Made by a program: the position numbers and the translations under genes | The notes under the pieces: generated by a model | What the model was told of the DNA's origin: nothing | What the model saw: only the letters and a program-made list of their open reading frames with translations | The model's database searches: none | In this document: positions 1 to 64,000 of the stretch, piece by piece | Position numbering within the stretch: the first letter of the stretch is position 1 | Layout of the letters: each line of letters starts with the position of its first letter | Origin: Serinibacter arcticus | Lineage (GTDB): Bacteria; Actinomycetota; Actinomycetes; Actinomycetales; Beutenbergiaceae | Assembly: GCF_003121705.1 (NCBI RefSeq) | Contig: NZ_PYHR01000002.1 | Span: 3,410,001 to 3,474,000 of the forward strand | Length of the DNA: 64,000 nucleotides | Direction: 5' to 3'

Positions 1-911
1 CCGACCACGTGACCGAAGCGCTCCTCGCGGCGCTCGCGGTCGGACCAGTCGGCGCGCGCGGCGACGACCTCCTCGTGCGTGCGACCGACGAAGTTCCACC
101 ACATCAGCAGATCCTCGCGCAGCGGCTCGCCGCCGATGAGGAGGAGGCGGGTGGCGCCGTGCCGGCCGGTCGTGGGCGCCTGGAGCGCCTCGAGCCGGAG
201 CGAGGTCCGCCCGGTGCCGAGGTACAGCAGCGGCCCCTCGCCGAGGTCCTCGCCGGCGACGCGAGCGGCGCCGTCGATGAGCTGGACCGCGTGCTCGAAG
301 TCGGCGCGGAGCGGGATCTCGACGTCGGCCCCCGCGTCGAGCTCGATCTGGGCTCCGAGGATCGGCGAGTGGACGGTCGCGGGCGAGGCCCCGCCGTCGT
401 GCTCCCCGAGGAACACCGTCACGCGGATGCCGGGTCGCTCGAGGACGGGCAGGTCGGCCACGTGCTCGAAGGCGCGAGGAACGCGCCGCGCCTCCTCCGG
501 CAGCGCCACCCAGAGCTGCAGGCCGCGCGCGCCGACGTCGTCGACCATGAACTCGGAGTGGGCGACGCCGTCGCCGCTCGTCATGAGGTTGAGCTCGCCG
601 GCGCGGAGCAGCTGCTCGGAGCCGAGCGAGTCGCGGTGGAGCATCTGCCCGGACAGCGGCCACGTCACGGTCTGGAGCCCGATGTGTGGGTGCGGCAGCA
701 CGTTCATCGGTGTCTCGCCGGGCACGAACGCGTCCAGGAAGCACCACGCCCCGACGGTGGACAGCGCGCGGTGCGGCAGCGTCCGGGAGACGACGGCGGA
801 ACGGACACCACCGAGCGGGACGTCGCGCGCCTCGTACCGCTCCAGCACGGGGGCGTTCGCGGCGTCGGCCGGGCAGGACTGCTCGGCGGGACGGGCCTCG
901 AGATCGGTCAT
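1..911 (-). CDS. Pirin family protein (3' end outside window)
   Basis: A minus-strand frame opens with ATG at 909-911 and is still open at base 1, giving at least 303 residues of the N-terminal part. The translation contains the pirin signature PHPHIGLQT around residue 75 with H and E metal-ligand candidates, then HRDSLGSEQ and the second-cupin region FLGEHDGGASPATVHSP. Pirins are bicupin proteins binding one metal ion; some are quercetinases, others transcriptional cofactors, and sequence alone does not choose between them. The C-terminus lies outside the window. The gene diverges from the giant surface-protein gene at 1224. Confidence 0.9.
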   Translation of the reverse strand, partial: MTDLEARPAEQSCPADAANAPVLERYEARDVPLGGVRSAVVSRTLPHRALSTVGAWCFLDAFVPGETPMNVLPHPHIGLQTVTWPLSGQMLHRDSLGSEQLLRAGELNLMTSGDGVAHSEFMVDDVGARGLQLWVALPEEARRVPRAFEHVADLPVLERPGIRVTVFLGEHDGGASPATVHSPILGAQIELDAGADVEIPLRADFEHAVQLIDGAARVAGEDLGEGPLLYLGTGRTSLRLEALQAPTTGRHGATRLLLIGGEPLREDLLMWWNFVGRTHEEVVAARADWSDRERREERFGHVV

Positions 912-1223
912 GGGGCCATCCTTCCCCCTCGGCGCTCGTCGCGCCCCGCTCCGTGCACGACCTCGGGCACGGCAGCGCGGTGCGCGAAGAAGATCGACGG
1001 GCACGAGGAGGTGTTCACGAATGTCAAAGAATGCACAACGGACTGCGAGAGCGGAGAAATTCGCCTCTTACCGGCATAAAGCACGGCCGAAAGATCCCGC
1101 AATTCTTAGGTAATGCGAAAAGTCAAAGGCGCCGCTAACGTTTCGCCCACGTGCGGTGCGGCCACGTGGCCACCGCCGGCTCGACCGAGCCGGCGCATGC
1201 GGAACTCCTCCCCAAGGTGCGAC
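912..1223. promoter_or_regulatory. Divergent intergenic region, pirin / giant surface protein
   Basis: 312 bases without a gene. The stretch around 1010-1140 is visibly richer in A and T than its surroundings and probably holds the promoters of both divergent genes, but I could not assign convincing -35/-10 boxes. On the surface-protein side there is a 12-bp palindrome GGCCACGTGGCC (1160-1171) and a perfect 9-bp hairpin, GCCGGCTCG at 1175-1183 and CGAGCCGGC at 1186-1194. The hairpin sits directly before an in-frame ATG at 1197, which favours the later ATG at 1224 as the real start. Confidence 0.5.
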
Positions 1224-4200
1224 ATGCGACTTCGATCTTCTGGGCGACACGCGGAGCGGCGATCCGCCCGGCGACGCCAGCTCCGTTCTCTCTCTGCGGC
1301 CGTCGTAACGACGGCCCTCGTCCTCGCCGGGGGCTCCTCGGCGATCGCCGGGCCCGCCGACTCCTCCCGAGCCTCGGCCCAGTTCCTCTCCGGCGGCATC
1401 CTGACCGGCATCGATCTCGACGACGTCGTCGGGCTCGGCGGTTCGGCCGCCGTGAACAACGGCCAGTCCTTCGATGTCGTCGACGCGGCTGACCTCGACC
1501 TCACCGCCCTGAACCTGCTCGGTGTCTCGCTGCCGGGAGGCCTCGACCTGCCTCTGGGTGACGTGCTCCAGCTGGGCGCCGTCAACCAGTACGCCGAGGC
1601 GTCTGACCTCGGGGTCTCGCGCGCCGCGTCCGGTGCCGTCAGCGACGACGGCGCCGTGTCGGTCAGCGGAGGCGACGGGTTCCCGGCGTCGGCCGGCCTG
1701 CGCCTGCAGCCGTTGCTCGGCCCGCTCAGCTCGACGATCGGCGACCTGCAGCTCGACCTCGAGGCCGTCACCGGCGTCGCCTCCCTCGACGCCTCCCAGG
1801 TCGGCGACCCGGCGGAGGAGTGCACCGACCTCTCCGACCCGACGCACTGCCTGGACTACTCGATCGCCGGCGGTGAGCTCCGGGTCGACCTGCCCGCCAT
1901 CACCACTCTGACCGCGACGCTCACGGGTCCGGGCGGAGTCGCCTCGACCGTGGACGGCACGGTCGACGAGCTCGTCGGTCCGAACGGGTTGATCGCCGGC
2001 GCCCTCGTGACGCTGAACTCGGCGCTCGAGCCCCTGATCGGCAACGACGCGCTCACCGTGACGCTCGAGACCGACGTCACCGGCGCGCTGAACGCCGTCC
2101 TCGACACCCCGCTGACCGAGGACGGCAGCGCCGTCTCGATCAACCTGCGCACGGGCCGCATCACCGCCGACCTCGACGCGCTGCTCTCCTCGACGCCCGG
2201 CGTCGGGACGGGGCTGGCGAACCTCGACCCGAGCACCGAGATCCTCTCGGCACCCGTGCTCGCCGAGCTCGTCAGCCAGGTCACCGGGCTGCTGAACCAG
2301 GTCCCGGAGCTGGTGAACACCGCGCTGACCGAGACGCTTCAGGCTGCTGACCTCACCGTCGCCGCGAACGTCTGCCTCGCCGGGAGCGCACCGGACTGCA
2401 CCACCCCCTTCGTCGACCTGGGCACTGGCATCAACGTCAACGTCTCCGGGACCGTGCAGCAGCTCATCGACCGCGACCCGGAGGCCACGGCCACCATCAC
2501 CGTCAAGGCTCTCGGCCTCCCGATCACGATCTCCGCGGACGCCCTGCTCTCGACCCTCCTCGCCCCGATCACCACCGCCCTGTTCGACCCGACCACCGGC
2601 GTCATCGCCACCGTCACCGGCAGCACCTCGGCGCTGACCGGCGCCGTCACCGGCGTGATCGGTGGTCTCGCCACCCCGCTGCAGGCGATCAACGGCATCG
2701 TCTCGATCCTCGGCAACGTGCAGCAGCACTCCGGCGGCGTCCACCGCGAGACCGCCCTGTCGGTGACGCTGCTGGGTGGCATCGCGGGCGGCGTCGTGGT
2801 CAACCTCGGCCAGGCGCAGGTCGGGGAGAACGTCGTGGTCACCGTGCCCACGGCCGACGCGCTCAGCCCCACGTCCGGACCTGCCGCCGGCGGCCAGACC
2901 GTCACCGTGACGGGGTCCGGCTTCGTCGCGGGACAGACCAGCGTCACCATCGGTGGCATCACGGTCCCGGCGGACTCCGTCGCCGTGACCAGCGCGACGT
3001 CGCTCACGTTCACCACCCCCGCCCACGCTGCCGGCCCCGTCGACGTCACCGTCACGAGCCTGGGCGGCACGACCGCGCCGCTGGGCTACACCTACGTCGC
3101 GGCCCCGACCGCCGCGAGCATCGCCCCGGCCTTCGGCCCGGTGGCCGGTGGTCAGACCGTGACGATCAACGGCAGCGGATTCGTCGTCGGAGCCACGACC
3201 GTCACGATCGACGGACTCACGGTCCCGGCGACGGTGAACAGCCCGGTGCAGCTCACCTTCGTCACCCCGGCGCACGCCGCCGGGCCGGTCCAGGTCACAG
3301 CCACCACCCCGGGCGGGACCAGCGGGGCCCTGACGTACACCTACCTCGACACCCCGGTGGCGTCGTCGCTCACGCCCGATGCCGGACCGATCGCCGGCGG
3401 CCAGAGCGTCACGATCACCGGTGACGGTTTCGTCGCGGGTCTGACGTGGGTGAACGTCGACGGCGTCCAGCTCCCGCTCAGCTCAGTGTCGGTGACGAGC
3501 TCGACGTCCCTGACCTTCACGACCCCGGCGCACGCCGTCGGACCGGTGCCGGTCACCGTCACGACGCTCGGCGGCACGTCCGCGCCGCTGACCTACACCT
3601 ACGTGGACCAGCCCGTCACGTTCTTCCTGACCCCGCCGTCCGGACCGGAGGCCGGTGGCAACAACGTGCTGGTCATCGGTGACCGGTTCGTGCCCGGCGC
3701 CACGACCGTGGCGATCGACGGGGCGCCGGTCCCGGGGACGGTCATCGTCCTCAACCCGACGATCCTCCTCTACACCGCCCCGGCGCACGCCCCCGGCCCG
3801 GTGGCCGTGACGGTCACGACGGCGGGCGGGACCTCGGCTCCTCTCGTTTACACCTACCTCCCGGCACCCTCGATCGCCGGGCTCGACCCGACGTCGGGCC
3901 CGGTCGCCGGTGGCACCTCGGTCACGGTGACGGGCGAGGACTTCACACCCGACGCGTTCGTCGCGGTCGACGGCGTTCCCGTCGACGCCGCGGATGTCAC
4001 GGTCGTCTCGGAGACCGAGCTGACCTACGTCAGCCCGGCGCACCCCGCCGGTGCTGTGGACGTGACGGTAACGACGCCGGGTGGTACGTCCGCCCCGTTG
4101 ACGTTCACCTACCTGGACGCGCCGACGCTGAGCACGCTCGACCCCGACTCCGGCCCCGTCGCGGGTGGGACGACGGTGACGGTGTCCGGTGCCGGATTCG

Positions 4201-7200
4201 TGGCGGGCGCGTTCGTCACGGTCGACGGCGTTCCCGTCGACGCCGCGGATGTCACGGTCGTCTCGGAGACCGAGCTGACCTACGTCAGCCCGGCGCACCC
4301 CGCCGGTGCCGTGGATGTGACGGTAACGACGCCGGGTGGTACGTCCGCCCCGTTGACGTTCACCTACCTGGACGCGCCGACGCTGAGCACGCTCGACCCC
4401 GACTCCGGCCCCGTCGCGGGTGGGACGACGGTGACGGTGTCCGGTGCCGGATTCGTGGCGGGCACGGTCGTGACGGTGGACGGCACCGACGTGCCGGCCG
4501 CGGATGTCACGGTCGTCTCGGAGACCGAGTTGACCTACGTCAGCCCGGCACACCCCGCCGGTGCCGTGGATGTGACAGTGACGACGCCGGGTGGTACGTC
4601 CGCCCCGTTGACGTTCACCTACCTCGACGCCCCGACGGCGGCCTCGCTCACCCCCGAGCAGGGTCCGGTCGAGGGCGGTACCACGGTCACCGTGACGGGG
4701 ACCGACTTCGTGCCGGGGGCGGTCGTGACGGTGGACGGCACCGAGGTGCCGGCCGCCGACGTCGCGGTCGTCTCGGAGTCCGAGCTGACCTACGTCAGCC
4801 CGGCGCACCCCGCCGGTGCGGTGGACGTGACGGTCACGACGCCGGGCGGCACGTCCGCCCCGCTGACGTTCACCTACCTCGACGCCCCGACGGCGGCCTC
4901 GCTCACCCCCGAGCAGGGTCCGGTCGAGGGCGGCACCACGGTCACCGTGACGGGGACCGACTTCGTGCCGGGCGCGGTCGTGACGGTGGACGGCATCGAG
5001 GTGCCGGCCGCGGATGTCACGGTCGTCTCGGAGACCGAGCTGACCTACGTCAGCCCGGCGCACCCCGCCGGTGCGGTGGACGTGACGGTCACGACGCCGG
5101 GCGGCACGTCCGCCCCGCTGACGTTCACCTACCTCGACGCGCCGACGGCGGGTTCGCTCACCCCGGACTCCGGTCCGATCGCGGGTGGCAACCTCGTCGT
5201 CGTGACGGGCACCGGCTTCACGCCGGGCACCGTCGTCACGGTCGACGGTCTGCCGGCCTCGGTCACGGTGGAGTCCGCCACCCAGCTCACCTACCTCGCT
5301 CCGGCGCACCCCGCCGGTCCGGTGGACGTCGTGGTGACGACGGCCGGGGCACCTCCGCCCCGCTGACGTACACCTACCTGGACGCTCCGACGTTGGAGAG
5401 CCTCTCCCCGACCTCTGGTCCGGTCGCGGGCGGCACGACCGTCACGGTGACCGGTACCGACCTGGTCGCCGGTTCGGTGGTCACGGTCGACGGCATCGCG
5501 GTTCCCGCCGCGGACGTCACGGTTGTCTCGGACACCGAGCTGACCTACGTCAGCCCGGCGCACCCCGCTGGGGCCGTGGACGTGACGGTGACGACGCCGG
5601 GCGGCACGTCCGGCCCGCTCACGTTCACCTACCTGGACTTCCCGACCGTGACCGACCTGATCCCGACGTCGGGTCCGGTCGCGGGCGGGACCGGGGTCAC
5701 AGTGACGGGCACCGGCTTCGTGCCGGGCGCCGTCGTCACCATCGACGGCGTGGCAGTCGCTCCGATCGCCGTCACCGTCCTCTCCTCGACGCAGCTCGTG
5801 TTCAGCACACCGCCGCACGCTGCCGGTCCGGTCGCGGTCACGGTCATCACTCCGGGAGGCACGAGCAACCCGGGAACCTTCACCTATCTCGACATCCCGA
5901 CGGCGACCTCGCTGGACCCGACGGCCGGTCCGGTCGCGGGTGGGACGCCGGTCACGGTGACGGGCACGAACCTCGCTCCGGGGTCGGTCGTCTCGGTCGA
6001 CGGTGTCGACGTGGAGACCGAGGTCGGTGAGGACGGGACGACCGTCTCGTTCGTCACGCCGGAGCACGCGGCTGGTCCGGTCGATGTGGTGGTGACGACC
6101 CCGGGCGGTGTCACCGCGCCGCTGACGTTCACCTACGTGGACGTGCCGACGGCGATCTCGCTGGACCCGACGGCCGGTCCGGTCGCCGGGGGCACGGAGG
6201 TCACGCTGACCGGTACCAACCTGGTGCCGGGGTCGGTCGTCTCGGTCGACGGTGTGGACGTGCCGACGGTCGTCGGTGAGGACGGGACCACGGTCTCGTT
6301 CGTCACCCCGGAGCACGAGGCCGGTCCGGTGGACGTCGTGGTGACGACCCCGGGCGGGGTCACCGAGCCGCTGACGTTCACCTACGTCGACGTGCCGACG
6401 GCGACCTCGCTGGACCCGACGGCCGGTCCGGTCGCGGGTGGGACGCCGGTCACGGTGACGGGCACGAACTTCGTGCCGGGGTCGGTCGTCTCGATCGACG
6501 GCGTCGACGTGGAGACCGAGGTGGGTGAGGACGGGACGACCGTCTCGTTCGTCACGCCGGAACACGCCGCTGGTCCGGTCGAGGTTGTCGTGACGACCCC
6601 GGGCGGGGTCACGGCGCCGCTGACGTTCACCTATGTGGATGTCCCGACGGCGATCTCGCTGGACCCGACGGCCGGTCCGATCGCGGGTGGAACGCCGGTG
6701 ACGGTGACGGGCACGAACTTCGTGCCGGGTTCGGTCGTCAGCATTGACGGTGTCGATGTCGAGACGACGGTGGGTGAGGACGGGACCACGGTCTCGTTCG
6801 TCACGCCGGAGCACGACGCCGGTCCCGTGGATGTCGTGGTGACGACGCCGGGAGGGGTCACCGCCCCGCTGACGTTCACCTACGTGGATGTCCCGACGGC
6901 GATCTCGCTGGACCCGACGGCCGGTCCGGTCGCCGGGAACACCGAGGTCACGGTCACGGGCACGAACTTCGTCCCGGGTTCGGTCGTGAGCATCGACGGT
7001 GTCGATGTCGAGACGACGGTGGGTGAGGACGGGACCACGGTCTCGTTCGTCACCCCTGTGCACGAGGCCGGTCCGGTGGATGTCGTGGTGACGACGCCGG
7101 GCGGGGTCACCGAGCCGCTGACGTTCACCTACGTGGACGTGCCGACGGCGATCTCGCTGGACCCGACGGCCGGTCCGGTCGCGGGTGGGACGCCGGTCAC

Positions 7201-10200
7201 GGTCACGGGCACGAACTTCGTGCCCGGTTCGGTCGTCTCGATCGACGGTGAATCTGTGGAGACGACGGTGGGTGAGGACGGGACCACCGTCTCCTTCGTC
7301 ACGCCGGAGCACGAGGCTGGTCCCGTGGATGTCGTGGTGACGACGCCGGGAGGGGTCACCGCCCCGCTGACGTTCACCTACGTGGACGTACCGACGGCGA
7401 TCTCGCTGGACCCGACGGCCGGTCCGGTCGCCGGTGGCACGCCGGTCACGGTGACGGGCACGAACTTCGTGCCGGGGTCGGTCGTCTCGATCGACGGTGT
7501 CGACGTGGAGACCGAGGTCGGTGAGGACGAAACGACCGTCTCCTTCGTCACCCCGCCGCACGCCGCTGGTCCGGTCGAGGTCGTGGTGACGACCCCGGGC
7601 GGGGTCACCGCGCCGCTGACGTTCACCTACGTGGACGTCCCGACGGCAACCTCTCTCGTTCCGGACGCCGGGCCCGTGGCCGGCGGGAACATCGTGCGGA
7701 TCAACGGATCCGTCCTCGAGGCTGGCACGGTGCAGGTCGGGGGCGAGACGGCGGTCGTCGTCGCACGAGCTGTCGACGGCACCTGGATCGACTTCGTCGC
7801 ACCCGCCCAGGAGGCTGGACCGCAGCCGGTCACGGTCACGACCGCGGGCGGCGTCACCGCACCGCTCACCTACACCTACGTGGACGTGCCGACGGCGATC
7901 TCGCTGGACCCGACGGCCGGTCCGGTCGCCGGTGGCACCGAGGTCACGGTGACGGGCACGAACTTCGTGCCCGGCTCGGTCGTGAGCATCGACGGTGTTC
8001 CGGTCGAGACCGAGGTGGGTGAGGGCGGGACCACGGTCTCGTTCGTCACCCCGCCGCACGAGGCTGGTCCGGTGGACGTCGTGGTGACGACGCCGGGCGG
8101 CGAAACGGAGCCGCTGACGTTCACCTACGTGGACGTGCCGACGGCGATCTCGCTGGACCCGACGGCCGGTCCGGTCGCCGGTGGCACCGAGGTCACGGTG
8201 ACGGGCACGAACTTCGTGCCCGGCTCGGTCGTGAGCATCGACGGTGTTCCGGTCGAGACCGAGGTGGGTGAGGGCGGGACCACGGTCTCGTTCGTCACAC
8301 CGCCGCACGAGGCTGGTCCGGTGGACGTCGTGGTGACGACGCCGGGCGGCGAAACGGAGCCGCTGACGTTCACCTACGTGGACGTGCCGACGGCGACCTC
8401 GCTGGACCCGACGGCCGGTCCGGTCGCCGGTGGAACGCCGGTCACGGTCACGGGCACGAACTTCGTGCCTGGCTCGGTCGTGAGCATCGATGGTGTTGGG
8501 GTCGAGACCGAGCTGGGTGAGGACGGGACGACCGTCTCGTTCGTCACCCCGCCGCACGAGGCTGGTCCGGTGGGCGTCGTGGTGACGACGCCGGGTGGAG
8601 TCACCTCGCCGTTGACGTTCACCTATGTCAACGTCCCGACGGCGATCTCGTTGGACCCGACGGCCGGCCCTGTTGCGGGTGGGACGCCGGTGACGGTGAC
8701 CGGTACCAACCTGGTGCCGGGTTCGGTCGTGAGCATCGACGGTGTGGACGTGCCGACGGTGATCGGTGAGGACGGGACCACGGCCTCGTTCGTCACACCG
8801 CCGCACGAGGCTGGTCCGGTCGACGTCGTCGTGACGACGCCGGGTGGGGTCACCGCGCCGCTGACGTTCACCTACGTGGACGTGCCGACGGCGATCTCGT
8901 TGGACCCGACGGCCGGTCCGGTCGCGGGTGGGACGCCGGTCACGGTGACGGGCACGAACTTCGTGCCTGGCTCGGTCGTCTCGATCGACGGCGTCCCGGT
9001 GGACACCGAGCTGGGTGAGGGTGGGACCACGGTCTCGTTTGTCACTCCGGCGCACGCAGCTGGTCCGGTGGACGTTGTCGTCACTACTCCGGGTGGGGTC
9101 ACCGCGCCGCTGACGTTCACCTATGTCGACGTCCCGACGGCGATCTCGTTGGACCCGACGGCCGGTCCGGTCGCGGGTGGGACGCCGGTGACGGTGACGG
9201 GCACGAACTTCGTGCCCGGCTCGGTCGTGAGCATCGACGGTGTTTCGGTCGAGACCGAGGTGGGTGAGGACGGGACCACGGTCTCGTTCGTCACCCCTGA
9301 GCACGAGGTTGGTCCGGTGGACGTCGTCGTGACGACCCCGGGTGGGACGACGGCACCGCTGACGTTCACCTACGTCGACGTCCCGACGGCGACCTCGCTG
9401 GACCCGACGGCCGGTCCGGTCGCGGGTGGGACGCCGGTGACGGTGACGGGCACGAACTTCGTGCCCGGCTCGGTCGTGAGCATCGACGGTGTTTCGGTCG
9501 AGACCGAGGTGGGTGAGGACGGGACCACGGTCTCGTTCGTCACCCCGCCGCACGAGGCTGGTCCGGTGGACGTCGTCGTGACGACGCCGGGTGGGGTCAC
9601 TACGCCGTTGACGTTCACCTACGTCGACGTCCCGACGACCGGAAGCCTCGCGCCCGAGGTCGGTCCGGTCGCCGGTGGCACCGAGGTCACGGTGAGGGGT
9701 GCGAACTTCACGGCTGATTCGGTCGTGACGATCGACGAGTCCGAGGTCACGCCGACCGTGGTCGACGGGGAGGGCACGTCGCTGACGTTCCTGACTCCGC
9801 CTCATGCGGCCGGTCCGGTGCCGGTCTCGGTCACGACCCCGGGTGGTTCGACCGAGCCGCTCACCTTCACCTACGTAGAGGGCCCGGTCGTTCCCACGGC
9901 CGCCTCGCTGACCCCGGCGTTCGGTCCGGTCGTCGGCGGTACGGAGGTGACCGTCGCGGGTTCGGACTTCGGCGAGGGTTCGGTCGTCGTCATCGACGGT
10001 CTCGAGGTCGAGCCGACGGCGGTGAACGAGGAGGGCACGTCTCTCACGTTCCTCACCCCGGCTCACGAGGCCGGGCACGTTCCGGTCACCGTGACCACGG
10101 CGAGCGGCACGTCAGCTCCGCTGACCTACACCTACGTGAACCTCGAGGTCGTCGTCGACGGTCCCGGTGTTCCCGGCGGAACGGTCCCGGTCACGGGCGA

Positions 10201-10813
10201 GTGCTGGCCCCCCGGAGCGACGGTGACGGTCCAGCTGCAGACCCCGGCCGGCGTGAACGTCGGTGCACCCGTCACGGTCGTGACGGATGAGGACTGCACC
10301 TTCGAGGTGGACCTTCCCATCGGCGGGACCACCCCCGCCGGCGGATACCAGGTCGTCGTGACCGACGAGCTGGGCAACAGCACCGTCGTCCCCGTCCAGG
10401 TGGTGAACCCGGCACTGACGATCGACCGGGCTCGCCAGTCGAGGAGTGCGGGCGAGTCCAACACCGTTCGAGGGAGCGCGTGGGAGCCGGGCGTCGGCGT
10501 CGTGCTGATGACCTACTCGACCCCGCGGTCGCTCGGCACCGTGATCCCGCTCGCGGACGGGACCTTCGCGGTCACGTTCGACACGAGGGGCTACGAGATC
10601 GGGACCCACACGGTCCAGGCCACGCAGACCCGGAGCAACGGGCAGGTCGTCGTCAGGCAGGTCACGTTCGAGATCACCGCGGCGACGCGGAGCGGTGGAG
10701 GCCTCGCCACCACGGGCGCCGGAGTCCTGCCGGTCGCCATCGGTGCGCTGGTCCTGATCTCCGCAGGTGCCGGTCTGATGGTCCGACGCCGCCAGCAGGG
10801 AGGCCGCGTCTGA
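1224..10813 (+). CDS. Giant secreted IPT/TIG-repeat surface protein, choice-of-anchor G type, sortase-anchored (one frameshift at 5346-5349)
   Basis: Read as two frames: 1224-5366 (a frame also open from ATG 1113) and onward to 10813 (first ATG in the second frame 5393). Adding one G at 5346-5349 joins them into about 3196 residues with unbroken repeats. ATG 1224 has AAGGTG just upstream and gives an Arg-rich signal peptide (core LSAAVVTTALVLAGG, cleavage near SAIAG). Residues about 45-535 resemble the actinobacterial choice-of-anchor G region. From about residue 540 to 2970 come some 29 IPT/TIG immunoglobulin-like repeats, each with SLDPTAGPVAGG-like and PHEAGPVDVVVTTPGG-like motifs. A roughly 225-residue tail ends in LATTG (10703-10717), a hydrophobic helix and RRR, the class E sortase (LAxTG) pattern. 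It is probably a cell-wall stalk or adhesin; the ligand is unknown. Confidence 0.85.
5346..5349 (+). other. Frameshift site: G run one base short
   Basis: The first frame runs VVTTAG then APPPR and stops at 5366. Inserting one G in the run 5346-5349 restores VVTTAGGTSAPLTYTYLDAP, exactly the motif found at this place in neighbouring repeats, and continues into the second frame. The break is therefore a -1 change in a homopolymer within one gene, not two genes. Confidence 0.9.
5884..9618 (+). repeat. 15 tandem 249-bp units encoding IPT/TIG domains
   Basis: Unit borders fall every 249 bases (5884, 6133, 6382 ... 9370), each encoding 83 residues that start near TYVDVPTAISLDPTAGPVAGG. Fourteen units are highly similar; the one at 7627-7875 is clearly divergent (it carries NIVRINGSVLEAGTVQVGG). 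Units 7876-8124 and 8125-8373 differ by a single base (CACCCC versus CACACC), which marks a recent duplication. The array is a hotspot for copy-number change and for misassembly. Confidence 0.95.
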
Positions 10814-10833
10814 TCGCGCTGACGCGGTAGCAG

Positions 10834-10875
10834 CGCCGCCCCGCGTCACCCCTCACGGGGTGGCGCGGGGCGGCG
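10834..10875. terminator. Bidirectional hairpin terminator
   Basis: Arms CGCCGCCCCGCGTCACCCC (10834-10852) and its complement at 10857-10875 form a 19-bp stem with one G-T pair and a 4-base loop. It lies between the convergent ends of the giant surface gene (10813) and the small acetyltransferase gene (10897), so it can serve both. The following T stretch is short. Confidence 0.85.
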
Positions 10876-10896
10876 TCGTTCCCGGCCGAGGGCCCG

Positions 10897-11199
10897 TCAG
10901 GCCTGGAAGCCCTCGGGCACCTCGGTGAGGGCGGCGTCGTGCTGGTGGTTCTTGGTGAGCCAGTGCACGACGTACGGGCAGGTCGCGGCGAACGCGCCGC
11001 CGCGCTGGGCGACGTCGGCGATCGCCCCGTCCACCAGGACACCGGCCAGGCCGCGGCCCTCGAAGTCGTCCTGGATGACCGTGTGGGTGAAGATCGTGAC
11101 GCCGCCCGAGACCTCGTAGGCGGCGATGCCGGCGAAGGCGTCGTCGACACGGATCTCGTAGCGGCTGCGCTCGGAGCGGTGGGTGACGTCGGTGCTCAT
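10897..11199 (-). CDS. Small GNAT-fold N-acetyltransferase (YjdJ type)
   Basis: 100 residues starting with ATG at 11197-11199. The sequence IFTHTVIQDDFEGRGLAGVLVDGAI carries the shortened acetyl-CoA pyrophosphate loop (GRGLAG), followed by ATCPYVVHWLTKN, the pattern of the compact YjdJ-type GCN5-related family. Members are roughly this size and lack the N-terminal part of normal GNATs; their substrates are generally unknown. It follows the GNAT-VOC gene by 32 bases on the same strand and may be co-transcribed with it and mgtE. Confidence 0.85.
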   Translation of the reverse strand: MSTDVTHRSERSRYEIRVDDAFAGIAAYEVSGGVTIFTHTVIQDDFEGRGLAGVLVDGAIADVAQRGGAFAATCPYVVHWLTKNHQHDAALTEVPEGFQA

Positions 11200-11231
11200 G
11201 CCCCAGTGTGGCCCGCGGAGCGGCCGGGCGG

Positions 11232-12170
11232 CTAGCGCGCCACGAGCTCGACCTCGAAGCCGTCGGCGTCCAGGAGGTAGGCGGCGTACACGCCGCCCTC
11301 GTAGGCGGCGCCCCCGCCGTCGGGATGACGGTCGGGGTGGAGGTGGCTCCAACCGGCGGCCGTCGCGAGGCGCACGACGGCGTCGAGCTCGCCCCGCGTG
11401 GCCACGTGCAGGGCGAGGTGGTTGAGACCGGGACGGTGCCGGTCGTGCCCGCCCGCGAGCATCGCCGGCGACTGCTCGAGCACGATGTACGTCGGCCCCA
11501 GCCGCCACGAGACGCCGTCGGGCCACTCCTGGAAGGGCCGGTAGCCCAGCGCCCCGAGCAGGGTGCCCCACGCCGTGCGTGCCCGCGCGAGGTCCGGCAC
11601 CCACAGCTCGACGTGGTGCGGCGTCCCGGTCGGGGCGAGCGGCGCCGTCGTTCTCCCGGACTCCCAGTCCGGACGGAGCAGCGCGTAGGCAACGGAGTCG
11701 AGCAGTTCGCCGTCCGCCGTCGGCCACGCCTGGCGGTAGGTGGCCTCGTGGACGAAGCCGGCGGCGTCGAACGCGCGGCGCATCCCCGCGTTGTCGGAAC
11801 GCGTGGCGCCCTCGAGGCGGTGCACGGCCGGGTATCGCGTGAACGTCCAGGTGGCCAGGGCGGCCAGCGCGGCACGGCCGTACCCGTGGCCGCGGTGGTC
11901 GGCGGCGAGCCGGAGGTCGAACAGGGGTGCGTCGTCGGTGAGGTCCTCGAGCACCGCCAGGCCGATCCGGCCGTGCTCGGGGTGGGTGATCCACAGGGGC
12001 TCGTGGTCGTCGTCGACGTAGACCTCGGACGCCCGACGGCGGGCCTGCGCCTCGGTCAGCGCCGAGCCGACGTGGAAGGGCCACGTGTGGGCCCGCAGGA
12101 ACGCGACGACGGCGTCCGCCTCGTCGGGGAGGACGAGGGGCTCGAGGGCGATCGGGACGGCGGCGGGCAC
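11232..12170 (-). CDS. GNAT acetyltransferase fused to a VOC (glyoxalase-fold) domain
   Basis: 312 residues. Residues about 1-165 are a GNAT domain with the CoA loop RLAADHRGHGYGRAAL and the typical NAGMRRAFDAAGF end. Residues about 180-312 are a vicinal-oxygen-chelate domain: HHVELWVPDLARARTAW at its start, then GLNHLALHVATRGELDAV and DADGFEVELVA with candidate metal ligands H and E. Each half is complete. The start sits 20 bases after the end of mgtE on the same strand. Both halves occur as stand-alone families; the fusion could acetylate and sequester a small toxic molecule or antibiotic, but that is a guess. Confidence 0.85.
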   Translation of the reverse strand: MPAAVPIALEPLVLPDEADAVVAFLRAHTWPFHVGSALTEAQARRRASEVYVDDDHEPLWITHPEHGRIGLAVLEDLTDDAPLFDLRLAADHRGHGYGRAALAALATWTFTRYPAVHRLEGATRSDNAGMRRAFDAAGFVHEATYRQAWPTADGELLDSVAYALLRPDWESGRTTAPLAPTGTPHHVELWVPDLARARTAWGTLLGALGYRPFQEWPDGVSWRLGPTYIVLEQSPAMLAGGHDRHRPGLNHLALHVATRGELDAVVRLATAAGWSHLHPDRHPDGGGAAYEGGVYAAYLLDADGFEVELVAR

Positions 12171-12190
12171 CCGGGGAGCCTAGCGAGCCT

Positions 12191-13573
12191 CTACAGGCCG
12201 GCGAGCTCGGGCAGGAGGAGCTTCGCCGTCGTGAAGTAGATGATCAGGCCCGTGCCGTCCACGATCGTGGAGATCATCGGGCCGGACACGACGGCGGGGT
12301 CGACCCGCAGCTTCTTCAGCAGCAGCGGGATCACCGAGGCGATGAGGCTGGACCACAGCACGATCGCGACCAGCGCGACCGAGACCGTGACCATCACCGG
12401 ACCCCCGACGCCGAGGGTCCAGGCCCGCAGCAGCCCGGCGGCCGCCATCGCCGCCGCCACGAGCGCGCCCGTCGCCATCTCCTTGCGGAGCACGCGGCCG
12501 ACGTCGCGCAGCCGGACGTTGTCGGTCGACATCGCCCGGATCAGGGTGGTCGTGATCTGGGTGCCCGTGTTGCCGCCGGTGCCGATGAGCAGCGGGATGA
12601 AGAACGCCAGCACGACGACGGCCTCGAGCTCGTCCTCGAACGCCTGCATGACGGTGCCGGTGTAGGCGGCCGCGACGAACAGCACGAGGAGCCAGATGAT
12701 GCGCTTGCGCCAGAGCAGGAAGGGGGAGGCGCGGAGGTAGGGGATCTCGAGCGGCTGCGAGCCGCCCTGGAGCTCGGCGTCCTCCGTGGCCTCCTCCTGG
12801 GCGATGTCGTTCGCGTCGTCGGAGGTGAGGACGCCGAGGAGGCGCCCGTCGTCGTCGACCACGGGGATGGCCAGGAGCCGGTGGGCGACGACGACGCGCG
12901 CCGCCTCCTCCTGGTCGGTGAGCGGTCCGACGGTGATGACGTCGGACTCGACGAGGTGGGCGACGGGGGTGTCGGCATCGGCCAGCACGAGCTCGCGGAA
13001 GGAGACGACGCCGTGCAGCCGGCGCTCGTCGTCGACCGAGAAGACGTACGCGCCGATGTGGGCGTCCTGGCGCATCTTGGCGCTGTGCTCGCGAACCTGG
13101 CGGATCGCCTCGGCGGCCGTGACGGTCCCGCCGACCGTGAGGACCTCGGGGACCATGTGTGCGGCGGCGGACTCGTCGGGCCAGGTCAGGAGCCCCCGAA
13201 GGACGGCCGCGTGCTCGGCCGGGATCGCGGCGACGAGCGGCTCGCGCTCGGCCGGGGTGAGCTCGCGGAGGATCTCCGCGGCGCGGTCGGACTCCAGCGC
13301 ATCCAGGACGGCGGCGGCGCGCGGGGTGGGAATGACGCGGAGGGCGTCGACGACGACGTGGAGGTCGAGCGTGTCCATCACGTCGGCCGCGACGGCCACC
13401 GGCATCAGCTCGCCGAGGCGGACCACCTCGGCGGGGGTGAGATCGGTGAGCTGGTCCGAGCGCAGGCGCGGGTCGTCGACGACGTCGAGCCACAGATCGA
13501 TCGCCTTGGGGTTGCCGATGGCGATCGCCTGGTGCAGGTCGAGCGTCTGGCTGCCGATGGTCGATGGGCTCAT
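12191..13573 (-). CDS. mgtE: Magnesium transporter MgtE
   Basis: 460 residues. The ATG at 13571-13573 is preceded by GGGAGGGA at good spacing, so I prefer it over an upstream in-frame start at 13663. The order is that of MgtE: an N-terminal superhelical domain with repeated elements (LDLHQAIAIGNPKAIDLWL onward), a CBS pair (EVLTVGGTVTAAEAI and VITVGPLTDQEEAARVV), then a membrane domain of about five helices containing the conserved pore segment LLIGTGGNTGTQITTTLIRAM. It passively imports Mg2+ through the cytoplasmic membrane, gated by Mg2+ binding to the N and CBS domains. I saw no M-box riboswitch in the short upstream gap. Confidence 0.95.
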   Translation of the reverse strand: MSPSTIGSQTLDLHQAIAIGNPKAIDLWLDVVDDPRLRSDQLTDLTPAEVVRLGELMPVAVAADVMDTLDLHVVVDALRVIPTPRAAAVLDALESDRAAEILRELTPAEREPLVAAIPAEHAAVLRGLLTWPDESAAAHMVPEVLTVGGTVTAAEAIRQVREHSAKMRQDAHIGAYVFSVDDERRLHGVVSFRELVLADADTPVAHLVESDVITVGPLTDQEEAARVVVAHRLLAIPVVDDDGRLLGVLTSDDANDIAQEEATEDAELQGGSQPLEIPYLRASPFLLWRKRIIWLLVLFVAAAYTGTVMQAFEDELEAVVVLAFFIPLLIGTGGNTGTQITTTLIRAMSTDNVRLRDVGRVLRKEMATGALVAAAMAAAGLLRAWTLGVGGPVMVTVSVALVAIVLWSSLIASVIPLLLKKLRVDPAVVSGPMISTIVDGTGLIIYFTTAKLLLPELAGL

Positions 13574-13679
13574 GGGTGTCCCTCCCCGGTGGTGCGCGGT
13601 GGCCGGCGCGGTCGGGGCGAGGAGGTCCGGTGCGGACGACACCCGGCGCGGGCCGCCACCCATCCTCCCCGACGACGCA

Positions 13680-13715
13680 GCGCGGCGCGACGCCCGGGTG
13701 GACGTCGCGCCGCGC
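13680..13715 (-). terminator. Hairpin terminator after the anti-sigma gene
   Basis: Perfect 13-bp inverted repeat: GCGCGGCGCGACG (13680-13692) and CGTCGCGCCGCGC (13703-13715) with a 10-base loop. It lies just beyond the stop of the anti-sigma gene at 13745, in the gap before mgtE on the same strand, so it separates two transcription units. Confidence 0.75.
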
Positions 13716-13744
13716 GCGGGAGGGACGGTGGGGTGTGGGAGTCG

Positions 13745-14578
13745 TCAGCTCGCCGCGAGGACGAGAACCGGGTCCGTGGTCGGTGCGGTCGAGCCGCCGT
13801 CGGGCTCGATGCTCACCGCGAGCACCTCGACCGGGATGTCGGCCGAGACGGTTGTCGTGACGCGACCGTCGTGGACGGTGAGGACACCGGCGGAGACCAT
13901 CACATCGCCGTCGGCCCGCCACAGCTGGTAGTCGCGATCGTCGCCGGGATCGGGCAGGTCGCTCGCCGTGAAGACCGCCTCGCCGCCCGTGAGGACGGCG
14001 GCGGCACGGCCACCGCCGGCGACCTCGCCCTGGACGAGCGTGGCGCCGGGCTCGCGGAGCGCGGTCTCGAGCGCCGACACCTGCTGCTCGGCCTGCGAGG
14101 CCCGCTGGTCGTTCTGGACCGCGAGCGTCGAGGGGACGGCGATCGCTCCGGCCACGACGGCGGCCAGCGCGAACCGCTGCCAGCGGGCGGCACCGTAGCG
14201 GCGAGGCGTCGGGGCCGCGGCCGTCACCGGGAAGATGACCGGCTCGGTCGATGCCGCCGTCGTCGCGGCGGCGTGCCTGGCCGTCGCGCGCGTCTCCGTG
14301 GGGGAGGCCAGGGGAGGCTCCGAGGCCTCCGCCTCGCTGGCGATCAGCGCGAGCACGTCGCCGCGGAGCGCGGGCGGGGGAGCGGCGGCGACGGAGCCGG
14401 CCAGCAGGGCGGTCGTCTCCAGGAGGCCACGGGCCTCCGCGGCGAGCTCCGGGTCGGTCTCGATGGCCCTCTCGACGAGGGCACGCTCGCGGTCGTCGAC
14501 GGCGTCGAGCGCCCAGGCGGCGAGCAGCTCGTGCGGGTCCTCGGGCTCCGGGCCCGGTCCGTTTGTGAGGATGGTCAT
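13745..14578 (-). CDS. Anti-sigma-K-type factor (RskA family)
   Basis: 277 residues. Its ATG (14576-14578) overlaps the sigma-factor stop as ATGA, so the pair is translationally coupled. The N-terminal cytoplasmic part (EDPHELLAAWALDAVDDRE, residues about 15-90) is the helical zinc-finger-like anti-sigma region, without an obvious HxxxCxxC. One membrane helix lies near residues 140-160 (ALAAVVAGAIAVPSTLAV). The extracytoplasmic part carries the RskA C-terminal domain (DLPDPGDDRDYQLWRADG). It should hold the ECF sigma factor at the membrane until regulated proteolysis. Alternative: another membrane anti-sigma family, less likely. Confidence 0.9.
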   Translation of the reverse strand: MTILTNGPGPEPEDPHELLAAWALDAVDDRERALVERAIETDPELAAEARGLLETTALLAGSVAAAPPPALRGDVLALIASEAEASEPPLASPTETRATARHAAATTAASTEPVIFPVTAAAPTPRRYGAARWQRFALAAVVAGAIAVPSTLAVQNDQRASQAEQQVSALETALREPGATLVQGEVAGGGRAAAVLTGGEAVFTASDLPDPGDDRDYQLWRADGDVMVSAGVLTVHDGRVTTTVSADIPVEVLAVSIEPDGGSTAPTTDPVLVLAAS

Positions 14579-15147
14579 CGTGCCCCCAAGCACAGGCGAA
14601 GGCGGGTGAGGCCGTCGCGGATACGACTCTTGATCGTGGGAAGGGCGGCACCGAGACGCTCGGCGACCTCGCGGTAGGAGAGTCCGTCCCAGTACGCCAG
14701 GGTCACGGACTCGCGCTGGGTGTCGGTCAGACCGCCCAGGCAGTGGGCGACACGCTCGGCGTCCGCACGGCGGAGAACCTCGTCACTCACCTCGTCCACC
14801 TCCCGTACATAGCTGCGGACGGCATCCTGCTCGTCCCGTGTTCGTTGTGCCTGCACCGACCTCACGCGGTCCACCGCACGGCGGTGGGCCATCGTGGCCA
14901 GCCAAGCCTTGGCGCTGCCGCGGTCTGCGTCGAAGGAGGCGGCGGTGCGCCAGGCTTCGAGCATGACGTCCTGCATCGCCTCGGACGCGAGATCCGGGTC
15001 ACGAAGGACCCGCAGACACGTCCCGTAGACCAGCGGACCGATCGCGTCGTAGACCTGGGCGAAGGCCGACTGGTCGCCGTCGGCGCTCGCGCGAAGGAGC
15101 GACGCGAGTCGTTCGACGTCGTCGTGGACCGGTGCAGGGGTACTCAT
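14575..15147 (-). CDS. ECF RNA polymerase sigma factor (SigK-like)
   Basis: 190 residues from ATG 15145-15147; an upstream ATG at 15204 in the same frame would add 19 residues with no better ribosome site. Region 2 is seen in FAQVYDAIGPLVYGTCLRVL and AMQDVMLEAWRTAASFD, and region 4 in LTDTQRESVTLAYWDGLSYREVAERLG followed by LPTIKSRIRDGLTRLR. The overlapping downstream RskA-like gene makes it a membrane-controlled extracytoplasmic-function sigma factor. Its targets cannot be told from this window. Such pairs are often autoregulated. Confidence 0.93.
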   Translation of the reverse strand: MSTPAPVHDDVERLASLLRASADGDQSAFAQVYDAIGPLVYGTCLRVLRDPDLASEAMQDVMLEAWRTAASFDADRGSAKAWLATMAHRRAVDRVRSVQAQRTRDEQDAVRSYVREVDEVSDEVLRRADAERVAHCLGGLTDTQRESVTLAYWDGLSYREVAERLGAALPTIKSRIRDGLTRLRLCLGAR

Positions 15148-15300
15148 CGAGTACGAGTCTGCCCCACAAAGCCCGCTCCTTCCTCTGTTTGCTCCTGGTG
15201 TCATGGGTGGTTCGGAGCCGAACGCAGGTCGGATGGGTGAGCGCGGTCACCTTGTCAAGGGTGGTGATGCGGGTGCGGGAGGGTGCCGGCGGGCCGCTGC

Positions 15301-15339
15301 GCGCGGCGGCGGGCGGCTCCGCGCGCGGCGGCGGGCGGC
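15301..15339. repeat. Two direct copies of a GC-rich 17-mer
   Basis: GCGCGGCGGCGGGCGGC occurs at 15301-15317 and again at 15323-15339, immediately downstream of tRNA-Lys in its direction of transcription. It may be part of an imperfect tRNA terminator, but no clean stem with a T tract is visible. Confidence 0.5.
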
Positions 15340-15349
15340 CCTGCGTCGG

Positions 15350-15422
15350 TAGGCCCCGTGGGACTCGAACCCACAACCCACGGATTAAAAGTCCGCTGCT
15401 CTGCCAGTTGAGCTAGAGGCCC
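15350..15422 (-). tRNA. tRNA-Lys (anticodon UUU)
   Basis: Reading the minus strand from 15422, a 73-base cloverleaf can be drawn. The acceptor stem is GGGCCTC with GGGGCCT (two G-U pairs), the D arm GCTC...GAGC, and the anticodon loop CTTTTAA gives anticodon TTT. The T arm is GTGGG-TTCGAGT-CCCAC and the discriminator base is A. The 3' CCA is not encoded. Confidence 0.95.
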
Positions 15423-15594
15423 TCGTGCTTCTGCGGCTGCTGGCCCGAGGGCGTCTCGAACCCAGGGCGCAGGTGCGGGTCAAGGTTACGGGAAGCGCCT
15501 CAGCACTCTCCGTCGGAGCCCTCGGGGACGGCGGACGGCGCGGGGCGTCGCGACCCGACGGTGGTCGACTTCGATGTCGGTTGAGTGCGGGTGT

Positions 15595-15631
15595 GCCGGC
15601 GCCGTCCGATGGTCACCCGGACGACGCCGGC
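15595..15631 (-). terminator. Hairpin terminator of the ice-binding protein gene
   Basis: A 14-bp stem with one mismatched pair: GCCGGCGCCGTCCG (15595-15608) against CGGACGACGCCGGC (15618-15631). It begins seven bases beyond the stop codon at 15638-15640. Confidence 0.75.
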
Positions 15632-15637
15632 CTTGTC

Positions 15638-16792
15638 CTAGGAGTTCAGGCCGTCCACGCGGCGTCGCCACAGGACTGTGAACGTCCCGACCACGACGAG
15701 AGCGGCAGCGCCGGCACCCATGGCGAGGAGCGTGTTCCCGGCGCCGGTGTCAGCAAGCGTTCCCTGCCGCGCGCCTGCCGCGGCGACGTCCCTGCGCGGA
15801 CCCGTCGGCGATTGCGAGACGGAGCTCGACGGCGATGGGGTCGCGGGAGGGGACGTGGTGTCGGACGGGGGGCCTGACGGCGGTGAGGTCGTCGGGGGCG
15901 AGCTTTCGTCGGACGGCGGCCCGGACGGCGGCGGAGACGTGCCGTCCGTCGGGGGCGGTGCGGGCTCCTCGCTGGGCGGCGGGGTCGGCCCGTCGGTGGG
16001 ACCGTCCGTCGGTCCGTCGGTCGGCGGGTCCGTCGGCTCCTCGTCGTCGCACGACGCATCGGTGAACGTCGTCGCGTCGAGCGTGACCGCCCCGTTCCTC
16101 GCGAGGGCTCGACCCTGGATCGTGGTGCCGGTGGTCGTGGAGATCGAGGTCAGCGCCATCATCGTGCCGACGAATGTCGTGGCCGACCCGAGAGTCGCCG
16201 AGCTGCCGATCTGCCAGAACACGTTGCACGCCTGCGCGCCGTCGATCAGCGCCACCGTGCTGCTGGAGCCGGTCGTGAGGGCCGAGCCGATCTGGAAGAT
16301 GAAGACCGCGTCGGGGTCGCCGCCGGCATCCAGGGTGAGCGTGCCGGTGATCGCCGTCGAGCTCGCAGCCGTGTAGACGCCGGGGGCCAGGGTCTGCCCA
16401 CCGATGTCGGCCGAGATGTCGGCGTCCGAGGCCTGCCCGGCAGCGTTGTCGTACGCCGTCACGAGATCGAGCTGGGCCTGCAGGGCCACGGCGTCGGCCA
16501 CGTGGACGGCACCTACCACGATCCCCGGCGGGAAGCCGGTGACGCTGGACCCGGGACTCACTCCGGCGCCGCCGACCAGCAGGCTCGGACCGGTGTTGGT
16601 GATGGTCGAGCCGGCCAGGACGGAGTAAGGATCGGCCGTACCGAGACCGACGCTCGTGCCGATGGCCTGGGCCGGGCTCGCGCCGAGAGGGACGCCGATG
16701 GAGGTGAGGACGAGCGCAGCAGCAGCGCCTGTCGTTCGAAGAAGAAGGGACCGCATGGGCGGCCGGGTGGTGCGGACAGGCGTGCTTCGCAT
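15638..16792 (-). CDS. Secreted ice-binding family protein (DUF3494), sortase-anchored
   Basis: 384 residues. The ATG at 16790-16792 follows AAGGAG at ideal spacing. The signal peptide has a core TTGAAAALVLTSIGVPLGA and a cleavage site near ASPAQA. Residues about 45-250 match the DUF3494 ice-binding beta-solenoid: a GLGTADPYSVLAGSTITNTG start, then LAPGVYTAASSTAITGTLTLD and VFIFQIGSALTTGSSSTVAL. A Pro/Thr/Ser/Gly-rich wall-spanning linker (about 250-345) follows. The protein ends in LADTG (15743-15757), a hydrophobic helix and RRR. Soluble homologues bind ice; wall-anchored ones may act in surface adhesion, and ice binding here is inference from the family. Confidence 0.9.
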   Translation of the reverse strand: MRSTPVRTTRPPMRSLLLRTTGAAAALVLTSIGVPLGASPAQAIGTSVGLGTADPYSVLAGSTITNTGPSLLVGGAGVSPGSSVTGFPPGIVVGAVHVADAVALQAQLDLVTAYDNAAGQASDADISADIGGQTLAPGVYTAASSTAITGTLTLDAGGDPDAVFIFQIGSALTTGSSSTVALIDGAQACNVFWQIGSSATLGSATTFVGTMMALTSISTTTGTTIQGRALARNGAVTLDATTFTDASCDDEEPTDPPTDGPTDGPTDGPTPPPSEEPAPPPTDGTSPPPSGPPSDESSPPTTSPPSGPPSDTTSPPATPSPSSSVSQSPTGPRRDVAAAGARQGTLADTGAGNTLLAMGAGAAALVVVGTFTVLWRRRVDGLNS

Positions 16793-16807
16793 GGAAGCTC
16801 CTTAGAT

Positions 16808-16839
16808 CCCCGTATCGCGGGGCCAATCACACAATGTGA
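16808..16839 (-). promoter_or_regulatory. Leader elements of the ice-binding gene
   Basis: Upstream of the start at 16792 lies a small hairpin with arms CCCCG and CGGGG (16808-16822), next to the ribosome site. Next comes an inverted repeat TCACACAATGTGA (16827-16839). The following 70 bases are strikingly AT-rich for this genome. These are candidate promoter and operator elements; no factor can be assigned. Confidence 0.35.
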
Positions 16840-16969
16840 ATATGCTGATGCTAACGAGAAGCGGCTGTAAATAATAGGAAAACATTAAGCCCTCTTGTGC
16901 GATCCATAGGTCGTTCACAGGCCGATGGGCAGCGTATGAGATCGCGGGAAGCGCCCCCGGTGTGACGAG

Positions 16970-18208
16970 CTAGGCGTCCAGCGAGGTGCCGGCGTCGATC
17001 GGGCCACGGACGGGCGCGATTGCCGCGGACAGCAGGAGAAGGGCTGCTGCTCCCCAGAAGGCGATCCGCACGTCCACGTGCGCGACGGCGGCTCCGGTCA
17101 GGGCGGCGCCCAGCGCCTGCCCCGCCGTGAGGGCCGTGAAGAGCACGGCGGTGGTGGGTCCGGCGGCCTCGGGTCGTCGCTCGCTCGCCCAGGCGATCAG
17201 CACGCCGCTCAGCGCGGTGTAGGCGCCGCCGAAGACGGCGGCCGCCACGGCCACCACGACCACCTCTCCCGGCAGGAGCGCCAGCGCAGCGGTCGCGGCG
17301 GCGGTGGCGAGCGCCGTCAGCGACCACGAGCGTCGCAGCCCCAGGAGGCGGACGGCGTCCCCGCTCACGGCGCCGAGTACCGCCGCCGCGCCGAGGCCGA
17401 CCCACAGCGCCGCCGTCGTGCGGCTGTCGAGGCCACCCGTGGTGGTGACGAGATCGCGTCCGAAGGTCCAGACCGCCGCGCTGCCGACGCCGGCGACGAG
17501 CGCCGCGAGCACCGGGCGACGCAGCAGGATCACCGTGGTGCGGGAGGGTGAGGTTCGGGCCGAGGGACCGGCCCCGGAGGGCCTTGCTGGCGACGCCGGC
17601 GACGCTGGCGACGTCGGCCGCTCGGGCCAGCGGGCTCGCCGATCCACCACCGCGGCCGTGGCCAAGGCCCCGACGGCGGCCACGACCCAGACGGGCCGCC
17701 ACATCGTCGGCGCCGCCAGGACGGCGACCCCCACCACCGCCACGCCGACGCCCGTCCCGGCGTTCACCACCGCCTGTGCCCGGCCGATGCGCGACGACGA
17801 CACCGAGCTCTCCACCGCCACCACCAGCGCCGGTGACGCAGCCCCCGCGGCGCTGCCCGCCACCAGAACTCCGAGGGCGAGCGTCGGCGTCGACCAGGAC
17901 GCTGCGACCAGCAGTGCCCCCGCGGCGGCCAGCGTGGCGGCGAGCCACAGCACCACCCTCGCCCCGCGGCGGGGGACGAGGCGCTGGGCGGCGATCGCGG
18001 CGACGCAGTAGGCCGCGAAGCTGCCCGACGCCACGAGTCCCGCCGTGCCCGCGGAGAGGGAGTACTCGGCGGCGAGCTCGGGCAGCTGGAGCCCGTAGCC
18101 GTACCGGACGACACCGTAGGTCACCGCGACGAGGCCGGTCCCGCCGAGGGCGACGCCGGTCGCGGATCGTGAGGGCGTCGGGGCGGTATGTAACGAACGT
18201 TTCACCAT
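16970..18208 (-). CDS. MFS transporter
   Basis: 412 residues with about twelve hydrophobic segments in two halves joined by a Pro/Ser/Arg-rich loop near residue 220. An MFS-type loop after the second helix (QRLVPRRGARVV) and an RPVW/RIG-type central region are visible. It lies divergent to a TetR gene, the classical layout of a drug or metabolite exporter controlled by its neighbour. The assigned ATG (18206-18208) lies inside the TetR operator, so the mRNA may be leaderless or the true start slightly downstream. The substrate is unknown. Confidence 0.88.
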   Translation of the reverse strand: MVKRSLHTAPTPSRSATGVALGGTGLVAVTYGVVRYGYGLQLPELAAEYSLSAGTAGLVASGSFAAYCVAAIAAQRLVPRRGARVVLWLAATLAAAGALLVAASWSTPTLALGVLVAGSAAGAASPALVVAVESSVSSSRIGRAQAVVNAGTGVGVAVVGVAVLAAPTMWRPVWVVAAVGALATAAVVDRRARWPERPTSPASPASPARPSGAGPSARTSPSRTTVILLRRPVLAALVAGVGSAAVWTFGRDLVTTTGGLDSRTTAALWVGLGAAAVLGAVSGDAVRLLGLRRSWSLTALATAAATAALALLPGEVVVVAVAAAVFGGAYTALSGVLIAWASERRPEAAGPTTAVLFTALTAGQALGAALTGAAVAHVDVRIAFWGAAALLLLSAAIAPVRGPIDAGTSLDA

Positions 18209-18221
18209 AGTGATCGTTACA
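18189..18221. promoter_or_regulatory. Palindromic operator between MFS and TetR genes
   Basis: TGTAACGA (18189-18196) and TCGTTACA (18214-18221) form a perfect inverted repeat with a 17-base spacer. The site covers the MFS start codon and ends nine bases before the TetR ATG. Family knowledge: TetR proteins commonly bind such a shared operator and repress both themselves and the transporter. Confidence 0.75.
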
Positions 18222-18229
18222 CTAGCGGC

Positions 18230-18835
18230 ATGTCAGCCACCCCCGCGAGACTCTCCGCCCGCGATCGACTGCTGGACGCCGCCGAGGCGCTGTTCTACGA
18301 GCAGGGCATCGCGGCGACCGGGGTCGACGCGATCCTTCGTCGCGCGGAGGTCGCCCCGGCCACGCTGTACGCCCACTTCGCCGGCAAGGACGGCCTCGTG
18401 GCTGCCTACCTCGAGCGGCGTCTGGACCGGTGGCGGGGGACGTGGGACGAGGCCCTGGGCCGCGCCGGGGACGACGCCGACGCGCGCGCCGTCGCGGTGT
18501 TCGACGCGCTCGCGGAGTTCCGCCCCGGGGTCGGCCCCCGCCGGGGCTGCGCCTTTCTCGCGGCGTCGGTCGAGGTCACGAGGCCGGAACACCCGGCCCA
18601 CGCGTGGCTCGTGGCCGACACCCGGCTGCTGCACGAGCGACTCCTGGCGCTCGCCGCCGACACGGGGACTAGTGACCCGGCGGCGCTGGCCGCCGAGCTG
18701 CTCGCGCTCTACGACGGTGTGCTGGCGGCCCGGGCCCGCGACTCGCTCCTTCGCGAGGCGCCCGAGTCGGCGCCCGAGCCTGCGCGAGCTGCGCGCGACC
18801 TCGCGCTTGCCGCCGTGGAGCGCCACCGCGGCTGA
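18230..18835 (+). CDS. TetR family transcriptional regulator
   Basis: 201 residues. The N-terminal helix-turn-helix spans about residues 10-56 (RDRLLDAAEALFYEQGIAATG, then VAPATLYAHFAGKDGLVAAYL), the canonical TetR DNA-binding domain. The helical C-terminal part would bind a ligand. There is no clear ribosome site before ATG 18230, so a leaderless or near-leaderless transcript is likely. It diverges from the MFS gene with a shared palindrome and is presumably its repressor. Confidence 0.92.
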   Translation: MSATPARLSARDRLLDAAEALFYEQGIAATGVDAILRRAEVAPATLYAHFAGKDGLVAAYLERRLDRWRGTWDEALGRAGDDADARAVAVFDALAEFRPGVGPRRGCAFLAASVEVTRPEHPAHAWLVADTRLLHERLLALAADTGTSDPAALAAELLALYDGVLAARARDSLLREAPESAPEPARAARDLALAAVERHRG

Positions 18836-18896
18836 TCGGGCCCCGGCTCGAGGATCCCGACCTGCCCGCCCCGACCTCCCGTGAGAGCATCCCCAG

Positions 18897-20360
18897 ATGC
18901 TCGTGACTCTCACCGCGACGGCGCGCCCGAACGGTCCCCTCACCGACGCTCGCGACCTCGGCCACCTGCTCCACAAGCACCCCGACCGCGCGCAGCGCTT
19001 CGAGCTGCCTGTCGGCGTCGCCCACGTCTTCTACCCGGAGGCGACGGCGGAACGCACCACGGTCGCCCTGCTGCTCGAGGTCGACCCCGTCGGCATCGTG
19101 CGGAACAAGCGGTTCGGCACGTCGGGCGACTTCAGCCTCGCGCAGTACGTCAACGACCGGCCGTATGCGGCGTCGTCGCTGCTCGCCGTCGCCCTCGGGA
19201 AGGTCTTCTCCACCGCGACGGCGGGACGGAGCGGGTCCCTGCCCGAGCTGGCCGAGAGCGCGCTCCCGCTCACGGTGCACGTGCCGTCGCTGCCGTGCCG
19301 CGGCGGGACCGAGCTCGCCGAGTCGATGTTCGCGCCGCTCGGCTGGAAGGTCGGCGCGACGCCCGTCCCGCTCGACCCCGAGGTGCCCGCGTGGGGCGAC
19401 TCGCGCTACGTCGACCTCACTCTCACCGGCGAGGTCCGGCTCGCCGACGCGCTGCGTCACCTCTACGTCCTGCTGCCCGTGCTCGACGGCGCGAAGCACT
19501 ACTGGGTCGGCACCGACGAGATCGACAAGCTGCTGCGCAACGGTGAGGGCTGGCTCGCCGCCCACCCGCACCGCGAGGAGATCCTGCGCCGCTACCTCGC
19601 CCACCAGCGCCGGTACGTCGAGGACGCGACGGCCCGGCTGCTGGCGACCGAGGAGCCGGACGACGACGGCGAGGACGACGCGGTCGCCGTCGCCCTCACC
19701 CCCGAGGGAGCCGACGGCGACGCGGCCGCGCCCCCACCGTCGCTCGCCGCCCTGCGCTCCACGGCCGTCGTGGCGGCGCTCCGCTCGGAGCGCGTGGGCT
19801 CGGTCGTCGACCTCGGCTGCGGGGAGGGCGCGCTGCTGCGGCACCTCCAGGCCGAGAGGTCCTTCACCCGGATCCTCGGCACCGACGTCTCCGTCCGCGC
19901 GCTCGAGCGGGCCGCCGAGCGGCTGGACCTGCGCGGACGCAGCGACGCCGAGCGCGACCGCCTGACCCTGCTGCAGTCCTCGCTCACCTACCGCGACGAC
20001 CGGCTGCAGGGCTTCGACGCCGCCGTGCTGATGGAGGTGATCGAGCACCTCGACCTCGACCGGCTGCCCGCTCTTGAGGACACGGTGTTCGCGCACGCCC
20101 GCCCCCGGGTCGTCGTCGTCACCACCCCGAACGCCGAGTACAACGCGACCTACCCCCACCTCCACACCGGCCCCGACGGAAGACCGATGCGCCACACCGA
20201 CCACCGGTTCGAGTGGACCCGCGCGGAGCTGGCGGCCTGGGCCGACGGCGTCGCCGGGCGCCACGGCTACACCGTGAGCCACGCCGGGATCGGCCCCGCG
20301 GATCCCGTGCTCGGCGCCCCCACGCAGCTCGCCCTGTTCGTGGCGGGGGCGGACGCGTGA
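18897..20360 (+). CDS. hen1: 3'-terminal RNA ribose 2'-O-methyltransferase Hen1
   Basis: 487 residues. Residues 1 to about 240 are the bacterial Hen1 N-terminal domain (KHPDRAQRFELPVG, GTSGDFSLAQYVNDRPYAASS). After an acidic linker the SAM methyltransferase follows: VVDLGCGEGALLRHL, then the metal-binding E-x-x-E-H in MEVIEHLD (E380, E383, H384), TTPNAEYN, and RHTDHRFEWTRAE. Known role: Hen1 methylates the 2'-OH of the 3' end at an RNA break so that Pnkp seals it into a methylated junction resistant to re-cleavage by ribotoxins. Its stop overlaps the pnkp GTG start (GTGA), so the two are translationally coupled. Confidence 0.95.
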   Translation: MLVTLTATARPNGPLTDARDLGHLLHKHPDRAQRFELPVGVAHVFYPEATAERTTVALLLEVDPVGIVRNKRFGTSGDFSLAQYVNDRPYAASSLLAVALGKVFSTATAGRSGSLPELAESALPLTVHVPSLPCRGGTELAESMFAPLGWKVGATPVPLDPEVPAWGDSRYVDLTLTGEVRLADALRHLYVLLPVLDGAKHYWVGTDEIDKLLRNGEGWLAAHPHREEILRRYLAHQRRYVEDATARLLATEEPDDDGEDDAVAVALTPEGADGDAAAPPPSLAALRSTAVVAALRSERVGSVVDLGCGEGALLRHLQAERSFTRILGTDVSVRALERAAERLDLRGRSDAERDRLTLLQSSLTYRDDRLQGFDAAVLMEVIEHLDLDRLPALEDTVFAHARPRVVVVTTPNAEYNATYPHLHTGPDGRPMRHTDHRFEWTRAELAAWADGVAGRHGYTVSHAGIGPADPVLGAPTQLALFVAGADA

Positions 20361-22963
20361 CCGCGCTGCGGGTCCAGGACCCGAGCCTCGTCGTGCTCGT
20401 CGGGATCTCCGGCTCGGGGAAGTCGACCTTCGCGGCGACGCACTTCGGGCCGTACGAGACCGTCTCCTCCGACCACTGCCGCGGCCTGGTCTCCAACGAC
20501 CCGAACGACCAGAGCGTGACCAGGGAGGCCTTCGCGCTCCTGAACGAGATCGTCGGGGCGCGCCTGCGTCGCAACCTGCTCACCGTCGTCGACGCCACCA
20601 ACGTGCAGCCGCACGCCCGCAGCGAGCTGATCGCGCTCGCGCGCGCGCACGACGTGCTGCCGGTCGCGATCGTGATCGACGTCGGTGAGAGCGTCGCGAA
20701 GGAGCGCAATGCGGGGCGGGCCGACCGCGACCTCGGCCCGAGCGTCATCCCGCGGCAGCAGGCGCAGCTGCGCAAGAGCCTGCGCGGCCTGCAGCGCGAG
20801 GGCTTCCGCACGGTGCACCACCTGCGGTCGGCCGAGGAGGTCGCCGGGGTGACGATCGAGCGGGTGCCGCTGCTGACCGACCGGCGATCGGAGACGGGGC
20901 CGTTCGACGCGATCGGCGACGTCCACGGCTGCCTCGACGAGCTGGTCACGCTGCTGGACCGGCTCGGGTACGCGGTGGTGCGCGACGACGCCGGGCGCGC
21001 CGTCGACGCCGTCCACCCGCAGGGGCGCCGGGCGGTCTTCCTCGGCGACCTGGTCGACCGCGGGCCCGACTCACCGGGCGTCATGCGCCTGGCGATGGGC
21101 ATGGTGCGCGCCGGGCACGCCCTGGCCGTCCCCGGCAACCACGAGGACAAACTCGTGCGCGCGCTCGCAGGCCGGAAGGTCACCGTCAGCCACGGTCTCG
21201 AGACGACTCTGGCCCAGCTGGCGGAGGAGGACGAGGCGTTCCGGCGCGACGTCGAGGAGTTCGCGCGCGGGCTCGTGTCCCACGCCGTGCTCGACGGCGG
21301 CGCGCTCGTCGTCGCGCACGCGGGGCTCAGGGAGAGCTACCACAACCGCGCCTCCGGGAGGGTCCGGGCGTTCGCGCTGTACGGCGACACGACGGGGGAG
21401 TCGGACGAGTACGGGCTACCGGTGCGCTACCCGTGGGCCGAGGACTACCGGGGCTCCGCCGTCGTGCTCTACGGACACACGCCGACGCCGAGCGCGGAGT
21501 GGGTGAACAACACGATGTGCCTCGACACGGGCTGCGTTTTCGGCGGGTCGCTGAGTGCGCTGCGCTACCCCGAGCGCGAGGTCGTCTCGGTGCCGGCGGC
21601 GCGGGTGTACTACGAGCCGGCGCGGCCGTTCCCGACGGCGGAGGAGACGGTGGGCGGGGAGCGCGCAGTGGGTGCGGACGCGGTGCGCGCGCCGGACGTG
21701 CTCGACCTCGCCGACGTGATGGGTACCCGCGTCGTGGACACGGCGCTGCTCGGGCGCGTCTCCGTGCCGGAGGAGAACGCCGCCGGCGCGCTCGAGGTGA
21801 TGAGCCGGTTCGCCGTCGCGCCGCGCTCGCTGCCCTACCTCCCACCGACGATGAGCCCGGTCGCGACGTCGACCCTGCCCGGGTACCTCGAGCACCCCGA
21901 GGGCGCGTTCGCAGCCTACGCGCGCGACGACGTCGGGCAGGTGGTGTGCGAGGAGAAGCACATGGGCTCGCGGGCCGTCGTGCTCGTGTGCCGCGAGGAC
22001 GGCGGGACCCGGTTCGGGCTCGAGGACGGGAGCGCGGGCATCGCGTACACGCGCACGGGCCGCCGGCTGCTGGCCCCCGCGCTGGAGGCCGAGCTGCTCG
22101 GGCGGCTGCGCGACGCCGTGACCGCCGCCGGGCTGTGGGACCGGTTCGACGGCGCGCAGTGGCTGCTCCTGGACACCGAGATCGTGCCGTGGTCGCTCAA
22201 GACCGAGCCGCTCATCCGCGAGCAGTACGCCAGTGTCGGCGCGGCGGCGTCCGCGGTGATGCCGGCCGCCGTCGCCGCGCTGGAGGCGGCGCAGGCGCGC
22301 GGGGTCGAGGTCGGGGAGCTGCGGGAGCGCGTCGTCGAGCGGGCCGGGAACGCCGAACGGTTCCGCGACGCCTACCGGCACTACCGCTGGGACGTCGACG
22401 GGCTGGACGGCGTGCAGCTCGCGCCGTTCCAGGTGCTGGCGAGCGGTCGCGCCGAGGTCGGACCCGACGGCGACGGCGCGACCTACGAGACGCAGCCCCA
22501 CTCGTGGCACCTCGACGTCGCGGACGCGCTGGTCGCCGTCGACCCGGTGCTGGTGCGACCGACGCGGAGGCTCGTGGTTGACCTCGCGGACGAGGCGTCG
22601 TGGGAGGCCGCCACGGCGTGGTGGGAGGAGCTGACGGCAGGTGGCGGCGAGGGGATGGTCGTGAAGCCGCTGGCCAACCTGGTGGTCCAGGATCGCGGTG
22701 GGAGACCGGTGCAGCCCGGGCTCAAGGTGCGCGGGCGCGAGTACCTGCGGATCATCTACGGGCCCGACTACACGAGCGAGGCGAACCTGACGCGGCTGCG
22801 GGAGCGGCACCTCGGGCGCAAGCGGTCGCTCGCCCAGCGCGAGTACGCCCTGGGGCTCGAGGCGCTCGCGCGGCTGGTGCGCGGAGAGCCGACGTGGCGC
22901 GTGCACCAGCCGGTGTTCGCGGTGCTGGCGCTGGAGTCCGAGCCGCTGGATCCGCGGCTGTAG
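20357..22963 (+). CDS. pnkp: Polynucleotide kinase-phosphatase-ligase Pnkp (RNA repair)
   Basis: 868 residues, close to the usual length, starting at GTG 20357-20359 inside the hen1 stop. The kinase P-loop GISGSGKS is at residues 16-23. The calcineurin-type phosphatase starts near residue 187 (GDVHGCLDEL, GDLVDRGPDSPGV, GNHEDKL). The C-terminal adenylyltransferase carries motif I EEKHMGSR with candidate lysine K534, and EGMVVKP later. It heals and seals broken RNA (5' kinase, 2',3' phosphatase, ligase-type adenylation), acting as a heterotetramer with Hen1. All three active sites look intact. Confidence 0.95.
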   Translation: MTALRVQDPSLVVLVGISGSGKSTFAATHFGPYETVSSDHCRGLVSNDPNDQSVTREAFALLNEIVGARLRRNLLTVVDATNVQPHARSELIALARAHDVLPVAIVIDVGESVAKERNAGRADRDLGPSVIPRQQAQLRKSLRGLQREGFRTVHHLRSAEEVAGVTIERVPLLTDRRSETGPFDAIGDVHGCLDELVTLLDRLGYAVVRDDAGRAVDAVHPQGRRAVFLGDLVDRGPDSPGVMRLAMGMVRAGHALAVPGNHEDKLVRALAGRKVTVSHGLETTLAQLAEEDEAFRRDVEEFARGLVSHAVLDGGALVVAHAGLRESYHNRASGRVRAFALYGDTTGESDEYGLPVRYPWAEDYRGSAVVLYGHTPTPSAEWVNNTMCLDTGCVFGGSLSALRYPEREVVSVPAARVYYEPARPFPTAEETVGGERAVGADAVRAPDVLDLADVMGTRVVDTALLGRVSVPEENAAGALEVMSRFAVAPRSLPYLPPTMSPVATSTLPGYLEHPEGAFAAYARDDVGQVVCEEKHMGSRAVVLVCREDGGTRFGLEDGSAGIAYTRTGRRLLAPALEAELLGRLRDAVTAAGLWDRFDGAQWLLLDTEIVPWSLKTEPLIREQYASVGAAASAVMPAAVAALEAAQARGVEVGELRERVVERAGNAERFRDAYRHYRWDVDGLDGVQLAPFQVLASGRAEVGPDGDGATYETQPHSWHLDVADALVAVDPVLVRPTRRLVVDLADEASWEAATAWWEELTAGGGEGMVVKPLANLVVQDRGGRPVQPGLKVRGREYLRIIYGPDYTSEANLTRLRERHLGRKRSLAQREYALGLEALARLVRGEPTWRVHQPVFAVLALESEPLDPRL

Positions 22964-23025
22964 CGCGGTGCGGAGGGAAAGGCGGGACCCGGGCGCGCGA
23001 CGCCGTCGTGCGCAAGACTGGAGCG

Positions 23026-24444
23026 ATGAGCGACGACGCCCGTCCCGAGTCTCCTGCCCTGCCTCTCTCCGCCGAGCAGCTGGCTTTGCTGCTCACCTCC
23101 TTCCAGAAGGTGGCCGATGCGGCTCAGGCCCAGTCGCAGGAGCAGGACTTCGTCGGCGAACGTGTGATGTCGAGGGTGGTCGAGCACCTCGGTGTCGACC
23201 CGCGGGGGCTCCCCGTCGTCACCGAGATCATTCCTCCGCTCCGCGCGGTCGACGCCGACGTCGCCCTGGCGCACGTGATCGAGGAGCACGGTGGCGGTGT
23301 GCTGGTCGGGCTCTCGGGCGGCGAGCAGCGCTGGCACATGTCGCTGGTGGAGATGTTCCAGAACAACAGGTGGAACCCGTTCTCGATCGGCGCCGTCGAC
23401 TACCGCAAGGAGACGACCGGACCGGACTCCGAGCGCGACGTGGTCGCCCTGGGTCTGCACCTGTTCCACGTCGACGGCGTCCCGGTCGCCGTGATGCAGC
23501 GCGGCGTCAATCCGCAGTACGGCGCCGAGGCCAAGCTCGAGGTGGTGAGCCCCGATCCAGGGACGACGCGCGTGCTGCTCGAGCACGTCCGGGACGCCAT
23601 GGACCGGTTCTGGGTGCTGCGAGGCCAGGTCGTGCAGTTCTCGTCGTCACCGTTCGAGCAGGGGTCGGGCGGGGTGACGTTCCTCCCGCGTCCGGCGGTG
23701 CCCGCCGACTCGATCGTGCTGCCGGACGGGCTGCTGGACCGGGTGCGGCGGCACGTCATCGGGATCGGTGAGCGCGCGGAGGAGCTGCGCGGTCTGGGTC
23801 AGCACCTCAAGCGCGGCGTGCTGCTGTACGGGCCGCCCGGCACGGGCAAGACGCTGACGGTGCGGCACCTGATCGGGGAGTCGACGGCGACCGTGATCAT
23901 CCTGACCGGGCCGGCGCTCGCGGCCGTCGGCCTCGCGGCCAGGACGGCGCGCGCGCTCGCGCCCGCGATCGTCGTGCTCGAGGACTGCGACCTCGTGGCG
24001 GAGGAGCGGAACCCCCAGACCAGCTCGCCGCTCCTGTTCGAGGTGCTGGACTCTCTGGACGGGCTCGACGCCGATGCGGACGTCACGTTCCTCCTGACCA
24101 CGAACCGGGCCGACGTGCTCGAGCCTGCGCTCGCCCAGCGTCCGGGCCGGGTGGACCTCGCCGTCGAGATCCCGCTGCCCGACGAGCCTGCCCGCCGCGC
24201 GCTGCTCGACGTCTACGCGCGGCGTCTGCCGCTGAGCGCCGCGGTGCTCGACGAGGTGGCGCGGGAGGCGTCGGGGACGACGGCGTCGTTCGCCAAGGAG
24301 CTCGTGCGTCGCGCCGTGCTCGACGCGGCCGAGGCCGGTCGGGACGTGAACGACGACGACCTGCGATCGGCGCTCGCGGAGATGACGTCGGAGGCGGCGA
24401 GCATCGGACGGTCGATCCTCGGTGGGGCGGACGAGGGGCGGTAG
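23026..24444 (+). CDS. AAA family ATPase
   Basis: 472 residues; ATG 23026 follows GGAG closely. An N-terminal domain of about 240 residues is of unknown type. The AAA module then has Walker A LLYGPPGTGKT (residues 266-276), a Walker B-like IVVLEDCD with the acidic pair in E-D order, sensor-1 TTNRAD and an arginine-finger segment AQRPGRVD. It starts 62 bases after pnkp on the same strand and may belong to the RNA-repair operon. Alternatively it is an independent chaperone-like or disaggregating ATPase. Substrate unknown. Confidence 0.85.
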   Translation: MSDDARPESPALPLSAEQLALLLTSFQKVADAAQAQSQEQDFVGERVMSRVVEHLGVDPRGLPVVTEIIPPLRAVDADVALAHVIEEHGGGVLVGLSGGEQRWHMSLVEMFQNNRWNPFSIGAVDYRKETTGPDSERDVVALGLHLFHVDGVPVAVMQRGVNPQYGAEAKLEVVSPDPGTTRVLLEHVRDAMDRFWVLRGQVVQFSSSPFEQGSGGVTFLPRPAVPADSIVLPDGLLDRVRRHVIGIGERAEELRGLGQHLKRGVLLYGPPGTGKTLTVRHLIGESTATVIILTGPALAAVGLAARTARALAPAIVVLEDCDLVAEERNPQTSSPLLFEVLDSLDGLDADADVTFLLTTNRADVLEPALAQRPGRVDLAVEIPLPDEPARRALLDVYARRLPLSAAVLDEVAREASGTTASFAKELVRRAVLDAAEAGRDVNDDDLRSALAEMTSEAASIGRSILGGADEGR

Positions 24445-24473
24445 GGCTCGGGCGTGATCGCGGGGCGTGCGGG

Positions 24474-25061
24474 TCAGGTCACGACGGCGAGCGTCGCGAG
24501 GATCTCCTCGGCCGCCGTCTCGTCCAGGCCGGCGACGTACGTGAAGAACGTCTCGCCGCCGGGCAGCTCCGCGAAGTAGACGGTGTAGAGCTCGCCGTAG
24601 CACTCGTTGGTGCACTGCTCGTAGTCGACGGTGAACCGGTGGACGGAGGCGAACTGCGCACCGAGGTCGACCAGCTCGGCGTCGTCGGGGAGCTGCGCCG
24701 TCGAGGCCCAGGCGGGGAATCGGCCGTTGAGCGCCGAGTCGTCGGGGCAGCCGTCCTGGGACACGCCGAAGGTGATCCGGGTGCTGTCGTCGTCGGCGCC
24801 GCTCGGCATCAGCCGTCCGCCGAGCTCGTAGCTCGCGGTCCAGCAGCCAGGGACCGCGGTGGCGTCCTCGGCGGGGTCGTCCGGGTCGGGGGTCGAGAGG
24901 TCGTCGGGAGCCTCGACGGTGAACGCCAGCGGCCCGAGGTCCACGGTCACCTCCAGGGGCTCGCTCCTCGGGTCCAGCGGGGCGGGAGAGGCGTCGCAGC
25001 CGGCGAGGGCGATGCCCGCGACGAGGGCGAGGGCGGCGACGGCGTGGGTCCGCGGGGGCAT
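24474..25061 (-). CDS. Hypothetical lipoprotein
   Basis: 195 residues. The signal sequence ALALVAGIALAGC contains a lipobox with Cys22, so the mature protein should be lipidated and held on the outer face of the membrane. The mature part is acidic, with four further cysteines (VPGCWTAS, DGCPDD, EQCTNECYGE) that could form disulfides outside the cell. I recognise no domain. It is convergent with the AAA ATPase gene. Confidence 0.75.
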   Translation of the reverse strand: MPPRTHAVAALALVAGIALAGCDASPAPLDPRSEPLEVTVDLGPLAFTVEAPDDLSTPDPDDPAEDATAVPGCWTASYELGGRLMPSGADDDSTRITFGVSQDGCPDDSALNGRFPAWASTAQLPDDAELVDLGAQFASVHRFTVDYEQCTNECYGELYTVYFAELPGGETFFTYVAGLDETAAEEILATLAVVT

Positions 25062-25119
25062 GACGTGAGGGTAGGCGGGTCGGGTCGGGGGCGGGGGATC
25101 GGGATGGGTGGGTGGGGGA

Positions 25120-25170
25120 GCTGCGTGGTCGGAGCGGCTGCGTGGTCAGACGAGCTGTGTGGTCAGAGGG
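25120..25170. repeat. Three tandem 17-bp repeats
   Basis: GCTGCGTGGTCGGAGCG (25120-25136), GCTGCGTGGTCAGACGA (25137-25153) and GCTGTGTGGTCAGAGGG (25154-25170) lie in tandem across the 3' end of the PPOX-fold gene (stop at 25163-25165). The function is unknown; it could simply be slippage-generated. Confidence 0.7.
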
Positions 25171-25621
25171 CGACAGTGACCCGCTCGTCGACGGGCGAGT
25201 CCGGGTCGAGGATCCAGACCTGATCCACATCGGCGCGATAGAGGCGGAGTCGGGCGGGTGCCCTGACGCGGGAGGCGTCCCAGGCCCCCGTGCCGTGGAC
25301 CTCCGTGCGGGCCGAGAAGACCGCGAGGCCGTGCGCCAGGGAGGACGGGTCGGCGACCTGCTCGGCCCGGCCCGAGGCGTAGACGGCCTGGCCGGCGTTC
25401 GGGGCGGCCGTGGAGTCGAACACCACGAGCGCGATCTCGGGGCGGGCCACGAGGTTGCGGGAGTGGCGGGTGTCGGGCGCGGAGACCCAGTAGTAGGCGT
25501 GACAGCGGTCGTGGGCGAACCAGACCGGGGTGGCCCACGGCGTGCCGTCGGCGTCGGCGGTGGACAGGACGGCGTAGGTGACCGTGTCGAGGATCGACCG
25601 GGCGAGGGCTGGGTGGTCCAT
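25163..25621 (-). CDS. Pyridoxamine 5'-phosphate oxidase (PPOX)-fold protein
   Basis: 152 residues. The pattern is that of the small split-barrel flavin-binding family: TVTYAVLSTADADGTPWATPVWFA, then YYWVSAPDTRHSRNLVARPEIALVVFD and YASGRAEQV. These bind FMN or F420 and reduce or oxidise diverse substrates; real PLP synthesis is unlikely at this length. Some tandem-repeat DNA overlaps its C-terminal codons. Its 5' side faces the divergent DUF222-HNH gene. Confidence 0.87.
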   Translation of the reverse strand: MDHPALARSILDTVTYAVLSTADADGTPWATPVWFAHDRCHAYYWVSAPDTRHSRNLVARPEIALVVFDSTAAPNAGQAVYASGRAEQVADPSSLAHGLAVFSARTEVHGTGAWDASRVRAPARLRLYRADVDQVWILDPDSPVDERVTVAL

Positions 25622-25758
25622 GGTCGAGGGTAGGGGCGAGGCCGGGGGTGGTGGCCCGGGCAGTTGTCCACAGAAGTTCCGCGCCTCGGTTCGATGTCAG
25701 TGGTCACCGCTAGTCTTCCAATACCAGTTCGAAGACGACTGGAGGGGAGGTGAGGGCG

Positions 25759-27495
25759 ATGGTGGCGGAGCCGGTTCGTGACGAGAACCAGGACGACGAC
25801 GGCGGTGCGTCGCGTCTCGGTCCTGACCTCGCCGCGAACGGCTTGTGCGGCGTCGGGGCCGAGGTCATTGATGGCCGAGCCCTGCCGTTCCGCACGGTGG
25901 TCGATCGTGCTCTCGAGGCCGCCAGGGAGCTGGCCGCCCGGGTCGAGCGGCTGCAGGGTCAGGGGCGTCCGAGTGCCGTGCTGGCGCTCGCGGCTCTGCC
26001 GCAGGTCGACGCGCTCGCGTCGATCGTCGGACTGGCGCAGGCCGGTCTTGCCGGCATCGCTCGAGCCGATGCGGCGCCCGAGGACCTCGGTGGCGAACGC
26101 GACTTCACCGCCTACCGCGCGCGTTCGAGCCGACGGGGCAGGGGAGCCGCGCTGTCCGAGGAGGGCCTGTCGCGCGCGCTGCGCGAGGTCGAGGGGCTGC
26201 AGTCCGCCGTCGCCGACGGCGGGGTCACGCTCGAGCACGCCGCGGTGGTGGCGGACGTCCTGTCTCGGGCCGACGAGCGCACGCGAGAGCGGATGACTGC
26301 GGAGGCCGAGCAGATCGTCGACGCGGCCCGGGAGCAGCAGGTTCCCGAGCTGCGGCGGACCTTGGTGGCACGAGGGGCGGCGCTCGCGGCCGATGCCGCG
26401 GACAACTCGCACCGTGCGGCGCGGGCCCGACGATTCCTCCGCGTGGTTCCTCGCGGGGGTGGCGTCGCGGTCGACGGCTTCCTCGACTCGATCGACGGTG
26501 CGACGTTGAAGGCGGCCATCGCTGCCGTCACACCGGTGCCGGCGATCGACGACGAGCGGTCCGGTGACCAGCGTGCTGCCGACGGGCTCGTCATGCTCGC
26601 GCAGCGGGCGCTCTCGTTCGGGGAGGACAAGGCCGGAGCCCAGGTGCGGCCACACCTCAACGTGCTCGTGCGGGAGGACACCTGGTACCTGCTGCTCCGG
26701 CGACGCCGCCTCCAGGCGGAGGGGTGCGCCACCGCGGGGCGGGCGACCTCGGACGCGTTCGGGCTGACGGGTCTGACGGAGGAGCCCCCGCTGGCGGAGC
26801 TGCTCGATGGCACCCTCGTCCCGTTCGCGGCGCTCGAGGTCCTCGCGTGCGACTCGTTCGTGCAGCGGATGGTGCTGGACTCCGAGGGCGAGCCGATCGA
26901 CGTCGGTCGGCGGCGGCGCACGTACGCCGCTTCCGCTCGCAACGCGATCCTCGTGCGGGACCGCCACTGCCAGTGGCCCGGCTGCGCGCTCCGCGCGAGC
27001 TGGTGCGACGTCCACCACATCTTCTACTGGGCGAAGGGTGGCGGGACCGACAAGGAGAACGGCATCACGCTCTGCAGCAACCACCACCACGTGGTCCACA
27101 ACCGCTCGGTGCGGATCACCCGCGTGGCGGGAGGGTTCGAGTTCACGGAGGGTAACGGACGACGGATCGGTGAGACCACCCGTCTGCGCGACGTCCTGCT
27201 GGTGCCGCGGGCACGCGGGGCCGTCGGTGGCGGGGGTGTCGGGGGTGTCGGCGGTGTCGGGAGGATGGGGCTGGACCCGGGAGGAGCCGGCGGGGCGCCG
27301 GTCGGAGGCGCAGGAGGCGCAGGAGGCGGATCGGGCGGCGGAGGAGGGGGCGGGTCCGGCGGGGGCGGCTCCGGCGGGGGTGGGTCCGGCGGGGGCGGGT
27401 CTGGTGGTGGGTCTGGGGGTGGCAGCTCTGGGATTGCGCCGGTACCCGACTCGGACGACGGCCTGCCCGAGGACTGCCCCACGCGGCTCTGGTGA
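25759..27495 (+). CDS. DUF222 / HNH endonuclease signature protein with glycine-rich tail
   Basis: 578 residues. ATG 25759 has GGAGGGGAGG (25741-25750) eight bases before it and beats the in-frame GTG at 25750. Residues about 40-380 are DUF222 (helical, with GVTLEHAAVVADVL and VDGFLDSIDGATLKAAI). The HNH module near residue 395 has CQWPGCALRASWCDVHHI, then W.KGGGTDKENG, LCSNHHH and VVHN. After about residue 490 the chain turns glycine-rich with several perfect GGGGS units. Such genes are multi-copy and repeat-like in actinobacteria; the biological role is unsettled. Confidence 0.9.
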   Translation: MVAEPVRDENQDDDGGASRLGPDLAANGLCGVGAEVIDGRALPFRTVVDRALEAARELAARVERLQGQGRPSAVLALAALPQVDALASIVGLAQAGLAGIARADAAPEDLGGERDFTAYRARSSRRGRGAALSEEGLSRALREVEGLQSAVADGGVTLEHAAVVADVLSRADERTRERMTAEAEQIVDAAREQQVPELRRTLVARGAALAADAADNSHRAARARRFLRVVPRGGGVAVDGFLDSIDGATLKAAIAAVTPVPAIDDERSGDQRAADGLVMLAQRALSFGEDKAGAQVRPHLNVLVREDTWYLLLRRRRLQAEGCATAGRATSDAFGLTGLTEEPPLAELLDGTLVPFAALEVLACDSFVQRMVLDSEGEPIDVGRRRRTYAASARNAILVRDRHCQWPGCALRASWCDVHHIFYWAKGGGTDKENGITLCSNHHHVVHNRSVRITRVAGGFEFTEGNGRRIGETTRLRDVLLVPRARGAVGGGGVGGVGGVGRMGLDPGGAGGAPVGGAGGAGGGSGGGGGGGSGGGGSGGGGSGGGGSGGGSGGGSSGIAPVPDSDDGLPEDCPTRLW

Positions 27496-27620
27496 CCCGG
27501 CGATGCGCCGCTCTGCCCGGAGCTGTGTCCGGAGCACCGGGCCCGAGGACCGACCCGAGCTCTGGTTCGAGCAGTGCCCCATGCCGTGCCCCGAGCAGTG
27601 CGGCGAGAAGTGCCCCGACG

Positions 27621-28739
27621 TCAGGAGTCGTGATGAATCCGCAGTCCCAACCAGCGTGCGAGGTCGTCGATCTCGGCCGAGACGACGTCTCGCACCTCAG
27701 GGACGAACTGCTCGTCCTCGTGGAGGGCGTGGATGCGGAGCAGGCCGGCGGCCCGGTCCGCGGTCGCGTCGAGCTTGCCGATCAGACGATCGCCCCACAG
27801 CACCGGCAGCGCGTAGTAGCCCCAGCGGCGCTTCGCGGCGGGTCTGAACATCTCCAGCGCGTAGTCGAACTCGAACAGCTCGACCATCCGCTTGCGGTCG
27901 GCGAGAAGCCGGTCGAACGGCGACAGCAGCGCGGCGCGCGGTTCGAACGGCTCGTCCAGGAGGCCGGGCTCGATCCGCCAGGTGCCGCGGACGCCGTCGA
28001 TGGTCGCCGGAACGCCGGCCTTGCCGACGCCGAGCGGGTCGCCGGGAGTCGCCGCCCCCGTCGCGCGGGCGATGCCGAGGGACTGCAGCCGGCGCTCGTC
28101 GCGCAGGCGCCACGCCTCGTCGAGCGACGGGTAGGGCTGGTCCGGGTACACACGAGAAGCGAGGTCCCACAGCTTCGTCCGTCCCTCCCACCCGGAGACG
28201 GCGACCTCCCCGCGCTGCACCAGGAAGCCGAGCATGACGGTGACGTTCTGGTGGTTGAGCCAGCCGGACGACCGCCACGGGCGGACGCACGTGTCGGGCA
28301 GGTCGGTCGCGGCCAGCGGACCGTCGGCCCGCAGCGCCTCCAGCAGGTCGAGGCGGAAGGTCTCGTTGTCCGCGACCCAGACCGCGTTCCCGCGCTGCCA
28401 GTCCTGGCTCGGGTCGGCTCCGGGCCAGGCATCCATCTCCGCGCGGAAGAGTGCGACGTCCTCGGCGACGCGCAGCTCTCCCCGCAGGTCGACCACGCGC
28501 TGCCGGGCGACGGCGTCGGTGAGGTCGTCGGGGTCGTACGCCGAGCCGAGGCGGCTCCAGAGCACCAGATCGGCGCTCGGCGCGATCGCCGCCGTCGGAT
28601 TGAGCTGGACGAAGGTGAGGTGACGGACGATGTCGAGAACGTCGTCCGGCCGCGCCGCCGTGAGCAGCTGCGCACGGATCGCCAGGCGCCGGGCGTCCTG
28701 ACGATCGAGCGCGAGCGGTACGGGCTCCGGCGACGTCAC
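27621..28739 (-). CDS. YcaQ/AlkX-like winged-helix DNA glycosylase
   Basis: 372 residues from GTG 28737-28739; the frame stays open further upstream, but the conserved sequence begins here. The HTH_42 (YcaQ/AlkZ) pattern is clear: LTFVQLNPTAAIAPSADLVLWSRLG near residue 42, FRAEMDAWP, then LLSPFDRLLADRKRMVELFEFDYALE and the C-terminal RRWGYYALPVLWGDRLIGKLD. In the best-known enzymes a Q-hydrophobic-D or Q-hydrophobic-Q motif is catalytic for excising crosslinked or alkylated bases; here the matching place reads Q45-L46-N47. Action on DNA crosslinks is inference from the family. Confidence 0.85.
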   Translation of the reverse strand: MTSPEPVPLALDRQDARRLAIRAQLLTAARPDDVLDIVRHLTFVQLNPTAAIAPSADLVLWSRLGSAYDPDDLTDAVARQRVVDLRGELRVAEDVALFRAEMDAWPGADPSQDWQRGNAVWVADNETFRLDLLEALRADGPLAATDLPDTCVRPWRSSGWLNHQNVTVMLGFLVQRGEVAVSGWEGRTKLWDLASRVYPDQPYPSLDEAWRLRDERRLQSLGIARATGAATPGDPLGVGKAGVPATIDGVRGTWRIEPGLLDEPFEPRAALLSPFDRLLADRKRMVELFEFDYALEMFRPAAKRRWGYYALPVLWGDRLIGKLDATADRAAGLLRIHALHEDEQFVPEVRDVVSAEIDDLARWLGLRIHHDS

Positions 28740-28833
28740 CCGGCAGAGTGTAGGGATCGGAGTGCAGGGACGCGGTCGTCGTGGGGAGCCTCGGGTGGCC
28801 GGATCGGTCGTGGGACGAGGCGAAGGTGGAGTG

Positions 28834-29523
28834 ATGCAGCAGCGGGACGAGGGTGGAGTGGCACGTCGACGAGGCGAGGCAGCGGCAGCGGCAGCGGCGA
28901 CCAGGGAGGCGTACGACACCGTTGCCCTGGACTACGCCCGGATGCTTCCCGACCTCGCGGCCGAGGCGGCCCTCGACGTCGCGATGATCGACGACTTCGC
29001 GACCCGGTGTCTGGCGTCCGGTCGCGGACGGGTGCTCGACGCCGGCTGCGGCACCGGTCGGGTCGGGACCCGGCTCGCCGGCCACGGCCTCGAGGTGGTG
29101 GGGGTCGACCTCTCACCGGGAATGCTCGAGGTCGCCCGGGACCTGCATCCTGGGCGTCGCTTCGAGGTCGGGTCTCTCGCCGACCTCCCCCTGGCCGACG
29201 GCGCCGTCGGAGGAGTTCTGGCCTGGTACTCGGTGATCCACACGGCTCCCGAGGACCTCGATGACGTGGCGCGTGAGCTCGCTCGCGTCCTGGTCCCGGG
29301 TGGCTGGTTGCTGGTCGCGTTCCAGGCTGGGAGCGGCGAGCGTGTGGACCGGCGAACGGCCTACGGGCACGACGTCGAGATGACGAGTTACCGGCACCAT
29401 CCCGATCGGGTGGCCACGCTTCTCCGAGCCGCCGGTGTCGACGAGGTCGTCCGGATGGTGAGGCGCGCCGCTGCGCACGAGAGCGCGGACCAGGCGGTGC
29501 TCCTGGCGCAGCGGCGGGCGTGA
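28834..29523 (+). CDS. Class I SAM-dependent methyltransferase
   Basis: 229 residues. ATG 28834 is preceded by AAGGTGGAG; an upstream ATG at 28762 is less likely. After an Ala-rich start and REAYDTVALDYARML come motif I VLDAGCGTGRVGTRLA, motif II LEVVGVDLSPGMLEVAR, and motif III GGVLAWYSVIHTAPEDL. This is the methyltransf_11/25 type seen in small-molecule methylation. It diverges from the glycosylase gene. The substrate is unknown. Confidence 0.88.
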   Translation: MQQRDEGGVARRRGEAAAAAAATREAYDTVALDYARMLPDLAAEAALDVAMIDDFATRCLASGRGRVLDAGCGTGRVGTRLAGHGLEVVGVDLSPGMLEVARDLHPGRRFEVGSLADLPLADGAVGGVLAWYSVIHTAPEDLDDVARELARVLVPGGWLLVAFQAGSGERVDRRTAYGHDVEMTSYRHHPDRVATLLRAAGVDEVVRMVRRAAAHESADQAVLLAQRRA

Positions 29524-29578
29524 GGGGATCGACGTCGGGCGCGGCAGATCGCGCGTCACGTGCGTGGACGTGTGCGGG

Positions 29579-30358
29579 TCAGGCCCAGGAGGGCGGCGGT
29601 GGAGCGGGAGGCGTCGTCGGCGAGGTGGGTGGGGGCTGCGGCGGCCCGCCGGGTCCGGGCGGGTGCGGGAGCGAGCCCGGTCGCTGGTGATCCGGAGGTT
29701 CGCCGGGTTCGGTCGAGGGGCCGGGGAGCGGGACGTGCCCGGGATCGTGGGTCGGCCCTGGATCGTGGGTCGGCCCGGACGGTGATCCGTGGTCGGGCGC
29801 CCCGCCCGGTAGCGGTGGCGGACCGGCCGGCCCCTGCGGCGCGGGCGGCTCGGGTGGTGGTCCGGACGGCCGAGGGGGCGGGGCGACGGTCGGGCCGTCG
29901 TGGTCGTCGTCGCGGTCAGGGCCATGACCGGGAGCGTGGCCGGGCCCGTTCGGTGGGGTGGACGGCGGGGCGGGAGGCGGCGGCACGGTGCCGTACCCCG
30001 GAGGCGGCGGCACGGTGCCGTGCCCCGGAGGCGGCGGGGCGTAGCCGGCCCCGCCGGGCGATCCGGGAGGTGGCACGCCCAGGGTCCGCAGACGCAGGTC
30101 GAGCGAGGCGCCGGAGGCCTCGAGGTGGGTCAGCGCACTGACGACCCGCTCGCGCTCACCCGGCGGCACCGGGCGTCCCTGCGACTCGAGGTAGGCGAGA
30201 GCGCCGAGGTCGTGCAGGTAGGAGCCGGCGTCGGTTGCGCCGAAGCCCCCGGAACCCCCGGAGCCGCCCGGACCCCCGAGCCCGGCACCTGCCAGGGCGG
30301 AGTCCGCCTTCGCCATCATGTCGCCCGCGGCGGCCTTGGCCTTGTCGAGAAAGCCCAT
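29579..30358 (-). CDS. Proline/glycine-rich hypothetical protein
   Basis: 259 residues. ATG 30358 follows GAAGGAGATC. An N-terminal amphipathic helix (MGFLDKAKAAAGDMMAKADSAL), a Gly/Ser linker, and a helical block DAGSYLHDLGALAYLESQGRPV resemble small short-C-terminal or SHOCT-like folds. From about residue 105 the chain is mostly Pro, Gly and His with PPPPGHG and PPPPGYG repeats, so probably disordered. No signal peptide. It diverges from the AIM24 gene, with repeats between them. Function unknown. Confidence 0.7.
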   Translation of the reverse strand: MGFLDKAKAAAGDMMAKADSALAGAGLGGPGGSGGSGGFGATDAGSYLHDLGALAYLESQGRPVPPGERERVVSALTHLEASGASLDLRLRTLGVPPPGSPGGAGYAPPPPGHGTVPPPPGYGTVPPPPAPPSTPPNGPGHAPGHGPDRDDDHDGPTVAPPPRPSGPPPEPPAPQGPAGPPPLPGGAPDHGSPSGPTHDPGPTHDPGHVPLPGPSTEPGEPPDHQRPGSLPHPPGPGGPPQPPPTSPTTPPAPPPPSWA

Positions 30359-30445
30359 CGTGATCTCCTTCGATCCACGCACGAGCGGACCGAACCCGGC
30401 CCAGGATCCAGGCTAGTTCGCCGTCGCTGCCAGGACTAGCCTGGG

Positions 30446-30490
30446 CCCGATCGTGCGTCGGCCCGATCGTGCGCCGTTCCCGATCGTGAC
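30446..30490. repeat. Three CCCGATCGTG direct repeats between divergent genes
   Basis: CCCGATCGTGCG at 30446-30457 and 30462-30473, and CCCGATCGTGAC at 30479-30490, spaced 16 and 17 bases. They sit in the 174-base promoter region shared by the Pro-rich and AIM24 genes, which suggests a regulator binding site. Confidence 0.55.
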
Positions 30491-30532
30491 TTGCGCGGGC
30501 GGTGCGCCACCGCCTGAGGAGGAGTGGTCGTC

Positions 30533-31234
30533 ATGACCGTGCACGGATCGTTGTTCCAGCAGTTCGCGGAGAACACGTCGCAGGACCAGTTCTCGCTGCA
30601 GGGCAAGAAGATGCTCAAGGTGCAGATGAACTACGGCCCGGTGTGGGCGCTCGAGGGCGCGATGGTCGCCTACCAGGGCGACGTCCGGTTCGAGAAGAAG
30701 GGCACGGGGGTCAGCCGGATGCTCAAGTCCGCCGTCACCGGCGAGGGCGTGAGTCTCATGAGCTGCAGCGGCCAGGGTGAGCTCTTCCTCGCCAACCAGG
30801 CCGACGACGTGCAGATCGTCTACATCGAGAACGACGTGCTCTCCGTGAACGGCGCGAGCATCCTCGGGTTCAGCGGCTCCATCGAGTGGGACATCCACCG
30901 CATCCAGGCGTCGGGTGCCGCCATGATGGGCGGCCTCTACAACGTGTCGCTGCGCGGCACCGGCTTCGTCGCCGTCACGACCAAGGGTGAGCCGGTCGCG
31001 CTCGACGTCGCCGCCGCCCCCACGTTCGGTGACCCGCAGGCCGTCGTCCTGTGGACCTCCGGAGTTCAGATGCAGGTGAAGGTCGACTCGGGCGGCATGG
31101 GCTCGCTGCTGCGCGGCGGCAGCGGCGAGACGTTCCAGATGGCGTTCGGGGGTCAGGGCTACGTGCTGGTCCAGCCGAGCGAGGGCGTCGTCGTCGGAGC
31201 CGCGGCCCCGAAGAGCGGCGGCCTGTTCGGCTGA
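30533..31234 (+). CDS. AIM24 family protein
   Basis: 233 residues; GAGGAGGAG lies nine bases before ATG 30533. The beta-rich pattern (KKMLKVQMNYGPVWALEGAMVAYQGDV, GEGVSLMSCSGQGELFLA, VLSVNGASILGFSGSIEWDI, AAMMGGLYNVSLRGTGFVAV) fits the AIM24/TRAP-like fold. Bacterial members are often next to stress or TerD-like genes; the role is not established. The protein is cytoplasmic. Confidence 0.9.
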   Translation: MTVHGSLFQQFAENTSQDQFSLQGKKMLKVQMNYGPVWALEGAMVAYQGDVRFEKKGTGVSRMLKSAVTGEGVSLMSCSGQGELFLANQADDVQIVYIENDVLSVNGASILGFSGSIEWDIHRIQASGAAMMGGLYNVSLRGTGFVAVTTKGEPVALDVAAAPTFGDPQAVVLWTSGVQMQVKVDSGGMGSLLRGGSGETFQMAFGGQGYVLVQPSEGVVVGAAAPKSGGLFG

Positions 31235-31252
31235 CCGGCCGGCCACCCACCC

Positions 31253-31300
31253 ACGAACCCCGGCCCTCGTCCGCAGCTGCGGACGAGGGCCGGGGTTCGT
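31253..31300. terminator. Perfect 48-base palindromic bidirectional terminator
   Basis: 31253-31276 is the exact reverse complement of 31277-31300, giving a stem of up to 24 bp with a minimal loop, rich in C and G. It lies between the convergent ends of the AIM24 gene (31234) and the M1 peptidase gene (31317). Confidence 0.9.
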
Positions 31301-32117
31301 CGTGGGTGACCGACCGTCAGGGGAGGTGCAGGTACTCCGCCGCCGGCACCCCGGTGGAGCGGAACCACGCCGTCATGAAGCCGGAGACGTCCCGACCCGC
31401 GACGTCGTCGACCAGGTCCTCGAAGTCGGAGAACGACACGTTCTGGTCGGCCTTCTCGGTCGCCCAGCGCTCCAGCAGCGTGAAGAACGCCTCGTCCCCG
31501 AGCTCGAGCCGAAGCGCGTGGACCGCCAGCGAACCGCGACCGTACACGTCGTTGAACTCGTTGCCGGCGCCCATGTCGACGAGCGGCCGCGACCAGTACG
31601 CCGCCTGGGCCGGGGCGAGCCGCGGCGTCAGGGTGCCGGTGTACTTCGTGGCCAGGTTCGTGCCCGAGGAGTGCTCGGCCCACAGCCAGGAGGCGGCGTA
31701 CTCGGCGAGGCACTCGTTCAGGCACATGTCGGCCCAGCTCGCCACGGTGACGTTGTTGCCGATCCACTGGTGCGCGATCTCGTGGGCGATCGTGCCCAGG
31801 CTCGCGTTGCGCGAGTAGGACGAGCGCGTCTGCGTCTCGAGCGCGTAGCCGAGGCTGTCGTTGGTGAACTGGCCACCGTTCGTGGTGAACGGGTACGGGC
31901 CGAAGAAGTCCTCGAAGAAGTCCTGGATCTCACCGGTGCGCGCGGCTCGATCCTTGACGGCCTGCGAGACGCCGGGGGAGAAGGTGTTGTAGATCGTCAC
32001 GCCGCCGTCGGTCACCGTGGTGGTCGAGGTGAACGTGTCGATGAACAGCGTCGTGAGATAGGTCGCCATCGGCTCGGGCGCGGCCCAGCCGAACGTGCGC
32101 CAGCCCTCGGGGCCGGC

Positions 32118-32128
32118 GGCAGGTCGGT
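32118..32128 (-). other. Second frameshift site in M1 peptidase
   Basis: The frame reads EPVTDLPPAPRAG; one added base within this GC-rich stretch restores EPVTDLPPAGPEGWRTFGW and enters the frame that carries the zinc-binding motif. The exact base cannot be fixed. Confidence 0.75.
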
Positions 32129-32396
32129 GACCGGCTCGCCGTTGGAGGAGACCTGCCACTGCTGGTCCTCGGGGAGGCCCTCGGAGTACGGGACGGTCGC
32201 GGTGACCGAGAACAGGGCTCGGTCCAGCGGGTGGGCGTTGGAGGGGAACCAGGCGGACGACGACGCCGGCTCGCCCATCACGAGGCTGCCGTTGCCGGTG
32301 AGGTGGTGCCAGCCCGAGTCGCCGTAGATGTCGGGCACGTAGCCGGGGGTGCCGGAGTAGGTGATCTGCGCCGTGAAGGTCTCACCGGGCTCGAGG

Positions 32397-32400
32397 CCCC
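32397..32400 (-). other. Frameshift site in M1 peptidase: C run one base short
   Basis: The frame from 33456 reads DLVPLGASSPV here. One added base in the run 32397-32400 gives DLVPLGGLEPGETF and joins the second frame, which continues a normal M1 beta-domain. Confidence 0.85.
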
Positions 32401-33641
32401 GAGCGGCACCAGGTCGATCTCGCGGTCGGCGTGGGTGAAGCCGGCGCTGCGGCCGTCGATCTTGGCCTTGGACACGACGAGCGTGGGGTCGCCGGCCGAG
32501 CTCTCGGTCTCGAAGTCGAGCGTGAGCTGACCGATGCGCTCGGTCGCGGTGACCTGGGCGACGACGGTCGCGGTCGCGACGAGCTCGCGGGTGGGCGGGT
32601 TCCAGACCAGGTCGACGTGGTAGCTCTCGACGTCGAAACCGCCGTTGCCGGCCTCCGGGTAGTAGGGGTCGCCGATGCTCGGGTCGGCGATCGCACCGTC
32701 GATCTCGACGGGGACGATCGCGGCGTCGTCGAGCCGGAACAGGAACGCGGCCATCGCCTCGCGGCTGAGGTTCTCGAGGGGGCGGAACGTGCCGTCCTCG
32801 TAGCCAGTCGTGATGCCGAGCTCGACCGCCCAGGTGATCTCCTCGCAGAACTGCATCCCCGGCGGCACGTCCGAGAAGGCGGTCCCGCACTCCGTCGCCG
32901 AGGGATCGGCTCCGGCGAGGCGGCTGACGAACGCCATCGCGGCGTCGCGCGTCAGCGGCTGGTACTGGCGGTAGGTGCCGTCCGGCCATCCGGTGGAGAG
33001 ACCGGTGTCGGACATCCAGGTGATGACGCCGCAGAACGGGTCGGTCACGGACACGTCGATGAAGGGGGCCGTCGTGCAGGTCGGGTCGGGGGCACCCGGG
33101 TTCTGCATCCGGAAGAGGAACGCGGCCATGGCCTCACGGCTGATCGGCTCGAGCGGACGGAACGTGCCGTCGGGCCAGCCGGTGGAGATGCCCTGCTGGG
33201 CGAGCCAGCCGATCTCGTCCGCGAAGAGCGCGTCGGCCGGGACGTCCGAGAACACCGGGATCGCGGCCGTGGCCACGACGGGGTCGGGGGCGACCAGGGC
33301 GTCGAGGGCCGCGACGTCGACAGGAGCGACGTCGAGGGCCGCGGCGTCGGGGCCGGAGGAGACGTCCGGGGCGCCGGACGCGCCGAGCGGGGTGAGCAGC
33401 GTGAGGGCGAGGGCCGCCGTCAGGCCGGAGCCGAGAAGTCGAGATCGTGAGCGCACCTGGTGCCTCCTGGGTAGGGATCCGCCGTCGACGGAACCGCGCG
33501 TTGCCCCCGCGAGGCTCAGAAGACCACAGCGCGGACCGCGGTGCGCTTCGGTGGGGTTACCTCGTCGTTAACTTCGGCAACTTCGGCGCGAGGGCCGGAG
33601 CCGCGGAACGTCGGCGGATGCCGAGCGTCGGCGGGCCGGCG

Positions 33642-34103
33642 TCAGTCGAGGCAGAACTCGTTGCCCTCGGGGTCGGCCATCACGATGTGACCGGCCCCGA
33701 CGTACGGCTCGGGCTCGTGCCGCTCGACGCGGGTGGCACCCAGCGCGACGAGCCGCTCGCACTCGGCCTCGAGAGCCGCCAGGCGCTCCTCGCCCTCGAG
33801 CCCGGGCGCCGCGCGGAGGTCGAGGTGGAGCCGGTTCTTGGCGACCTTGCCCTCCGGGACGCGCTGGAAGAACAGTCGCGGGCCCAGGCCGTCGGGATCC
33901 TCGGCGGCCGACCGGCTGGTGCGCTCGCTCTCGGGCACCCCGAGGTCCGCCAGGAAGGAGTCCCAGGCCTCGAGCGGGTCGGCCCCGTCCGGCAGCTCGA
34001 CCCCGGGCGGTCCGGGGATGACGTAGCTCAGCGCCGCGGCCCAGAACCGGGACTGCGCCGCGGGATCGTGGGCGTCGAACGTGACCTGGAACTGACGGCT
34101 CAT
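33642..34103 (-). CDS. VOC (glyoxalase-fold) family protein
   Basis: 153 residues from ATG 34101-34103, with GAGGAGGAG six bases upstream; a GTG one codon earlier is also possible. The sequence QVTFDAHDPAAQSRFWAAAL, RLFFQRVPEGKVAKNRLHLDL and GAGHIVMADPEGNEFCLD matches the glyoxalase-like domain of small actinobacterial VOC proteins. Candidate metal or ligand residues are H and E. Substrate unknown. Confidence 0.88.
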   Translation of the reverse strand: MSRQFQVTFDAHDPAAQSRFWAAALSYVIPGPPGVELPDGADPLEAWDSFLADLGVPESERTSRSAAEDPDGLGPRLFFQRVPEGKVAKNRLHLDLRAAPGLEGEERLAALEAECERLVALGATRVERHEPEPYVGAGHIVMADPEGNEFCLD

Positions 34104-34248
34104 CACGGGCTCCTCCTCGGTGGGGCGGATACGAGCACGAGGCTAGACCTCCGCGCCGAGGCGCCCACGCAGCGCGAAGGCCGTGGACGACACCCGGTTG
34201 CTGCTGTAGCGTTAAAGTCCCGATCGACTGCAGGCGAAGGAGCGTGCC

Positions 34249-35229
34249 GTGGTGACTCTTGCCGACGTGGCCAGACTGGTCGGCGTCTCCGCGATGACCG
34301 TCTCCAACGTCGTCCACGACCGTCCCGGCGTCAGTGACGACGTGCGTCGCCGGGTCCAGGAGGCGATCGTCGCCACGGGCTACCGCCCCAACCCCTCGGC
34401 CCAGGCGCTCAAGTCGGGACGGACCGGGGTGATCGGCCTCGCCGTCCCCTCGCTCGGCGCCGCCTACTTCGGTCAGCTCGCCGTCCGGGTCGGGGCGGTC
34501 GCGGCCGCCCGCGGCTACCGCCTCGCCGTCGAGCAGACGGGCGCACGGGTGGCGGGTGAGGTCGAGGCGATCGCGACGTCCCGGCGCACGGCCCTGGACG
34601 GGCTGATCCTGTCGGTGGTCGACGCCGACCCGTCGGACCTCCGGGGCTACGCCGCCGACACGCCCCTCGTGCTGCTCGGCGAGCGTGCGCCGGACCGCGA
34701 GATCGACCACGTCAGCATGCCGAACGACGTCGGGGCCGAGGCCGCGACCCGGCACCTGTGGACGCAGGGCTCGCGGCGGATCGCGTTCATGGGGCCCGAG
34801 GCCTCCGACCGCCCCGACGGGCTGGCGCGCCGCCTCGCCGGGTACGAGTCCGCCGTGGCCGACCTGGGCCAGTCACCGGTCAGGATCGCCGCGCCGACGC
34901 TGTCGATGGAGGCCGGGCGGGCCGCGGCGCGCGCTCTGCCGGCCGGGGTCGACGGCGTCGTCGCAGCGACCGACACGCTGGCCCTCGGGGTGCTGCGGGG
35001 ACTCGCCGATGCCGGCCGCACGGTGCCGGGACAGGTGCGGGTCGTCGGCTTCGACGACCTCGACGAGTCGCCGTACGCGGTGCCGTCCCTCTCGTCCGTG
35101 CGGCCGGACCACGACTGGATGGCCGAGCTCGCCGTCGCGACCCTCGTGGAGCGGATCGAGGGGCGTGCCGGCCCCGCCGTCGCCCACGTCGCCCCGTTCG
35201 TGCTGGTCGAGCGCGAGTCCAGCGGCTGA
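34249..35229 (+). CDS. LacI family regulator (first arabinose island)
   Basis: 326 residues. GAAGGAG lies six bases before GTG 34249. The LacI helix-turn-helix is at the N-terminus ([20 protein letters not shown]), the hinge helix is in [20 protein letters not shown], and the periplasmic-binding-like sugar domain follows, ending with [22 protein letters not shown]. It lies directly before GH51 and GH43 genes on the same strand, 86 bases apart, and should control them. A half-site CGTTAA just upstream (34210-34215) resembles the palindrome at 39283. Confidence 0.92.
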
Positions 35230-35263
35230 GGTCGCTCACGCCAGCCACTCCCGCCAGCCACCG

Positions 35264-35289
35264 ACCCCCACCCACCCACCCACCCACCC
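35264..35289. repeat. CCCA tetranucleotide repeat
   Basis: About six tandem CCCA units lie between lacI and the GH51 gene, upstream of the GH51 ribosome site. Copy-number slippage could change the leader length; no effect is shown. Confidence 0.6.
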
Positions 35290-35315
35290 GCCCCACCCAC
35301 ACCCGAAGGACGGCC

Positions 35316-36845
35316 ATGACCGACGACGCTCTGACAGCCATCATCAATCTCGACCTGCCCGGCGCCACGATCTCGCGCCACGTCTACGGCCACTTCGCCG
35401 AGCACCTGGGACGCTGCATCTACGGAGGGTTCTGGGTCGGGGAGGACTCCGAGATCCCGAACGAGGGGGGCATCCGGCTCGACGTCGTCGAGGCGCTGAA
35501 GGCTCTGAGCATCCCCAACCTGCGCTGGCCCGGCGGGTGCTTCGCCGACGACTACCACTGGCGCGACGGCATCGGCCCGCGCGAGGACCGCCCGCGGATG
35601 GTGAACTCCCACTGGGGCGACGTCGTGGAGGACAACTCCTTCGGCACCCACGAGTTCATGCAGCTGTGCGAGATGCTCGGAGCCGACCCCTACGTGAACG
35701 GGAACGTCGGGTCGGGCACCGTGCAAGAGATGAGCGAGTGGGTGGAGTACCTCACCCGCGGGGACGAGTCGCCGATGGCCACGCTCCGCCGCGCCAACGG
35801 CCGCGACGAGCCCTGGCGGGTCCCGTTCTTCGGGATCGGGAACGAGGCCTGGGGCTGCGGCGGAAACATGACCGCCGACTCCTACGCGGCCCTCGCCCGG
35901 CAGTACGGCACGTACGTGCGCAACCACGGCGACAACGTCGTCTACAAGATCGCCGCCGGAGCGAACGTCGACGACTACCGCTGGACCGAGACCTTGATGA
36001 AAGAGCTCAACTGCCTGGGCTGCACGCGCCAGCCCGCCGGCTTCTTCCAAGGGCTCTCGCTGCACTACTACACGCACTCCGGGGCGTGGGAGACGAAGGG
36101 CTCCGCCACGGACTTCGACACCGACGACTACTACGCCACGATGCGGAACGCGCGGCGCATCGAGGAGCTCGTGGCCGGTCACGCGGCCGTCATGGACTGC
36201 TACGACCCGCAGCGCCGGGTCGGCCTCGTCGTCGACGAGTGGGGCACCTGGTTCGACGTCGAGCCCGGCACCAACCCGGGCTTCCTGTACCAGCAGAACA
36301 CCCTGCGCGACGCCCTCGTGGCGAGCGTCCACTTCGACGTCTTCCACGCGTTCGCCGACCGCATCTCGATGGCGAACATCGCCCAGACCGTCAACGTCCT
36401 GCAGGCGATGGTCCTCACGGACCCCGACACGGGCGCCCTCGTCCTGACCCCCAGCTACCACGTGTTCGCGATGAACGTCGGGCACCACGACGCCTCGACG
36501 CTGGCCGTCAGCCTCAAGGGCGAGCTGCCCACCAGGGAGGTGGCGGGGGGCGAGCTCTCGCTGGTGTCGGCCTCAGCGTCCACCACGGACACCTCGGCCC
36601 TGGTCTCGCTGTCGAACCTCGACGCCGGGCACGCGCGGACCATCGTGCTCGACCTGCGCGGGCGCGACGTCACGGAGTTCTCGGCCCGGGTGCTCACCGC
36701 CCCCACGCTGCAGACGCACAACACCCCGCAGGCGCCCGACGCCGTCGCCCCCGCCGCGCACGACGGCGTGCGTGCGCACGCGCGCGGGCTCGAGGTCGAC
36801 CTGCCCGCGCACTCGTACGTGACCGTCTCGCTGGCGCTGGCCTGA
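35316..36845 (+). CDS. Alpha-L-arabinofuranosidase, GH51
   Basis: 509 residues, normal for the family, with no signal peptide. GAAGGA precedes ATG 35316. Typical GH51 blocks are [37 protein letters not shown], acid/base E177 in [11 protein letters not shown], and nucleophile E308 in [10 protein letters not shown]. It removes terminal alpha-L-arabinofuranosyl units from arabino-oligosaccharides in the cytoplasm. It follows lacI and is 10 bases ahead of the GH43 gene. Confidence 0.93.
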
Positions 36846-36855
36846 GGGCGGCGGG

Positions 36856-37842
36856 ATGACGACGACGGCGGAGGTGGCGGCGGAGCGTGAGCGTCACGGG
36901 TACCTCCTGGTCCACTTCGTGGAGGACCAGGTCGGTCACGCCGAGAAGATCCATCTCTCGCTCTCGGTCGGCGACGACCCGCTGCGCTGGACGCGGCTGA
37001 ACGGCGGCCGTCCGGTCCTCGAGTCCACGGCGGGGACCGGTGGGGTGCGCGATCCGCACGTCGTGCGCGGCCCTGACGGGTTCCACATCGTGGCGACGGA
37101 CCTGCGCGTCTGGCGCCCGGAGGGACCCGACTGGTGGGCCTACCGCCACCGGGGCAGCCGGGACCTGGTGGTGTGGGACTCGCCCGACCTCCTGACGTGG
37201 TCGGAGCCCCGCCTCGTGACGGTGGCTCCGCCGTCGGCCGGGATGGCGTGGGCGCCCGAGGCGATCTACGACCCGGTCGCCGGCGAGTACCTCGTCCACT
37301 TCTCGGCCGGGCTGGCGGCGAGCGGGGACCCCGACGATCCGGACCCCGAGCAGCGGGGGACCGGCCCCAGCCGCATCATGATCACGCGCACCCGCGACTT
37401 CGTGACGTTCACGCCGGCCGAGACCTACCTCGAGCTGCCGGGCGGCGTGATCGACATGACGCTGCACGTGACGCCCGTCGGGGTGCACCGCTTCGCGAAG
37501 CAGGACGACGCCGCGCCCGACACCTGGCAGGTGTTCCACCAGCGCGGGGACGCCCTGTTCGCCGAGGACGTCACCACTCTCGCCCGCAACATCGGCGACG
37601 ACGTGGCCCCGCAGGTGGAGGGGCCGCTCGTGTTCCAGGAGAACGGGGCCCAGCGCTGGTACCTCTGGGTGGACCAGTACTCACGACTGCCGCAGGGGTA
37701 CCACGCCTACGTGACGACCGACCTCGACTCCGGCCGCTGGGACCCGGTCGAGCTGCAGCTGCCCGAGGCCACCAAGCACGGCGCCGTGATCGGTCTGTTC
37801 CGCGACGAGCACGAGGCGCTCGTCCGCCACTGGCCGGGCTGA
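36856..37842 (+). CDS. Glycoside hydrolase family 43-like protein
   Basis: 328 residues, five-bladed beta-propeller pattern: VRDPHVVRGPDGFHIVATD (catalytic Asp of the RDPH type), MAWAPEAIYDPVAGEYLVHFS, and a late Glu in QVEGPLVFQENGAQRWYLWVD. No signal peptide. GH43 enzymes act on arabinans and xylans; the exact bond is not predictable. It follows GH51 closely and probably shares its transcript and its LacI control. Confidence 0.85.
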   Translation: MTTTAEVAAERERHGYLLVHFVEDQVGHAEKIHLSLSVGDDPLRWTRLNGGRPVLESTAGTGGVRDPHVVRGPDGFHIVATDLRVWRPEGPDWWAYRHRGSRDLVVWDSPDLLTWSEPRLVTVAPPSAGMAWAPEAIYDPVAGEYLVHFSAGLAASGDPDDPDPEQRGTGPSRIMITRTRDFVTFTPAETYLELPGGVIDMTLHVTPVGVHRFAKQDDAAPDTWQVFHQRGDALFAEDVTTLARNIGDDVAPQVEGPLVFQENGAQRWYLWVDQYSRLPQGYHAYVTTDLDSGRWDPVELQLPEATKHGAVIGLFRDEHEALVRHWPG

Positions 37843-37884
37843 GGCCACTCAGCCGACCCCGCCGGGCGAGGCCACCCGACCGGG

Positions 37885-39204
37885 TCAGGCCGGCGAGTAG
37901 CGGAGCAGGGCGACGCCGTGGGGCTCGATCGTCACCGGGATCGCGGTGCTGCCGGGAGCCACGCCCCGGGCGGTGTCGCTCTGCTCGGTCACGACCGAGG
38001 TCGCCACGGCCTCGCCGCTCCAGAGGTCCTCGATCTCCCCGTCCAGCGCGGACGGGAGGTCGAGGTCCCCGGCGTCGAGCGCCACCCCGAGCGGCGCCGA
38101 CCCCAGGTTGAACGCGGCGGCGTACCGGACGCCGTCGACCCCGGCCGCGGTCCACAGCACGAGATCTCCCTCGCGGAACACCTCCCGGTTGCCGCTCGAG
38201 CCGGTGAGGATCGCGAGCACGTCGGGTCGCTGCAGCAGCGCGATCGTGTCGGGGTCGCTCGTGGGCAGGTCGCCGCCGACCATGAGGGGCGAGCGCGCGA
38301 TGATCCAGAGCGAGAGCAGCGTCCGGCGCTCGGCCGGCGTGAGGCGGTCGTCACGGGGCTCGCCGCGCTCGGCACGGATACCGATCCGGCCGAGCGGCAG
38401 CATGTCGCCGTCCGGCCAGCCGCGCTCGCCGGCGTGCGGCGCCCACCGCGCGAACCGCGCGAAGTTCGCCTCGACGTCGTCCCAGGAGTCCCACAGGTCG
38501 TCGCAGATGCGCCACATCGTGGCGTGCTCGCGAAGGTGCTCGAGCCGCGATAGCGAGAGGTCACGGCCGGGGGAGAGGGAGAGCTCGATCGCGCGCCCGC
38601 TCCGGGAGATCGCGGAGTCGAGCGCCTCGATGTCGGCGGCCTGGTAGGGCCAGAGCATGTCGTCGGCCTTGAGGAAGTCGACGCCCCACGAGGCGTAGAG
38701 CGCGACGATCGAGTCGTAGTACGCCTGGGCGGCCGGGTGGGTGTGGTCGAGCCCGTCCATGTCAGGGTTCCACTCGCACCGGTTCGTCGGATCGGCGATC
38801 TCGCGCACGGTGTGCGTGGTCCCCAGCACCGGACAGTCGCGCTCGGTGGCGAGGCGGGGGACGCCCCGCATGATGTGGATCCCCAGCCGCAGCCCGAGCG
38901 CGTGGATCTTCTCGGCGATCGGGCCGAACCCGGCGCCGTCGGCGGAGCTCGGGAACCGCCCGACGTCGGGCACGAGCCGGCCGTGGGCGTCCAGCGCGAG
39001 GGGGGCGTCGGCGTTGTAGCCGTGCGAGCGCGCGGTGGGGTCGGACCAGTCGATGTCGATCACCACCGTGTTCCAGCCGTACGGCAGGAGGTGCTCCGCC
39101 ATGAAGGCGGCGTTCGCGAGCACCTCGGTCTCGGTGACCGTGGTACCGAAGCAGTCCCAGCTGTTCCAACCCATCGGGGGAGCGGGTGTCGGCGACGTCG
39201 CCAT
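37885..39204 (-). CDS. GH27 glycosidase (alpha-galactosidase or beta-L-arabinopyranosidase)
   Basis: 439 residues, no signal peptide. GH27 signatures: PPMGWNSWDCFG near the start, nucleophile D181 in VDFLKADDM, acid/base candidates D235/D236 in WRICDDLWDSW. The usual DD pair after the second strand is replaced by VVIDIDWSD (residues 47-54). Given neighbours that all handle arabinose, beta-L-arabinopyranosidase activity is a real alternative. It is transcribed towards GH43 and has a palindrome TTAACGTTAA about 80 bases before its start. Confidence 0.88.
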   Translation of the reverse strand: MATSPTPAPPMGWNSWDCFGTTVTETEVLANAAFMAEHLLPYGWNTVVIDIDWSDPTARSHGYNADAPLALDAHGRLVPDVGRFPSSADGAGFGPIAEKIHALGLRLGIHIMRGVPRLATERDCPVLGTTHTVREIADPTNRCEWNPDMDGLDHTHPAAQAYYDSIVALYASWGVDFLKADDMLWPYQAADIEALDSAISRSGRAIELSLSPGRDLSLSRLEHLREHATMWRICDDLWDSWDDVEANFARFARWAPHAGERGWPDGDMLPLGRIGIRAERGEPRDDRLTPAERRTLLSLWIIARSPLMVGGDLPTSDPDTIALLQRPDVLAILTGSSGNREVFREGDLVLWTAAGVDGVRYAAAFNLGSAPLGVALDAGDLDLPSALDGEIEDLWSGEAVATSVVTEQSDTARGVAPGSTAIPVTIEPHGVALLRYSPA

Positions 39205-39282
39205 GGGAGGACCTTCTTCGCGGTGAGGGTGGCGGGGCCGCGGTCCGCGTCGTCGCGGCGGGCCGTGCGGTGGTGCGTCGCT

Positions 39283-39292
39283 TTAACGTTAA
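39283..39292. promoter_or_regulatory. LacI-type operator TTAACGTTAA
   Basis: A perfect 10-bp palindrome with central CG, the usual shape of a LacI operator core, lies between the GH27 gene and the lacI pair. It is conspicuous because it is AT-rich in a GC-rich neighbourhood. Which of the three LacI proteins binds it is unknown. Confidence 0.65.
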
Positions 39293-39420
39293 CACCACGC
39301 GTACCGTCCTCGTCCAGCCCTGATCCAGCCCCCATCCCGGCCCCGCCCCCGGGCCGGCCCGCGCCACCGGCGCACCGCGTCCGGTCGCCGATCGGACCGG
39401 TTCGTCCCTACCCTGTCCCC

Positions 39421-40407
39421 ATGCCAGCCACGATGCGCGACGTCGCCGCGCTCGCCGGCGTCTCGCTCAAGACGGTCTCGCGCGTGGTCAACCTCGAGCC
39501 GCACACGCGTCCGGAGGTCGTGGCGCGCGTGAGATCGGCCATCGCCGAGCTCGAGTGGGTCCCGAACGGGAGCGCGCGCTCCCTGCGCACGGGGCGGACG
39601 GGGGTCATCGCGGTGGCGGTGCCCGAGCTGCGCCGGCCGTACGTCTCCGGACTGGCCGAGGCCGTTGTCTCCGAGGTGTACCGGCGGGGGCTGCAGGCCG
39701 CCGTCGAGCCGGTCCAGGGCCTGCCGGAACGCACCCGGGCGATCCTGGCGAGCCTCGGACGCGCCGTCGACGGCGTCGTCCTCATCGGGCAGCAGGACGC
39801 TACGCAGCTCGACGGGCTGCGGGCCCAGGACCCGGTCGTCACCCTCCACGCGGGCGAGGCGACCGGCGTCGACTCGGTCGACCCCGACCTCGTGGAGTCA
39901 GCCACGCTCCTCGCCCGGCACCTGGTGGTGATGGGGCGCCAGCGCCCGGTGATGCTCGGCTTCGACCGGTTTCCCGACGGCGAGCGGGTGGTGGCGAGGG
40001 CGCTGCGGCTGGCCGGGCTCACGCCGTCGACGGCCGGGGTCGCCGGACTGCGGTACCGCGCCCAGGCCGCGCTGGCCACCCCTCGGCTGCTCGAGGCGTT
40101 CCCCGACGCCGACGCCGTGCTCTGCGGGAGCGACGAGCTCGCCCTCGGCGTGCTCGCGGTGCTCGCGCAGCGGGGGATCGCGGTGCCGGACGACATCGCC
40201 GTCGCCGGCTTCGACAACCTCGACGACAGCACGTTCTCGACACCGTCCCTCACCACGATCGACCCCGGCACGCACAGGCTCGCCCGTTCCACGCTGGACC
40301 TCCTCGCGGACCGGTTGTCCGGCCTGGGGGATCCGACGCCGAGACGCGTCATCTCGCCGGTCGACCTGGTCCGTCGCGAGTCGACCCTCGGAGCGTCGCT
40401 CTCGTGA
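39421..40407 (+). CDS. LacI family regulator
   Basis: 328 residues. HTH TMRDVAALAGVSLKTVSRVV is at the N-terminus, then a hinge RSLRTGRTGVIAVAVPEL and the sugar-binding core, ending FDNLDDSTFSTPSLTTI. There is no ribosome site before ATG 39421; TACCCT at 39409-39414 would place the transcript start at the ATG, so a leaderless mRNA is plausible. Its end overlaps the next lacI (GTGA). It is divergent from GH27. Confidence 0.9.
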   Translation: MPATMRDVAALAGVSLKTVSRVVNLEPHTRPEVVARVRSAIAELEWVPNGSARSLRTGRTGVIAVAVPELRRPYVSGLAEAVVSEVYRRGLQAAVEPVQGLPERTRAILASLGRAVDGVVLIGQQDATQLDGLRAQDPVVTLHAGEATGVDSVDPDLVESATLLARHLVVMGRQRPVMLGFDRFPDGERVVARALRLAGLTPSTAGVAGLRYRAQAALATPRLLEAFPDADAVLCGSDELALGVLAVLAQRGIAVPDDIAVAGFDNLDDSTFSTPSLTTIDPGTHRLARSTLDLLADRLSGLGDPTPRRVISPVDLVRRESTLGASLS

Positions 40408-41411
40408 CCGCCGGACAGCAGCCCACCCTCCAGGACGTCGCGCTGGTCGCCGAGGTCTCGGCCAAGACCGTCTCGAACGTGCTCCTGGGGCGCCCCGGCG
40501 CCTCGCCGACGACCCGCGCACGCGTGCTCGAGGCGGTCGAGAGCGTGGGCTACCGGGTCAACCGCGCCGGCCGCGGCCTCGCCTCCGGGCGCACCGGCCG
40601 CGTCGCGATCGTCATCCCGATGCTCTACCAGCCCTACTTCGCCGAGGTGGCCGAGCGGCTGATCCTGGCGCTGGCCGAGCACGGGATCGACACCACCCTG
40701 CGGATCGCGCCTGACCCCGAGGCCGAGCGCGACGCGGCCCTGGGTCTCACCACCCCGGACGTGGACGGCGTCATCGTCTGCCCCCACGGCCACCTCGCGG
40801 AGATGCTCCGGGGGGTCACCCTCACCCGGCCGGTCGTCCAGCTCGGCGGGCTCCCCACCGACGCGATCGACTGCGTCGTGATGGGCGAGGAGGAGGGGGC
40901 GCACGCCGTCGCGACCCACCTCCTCGAGCAGGGCCGGCGGCGCATCGCACTGGTGTGGAACGCGACCTCGCACGACGGGCCCGACGGCGAGCGCTTCGAG
41001 GGCTACCTGCGCGCGCTGGCCGAGCACGGGCTCACCCACGACCCCCTGCTCTTCACCACGGGGTCGGACTGGGACCGCCGGATGTCGGGCTACGAGGCCA
41101 TGGTGGCGCTGCTCCGCTCGGGCGCGAGGTTCGATGCCGCCCTGTGCGTCAACGACGCCGTGGCGGTGGGGGCGATGCGCGCGCTGCGCTCCCACGGGCG
41201 CGAGGTTCCGGGCGACGTCGCCGTGACCGGCTTCGACGACACCGCCGAGGGAGAGTTCACGACGCCGTCGCTGACGTCGGTCAATCCGCGCAAGGCGGAG
41301 ATGGTCGCGCACGCCGTCCGGATGCTCGTGGACCGGCTGGACGGCTTCGACGGTCCGTCGCGGTCCGTCCGCACGGGCGCCGATCTGGTCGTCCGCGCCT
41401 CGAGCGGTTGA
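40404..41411 (+). CDS. LacI family regulator, overlapping the previous lacI
   Basis: 335 residues from GTG 40404. HTH TLQDVALVAEVSAKTVSNVL, hinge RAGRGLASGRTGRVAIVIPM, and the effector core ending TGFDDTAEGEFTTPSLTSV. Coupled to the preceding lacI by a 4-base overlap, so the two regulators are made together. It precedes GH127 and the ABC importer by 190 bases that hold a promoter with a palindrome, its likely target. Confidence 0.9.
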   Translation: MTAGQQPTLQDVALVAEVSAKTVSNVLLGRPGASPTTRARVLEAVESVGYRVNRAGRGLASGRTGRVAIVIPMLYQPYFAEVAERLILALAEHGIDTTLRIAPDPEAERDAALGLTTPDVDGVIVCPHGHLAEMLRGVTLTRPVVQLGGLPTDAIDCVVMGEEEGAHAVATHLLEQGRRRIALVWNATSHDGPDGERFEGYLRALAEHGLTHDPLLFTTGSDWDRRMSGYEAMVALLRSGARFDAALCVNDAVAVGAMRALRSHGREVPGDVAVTGFDDTAEGEFTTPSLTSVNPRKAEMVAHAVRMLVDRLDGFDGPSRSVRTGADLVVRASSG

Positions 41412-41488
41412 GGCCCCGCGCCCCACGACGCGACCCCGCACCGGTCGGGCGCCCGTCCCGTTCGGCCCGAGAACTTTTTCTTGTCCTG

Positions 41489-41520
41489 CCGTTGACAACG
41501 CTGAATCAACGGGCAAGACT
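41489..41520 (+). promoter_or_regulatory. Promoter with overlapping palindrome before GH127
   Basis: TTGACA (41492-41497), a 17-base spacer and AAGACT (41515-41520) make a plausible sigma-A promoter. CCGTTGA (41489-41495) and TCAACGG (41506-41512) form an inverted repeat over the -35 box and spacer, a position where a bound LacI protein would block transcription. Confidence 0.6.
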
Positions 41521-41603
41521 CCCTGCAGACCTCGGACGGGACCGACGCAGATGTCGGTCAGGGATCCGGGGGAACGCCCACCTCTGGTCGAGGGAGACCA
41601 TCC

Positions 41604-43520
41604 GTGCCCACCGCCGCTGCCCGTTCCGGCCCCGTGTCGTCCGTCGCCCCGGCCGCGCCCGTCGCCGCCGTCGCCGACCACCGCGGGCTCGATCTCGCCG
41701 CCGTCCGTCTGACGCACGGCCCGCTGGCCGAGTGGCAGGAGCTCAACGCCGCCGCGACGATCCCGCACTGCATCGCGCAGCTCGAGACCTCGGGCGTGCT
41801 CGACAACTTCCGCCGCGTCGTCGGCGAGTCCGGCGCGGAGTTCCGCGGTTTCTGGTTCGCCGACTCCGACCTGTACAAGGTGATCGAGGCCGTCGGGTGG
41901 GAGATCGCCCGCACCGGTACCGAGGAGTTCGACGCGTGGCTCGACGACGTCGTCGGCCTCGTGGCCCGCACGGCCGAGCCGAGCGGCTACGTGCACACCT
42001 ACATCCAGGGCGTCGCTCCCGAGAAGAAGTTCGTGCAGCTCGAGCTGACGCACGAGATGTACGTGCTCGGCCACATGATCCAGGCTGCCGTGGCGCTCAG
42101 CCGGGCGAACGGGCGCGACGACCTGCTGCGGCTCGCCCGGTCCTTCGCCGACCTGGTCGACCGTCGCTTCGGCCCCGGTCGCGAGGACGGGATCTGCGGC
42201 CACCCCGAGATCGAGACGGCCCTGGTCGAGCTCTACCGGCACACGGGCGAGGAGCGCTACCTGCGGCTGGCCGAGCGCATGGTGGACCTGCGCGGCCGCG
42301 GCCTGCTCCCGGTCGGTGGGCTCGGGGCCAGGTACTTCCAGGACCACGCCCCGGTGCGGGAGGCGACCTCCGCCGTCGGTCACGCCGTCCGCCAGCTCTA
42401 CCTCAACGCCGGTGTCACCGACGTCTACCTCGAGACCGGTGACGCGACGCTGATGTCGGCGATGGACGCCCAGTGGGCGAGCGTGCACGAGCGCAAGATG
42501 TACATCTCGGGCGCCTTCGGCTCGCGCCACCGGGACGAGGCCTTCGGCGACGACTACGAGCTGCCCAGCGAGCGCGCCTACGCGGAGACGTGCGCCACCA
42601 TCGCCGACCTGCACTGGACGTGGCGGATGCTGCTGGCCGGCGGGGCGGCCGGCGCCGCGACCTTCGCCGAGACGATCGAGCGCGAGATCCACAACGCCCT
42701 CGCCGCGTCGATCGACGCCAGCGGGACCCGCTTCTTCTACTCCAACCCGCTGCAGCAGCGCCCCGACCGCTACAGCGAGGAGAACGCCCCGCGCACGCGC
42801 ACGCCCTGGTACGTCTGCGCGTGCTGCCCGCCGAACATCGCCCGCACCGTCGCCCAGCTGAGCTGCTACGTCGCCAGCTCGACGGCGGACACGCTGTGGG
42901 TGCACCTCCTCGCCGGCGCGGAGATCGACCTCCCGGAGCACCTGGGTGACGGCGTGCTGCGGATCGAGACCTCCTACCCGGCGGACGGCGCGGTGCGCCT
43001 GTCGGTGCACGGCCAGGTGGTCGACGGCGCACGGCTGGCCGTGCGGATCCCGTCCTGGTCGTCGGCGAGCGAGGTGCGCGACGACGACGGCGCCGCGGCC
43101 GCAGCGACCGACGGCTACGCCGTGCTCCCGCTCACCGCCGGGGCCACCTACGACCTCGACCTCGACCTGGCGCCACGCTTCACCCGGGCGCACCACCGCG
43201 TCGACGCCGTGCGCGGGACGCTGGCGATCGAGCGCGGACCGCTCGTCTACTGCATCGAGCAGGCCGATCTCGACGGCGTCGAGGTCGACGACCTCGTCCT
43301 CGTGCCGGGGGCGGGCGTCGCGGAGGGCGAGGGCACCGCGCTCACCGTGACGTGCGCCGTCGTGCCCGGCGGCGACGCGCTCTACCCGGCGGCCGGAGCG
43401 CCGCCGACGGCTGCCGCGGACCATCCGGCGACGGTCACCGCCACCGCCATCCCCTTCGCCACCTGGGGCAATCGCGCCCCGGGTCCGATGCGGGTCTGGA
43501 TCCCCGTCCAGACCTTCTGA
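41604..43520 (+). CDS. Beta-L-arabinofuranosidase, GH127
   Basis: 638 residues; GTG 41604 follows GAGGGAGA. No signal peptide. Catalytic zinc residues match the Bifidobacterium HypBA1 set with a constant offset of ten: E328 and C330 in YAETCAT, C407 and C408 in YVCACCPPN. The (alpha/alpha)6 region is seen in FWFADSDLYKVIEAVGWE and GHPEIETALVELYRHTGEERYL. GH127 cleaves beta-1,2-arabinobiose and hydroxyproline-linked arabinose. It is first in a run with the ABC importer, DUF624 and GH31 genes. Confidence 0.93.
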   Translation: MPTAAARSGPVSSVAPAAPVAAVADHRGLDLAAVRLTHGPLAEWQELNAAATIPHCIAQLETSGVLDNFRRVVGESGAEFRGFWFADSDLYKVIEAVGWEIARTGTEEFDAWLDDVVGLVARTAEPSGYVHTYIQGVAPEKKFVQLELTHEMYVLGHMIQAAVALSRANGRDDLLRLARSFADLVDRRFGPGREDGICGHPEIETALVELYRHTGEERYLRLAERMVDLRGRGLLPVGGLGARYFQDHAPVREATSAVGHAVRQLYLNAGVTDVYLETGDATLMSAMDAQWASVHERKMYISGAFGSRHRDEAFGDDYELPSERAYAETCATIADLHWTWRMLLAGGAAGAATFAETIEREIHNALAASIDASGTRFFYSNPLQQRPDRYSEENAPRTRTPWYVCACCPPNIARTVAQLSCYVASSTADTLWVHLLAGAEIDLPEHLGDGVLRIETSYPADGAVRLSVHGQVVDGARLAVRIPSWSSASEVRDDDGAAAAATDGYAVLPLTAGATYDLDLDLAPRFTRAHHRVDAVRGTLAIERGPLVYCIEQADLDGVEVDDLVLVPGAGVAEGEGTALTVTCAVVPGGDALYPAAGAPPTAAADHPATVTATAIPFATWGNRAPGPMRVWIPVQTF

Positions 43521-43528
43521 CCCGCCGC

Positions 43529-43550
43529 GCGAGGGACCCCCGTCCCTCGC
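43529..43550 (+). terminator. Intercistronic hairpin between GH127 and binding-protein genes
   Basis: A perfect 9-bp stem: GCGAGGGAC (43529-43537) and GTCCCTCGC (43542-43550) with loop CCCC. There is no T tract, so it more likely adjusts mRNA stability or attenuates than fully terminates. Confidence 0.55.
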
Positions 43551-43594
43551 CGAACCCTGGCGAGCCCCCTGGCTCACCGTCTCGAGGAGGAGAC

Positions 43595-45235
43595 ATGTCA
43601 CGGAATGCGCGAGCACCTCAGGTCGTGCGAGGACGGGCCGCAGCCGCGGCGTCCGTCGTCGCGGCGCTGAGCCTGGTCCTGGCCGCGTGCAGCGGCGGTG
43701 GCGACGACGGCTCGGACGGGGAAGATCCTGCGGACGGCTCTCCCGCCGAGCTCACGATCATGGTGATCAAGCACCCCCTGACCAAGCCGATGGCCGAGAT
43801 GGGCTGGGTCTCCCAGCTCGAGGAGCGGGCGAACGTCTCGATCACCTGGGAGGAGGTCGCGGCCGACTGGGACCAGAAGAAGAACCCGATGCTCGCCGCC
43901 GGTGACGTGCCCGACCTGATCATCGGCAACAACGCGATCACCGACGCCGACCTGTCCACGTTCGGCTCGCTGTTCGAGGACCTCAGCGACGACCTCGACG
44001 CGCTGCCGAACGTGCAGGCCCTGTTCGAGGAGGTGGACGGCGCCGAGTCGTTGGCCACCCAGACGAGCGGCGAGGTGTTCTCGATCCCGAGCTACAAGCG
44101 CTTCTGGCCGACGGCGATCACGCACCAGTACATCAACCAGCAGTGGCTGGACACGCTCGGTCTGGAGCAGCCGACGACGTGGGACGAGCTCTTCGACGTC
44201 CTGGTCGCGTTCAAGGAGGGGGACCCGAACGGGAACGGCCAGGCGGACGAGATCCCGATGGACTTCGCGCCTGTCGGCACGACCGGCTTCGGCTACTTCA
44301 ACCCGTCCGCGCTCCTGGGGAGCACGGGTCTGCCGATCTCCGGCGGGGGCGGCGAGGGCTACTTCCTCGAGGACGGGGAGGTGAAGAACTTCTTCACCGA
44401 CGAGCGCTACCGCGACACGGTCGAGTTCCTGCACCGCTGCTGGGAGGCCGGACTCATCAGCAACGAGGCCTTCACCCAGGACTACTCCACCTACCAGTCG
44501 GTCGCCCGCGGGACGGGCGACGAGGCCAGGGTCGGGTTCTCCTGGGGCTGGTCGGGCTCCGACCGCTTCGGCCCCGGGGTGTACGAGCAGTACGAGGCCG
44601 TGGCGCCCCTGCTCGCGGAGGAGGGTCAGTCCGCCCCCGTGCGCTGGTCCTACGACTTCGAGAACCTGACGCGGAACGCGATCACCATGGCGGCGGACAC
44701 CCGGAGCAAGGACGCGGCGCTGCGGGTCATCAACGAGTTCTACAGCCCCGACATGTCGATCCAGGTGCTGTTCGGAGACATCGGGCCGAACGTCGAGCAG
44801 GTCTCGGACACCGAGTTCACGGTCCTGCCGCCGGCGGACGAGAACCTGGACCCGTCGACCTGGAAGTGGACGTCGTCGATCGCCGACAACGGGCCGATCT
44901 ACCTGCGCGAGGACATGGAGGTCGAGCTCCCGACCGACCTCGCCGAGGCCGTCGAGGACGCGCTGCCGCTGGAGGTGGCGTTCGAGGACTTCGACGTCGA
45001 CACCAACGTGTACCCGAGCCTGTTCATCCACATGAGCCAGGCGGACATCAGCTCGACGGCCCTGAACAACACCGGGATCCTCGGGGTCGCGATGCCCAAG
45101 TTCGCCGAGTTCGTCACCACCGGCGGCGCGACCGACCAGTGGGACACCTACGTCTCGCAGATCGAGGGCCTCGGCGTCCAGCAGAACATCGACATCATGC
45201 AGACCTACTACGACGAGTACATGGCATCCAAGTAG
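43595..45235 (+). CDS. ABC sugar-binding lipoprotein (LplA/YtcQ type)
   Basis: 546 residues. GAGGAGGAGA precedes ATG 43595. Lipobox LVLAAC with C32, followed by a Gly/Asp-rich linker. The long solute-binding domain (GDVPDLIIGNNAITDADL, YINQQWLDTLGLEQPTTWDELFDVL, FTQDYSTYQSVARG) is of the family-1 type paired with LplB/LplC permeases. It should capture an oligosaccharide, probably arabino-oligosaccharide given GH127 next to it. Confidence 0.92.
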   Translation: MSRNARAPQVVRGRAAAAASVVAALSLVLAACSGGGDDGSDGEDPADGSPAELTIMVIKHPLTKPMAEMGWVSQLEERANVSITWEEVAADWDQKKNPMLAAGDVPDLIIGNNAITDADLSTFGSLFEDLSDDLDALPNVQALFEEVDGAESLATQTSGEVFSIPSYKRFWPTAITHQYINQQWLDTLGLEQPTTWDELFDVLVAFKEGDPNGNGQADEIPMDFAPVGTTGFGYFNPSALLGSTGLPISGGGGEGYFLEDGEVKNFFTDERYRDTVEFLHRCWEAGLISNEAFTQDYSTYQSVARGTGDEARVGFSWGWSGSDRFGPGVYEQYEAVAPLLAEEGQSAPVRWSYDFENLTRNAITMAADTRSKDAALRVINEFYSPDMSIQVLFGDIGPNVEQVSDTEFTVLPPADENLDPSTWKWTSSIADNGPIYLREDMEVELPTDLAEAVEDALPLEVAFEDFDVDTNVYPSLFIHMSQADISSTALNNTGILGVAMPKFAEFVTTGGATDQWDTYVSQIEGLGVQQNIDIMQTYYDEYMASK

Positions 45236-45245
45236 CCACGCCCTG

Positions 45246-45285
45246 CCGGGACCGGCCGCGGCAACGTGGCTGCGGCCGGTCCCGG
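45246..45285 (+). terminator. Intercistronic hairpin after the binding-protein gene
   Basis: A 14-bp perfect stem: CCGGGACCGGCCGC (45246-45259) and its complement at 45272-45285, loop 12 bases. No T tract. Its place between the binding protein and first permease fits partial termination or 3'-end protection that raises binding-protein yield. Confidence 0.65.
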
Positions 45286-45307
45286 GCCCCTCACGAAACG
45301 AGATGTC

Positions 45308-46273
45308 ATGGCAGCTGTGCTCGAGAGACCACCCGCGGAGGTGGCGGTTCGCCGCCGACCCTCGCGCGGTGCACGCGTGAAGAGGCATTTCGCCCGGCAG
45401 TGGCAGCTGTGGGCGATGCTCGCACCGGCGATCGTCGTCACCGCGATCTTCGCCTACGGCCCGATGTACGGGATCCAGCTCGCCTTCCGCGAGTTCGACT
45501 TCGCCGCCGGTCTGACCGGCGGGGAATGGGTCGGGCTGAAGTACTTCCAGCAGTTCTTCGACTCGCCGCAGTTCTGGACGTTGATGCGGAACACGGTCAC
45601 GATCAGTCTGACGACCCTGGTCTTCGGGTTCATCGCCCCCATCGCGCTCGCCCTCCTCATCAACCAGGTGATCGGGGTACGGCGCAAGCGGTTCACCCAG
45701 ACGGCGACCTACCTGCCGCACTTCATCTCGATCGTGGTGATCGTGGGCATGCTGCAGGTGTTCCTCTCACCCAGCACCGGGCTGATCACACGTTTCCTGG
45801 AGAACTTCGGCATCACCGGGGTGAACTTCCTGGGTGACACCTCGACCTTCGTCCCCGTCTACGTCATCTCCGAGGTGTGGCAGCACTGCGGGTGGAACAG
45901 CATCATCTACCTCGCGGCGCTCGCGAACGTCGACACCCAGCTCTACGAGGCCGCGCGGATCGACGGGGCGAGCCGTTTCCAGATCATCCGGCACGTCGAC
46001 ATCCCGGCCCTCATCCCCACGATGGTGATCCTGTTCGTCCTGAACATGGGTGGGGTCCTCAACACGGGCTTCGAGAAGATCTTCCTGATGCAGAACACGC
46101 TGAACCTGCCCGTGTCGGAAGTGATCTCGACCTACGTCTACAAGATCGGCATCGTCGGCAGCCAGTTCAGCTACTCCACGGCGATCGGGCTGTTCAACAC
46201 GATCATCAACTTCGCGTTCCTCGTGGGCGCCAACCAGCTGGCGAAGCGTGTCGCCAACACGAGTCTCTGGTGA
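45308..46273 (+). CDS. ABC sugar permease (LplB/YteP type)
   Basis: 321 residues with about six membrane segments (WAMLAPAIVVTAIFAYGPMYG first). The EAA motif EAARIDGASRFQIIRHVDIP faces the ATPase. Start ATG 45308 is close to weak GAGA. It forms a heterodimer with the next permease. No ATPase gene is in this cluster; a shared MsmK-type ATPase encoded elsewhere is expected. Confidence 0.92.
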   Translation: MAAVLERPPAEVAVRRRPSRGARVKRHFARQWQLWAMLAPAIVVTAIFAYGPMYGIQLAFREFDFAAGLTGGEWVGLKYFQQFFDSPQFWTLMRNTVTISLTTLVFGFIAPIALALLINQVIGVRRKRFTQTATYLPHFISIVVIVGMLQVFLSPSTGLITRFLENFGITGVNFLGDTSTFVPVYVISEVWQHCGWNSIIYLAALANVDTQLYEAARIDGASRFQIIRHVDIPALIPTMVILFVLNMGGVLNTGFEKIFLMQNTLNLPVSEVISTYVYKIGIVGSQFSYSTAIGLFNTIINFAFLVGANQLAKRVANTSLW

Positions 46274-46289
46274 CGGGGAGGGAGGCATC

Positions 46290-47192
46290 ATGCTCAGCAG
46301 GCTGAAGAACCGCACCCCGGGGGACCTCGTGTTCTCCGCCTTCGTGGCGGTCACGCTCGCCGTGGTCGTCTACGTGACCCTGTACCCGATCTTCTTCGTG
46401 GTGATCGCATCGATCAGCGACCCGGCCCAGGTCAGCGCCGGCAACGTCTCGTTCTGGCCCCAGGGCGTCAACTGGTTCGGCTACGAGCAGATCCTCGCCG
46501 ACCAGCGCGTCTGGACGGGCTACCGCAACACGATTCTCTACACGGTGGTGGGCACCGCGGTGAACATGCTCGTCACCATCCCGGCCGCCTACGCGCTGTC
46601 GCGGCGCGAGTTCGCCGCACGCAGGCCGCTCATGTTCTTCTTCGCTTTCACGATGTTCTTCAACGGCGGTCTGATCCCCACCTACCTGCTGTACCGGGAC
46701 CTGGGTCTGCTGAACAACATGTGGGTGTTCATCCTCCCGTCGGCCCTCAACGTCTACAACCTGATCATCGCCAGGGCGTTCTACGAGAACTCGATCCCGG
46801 AGGAGCTCCACGAGGCGGCGACGCTGGACGGGGCCACGTACTTCTCGTTCTTCTTCAAGATGGCGATCCCGCTGTCCAAGGCGATCCTGTCCGTGATCAT
46901 GCTCTACTACCTGGTCCAGCACTGGAACGACTTCTTCACCGGCCTGGTCTTCATCCGCGACTACGACAAGCAGCCGCTGCAGATCGTGCTGCGGGACATC
47001 CTGATATCGAACACGGCCTTCGCCGGGGGCGCCGGTGGCGCCGGCGGAACGGGCGGCGGCTACGGCCAGCAGTTCGCCGACCAGATCAAGTACGGCGTCA
47101 TCGTCGTCTCCACCCTCCCGGTGGTGATCCTCTACCCCTTCCTCCAGAAGTACTTCGAGAAGGGCGTGATGATCGGGTCGGTGAAGGGATGA
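46290..47192 (+). CDS. ABC sugar permease (LplC/YtcP type)
   Basis: 300 residues; GGGAGGGAGG lies before ATG 46290. About six helices (VFSAFVAVTLAVVVYVTLYPIFF first), EAA motif EAATLDGATYFSFFFKMAIPLSKAI, and the family's usual end KYFEKGVMIGSVKG. A Gly-rich insert (GGAGGAGGTGGGYG) sits in the last periplasmic loop. It overlaps the next gene by ATGA. Confidence 0.92.
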   Translation: MLSRLKNRTPGDLVFSAFVAVTLAVVVYVTLYPIFFVVIASISDPAQVSAGNVSFWPQGVNWFGYEQILADQRVWTGYRNTILYTVVGTAVNMLVTIPAAYALSRREFAARRPLMFFFAFTMFFNGGLIPTYLLYRDLGLLNNMWVFILPSALNVYNLIIARAFYENSIPEELHEAATLDGATYFSFFFKMAIPLSKAILSVIMLYYLVQHWNDFFTGLVFIRDYDKQPLQIVLRDILISNTAFAGGAGGAGGTGGGYGQQFADQIKYGVIVVSTLPVVILYPFLQKYFEKGVMIGSVKG

Positions 47193-47944
47193 GGGGCCTG
47201 CTGCGTCTCAACGTCACCGTCGGCGACGTCGGGCGGCGTCTCGCGTACCTGCAGCTGCTCTGGCTCGCGTACACGCTGCTGGGGGGCGTCGTCCTCGGCG
47301 TCGCCCCCGCCACCGCGGCCGTGCACGCCGTGCTCAGGCGCGACCTCATGGTCGCGTCGGAGGTGCCGGGCGCCCACGTGCGGCCCCGGCTGTGGCGGGA
47401 GTTCGGAGCGGTGTGGCGACGGGAGCTCGTCTCGGCGAACGTGCTGGGACTGCTGCTGGCGCTGGCCTGGTCCGTGGTCGTCTACGACCACCGGGCGCTG
47501 CGGAACGTGCAGCTCGCCGCCGGTCCGGTGCTGGAGGTCGTGCTCTGGGTGGTCACCGCCGTCCTGGTCGTGGTGACCTCGACCGTCTTCCTGGTCCACG
47601 CGCACTTCTCGGGCGGGCCGGCCTCGCTGGTCCGGCGCTCGCTCGTCCTCGCGCTCGGGCGTCCGCTCGTGGGGATCGCCGCGGCGGGGATCGTCGTGGC
47701 GACGTTCTGCCTCTACTACCTGCTCCCCGGCCTCGCCGTCGTGTTCGGCGTCGTCGCCCCCGCGGCCGCGATCGTGACCCTGGTCTGGCGCTCCGGCGTG
47801 CTGCCGGTGCCGGACGTCGCGGAGGGTCTGGTGCCCGACGGGGACTCGGCACCCGCCCTGGACTCGGCACCCGCCCTGGACTCGGCGCAGGCCGCGCCGG
47901 TCACGGTCCCGCTCCGCACCCTCGACCCTGGAGTCCCTCGATGA
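47189..47944 (+). CDS. DUF624 (YesL-like) membrane protein
   Basis: 251 residues with four to five membrane helices: YLQLLWLAYTLLGGVVLGVAPATAAVHAVLRR, LLLALAWSVVVYD, VVTAVLVVVTSTVFLVHAHFS and FCLYYLLPGLAVVFGVVAP. DUF624 proteins regularly sit with LplB/LplC importers and may help transport or its regulation; no reaction is known. A repeated DSAPALDSAPALDS lies near the C-terminus. Overlaps at both ends (ATGA) tie it to the permease and GH31 genes. Confidence 0.85.
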   Translation: MRGLLRLNVTVGDVGRRLAYLQLLWLAYTLLGGVVLGVAPATAAVHAVLRRDLMVASEVPGAHVRPRLWREFGAVWRRELVSANVLGLLLALAWSVVVYDHRALRNVQLAAGPVLEVVLWVVTAVLVVVTSTVFLVHAHFSGGPASLVRRSLVLALGRPLVGIAAAGIVVATFCLYYLLPGLAVVFGVVAPAAAIVTLVWRSGVLPVPDVAEGLVPDGDSAPALDSAPALDSAQAAPVTVPLRTLDPGVPR

Positions 47945-50037
47945 CGACGACGCCGTCCGGCGCGCACGCCACCCCTGTCGACCCCGTCACCCACCCCGCC
48001 CTCACCGTCGACGGCGCCCGGCTCACGTGGCGGGGTGACGGGGAGACCCTCGTCGTCGAGCCCTGGGGGCCGAGCTCGGTACGGGTCCGCTCACGTCTGT
48101 CCGGGGAGATCCTGGACACCGCGTGGGCGCTGCTGCAGCCGGCCGAGGAGGTCCCGTCGGCCGAGATCGAGGTGCGCCCCGACGGCGCGACGCTGGTCAA
48201 CGGCGAGATCCGTGTCGTGCTGACCGCCCACGAATTCCACGACTACCAGGCGGGGTGCACGCGATCCACGGCCCGGCTCGCGTTCTACCGACGCGAGGAG
48301 CTCCTGCTGGAGGAGGAGCCGCCCGGCGGCGCGCTCAAGCGCCGCGCCCGACGGTGGGATCCGCGCGGTGGCACCCACCGGGTGGACGCCTCGTTCGTCT
48401 CCCCGCGGGCGGAGAAGCTCTACGGGATGGGGCTCTACCAGCAGGACGTCCTCGACCTCAAGGGTGCGACCCTCGAGCTCGCGCACCGCAACTCCCAGGC
48501 CAGCGTGCCGTTCGTGATGTCGAGCGCCGGGTACGGGTTCCTGTGGCACAACCCCGCCGTCGGCACGGCGACCTTCGCGACGAACCGGACCTGCTGGAGC
48601 GCGGAGTCCACCTCTCAGCTCGACTACTGGGTGACGGTGGGCGACACCCCGGCGGAGATCGCCTCGAGCTACGCCGACGCGACCGGCCACGCGCCGATGA
48701 TGCCGGAGTACGGGCTGGGGTTCTGGCAGTGCAAGCTGCGGTACTCCTCCCAGGAGGAGCTGCTCGCCGTCGCGCGCGAGCACCGCCGTCGCGGTCTTCC
48801 CATCGACGTGATCGTCGCCGACTTCTTCCACTGGCCGCTCATGGGTGACTTCCGGTGGGAGGAGGAGTTCTGGCCCGATCCGCCGGCGATGATCGCCGAG
48901 CTCCGTGAGCTCGGGATCGAGCTCATGGTCTCGGTCTGGCCCCAGGTGTCGCTGGAGTCGGAGAACTTCGCCGAGCTCGCGCGACGGGGCTGTCTCGTGC
49001 GCTCCGACCGCGGCGTCGACATCCAGATGTCCTTCGAGGGCCCCTCCCGATTCCTCGACGTCACCAACCCGGAGGCCCGGGCGTGGCTGTGGGAGAAGCT
49101 GCGCGTCAACTACGAGGGCGTCAACCTGTTCTGGCTGGACGAGGCCGAGCCCGAGTTCGCCGACTACGACTTCGCCGCGTACCGGTTCGCCACGGGGGAG
49201 GTCCTCGAGGTCGGCAACACCTACCCGCAGCTGTTCTCCCGCGCGGTGCACGACGGTCAGGTCGCCGACCGGGCGGGGACCCCCGCCGCGGCGACCGGTC
49301 CGGTCAACCTCGTGCGGTGCGCGTGGGCGGGTTCGCAGCGCTACGGCGCGCTGGTCTGGTCGGGTGACATCCACTCCTCCTTCGCCTCGATGCGGCGGCA
49401 GATCACGGCCGGCATCCACATGGGGGTGGCGGGAATCCCGTGGTTCACCACGGACATCGGCGGCTTCGGCGGCGGCCGCATCGACGACCCGGCGTTCCAC
49501 GAGCTGCTCGTCCGCTGGTTCCAGATGGGCACGTTCATGCCGGTCATGCGGCTGCACGGCGACCGCGGACCGCAGCACGCGGTCACGGCGGCCGACGGAT
49601 CGCGTCGCTCACCGTCCGGCGCCGACAACGAGCTCTGGAGCTACGGCGAGGAGGTCTACGTCGTCCTCGCCCGCTACGCCGAGCTGCGCGAGGCCCTGCG
49701 CGACTACACGCGCGAGACGATGGCGCTGGCACACCACGAGGGGCAGCCGGTCATGCGGGGCCTGTTCCACGAGTTCCCCCACGACCCGGCCGCCTGGGAC
49801 GTGGCCGACCAGTTCCTCTTCGGCGCCGACGTGCTCGTCGCCCCCGTGGTGGAGGCCGGGGCCCGTGAGCGCGAGGTGTACCTGCCCGCAGGCGCCCGCT
49901 GGACGGACCTTGAGAGCGGCCAGGTGCACGACGGCGGGACGTGGGTCCGCGCCGACGCGCCCCTGGATCGCACACCGGTGTACCTGCGCGACGGCGCGCT
50001 CGCCCATCTCGTGGGTGCGGGGTCGCAGGGGGGCTGA
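47941..50037 (+). CDS. Glycoside hydrolase family 31 (alpha-glycosidase, possibly alpha-xylosidase)
   Basis: 698 residues, no signal peptide. N-terminal beta-sandwich (TAWALLQPAEEVPS...), then the barrel with MMPEYGLGFWQCKLRYSS, VIVADFFHWPLMGDF, nucleophile D400 in FWLDEAEPE, acid/base D476 in VWSGDIHSSF, and WFTTDIGGFGGG. These features fit GH31. The substrate is probably the non-reducing end of an imported oligosaccharide; xylosyl or glucosyl cannot be told apart. Last gene of the operon, with an ATGA overlap. Confidence 0.9.
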   Translation: MTTTPSGAHATPVDPVTHPALTVDGARLTWRGDGETLVVEPWGPSSVRVRSRLSGEILDTAWALLQPAEEVPSAEIEVRPDGATLVNGEIRVVLTAHEFHDYQAGCTRSTARLAFYRREELLLEEEPPGGALKRRARRWDPRGGTHRVDASFVSPRAEKLYGMGLYQQDVLDLKGATLELAHRNSQASVPFVMSSAGYGFLWHNPAVGTATFATNRTCWSAESTSQLDYWVTVGDTPAEIASSYADATGHAPMMPEYGLGFWQCKLRYSSQEELLAVAREHRRRGLPIDVIVADFFHWPLMGDFRWEEEFWPDPPAMIAELRELGIELMVSVWPQVSLESENFAELARRGCLVRSDRGVDIQMSFEGPSRFLDVTNPEARAWLWEKLRVNYEGVNLFWLDEAEPEFADYDFAAYRFATGEVLEVGNTYPQLFSRAVHDGQVADRAGTPAAATGPVNLVRCAWAGSQRYGALVWSGDIHSSFASMRRQITAGIHMGVAGIPWFTTDIGGFGGGRIDDPAFHELLVRWFQMGTFMPVMRLHGDRGPQHAVTAADGSRRSPSGADNELWSYGEEVYVVLARYAELREALRDYTRETMALAHHEGQPVMRGLFHEFPHDPAAWDVADQFLFGADVLVAPVVEAGAREREVYLPAGARWTDLESGQVHDGGTWVRADAPLDRTPVYLRDGALAHLVGAGSQGG

Positions 50038-50086
50038 GGGGCGTCGTCGTCGCTTCCACCCCGGTCGGGGGAGGGGACGCCGCGCG

Positions 50087-51274
50087 CTACCCCCGGGCCC
50101 TCTCCTCGTCGCGGTCCGACGAGGTCGAGGTCGCCGCCTCGACAGCCTCCTTGATGCGGGCCTCGACCGCGAGGTCGCGACGACGACGCACGCGTCGCCG
50201 CAGCAGCAGTCCGCCGACGAGGAGGACGATCGCGGCCAGCTGGGACCACGGGAGGGTCCATGCCGAGTAGGTGACCTGCGCCTGGGGCAGGTCGCCCGGG
50301 ATCTCGTCCGCCCCCACGGTCGTCGGGACGACGGTCAGCGTGCCGGTCGTCCGGAACGTCGGCCAGGTCCGCGGTGCCACCGTGGTGACGACGGACTGCC
50401 GGGGCAGGATCTCGTCGTGGGTCTCCGCCACGCTGCTCCGACCGGTTCCCAGGACACCGGCCTGCTCCACGGTCTCACCCGACCCGAGCCGGACGTTCCC
50501 GGTGTTGGCGACCGTGTAGGTGACCGTGAGCGTCCCGGCCGCGAACGGGTTCCACGACGGGCTCCAGCGGATCTCGTCGACCACGGGTTCCAGCGTCGGC
50601 GCGAGATCGCCGGTGACGCGCAGGTGCGCCCGGACGCCGACCCGGCTGACCATCTGGACCTCCCCGTCGGGGCTCTGGGCGAGCTCCGCGACGATGCCTG
50701 CCGGGTGGTCGCCCGGGGTGGCCTCGCCGGGGACGGTGATCGTGACAGGAAGGACGACCGTGGACTCCGGGGCGATCTCGAGGGTGATCCCGCCCCCGTC
50801 CCGCGGGGCGGCGTTCTCGATCGCACCGATCTCGATCCAGGAGCCGCTGCCGTCCGTCTGCGGTTCGCCGGGAGGGACGAGGTCGAAGGCGCCGTCCTCG
50901 GTGACGGTGCCGTCGCTCGCGTAGACGTCGAAGGTGACGGCCTGCGGGCTGAAGTTCGTGACGGCGACGTGGTCCGTCGCCGCGGTCCCGGGGTCGATCC
51001 CGTGGCGCAGCGAGACGCGGGGGTCCGGACCCTCGGCGGTGGCGGGGGAGATCGTCCAGGTGACCGACGCTCCCGCCCCCGCCTCGGCGCTCGCTGCCGC
51101 GGCGCCCTCGTCCGCCGGCGCCGCGCCGGCCGGGGCGGTGAGCGCCACGGAGGTGAGCGCGACGGAGGTGAGCACCACCGTCGGCACGATGATGAGCCGC
51201 GCGCGGCGGACCGTGCCGAGCGCTCGCGAGCGGAGGGTCGTCCGCGAGGTGGGATGGGGGATGGCTCGCGACAT
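50087..51274 (-). CDS. DUF916-type WxL-partner surface protein (peptidoglycan-binding)
   Basis: 395 residues; GAGGAG precedes ATG 51272-51274. A long N-region with signal/anchor (LIIVPTVVLTSVALTSVAL), then a beta-rich extracellular part: VTWTISPATAEGPDPRVSLRHGIDPG, TPGDHPAGIVAELAQ, RVGVRAHLRVTGDLAPTLE. Near the C-terminus a membrane helix (LAAIVLLVGGLLLRRRVRRRR) and a charged tail. This order matches WxL-interacting proteins of the DUF916/DUF3324 kind. It is divergent from the esterase whose C-terminus looks like a WxL domain, and shares operators with it. Confidence 0.82.
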   Translation of the reverse strand: MSRAIPHPTSRTTLRSRALGTVRRARLIIVPTVVLTSVALTSVALTAPAGAAPADEGAAAASAEAGAGASVTWTISPATAEGPDPRVSLRHGIDPGTAATDHVAVTNFSPQAVTFDVYASDGTVTEDGAFDLVPPGEPQTDGSGSWIEIGAIENAAPRDGGGITLEIAPESTVVLPVTITVPGEATPGDHPAGIVAELAQSPDGEVQMVSRVGVRAHLRVTGDLAPTLEPVVDEIRWSPSWNPFAAGTLTVTYTVANTGNVRLGSGETVEQAGVLGTGRSSVAETHDEILPRQSVVTTVAPRTWPTFRTTGTLTVVPTTVGADEIPGDLPQAQVTYSAWTLPWSQLAAIVLLVGGLLLRRRVRRRRDLAVEARIKEAVEAATSTSSDRDEERARG

Positions 51275-51350
51275 CGGATGGGCTCCTCACAGGTGCGGGC
51301 GGCCTGCCGGGAACCGCGTCGTCGTGGACGGGTTCGGCGGGCCGGGGCGA

Positions 51351-51366
51351 TCTACAACGTCGTAGA
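51351..51366. promoter_or_regulatory. LacI-type operator O1
   Basis: TCTACAACGTCGTAGA, an almost perfect 16-bp palindrome (one mismatched pair), nearest to the DUF916 gene. It is the exact reverse complement of O2. Confidence 0.75.
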
Positions 51367-51494
51367 AGCGACCGGTAGCAGTCTCGCCAGTTGCCGTCGG
51401 GGCGTCAAGAGGGAGTCGGGGGGAACTGCCTCGAGGAATCTCGAGCTCGACGGTTGACAGGTCCGCGAGGTGGGCCGACGATGGTCGCGACCCA

Positions 51495-51510
51495 TCTACG
51501 ACGTTGTAGA
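51495..51510. promoter_or_regulatory. LacI-type operator O2
   Basis: TCTACGACGTTGTAGA, the reverse complement of O1, about 92 bases before the esterase GTG and just after the candidate -10 box. Confidence 0.75.
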
Positions 51511-51526
51511 AGTCAGACGGGGGCGT

Positions 51527-51542
51527 TCTACATCGTAGTAGA
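51527..51542. promoter_or_regulatory. LacI-type operator O3
   Basis: TCTACATCGTAGTAGA; centre 32 bases from O2, about three helical turns, which suits two dimers of one regulator on the same face. Confidence 0.72.
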
Positions 51543-51601
51543 AGCGTCGTTCGACCCGTCCGCCCCACGGCGGTCTCGGGCCCCAACGAGAGGAATCAAC
51601 G

Positions 51602-54321
51602 GTGATCGACACTCGGAAGAATCGTCCCCCGACGGGACGTGCGGGAGGGGTGCGGCCGGGACGACGGCTGGCCGCCATGGCGCTCGGGGCGGGCCTCGTC
51701 CTCGCCGGGACCGCAGCGATCGGGGCTCCGGCCTCGGCCGCGACCCCCTGGCTGACCGTGGACGAGGACGGCTTCGCGCGGTTCTCGGTCTCGGTGACCG
51801 ACGTCGAGGCCGCCGTCGGCCAGGACGTCAGTCAGATCGTGGCCGAGGGCAACTTCGGCCCGTCGGCGAACTGGGCCGAGTTCGGCCTGACCATCAGCGG
51901 CGACCGTGCGACGGGGATCCTCGGACCCCTCGAGCCCGGGCACTACTACTACCAGGTGACGGCGGACGACACCCTCACCGTCAAGGACCCGACGAACTCC
52001 ACCTCCGTCGCCTCCGAACCGGAGTGGAGCACGTTCTTCGTGGCGGGCGAGGGCGCCGAGCTCATGGCCGACGCGCCCCAGGAGAGCCGCGGAGAGGTCG
52101 CGGAGATGACCTACCGCAGCTCGGTGGCCGGTCAGGACCGGAGCGCACTGGTGTGGACACCGCCCGGTTACGACGCCGACCGCGCCGAGCCGTACCCGGT
52201 GCTCTACCTGCAGCACGGCGGCGGTCAGAGCTACCGCGACTGGGTCGAGGTGGGCCGCGCCGCTCAGATCTTCGACAACCTCCACGCCCAGGGCTCCATC
52301 GAGCCGATGGTCGTCGTGATGGGCAACGGCAACGTCTCGAGCTTCGCCGACGAGCTCCTGCGCAACATCGTCCGCACGGCCGAGAGGCAGTACAACATCA
52401 GCTCCGACCCGGCGCAGCGTGCGCTGGCCGGGCTCTCGATGGGCGGTGGCCAGACCTTCGACGTCATGGTCTCGGACCCCGGGGAGTTCGCCTACCTGGG
52501 GACCTTCGGCGCGGGGCGGTTCAACAACCTCGACGCGCTGCCGGCCGAGGCCATCAACGCGGGTACCGCACTGCTGCGGTTGTACGTCGGCAACCCGACG
52601 GACGTCGCGTACAACGACGTCGCCGCGGCGCTGCCGAAGCTCGACGCCGCGGGTGTGCGCTACCAGTTCGACGGCGCCAACCCCGACGCCGGCCACAACT
52701 GGGACGCGTGGCAGGAGAACCTGATCGACTTCGCGCCGCGTCTGTTCGGCGGCGAGAGCCTGCCGGGGATGAGCCCGGGGCACACCGCGATCGAGGCTCC
52801 GTTCACCACACCCCCGTCCGGCACGACGCCCACGCCGTGGGTGTCGGAGGACGGCTACGTGACCTTCGAGACCTCCACCGAGTTCGCGAACGCCAAGCAC
52901 GTCACGGTGTGGGCCAACTGGGGCCCGAGCCACCTGTGGACGCGGGTCGAGCTCTCCAAGGTGGGTGACCGCTGGCGCGGCACCGTGGGTCAGCTGGAGC
53001 CGGGCTGGTACCACTACCGCCTCATCGTCGACCGGGTCGCGGTGAAGGACACCTCCAACCCGACCTCCGTCACCACCGAGCCGACCTGGAGCCAGTTCCT
53101 GGTGCCGGGCGAGGGTGCCCGTCTCGTGACGCCGGCCCCCGAGGGGGAGCGGGGCACGGTGGCGCCGATGGCCTACCCCAGCATCACGGGCCAGCAGCGG
53201 ACCGCGCTCGTGTGGACGCCCGTCGACTACGACGCCGAGAGGGCGGAGCCCTACCCCGTCCTGTACCTCCAGCACGGCGGTGGCCAGTCCTACACGGACT
53301 GGACCGAGATGGGTCAGGCCGCGAACATCCTCGACAACCACTACCGCGACGGCAACCTCGAGCCGATGGTCGTGGTGATGGGGAACGGCAACGTCCCGGA
53401 CTTCACCCGCGAGCTGAAGGAGAACATCGTCCCGACGGCGGAGGCGACGTTCAACATCTCCTCCGAGCCGGCGGACCGGGCGCTGGCCGGACTCTCCATG
53501 GGTGGCGGTCACACCCTGACCGCCTGGCGGACCAACCCCGGCATGTTCTCCCACATCGGGGTGTTCTCGGCCGGGTACTCCGGCAACGGCTCGGATCTCG
53601 ACGTCGACGCGCTCAACGCCGGGACCACGCTGCTGCGGCTCTACAACGGCAACGTCACGGACTTCACCTACGGCGGAGTCGTCACCATGCTGAGCGTCTT
53701 CGACCGGGTCGGGATCAAGTACGAGTTCGACGGCTGGTTCGAGGGTCCGCACGGGTGGGACACCTGGCAGTACGCCCTGGCGGACTTCGCTCCGCGCCTG
53801 TTCACCTCGGCCACGGCCGAGGACGGCGCGGGGATCCCCGTCGAGGCCACGGTGCCCCCGATCGCCCAGGGGCACCTGTCGATGACGGTCGCCGCGTACG
53901 GGGAGAAGGTCGTCCTCGGCGAGGCGCTCAACGTCGGTGACCGGCTGCGGCTGGCCGGGGCGCTGCCCCAGCTGACCGTCACCGACTCCCGCAGCGAGCA
54001 GCAGGCCGGGTCGAGCGGCTGGGCCGTCGCCGGCCAGTCGAGCGATCTGACCGGTGGGTCGCGGGAGATCCTCGCCGGCCACCTCGGGTGGACGCCGAAG
54101 GTCCTCACCCCCGCGAGGGCGTGACCGCGGCTGCTCCCGCGGCCACGGTGCTCTCCGGTGGCACGGGTCTGGCGGCTCCGAAGCGGCTGGCGCAGGCCGC
54201 TGCCGAGGGCCGCTCCGGGTCGACGGCGCTCGGCGCCGACCTGCTGCTGGAGGTCCCCGTGGACACGGTCCAGGGCACCTACAGGGGCACGGTGACCGTC
54301 AGCCTCTTCCCGACGGACTGA
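51602..54321 (+). CDS. Secreted double esterase (feruloyl-esterase-like) with C-terminal WxL-like domain (frameshift at 54108-54112)
   Basis: The frame 51602-54124 plus the in-frame remainder to 54321, if one C is added at 54108-54112, gives about 906 residues. A signal peptide (MALGAGLVLAGTAAIGAPASA) is followed by two similar modules. Each has a small beta-sandwich domain (WLTVDEDGFARFSVSV; WVSEDGYVTFETST) and an esterase-D-type hydrolase with nucleophile Ser in ALAGLSMGGG, a YPVLYLQHGGGQSY motif and a late His (HNWDAW; HGWDTW). The C-terminus (LPQLTVTDSRSEQQAGSSGWAVAG ... LGWTPKVLTP ... YRGTVTVSLF) resembles a WxL wall-binding domain. GTG start with GAGAGG upstream. Confidence 0.85.
54108..54112 (+). 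other. Frameshift site in esterase: C run one base short
   Basis: The frame reads KVLTPARA and stops at 54124. One extra C in 54108-54112 gives KVLTPREGVTAAAPAATV and continues 65 codons to TGA 54319-54321, ending in the strand YRGTVTVSLF typical of a WxL C-terminus. Confidence 0.85.
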
Positions 54322-54343
54322 CCCCGACCAGGACCGGCGCGGT

Positions 54344-54363
54344 CGGCCGAGAGCTCTCGGCCG
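54344..54363 (+). terminator. Palindromic terminator after the esterase gene
   Basis: A perfect 20-base palindrome CGGCCGAGAGCTCTCGGCCG, 22 bases after the restored stop at 54321. Its place supports 54321 rather than 54124 as the real gene end. Confidence 0.6.
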
Positions 54364-54488
54364 GCCGTGCCGGTTCCTCGTGACGGGCGTCCGCGACGTC
54401 GGGCTCCTCCCGCGAGGGGGCCGCAGGAGCGGGGCCGTAGCATGACCGGGCGGACCGTCGGACGGTCTCCGCGTCGATGGAGGTCGGA

Positions 54489-55595
54489 ATGACTGAGGAA
54501 CACGCGCCGGTGCGCGTCCCCGCCACCATGCGCGGTGCCGTCACCATGCGCGAGGTCGCGGAGCGGGCCCAGGTCTCCCTCAAGACCGTCTCGAACGTGG
54601 TCAACGGCTACCCCTACATCAGGGCCACGACCAAGGAGCGGGTCGAGAGGGCCATCGAGGACCTCGGCTACCAGGTCAACCTGTCGGCCCGGAACCTGCG
54701 ACGCGGCCGGACCGGAATCATCGGGCTCGCGGTGCCCGACCTCGCGGAGCCGTACTTCGGCGAGCTCGCCGGCATGGTCGTGCGCGCCGCGGACGAGCGC
54801 GGTCTGACCGTCCTCGTCGAGCAGGCGGCCGACCGCCGCCAGGAGCTCGACGTGCTCACGAGCGCCCGGCGGTCGCTGACCGACGGCCTGCTGTACTCGC
54901 CGATCGCCGCCAGCGTCGAGGACCTCGACGTCAGCACGCATCCCTACCCCCTGGTGCTCCTGGGGGAGCGGACCTTCGGCGTCGGGGTGGATCACGTCTC
55001 GATGGCCAACCTCGAGGGCGTGCGGGAGGCGACGCGGATGCTCCTGGCCTCCGGGGCGCGTCGGATCGCCGTGCTCGGCGTCCCGCCGGTGGAGGACAGG
55101 CGGCCCCCCGGCGAGCTGAGCGACCTGCTCGAGCGCGACGCCTCCTTCACGTCGGACTCCGCGGCGCTTCGCCTCGAGGGGTACCGGCGCGGGATGGCCG
55201 ACGCGGGGATGGCGGTGGAGCCCGAGCTCCTCCTGCCGCTCACGTCCTGGCGGCGGTCTGCGGCCGCTGACCTGATGACGCGGACGGTCCGGGCCGGGGT
55301 GCAGTTCGACGCCGTCATCGGGCTGAACGACACGGTCGCGCTGGGAGCCCTGCACGCGCTCCAGCTGGCCGGGCTGCGGATCCCCGAGGACGTCCAGGTC
55401 GTCGGGTTCGACGACACCGAGGAGGCGCAGTTCGCCACCCCCGGTCTGACGTCGGTCTCCCCGAGCCGGAACCTCATCGCCGTCACGGGGGTCGAGCTGC
55501 TCCTCGAACGGATCGCGGGGCACGACGGGCCGCCGCGGCTCGTCGTGCCGCCCTTCGCGCTGGTCGAGCGCGGCAGCACGCAGCCGCAGCGCTGA
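54489..55595 (+). CDS. LacI family regulator (second island)
   Basis: 368 residues. GGAGG (54479-54483) before ATG 54489 favours it over ATG 54477. HTH TMREVAERAQVSLKTVSNVV, hinge ARNLRRGRTGIIGLAVPDL, then the effector domain with an extra segment VEDRRPPGELSDLLERDASFTSD, and VVGFDDTEEAQFATPGLTSV at the end. It lies between the esterase and the importer and is the obvious candidate to bind the five TCTAC..CG..GTAGA palindromes on both sides. Confidence 0.92.
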   Translation: MTEEHAPVRVPATMRGAVTMREVAERAQVSLKTVSNVVNGYPYIRATTKERVERAIEDLGYQVNLSARNLRRGRTGIIGLAVPDLAEPYFGELAGMVVRAADERGLTVLVEQAADRRQELDVLTSARRSLTDGLLYSPIAASVEDLDVSTHPYPLVLLGERTFGVGVDHVSMANLEGVREATRMLLASGARRIAVLGVPPVEDRRPPGELSDLLERDASFTSDSAALRLEGYRRGMADAGMAVEPELLLPLTSWRRSAAADLMTRTVRAGVQFDAVIGLNDTVALGALHALQLAGLRIPEDVQVVGFDDTEEAQFATPGLTSVSPSRNLIAVTGVELLLERIAGHDGPPRLVVPPFALVERGSTQPQR

Positions 55596-55669
55596 CCTTC
55601 GGCGGCGCCCTCTCCTGACGCGGCCCCGCCGGCTCTGCCGCGGCCACCCGAAACCGCGCCGACCCGCCA

Positions 55670-55687
55670 TCTACATCGATGTGCAGA
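55670..55687. promoter_or_regulatory. LacI-type operator O4
   Basis: TCTACATCGATGTGCAGA, with perfect core ACATCGATGT (55673-55682); the right arm is imperfect. Upstream of the ABC importer. Confidence 0.7.
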
Positions 55688-55692
55688 AGAGG

Positions 55693-55721
55693 TCGACGGA
55701 TCTTCTCCATCGATGTAGAGT
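55693..55721 (+). promoter_or_regulatory. Candidate promoter with operator O5
   Basis: TCGACG (55693-55698), 17 bases, TAGAGT (55716-55721) is a plausible promoter. TCTCCATCGATGTAGA (55704-55719), a palindrome with one mismatched pair, covers its spacer and -10. O4 and O5 centres are about 34 bases apart, like O2 and O3. Confidence 0.6.
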
Positions 55722-55795
55722 CGCCGCAGAGATCGACGCTCACCGAGGAGCGTCGTCGCCCGAGAGGCGCTGAGGGCCGAGGAGGGTCCGACCAC

Positions 55796-56692
55796 GTGAA
55801 ACGAATTCTGTACTCGCAGAAGCTGGCGCCGTACTTCTTCATCATGCCGTTCCTGATCACCCTGGCGATCTTCTGGCTGGTGCCCCTGCTGCGCTCGTTC
55901 GTGATGAGCACGCAGGAGGTGCTGTACGGCGAGGCCACCAGCGTCGGGATGAAGAACTACCAGCAGATGTGGAACGACCGCGTGTTCTGGCAGGCGATGT
56001 TCAACAGCCTGCGCTACATGGTCCTCACGCTGCTGCTGCTCATTCCGATCCCGATGGCGCTGGCGGCGATCACGAACGCGAAGTTCGGCGGCGAGCGGTT
56101 CAAGAACATCTTCAAGTCGACGATGTTCGTCCCCGCCCTCACCTCCGTGGTGGTGGCCGGCATCATCTTCCGGCTCATGTTCGCCGAATCGGAGAGCGCG
56201 CTCATGAATCAGGTGGTCGGCTTCTTCGGCTTCGGACCCGTGAGGTGGCTGCGGGAGGACATTCCGGGACTCGTCGCACTCCTGCTGCTGGCGCTCTGGC
56301 GCTGGACCGGTGTCAACATGATGTACTTCCTCGCCGGGATGCAGTCCATCTCGAAGGACTACTACGAGGCGGCCTCCCTCGACGGTGCGGGCAAGGTCGC
56401 GCAGTTCTTCCGGATCACGATCCCGAACCTCAAGCCGACCATCGTCTACGTCACGACGATCAGCGTGTACGGCGGGCTGGCGATGTTCCTCGAGAGCTTC
56501 ATGCTCTACGCCGGGAACCAGTCGCCCAACAACCAGGGTCTGACGATCGTCGGGTACCTGTACCGCAAGGGGATCGAGGAGAACAACCTCGGATTCGCCT
56601 CCGCCGTCGGCGTGGTTCTGCTGGCTCTCATCATGATCATCAACATCACCCAGCTCACTGCCAGTGGCATGTTCCGGAAGGAGGCGCGATGA
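55796..56692 (+). CDS. ABC sugar permease (MalF-like)
   Basis: 298 residues from GTG 55796, with GAGGAGGG about ten bases upstream. About six helices (LAPYFFIMPFLITLAIFWLVPLL first); EAA motif YEAASLDGAGKVAQFFRITIPNLKP. No long N-terminal tail. It overlaps the next permease by ATGA. The ATPase is again not encoded here. Confidence 0.92.
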   Translation: MKRILYSQKLAPYFFIMPFLITLAIFWLVPLLRSFVMSTQEVLYGEATSVGMKNYQQMWNDRVFWQAMFNSLRYMVLTLLLLIPIPMALAAITNAKFGGERFKNIFKSTMFVPALTSVVVAGIIFRLMFAESESALMNQVVGFFGFGPVRWLREDIPGLVALLLLALWRWTGVNMMYFLAGMQSISKDYYEAASLDGAGKVAQFFRITIPNLKPTIVYVTTISVYGGLAMFLESFMLYAGNQSPNNQGLTIVGYLYRKGIEENNLGFASAVGVVLLALIMIINITQLTASGMFRKEAR

Positions 56693-57558
56693 GCGCCCAG
56701 ACCTCCAGGAAGCCTGCGGTCCGCCCCGTCACCCAGAGGACGGCGCGGGTGGTCCAGGCCGTCTTCCTCGCCCTGATCTCGCTGATCTCGCTGGTCCCGC
56801 TGGCGGCGATCGTCATGGGGACGTTCCAGAACGGCAGCGACGTCATCCGCAACGGCATCACGTTCGACGTCGACCTCTCGACGCTCTCGCTGGAGAACTA
56901 CGTCCTGCTCTTCACGGACTCGGGCCTGTACTTCCGGTGGTTCGCCAACACGCTGGGACTCACGGTCGCCCAGGTCGTCGGCACGCTGCTGGTCAGCTCG
57001 TTCGTGGCCTACGGATTCGCCATGTACCAGTTCAGGGGGAAGACGGCTGCCTTCATCGCGGTGCTGCTCCTGATGTCGACGCCGTTCGAGATGTTGATGC
57101 TGCCGCTCTACGTCCAGGTCAACGAGCTGAACCTCTCGGACAGCTACGCCGTGATCGTGATCCCCTTCCTCGCCGCCGCCGTGACGATCTTCTTCTTCCG
57201 GCAGTACTTCCTGGGAATCCCGAAGGAGCTGCTGGAGGCCGGACGTGTCGACGGTGTGACGGAGTTCGGAATCTTCTTCCGTCTGATCATGCCCATCTCC
57301 CGGCCCGCGCTCGCCGCGATGGCGATCCTCAACGGGATGCTCGCGTGGAACAACTTCCTGTGGCCGCTGCTCGTGCTCCGCAGCCCGGAGAAGTTCACGC
57401 TGCCGATCGGCCTGAACACGCTGCTGACCCCGTACGGCAACAACTACGAGCTGCTGATCGTCGGCGCGTTCTTCTCGCTCATCCCCATCCTCGTTCTTTT
57501 CCTCGCCTTCCAGCGATTCTTCGTCGAAGGCATGACAGCAGGCGCGGTCAAGGGATGA
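56689..57558 (+). CDS. ABC sugar permease (MalG-like)
   Basis: 289 residues. About six helices (VVQAVFLALISLISLVPLAAIVMG first), EAA-type loop LLEAGRVDGVTEFGIFFRLIMPIS, and end FFVEGMTAGAVKG, the MalG-type signature. Coupled to the permease before it. Confidence 0.92.
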   Translation: MSAQTSRKPAVRPVTQRTARVVQAVFLALISLISLVPLAAIVMGTFQNGSDVIRNGITFDVDLSTLSLENYVLLFTDSGLYFRWFANTLGLTVAQVVGTLLVSSFVAYGFAMYQFRGKTAAFIAVLLLMSTPFEMLMLPLYVQVNELNLSDSYAVIVIPFLAAAVTIFFFRQYFLGIPKELLEAGRVDGVTEFGIFFRLIMPISRPALAAMAILNGMLAWNNFLWPLLVLRSPEKFTLPIGLNTLLTPYGNNYELLIVGAFFSLIPILVLFLAFQRFFVEGMTAGAVKG

Positions 57559-57590
57559 CCGCACCGAAACCCTCGAAGGAGAGAGTAGAT

Positions 57591-58946
57591 ATGTCGAAGA
57601 AGCGAATCCTGACCTCCGTGGCCGGCCTCGGCCTGGCAGTCTCCCTGGTCGCCGCGTGCGGTGGAGGTGGCGGGGGCACCGGTGGGACCGGGGGCTCCGG
57701 CGGGGAGACCAACGCCGACGGCGCCACACCGGTGGAGATGTGGGTCTTCGCCGAGCTCCACGCCGAGTACTACGAGGAGATGGCGCAGCAGTGGAACGAG
57801 AAGAACCCTGACGAGCAGATCGAGCTGAACGTCATCGTCTACCCCTACCAGGACATGCACAACAAGCTGCAGCTCGCGGCCAACTCCGGTCAGGGGATGC
57901 CCGACGTCGTCGACATCGAGGTCAACAAGTTCGCGAACTTCGTCAAGGGCTCCAACCCGCCCCTGTACGACCTGACGGAGGCGGCGGAGCCGTACGCGGA
58001 CGACATCGTGCAGGCGCAGCTCGACCTCTACAGCCGTGACGGCAACCTGTACGCCTACCCCACGCACGTGGGCGCGTTCGTGGCGTTCTACAACACGGAG
58101 CTGCTCGAGGGTGCGGGGGTCGACTACACGACGATCGAGACGTGGGAGGACTTCGAGGCCGCCGGCGTCACGTACAACGAGGCCACGGGCAAGGCCTTCG
58201 GCGTCGCCAGCACGTCGGTGTTCTTCCAGGAGCCCCTCATGGTCGCCCAGCTCGGCGGGCAGATCTTCGAGGACGACGGGCTGGGTGCCGTCTCCATCGA
58301 CACCCCGGAGATGACGGAGGTCATGGAGCAGATGGCCGGCATGAAGGAGGCCGGGGCCATCTCGACGATCCCCGGGGCCAGCCCGGACGACGAGGAGGCC
58401 TTCGGCGCCATCAACCGCGGTGACTACGCGGCCATCGTCTACCCGGCCTGGTACACCTCCCGGTTCGTGGACTACATGCCGGACCTCGCGGGCAAGATCG
58501 CGATCGCCCCGGCCCCGGCCCCGGCCGACGCCGAGGTGCTGACGATCGGTGGCGGTGGCACGGGAGCCGCCGTCGCCAAGGACTCGCCCGTCGCCGAGCT
58601 CGCGGCCGACTGGCTGTCCTTCGCCAAGCTCTCGCCCGAGGGCAACGTCGCGGTGTGGGAGGTCCTCGGCTTCGACCCCGTGAACATGTCGGTGTGGGAG
58701 GACACGGCGGTCACCCAGGACCCGGAGAACAAGTTCAACCAGTACTTCACGACGAACCTGTTCGACGTGCTGAACGAGGTCAAGAGCGGGATCGGCCACT
58801 TCGAGTCCTTCGCCAACCCGAACCTGCCCGCCGTGGACAACCAGTTCCGCACCGTCACCCTGAACGAGATCTACGAGAACGGCGTGGATCCCGCCCAGGC
58901 CCTGGCCGACTCGCAGAGCGACCTCCAGAACGAGCTCGGCGAGTGA
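57591..58946 (+). CDS. ABC sugar-binding lipoprotein (family 1)
   Basis: 451 residues. GAAGGAGAG precedes ATG 57591; an in-frame ATG at 57555 is less likely. Lipobox SLVAAC with C23 and a Gly-rich linker. Binding domain: QQWNEKNPDEQIELNVIVYPYQDMHNKLQLAA, MPDVVDIEVNKFANFV, AGVDYTTIETWEDFEAAG, VYPAWYTSRFVD. Unlike most binding proteins it follows rather than precedes the permeases. Ligand probably an arabinose-containing oligosaccharide because GH51 follows. Confidence 0.92.
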   Translation: MSKKRILTSVAGLGLAVSLVAACGGGGGGTGGTGGSGGETNADGATPVEMWVFAELHAEYYEEMAQQWNEKNPDEQIELNVIVYPYQDMHNKLQLAANSGQGMPDVVDIEVNKFANFVKGSNPPLYDLTEAAEPYADDIVQAQLDLYSRDGNLYAYPTHVGAFVAFYNTELLEGAGVDYTTIETWEDFEAAGVTYNEATGKAFGVASTSVFFQEPLMVAQLGGQIFEDDGLGAVSIDTPEMTEVMEQMAGMKEAGAISTIPGASPDDEEAFGAINRGDYAAIVYPAWYTSRFVDYMPDLAGKIAIAPAPAPADAEVLTIGGGGTGAAVAKDSPVAELAADWLSFAKLSPEGNVAVWEVLGFDPVNMSVWEDTAVTQDPENKFNQYFTTNLFDVLNEVKSGIGHFESFANPNLPAVDNQFRTVTLNEIYENGVDPAQALADSQSDLQNELGE

Positions 58947-59007
58947 TCCGGCGCGAGAGCTAGGACGACCCGCAGGACCAGCAGCACCCGCACCACCAGC
59001 AGCAGGT

Positions 59008-59039
59008 GACGGCCGGGGCGCACCACCGCCCCGGCCGTC
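59008..59039 (+). terminator. Hairpin between binding-protein and GH51 genes
   Basis: Perfect 13-bp stem: GACGGCCGGGGCG (59008-59020) and CGCCCCGGCCGTC (59027-59039), loop CACCAC. No T tract. Like the hairpin at 45246, it directly follows a binding-protein gene. Confidence 0.7.
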
Positions 59040-59076
59040 GCCCACCTCACCAGAAGCCGCCTCGCAGAGGAGAACC

Positions 59077-60588
59077 ATGACCCCCGCTCGTCTCACGCTC
59101 GACCCCGCCTTCTGCGTCGGTCCCGTCCGCCGCCGCACCTTCGGGTCGTTCGTGGAGCACCTCGGACGCTGCGTCTACACCGGGATCCACGACCCGGCGC
59201 ACCCGAGCGCCGACGCCGACGGCTTCCGGCAGGACGTCATCGACCTGACGCGCGAGCTCGGCGTCTCCACCGTGCGCTACCCGGGCGGCAACTTCGTCTC
59301 CGGCTACCGCTGGGAGGACGGCGTCGGCCCGCTCGAGAACCGCCCCACGCGCCTCGACCTCGCCTGGCACTCCTCCGACCCGAACACGGTCGGCGTCGAC
59401 GAGTTCATGAGGTGGGCCAGGAAGGCGGGCGTCGAGCCGATGATGGCGGTGAACCTCGGCACGCGCGGCGTCCAGGAGGCGCTGGACCTGCTCGAGTACT
59501 GCAACGTCGGCAAGGGCACGGCTTTGGCGGACCGACGGCGGGCCAACGGCGCCGAGGAACCTCACGGCATCCGCATGTGGTGCCTGGGGAACGAGATGGA
59601 CGGCCCGTGGCAGATCGGGCACAAGACCGCGCACGAGTACGGCCGACTGGCCGCCGAGACGGCGCGCGCGATGCGCATGATCGACCCGGGCCTCGAGCTC
59701 GTCGTCTGCGGCTCGTCCGGCTCCGGCATGCCGACCTTCGGCGCGTGGGAGCAGACCGTGCTGACGGAGACCTACGAGCACGTCGACCACGTCTCCGCCC
59801 ACGCCTACTACTGGGAGGAGGACGGCGACCTCGACTCCTTCCTGGCCTCCGCCGTCGACATGGACGGCTTCATCGACGCGGTGGTGGCGACCGCCGACGC
59901 CGTGCGGGCGGCCGGCAAGCACACGAAGCGGATCAACGTCTCCTTCGACGAGTGGAACGTCTGGTACCAGAAGCGGGCCGAGTCCAGGCCGCCGACGGGC
60001 GACGACTGGCCGATCGCACCGGTCCTGCTCGAGGACACCTACACGGTGGCCGACGCCGTCGTCGTGGGCTCGCTCATCATCAGCCTGCTGCGCCACACCG
60101 ATCGTGTCCACGCCGCGTCGCTGGCCCAGCTGGTCAACGTCATCGCACCGATCATGACCGAGCCCGGCGGGCGCGTCTGGAAGCAGACGATCTTCCACCC
60201 CTTCGCGCAGGCCTCGCGCCTGGCGCGCGGCGAGGTGCTGCGCCCGGTCATCGCCTCCGACACCTACGCCACGGCGAAGTTCGGCGACGTCCCGCTCGTC
60301 GACGGCGTCGCGACCTACGACGCCGAGACGGGCGAGACCGTCGTGTTCGCCGTGAACCGCTCGACCACGGACACGGTCCCGCTCGCCGTCGAGCTCCGCG
60401 CGCACGGCATCACGCTGATCGAGGCGACGAGCTACGCGCACGCCGACCCGCGCTGGTCCGCGAGCGTCGATGACGACGACACCGTGCTGCCGCGTCCCAA
60501 CGGCTCGGCCGCGATCACCGCGGACGGCGAGGTCACCATGGACCTGCCACCGGTGTCCTGGAACGTGCTGCGGCTCGGCCGCGCGTGA
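59077..60588 (+). CDS. Alpha-L-arabinofuranosidase, GH51 (second copy)
   Basis: 503 residues; GAGGAGAACC precedes ATG 59077. No signal peptide. HLGRCVYTGIHDP and STVRYPGGNFVSGYRWEDGVGP; acid/base E173 in WCLGNEMDGPWQ, nucleophile E292 in SFDEWNVWYQ. It differs clearly from the GH51 at 35316 and belongs to the WQIG/EWNVWY subgroup. With an upstream secreted esterase it fits removal of arabinose side chains freed of feruloyl groups. Confidence 0.93.
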   Translation: MTPARLTLDPAFCVGPVRRRTFGSFVEHLGRCVYTGIHDPAHPSADADGFRQDVIDLTRELGVSTVRYPGGNFVSGYRWEDGVGPLENRPTRLDLAWHSSDPNTVGVDEFMRWARKAGVEPMMAVNLGTRGVQEALDLLEYCNVGKGTALADRRRANGAEEPHGIRMWCLGNEMDGPWQIGHKTAHEYGRLAAETARAMRMIDPGLELVVCGSSGSGMPTFGAWEQTVLTETYEHVDHVSAHAYYWEEDGDLDSFLASAVDMDGFIDAVVATADAVRAAGKHTKRINVSFDEWNVWYQKRAESRPPTGDDWPIAPVLLEDTYTVADAVVVGSLIISLLRHTDRVHAASLAQLVNVIAPIMTEPGGRVWKQTIFHPFAQASRLARGEVLRPVIASDTYATAKFGDVPLVDGVATYDAETGETVVFAVNRSTTDTVPLAVELRAHGITLIEATSYAHADPRWSASVDDDDTVLPRPNGSAAITADGEVTMDLPPVSWNVLRLGRA

Positions 60589-60901
60589 GTCGAGGCGGCG
60601 CGCCGGGCGGGTGCGTCGCGGCACGGGCGGTGCGACGGCGGTGCTCGCGGTCGCCGTCGTGACCCACCTCGTGCGCGGGAAGGTGTGGTGCGCAACCCCC
60701 TCGCGGGTGGTGCGCACCCCCCTCGCGGGTGGTGCGCACCCCCCTCGCGGGTGGTGCGCAAGCCCCTCGCCGGTGGGTGGGCGACGGCGGCCGTGCCCTC
60801 GTCCGCCCGGAGGCCCTAGCCTGGGGGCACCCCCGCGATGGACCCCGGCGCGACCGACGCCCGACCCGCCCCGCACCCGCCCTCTCCCACCAGGAGCCCC
60901 C
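60589..60901. other. Intergenic region with tandem repeat
   Basis: 313 bases without a recognisable gene between GH51 and the transglutaminase-like gene. Its middle is the 22-bp tandem array at 60685-60773. No clean terminator for GH51 is visible. Confidence 0.6.
60685..60773. repeat. Four tandem 22-bp repeats
   Basis: Units begin at 60685, 60707, 60729 and 60751. Each reads GTGGTGCGCA, then a C-rich block and CTCGCGG. The units at 60707 and 60729 are identical; the first and last differ by one to three bases, and the last is one base longer. Each junction contains GGTGCGCA(C)C, close to a palindrome. Confidence 0.9.
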
Positions 60902-61762
60902 ATGCGCCGCAGCGTCTCCTCCACCCTCGAGCTGACCCTGAGCGAGGGCGAGGTCCAGCTCGCGTTCATGGTCGCCGTCGCGCGCGTGCCCGGGCTGCGG
61001 ATCGACGAGCGGCTGACCATCCACCTGGGCGACGAGCTCGTCGAGGCGACCGAGATCCCGGCGCCGCACAACGGCGTCGTGCACGACCTCACCGTGAACC
61101 CCGGCGTCTCGGGCACGCCCCTGGTGCTGAACTACCACGCCATCGTCGAGACCAACTGGGACGAGGTCGCCGCCGCGCACGACGACGCCGAGGGGGAGGA
61201 GATCGTCGGCGAGGCCGGCGGCCCCATCGACCTGCTGATGTACCTGCGCCCCAGCCGGTACGCCGAGTCCGACCGCTTCTTCGGCACCTCTCGCGCCGAG
61301 TTCGCGGGTCTGGCCGGGCGCGAGCTGGTGCTCGCCGTCGCCGACTGGGTCAACCACCACCTGCGCTACACGCCGGGCGCGAGCCGTCCGACCGACGGCG
61401 CCGTCGAGACCCTCCTGGCGCGCCAGGGGGTGTGCCGCGACTTCGCGCACGTCGCCGTCGCGCTGCTGCGGGCGCTCGACGTCCCCGCGCGCCTCGCGGC
61501 CGTCTACGCCCCCGGCCTGTTCCCGATGGACTTCCACGCCGTCGCCGAGGCCTGGGTCGAGGGCGGGTGGCACGTCATCGACCCGACCCGGCTGGCCCCG
61601 CGCCAGACGCTCGTGCGCGTGGCGACGGGCCGCGACGCCTCCGACACGGCCTTCCTGTCCAGCTACGGCGCCCGCCTCACGCTCGACCGGATCAAGGTGC
61701 TCGCGACGTCGGACCCCTTCCTCCCGACCGACGACCACCGCTCGATGCTGCGCGTCCCCTGA
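60902..61762 (+). CDS. Transglutaminase-like family protein
   Basis: 286 residues; AGGAGC lies before ATG 60902. The N-terminal beta domain (STLELTLSEGEVQLAFMVAV) is followed by the transglutaminase-like core with Cys in ARQGVCRDFAHVAVALLRAL, His in DFHAVAEAWVEGGWHVIDPT and Asp in the same motif. No signal peptide. These cytoplasmic proteins act as proteases or amidases or have unknown roles. Expected to be functional, since the triad is complete. Confidence 0.88.
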   Translation: MRRSVSSTLELTLSEGEVQLAFMVAVARVPGLRIDERLTIHLGDELVEATEIPAPHNGVVHDLTVNPGVSGTPLVLNYHAIVETNWDEVAAAHDDAEGEEIVGEAGGPIDLLMYLRPSRYAESDRFFGTSRAEFAGLAGRELVLAVADWVNHHLRYTPGASRPTDGAVETLLARQGVCRDFAHVAVALLRALDVPARLAAVYAPGLFPMDFHAVAEAWVEGGWHVIDPTRLAPRQTLVRVATGRDASDTAFLSSYGARLTLDRIKVLATSDPFLPTDDHRSMLRVP

Positions 61763-61808
61763 CCCGGGACCTCGCCGACCTCGTGCCGCAGCGGCGACGC
61801 GGGGGACA

Positions 61809-62473
61809 ATGGAGCCCATGACAGATGCCAGCGGAACCCCCGACGTCCCCGGCCGTCCGCGCCGCCCCGCCTCGCTCGACCCGGTCCAGGCGGCCCAGGT
61901 GCCGGGTGGGGTGGATCCCGCCGCGCGCGCCCAGGCGGCCCACGTCACCGCCCACGCGCTGCTCGGCCGCGGCCACGAGGCCGGGATCGCCCCCGACGAG
62001 GTGGCCCGGCTCGTCCGGCTGGTCGAGACCGAGGGGGTCGACACCGTCGCCGCCCTCTGGGCCGACAGCGCCGGCGACTCCCTCCCCGGGGCGCTCTGGC
62101 GTCTGTACATGCTGCGCGAGTGGATCCGCCGCGTCCCCCTGGAGGTCGCCGACCGGTACGCGCTCGGATCGCGTCGCGCGGAGGTGGCCGACGCCGTCGC
62201 GGGGCTCCCGCACCCGCCCACCCCGAGGAGGTGGCGGCGCTCGCGGACGCCGTCCTCACCGGGGCGGTGACCGCCGACCTCGACGTCGCGCTCGACCGCG
62301 CCGCGGCGTTCTACCGCGTCGTCGGCACGGGGACGGCGCTCGACGCCGACCTGCACGACCTCCCGCACGGCCCCGAGGCCGAGACGGCCACCCGCCGCGC
62401 CGCCAACCTCGTGCGCACCTCCGAGGAGCTGCGACACGCCGCGCGCCGCGCCCGGGCGGGGGAGCTCCAGTGA
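61809..62473 (+). CDS. Conserved hypothetical helical protein upstream of mshD (frameshift near 62217)
   Basis: The frame from ATG 61809 is lost at about 62217, where one extra C (run 62217-62219) would continue HPEEVAALADAVLTGAVTADLDVALDRAAAF to TGA 62471-62473. The repaired product is about 221 residues, mostly alpha-helical, with LVRLVETEGVDTVAALWADSAGDSLPGALWRLYMLREWI and no recognised domain. Its stop overlaps the mshD ATG (TGATG), so it is coupled to mycothiol synthase. Function unknown. Confidence 0.75.
62217..62219 (+). other. Frameshift site: C run one base short
   Basis: The upstream frame ends in LPHPPTPRRWRR. One added C gives LPHPPHPEEVAALADAV and joins the frame that ends precisely at the mshD start. 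Confidence 0.8.
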
Positions 62474-63375
62474 TGCTCGAGGATCTCGTCCCCACCGGCA
62501 CCCCCGGCGACACCGAGTCCGTCGAGGCCGTCCTCGCGCTCGCGGCCCGCGCGGAGGCGCACGACGGCGTCGCGCCCCTCTCGGAGGAGTTCCTCCTCGC
62601 GCTCCGCTCCGGTGGCGACCACCTCGCGCTCGGGCCGGGAGCCGGGCACCTCGTCAGCCGCGCGCAGGACGGCAGCGTCGACGGCGTCGCGGTGCGCGCG
62701 GGCGACGGCGTCGAGATCGTCGTCGACCCCGCCCACCGTCGGCGCGGGGTCGGTCGCGCGCTGCTCGACGCCGCCCGTGCGGCGGTCCCGACCAGCCGGT
62801 TCTGGGCGCACGGCGACCTGCCCGGCGCGCGCGCCCTCGCCGTCGCGACCGGTCTGGGAGCCGCCCGCGAGCTGCTGAAGCTGGGCCGGTCGGTGACGGC
62901 GGAGGACGCCGCCTCGCCCGAGGCCCCGGGGGTGCTGACGCTGAGCGACTACGGCGACAACCGTGACGCGGGCCTGGACGACTGGCTGCAGCTCAACGCC
63001 CTCGCGTTCGCCGACCACCCCGAGCAGGGGCGGTGGACCACCGGCGACCTGGCCGATCGCGTCGCCGAGCCCTGGTTCGACGCCGACCTGCTCCTCCTGC
63101 TGCCCCGGGACGGGGCGCGCGGCGAGCCGCTCGAGGCCAGCCTCTGGCTCAAGCCCCAGGGCGAGGTCTGCGAGATCTACGTCGTCGCCGTCCACCCCGA
63201 CAGCGCCGGCCGCGGTCTCGGGCGCGCGGTGCTGGTGCACGCGCTCGGCGTCGCGGCGCGCCGCGGCTTCGCCGACGTCGAGCTCTACGTCGACGGCGGG
63301 AACACCGCCGCGCGACGGCTCTACGAACGCGCGGGGTTCGACGTGCGAACGCGGGACGTCCAGTACGCGTCGTGA
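62473..63375 (+). CDS. mshD: Mycothiol synthase
   Basis: 300 residues, two GNAT domains. The N-terminal one is degenerate but has DPAHRRRGVGRALLDAAR. The C-terminal catalytic one has the MshD signature LNALAFADHPEQGRWTTGDL, EPWFDADLLLLLPR, then EICEIYVVAVHPDSAGRGLGRAVLVHAL-like sequence (GEVCEIYVVAVHPDSAGRG) and YVDGGNTAARRLYERAGF. It acetylates Cys-GlcN-Ins, the last step of mycothiol synthesis in the cytoplasm. Followed by ppk, a common actinobacterial order. Confidence 0.95.
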   Translation: MLEDLVPTGTPGDTESVEAVLALAARAEAHDGVAPLSEEFLLALRSGGDHLALGPGAGHLVSRAQDGSVDGVAVRAGDGVEIVVDPAHRRRGVGRALLDAARAAVPTSRFWAHGDLPGARALAVATGLGAARELLKLGRSVTAEDAASPEAPGVLTLSDYGDNRDAGLDDWLQLNALAFADHPEQGRWTTGDLADRVAEPWFDADLLLLLPRDGARGEPLEASLWLKPQGEVCEIYVVAVHPDSAGRGLGRAVLVHALGVAARRGFADVELYVDGGNTAARRLYERAGFDVRTRDVQYAS

Positions 63376-63455
63376 CCGGGAGCGTCGCCGTCGACGTCCG
63401 AGCGCGCCGGTGAGCAAGGATCGCCGTCGACCCCGGCGGGTGCCACGATAGGGAC

Positions 63456-64000
63456 ATGACCGATCGCCCCCTCACCGAGTCCGCCGCGCAGGACGCCTCC
63501 GACGACGTCGACCTCCACCACGAGGGGATCGAGCTGCCGTCGGCACCGGTCGAGGAGGAGCTGGACGAGCTGGCGCCGCTGCCCGCCGACAGGTTCGCCG
63601 ACCGTGAGCTGAGCTGGCTCGCGTTCAACGAGCGCGTGCTCGAGCTCGCCGAGGACCCGAGCATGCACCTGCTCGAGCGGTGCCGGTTCGCCGCGATCTT
63701 CGCGTCCAACCTCGACGAGTTCTTCATGGTCAGGGTGGCCGGCCTGAAGCGGCGCATCGCGACCGGGCTCGCCGTCACGGCGGCGTCCGGCCTCACCCCG
63801 CGGCAGGTGCTCGAGGCGATCTCCGTGCGGGGGCACGAGCTCATGGAGCGGCACGCGCGCGTGTTCGCCGAGCTGCTCGCGCCGGCGCTCGCGGAGGAGG
63901 AGATCACCTTCGTCCACTGGGACCAGGTCCCCGACGACGAGCAGGACCGCCTGCACAAGTACTTCCGTCGCCAGATCTTCCCCGTGCTGACGCCGCTCGC
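63456..64000 (+). CDS. ppk1: Polyphosphate kinase (3' end outside window)
   Basis: The first 181 residues are visible, from ATG 63456. After an acidic N-terminal extension comes [23 protein letters not shown] and [29 protein letters not shown], the Ppk1 N-terminal domain signature. The enzyme makes polyphosphate from ATP and acts at the membrane or in the cytoplasm. The catalytic histidines are beyond the window. Confidence 0.95.

Follow-up and report, generated by a model that had tools for sequence, protein, structure and literature searches.

Tandem esterase with a WxL-like C-terminal domain and a WxLIP-like partner protein encoded by divergent genes in Serinibacter arcticus

The window, that is, the whole stretch of 64,000 nucleotides of Serinibacter arcticus that was analysed, contains an esterase gene and the gene of a predicted membrane protein (the partner), which are divergent in the ORF list with 327 bp between them. 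The esterase frame encodes, in order, an N-terminal hydrophobic stretch (residues 22-44), two esterase repeats and the first part of a WxL-like domain. By model and hydropathy, the partner has a signal peptide, two Ig-like domains, a transmembrane stretch (residues ~340-359) and a basic tail. Features are listed by window position; A2 is a profile of the ~150-aa C-terminal domains of relatives and A3 is the partner alignment and profile.

50087-51274, minus strand: partner ORF, WxLIP-like, 395 aa (ORF, Pfam, profile A3, model, hydropathy)
50255-50596, minus strand: partner domain 2, Ig-like, in the DUF3324/HBD position, residues ~227-340 (model and Foldseek alignment)
50597-51067, minus strand: partner domain 1, DUF916/PGBD-like, residues ~70-226 (alignment A3, model, conservation)
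51351-51368, no strand: operator-like palindrome 1, between the partner and esterase genes (pattern drawn from the same region)
51495-51512, no strand: operator-like palindrome 2, same region and basis
51527-51544, no strand: operator-like palindrome 3, same region and basis
51602-54124, plus strand: tandem esterase ORF, uncorrected, 840 aa (ORF, Pfam, motif comparison, hydropathy)
51761-52756, plus strand: esterase repeat 1, with GLSMGG and GHNWDAW (motif comparison)
52826-53767, plus strand: esterase repeat 2, with GLSMGG and PHGWDTW (motif comparison and structure match to 8bbp)
53855-54112, plus strand: WxL-like domain part 1, in the esterase frame, profile positions 2-82 (A2, E 3.2e-24)
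54112-54321, plus strand: WxL-like domain part 2 and stop, in the neighbouring frame, profile positions 83-149 (A2, E 7.7e-17)
54477-55595, plus strand: LacI-family regulator (PF00356, E 9.3e-14; synteny)
55679-58946, plus strand: ABC importer genes for two permeases and one solute-binding protein; the first ORF has an uncertain start (PF00528, PF00528, PF01547)
59077-60588, plus strand: alpha-L-arabinofuranosidase, GH51-type by look (PF06964, E 5.5e-44, a match to the C-terminal domain)

A first-pass annotation of this DNA had described the esterase as two tandem feruloyl-esterase-like domains, and this was borne out. PF00756 matched two stretches (E 1e-28), the repeats are 52.5% identical, and each carries G-x-S-x-G-G and a late His. 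The solved chains nearest to repeat 2 carry the name ferulic acid esterase (8bbp, E 8e-42), and by this structure match, the G-x-S-x-G motif and the late His the protein is predicted to be feruloyl-esterase-like. We take its class to be CE1, a label that also occurs in the name of 7b5v. It resembles the CE1 ferulic acid esterases 8bbp, 6rzn and 7b5v in having an N-terminal module and an esterase domain per unit, with serine and histidine motifs, but it differs from them in having two such units in tandem and a surface tail. The N-terminal module is presumably CBM48-like, and an AMPK1_CBM match was sub-threshold. No sortase signal was found in the window esterase. Among 13 relatives the serine motif was found in both repeats in seven, in one repeat in L143, and in neither in five.

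A2, run on the raw genome with no base restored, covered the esterase tail in successive frames, positions 2-82 and then 83-149 (2-81 and 83-149 in a local run), and its match stops two residues short of the stop codon. Read from sequence, the tail is one complete WxL-like domain that spans a frame break, and with the N-terminal hydrophobic stretch at the other end it would lie at the C-terminus of an exported protein. Near 54,110, where five C follow one another (54108-54112), the coding sequence leaves the esterase frame and continues in the adjacent one up to the stop codon 54319-54321. Because the break sits at these five C and the tail is unbroken in 13 other ORFs carrying the esterase, it probably arose by recent mutation or through a mistake in the assembly. 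If the break is genuine, only half of the tail would be made. It is conceivable, though doubtful, that the pair is decaying in this strain, with the tail cut and the esterase now simply secreted. Such decay would agree with the break itself, with a layout rearranged relative to that of relatives, and with one relative (G015) in which inserts interrupt both genes; on the other hand, the next frame retains the remainder of the domain together with its stop, the partner has an uninterrupted ORF, and both the position of the break at a C run and the 13 unbroken tails speak against it. This possibility is about the strain and not about the pair in general, and is compatible with the display of the esterase by the partner that is proposed below.

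Three blocks of the tail, SSGWAVAG, LGWTPKVL and YRGTVTVSLF, had been put forward as marks of a WxL domain. All are present, and SSGWAVAG occupies the position of WxL motif 1, but the other two do not supply the second motif. The motif counts below use 146 distinct domains of at least 115 positions each, drawn from 155 aligned rows. D-x-R(-G) is conserved before the first WxL motif according to the available text of PMC1534035, and D-x-R is kept in 144 of the 146 domains (DSR in the window); the next position, G in the published motif, is S in the window, and G was left out of this count. The first Trp is kept in 139/146, strict W-x-L in 28/146 and W-x-[LVIM] in 127/146 (WAV in the window), and Y-x3-[LIV]-T in 134/146. 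The published distal motif, YxxxLTWxL, contains a Trp (PMC5817068). The window block YRGTVTVSL is in register with this motif and has Val where Trp is expected; a distal Trp at the motif position was found in 0/146 domains, and a Trp three places later in four. The Trp of the LGWTP-type block is present in 145/146, and this block is a mark of this branch, not a second WxL motif. We call the tail WxL-like because LGWTPKVL is not the second motif and the Trp of that motif is absent.

The claim of a WxL tail is upheld by the A2 matches to both halves and not by the Pfam family. PF13731 (WxL) gave no match in either C-terminal piece of the window, the two being searched separately with no repaired protein, and the genome-wide count that had been suggested came to zero PF13731 matches in the S. 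arcticus genome (0/1). NCBIfam and Pfam searches of the window pieces likewise returned no WxL; weak matches to GAP1-N2, DUF2244 and DUF4402 were below cut-off and were set aside. In one actinobacterial order the A2-type domain is present in 69 of 297 sampled genomes, and the PF13731 cut-off is passed in 5/297. In at least three of those five (G188, G193, G234) the passing stretches were also found by A2, and of the 23 places where PF13731 matched in the order, at least three (G101, G198, G229) sit in genomes without an A2 match. Six of 18 seed domains matched PF13731 at E up to 0.1 (best 2.8e-5). Firmicutes account for over 91% of 938 known WxL sequences, as the available text of PMC9772566 gives it without placing the remainder, and the statement that WxL pairs are best known from that phylum has to be qualified for this WxL-like branch, which is frequent in the Actinomycetota order sampled. 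The tail model (pLDDT 92.4) gave its best PDB matches to GH123 (E 9.7e-4) and pilin-type folds (E 2.8e-3 to 1e-2); a solved WxL was absent from its 50 best PDB matches, and PDB sequence searches with A2, A6 and L128 found no WxL chain. An hhalign result of 99% for A2 against A6 was given no weight, since L128, one of the A2 matches, is part of A6.

The partner had been described as a DUF916/WxL-partner membrane protein, and here fold and profile agree with the description while the Pfam searches do not. PF06030 (DUF916) scored E 0.0066 and 16.9 bits, below its cut-off of 27.3 (19.1 in the genome search), and PF11797 (DUF3324) gave no match up to E 10. A partner paralogue at C2:1320094 scores 28.4 bits with PF06030. 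A third PF06030 place (L003, E 0.8) was rejected as a partner; it lies in a multi-span membrane protein, which we take to have CBS-like parts. At the level of sequence profiles, A3 matched E. faecium WxLIP1 with E 1.9e-4, and hhalign found no relation between A2 and A3. The three best PDB matches of the partner model (mean pLDDT 84.3) are WxLIP chains of 9i1y and 9i25, and one matched entry is titled as bound to long WxL. By Foldseek the predicted fold is nearest to the solved Enterococcus faecium WxLIP (E 2.7e-11; TM 0.42 / 0.58, rmsd 7.2), with 288 alignment columns against its 267 residues, and we regard this match of a model as moderate. As in the E. faecium protein (DUF916-DUF3324-TM; available text of PMC10599100; PDB 9i1y, 9i25), a signal peptide and two Ig-like domains are followed by a C-terminal transmembrane helix, an architecture expected of a WxLIP (model, Foldseek, hydropathy); the partner differs in having 12% sequence identity over the structure-based alignment, its DUF916 score below cut-off and the lack of a DUF3324 match. 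The loop of domain 1 (residues 124-163) holds G128, G144 and W146, invariant in 18/18.

Within the family, partner and domain occur together in the same 15 of 24 genomes and neither was found in the other nine, in one of which an A3 search adds a single weak fragment (24.6 bits). All 18 further partner loci of the family have, directly upstream and on the same strand, a gene that ends in the ~150-aa domain. Elsewhere in the order the partner lies just downstream on the same strand in 45 of 51 domain loci (three of the six misses are at contig ends), and the domain lies upstream in 75 of 80 partner-led loci (two of the five misses are at contig starts); the two sets overlap (G017 = L141, G019 = L146, G276 = L149) and the counts are not additive. 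Of 77 domains examined, 67 have a partner downstream, at a median gap of 132 nt; an opposite-strand partner was seen for none of the 77. Domain genes are clustered with a WxLIP-like partner in the sense of adjacency, which is what these counts measure; the published definition of a cluster calls for two WxL per WxLIP (available text of PMC10599100). The divergent layout, which had been offered as evidence of pairing, loses that role: it was seen only in the window, and both genes are on one strand in every relative examined that has both. In the partner tree, esterase-linked partners cluster (4 changes against a shuffled mean of 11.7, 0/500 as low), and the nearest rows to the window, L137 and L136, are not esterase-linked (group support 89, below the 95 mark). 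The pairing is right in substance, with gene order, joint presence or absence in genomes and fold as its basis.

Two other readings bear on these data. One, which we consider unlikely, is that the tail attaches to the wall by itself, while the partner helps it to fold or assemble and is not a lasting anchor. Both models match chaperone-usher parts, the partner to CfaA-type chaperones (E 7.5e-8) and the tail weakly to the pilin-type folds given above, and at five domain loci (L077, L080, L096, L126, L127; genomes G151, G179, G031, G004) there is no partner nearby, though the genomes encode one elsewhere. Against this reading stand the C-terminal hydrophobic stretch and basic tail of the partner, as in WxLIP, and its three best structure matches, which are WxLIP. 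It is very improbable that the tail is an unrelated beta-sandwich that resembles WxL, and that the likeness of the partner to WxLIP is a general Ig-like one. D-x-R, motif 1 and the distal motif are all in register, relatives exceed the PF13731 cut-off on A2 stretches, and the pairing is constantly with a protein whose profile and fold point to WxLIP, all of which outweighs the sub-threshold Pfam scores, the general beta-sandwich matches of the tail in Foldseek and the moderate TM of the partner. We treat the tail, as its sequence suggests, as a distant WxL relative, a WxL-like variant that lacks the second-motif Trp and is new in its kind of host and of cargo.

Genes upstream of partners in relatives encode esterases, phosphatases, HtaA and glycosidases, and metallophosphatases are frequent. 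In the available text of PMC12537917, Actinomycetota DUF916 genes adjoin Ang-2 proteins and metallophosphatases; the latter are common to both sets of neighbourhoods, and that text makes no mention of a WxL-like domain on these neighbouring proteins. Importer orthologues lie near the esterase in 5/5 same-family regions examined, and not in L217, and the LacI-family regulator occupies the place held by the partner in four relatives. Two of 14 window queries (GH31 and DUF624) were out of frame, and the synteny comparison is uninformative on both. Of the arabinose uptake and GH51 enzyme assigned to the adjoining genes, an importer and an arabinofuranosidase are present; arabinose is at most a candidate substrate of the importer, and the arabinofuranosidase is recognised by its C-terminal domain alone. 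The operator pattern was derived from the same region, so its shuffle control is not a fair one.

A close known parallel is the csc system of Lactobacillus plantarum, for which a role in plant carbohydrate use was proposed (available text of PMC1534035). As described there for the CscC (large, WxL2) and CscA proteins, a large secreted protein bears a comparably sized domain at its C-terminus, with D-x-R before motif 1, and the cluster includes a DUF916 membrane protein, as here. The present branch differs in being in Actinomycetota, in lacking the distal Trp, in its extra LGW-x-P block and in having an enzyme as cargo; typically a single cargo goes with a single partner, in a systematic search that covered these two and not small WxL or LPxTG members.

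From the computed homology of the tail, constant pairing, partner fold, esterase family and conserved adjoining importer, we infer that the esterase and its partner probably act as cargo and receptor in cell-surface display. The esterase would be exported and end in an actinobacterial WxL-like domain, and the divergent gene would supply a dedicated receptor, a WxLIP-like membrane protein that keeps the tail at the wall by means of its outer Ig-like domain. The partner probably lends a beta-strand from its loop to the tail, as modelled for Enterococcus WxLIP and WxL. So tethered, the double esterase may cleave feruloyl-type esters on arabinose-decorated plant polymer near the importer, which would take up the freed sugars under the neighbouring LacI regulator.

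More broadly, we lean towards the view that Actinomycetota have a general surface-display system, without a name in the literature and records covered, in which a WxL-like tail lacking the distal Trp and a usually adjacent WxLIP-like receptor, joined by strand lending as in pilin/chaperone pairs, form a socket for exchangeable nutrient-gathering proteins such as esterases, phosphatases, HtaA-type proteins and glycosidases. The diverged WxL-like branch in Actinomycetota often carries enzymes and usually keeps the receptor gene adjacent. If the pair works as read, enzymes would be held at the surface without a sortase signal, proteins now called hypothetical, of which one example was seen, would gain a role, and simple two-gene pairs would be at hand for studying WxLIP-WxL binding.

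The esterase and putative receptor that the first-pass annotation proposed as a pair are a WxL-like display pair with an enzyme cargo, one of many such pairs in Actinomycetota, although part of the argument for the pairing was wrong. Tail-partner binding, wall anchoring, the substrate and the regulation we infer. The relevant features, in a genome of 4.06 Mb, are as follows (A2 is a profile of relatives' tail domains).

50087-51274 (-), partner ORF, exported membrane protein of 395 aa
51351-51368, operator-like palindrome 1, between the divergent genes
51495-51512, operator-like palindrome 2, between the divergent genes
51527-51544, operator-like palindrome 3, between the divergent genes
51602-54124 (+), esterase ORF, 840 aa
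53855-54112, tail part 1, A2 positions 2-82, E 3.2e-24
54112-54312, tail part 2, in the successive frame to part 1, A2 positions 83-149, E 7.7e-17

The cargo proved, as first read, to be tandem and feruloyl-esterase-like: its two repeats share 52.5% identity, both carry G-x-S-x-G-G and a late His, and the PDB chains that repeat 2 matches (E 8e-42) bear the name ferulic acid esterase. The NCBIfam xylanase/feruloyl esterase model over repeat 1 scores 189.8 bits, far under its cut-off of 1200. Among 13 other esterase-bearing ORFs, neither repeat has the G-x-S-x-G-G pattern in 5 and only one repeat has it in 1, so activity as an esterase of this type need not extend to every relative. The window esterase pieces contain no LPxTG and no hydrophobic stretch other than the N-terminal one. 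Elsewhere in the window, a transglutaminase-like protein (60470-61762; PF01841, E 1.8e-20) overlaps the end of the arabinofuranosidase ORF.

The esterase C-terminus had been likened to a WxL domain; PF13731 found nothing in either window tail piece, searched separately, or over the whole genome. The tail domain was instead reached via the partner, which was searched for in 24 genomes of the same family and found in 15, with 18 genes outside the window (that of genome G015 split in two pieces). Each of the 18 adjoins an ORF with a C-terminal domain, homologous in all 18 cases, and from these domains the A2 profile was built. Of the 24 genomes, A2 finds its domain in exactly the 15 that have a partner. 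As its seeds came from partner loci, this presence is in part built in, but the lack of a match in the remaining nine is not a seeding effect. Because A2 matches both halves in successive frames, the sequence holds the complete domain, interrupted by a single frame break at a run of five C. The 13 other esterase-bearing ORFs have an unbroken tail ending LFPVD or LFPID.

At E up to 0.1, PF13731 matches 6 of the 18 A2 seed domains (best E 2.8e-5). At E 1e-3 it matches 17 of 297 genomes of the order, over its cut-off in 5, and A2 also marks at least 13 of its 23 listed places in the order and misses at least 3. WxL domains are described as carrying D-x-R-G ahead of motif 1 (PMC1534035) and, distally, YxxxLTWxL (PMC5817068). 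Motifs were counted over 146 distinct domains: D-x-R occurs in 144, the motif 1 Trp in 139, W-x-[LVIM] in 127 (W-x-L in 28), the LGW-x-P block in 129 and Y-x3-[LIV]-T in 134, and the distal Trp position is Trp in none and Leu, Val or Ile in 145. The actinobacterial tails thus agree with published WxL domains in motif register but differ in having Leu, Val or Ile for the distal Trp, and we therefore call them WxL-like, not WxL. Three loci (L128, L130 and L131) have tail forms nearer the classical pattern. At L130 and L131, in the actinobacterial genomes G140 and G234, WxL-type stretches resembling the classical RGT..WTL pattern lie close to a diverged WxLIP-like gene.

The partner had been called a DUF916-type protein. 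The window protein scores sub-threshold with PF06030; the partner profile (A3) and the model fold both point to WxLIP. Among PDB sequences A3 matches WxLIP1 of E. faecium (E 1.9e-4). The predicted structure (mean pLDDT 84.3), a pair of Ig-like domains plus a C-terminal helix, has WxLIP chains as its top three hits in the PDB (E 2.7e-11; query TM 0.42, target TM 0.58; rmsd 7.2), and the title of one of the entries describes it as bound to long WxL. A paralogue in the same genome passes PF06030 at 28.4 bits. One study predicts that a hairpin of WxLIP occupies a gap in WxL (PMC10599100). We assign partner loop 124-163 to its place; three loop residues are invariant in 18 of 18 partners, and mean conservation is 0.40, below the flanks (0.56 and 0.61), which makes the loop weak evidence.

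Across the order A2 matches 69 of 297 genomes. Of the 69, 54 lie outside the family, and for 51 of these 54 one listed best place each was taken (G140, G154 and G234 have none listed). In 45 of the 51 loci the partner follows downstream in the same orientation. Three misses (L076, L085, L097) are at contig ends and three (L077, L080, L096) are real, as are those of the extra domain copies L126 and L127 in G004; all four genomes with real misses encode partners elsewhere. From the partner side, the best 80 loci among the matches listed, in named organisms including Microbacterium, Cellulosimicrobium, Cellulomonas, Micromonospora, Streptomyces, Nonomuraea and Thermobifida, show the domain upstream in the same orientation in 75 cases, downstream in 1 and not at all in 4 (2 of them at contig starts). 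None of these 80 is divergent, so the divergent layout, first taken as a sign of pairing, is not one. The genome of the window holds another pair (L035, C2:1318000-1327600): a 274-aa ORF ending in the tail domain, then the partner paralogue passing the PF06030 cut-off. One record titled Planococcus sp. APC 4015 (L132) is probably mislabelled, since it has 70.5% GC and groups with actinobacteria in the partner tree.

Loci L212-L214 run LacI(-), esterase(+), partner(+), two permeases, binding protein, an arrangement that L216 shares but with inserts; in L215 the esterase and partner are on the strand opposite to LacI and the importer, and L217, outside the family, has a different importer and an arabinofuranosidase. 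The window order is partner(-), esterase(+), LacI(+), permeases, binding protein, that is, partner and LacI have swapped places relative to L212-L214, as could arise if the LacI-esterase-partner block were inverted and then the esterase alone. In the partner tree 12 of 143 rows are esterase-linked, which requires 4 changes where shuffling gives a mean of 11.7. The 18-row group in which the window partner falls includes every one of the 12, with support of 89 (the smallest starred group comprises 30 rows), though by path the window partner is closest to L137 and L136, neither of them esterase-linked. As the esterase-linked rows cluster with it, the window partner is probably the esterase's native partner, relocated. 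Within 3 mismatches, the operator-like palindromes occur nowhere else in the window; related palindromes stand ahead of the first permease, at about 55669 and 55708, and this similarity makes putative common LacI control of pair and importer plausible. In G015 (L029/L216) inserts interrupt both pair genes: in the partner, 1.4 kb containing a 464-aa ORF that we take to resemble an ISL3 transposase, and in the esterase, 1.3 kb containing a 342-aa ORF, presumably like an IS3 integrase. The same gene group holds, after the binding protein, a second tandem-esterase homologue (L216:951-3032 (-), 52% identical) whose match ends ahead of the tail; A2 finds only one tail in G015.

Our literature search, with most subscription papers outside its reach, found no description of a WxL-like domain in Actinomycetota; one paper mentions DUF916 neighbours there (PMC12537917). 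On a Cellulosimicrobium plasmid the partner carries a DUF916 annotation and the preceding domain protein is listed as "hypothetical protein" (A2 E 2e-39), and on a Streptomyces plasmid the name given to the domain protein refers to a RICIN domain (A2 E 3e-18). Pfam was run at E 1e-3 on 70 of 77 cargo ORFs (sets A4 and A5), the seven of L126-L131 being excluded. An esterase domain was found in 10 ORFs and HtaA, a haem binder, in 7. Metallophos occurs in 9, as does the purple acid phosphatase N-domain, probably in those nine ORFs too, and alkaline phosphatase in 7. GH18 was found in 2, and GH53 and GDPD in 1 each. The 51 cargo ORFs of L075-L125 include Metallophos in 9, alkaline phosphatase in 6 and HtaA in 7, a hint that gathering phosphate and haem may be common uses of the cargo at these loci.
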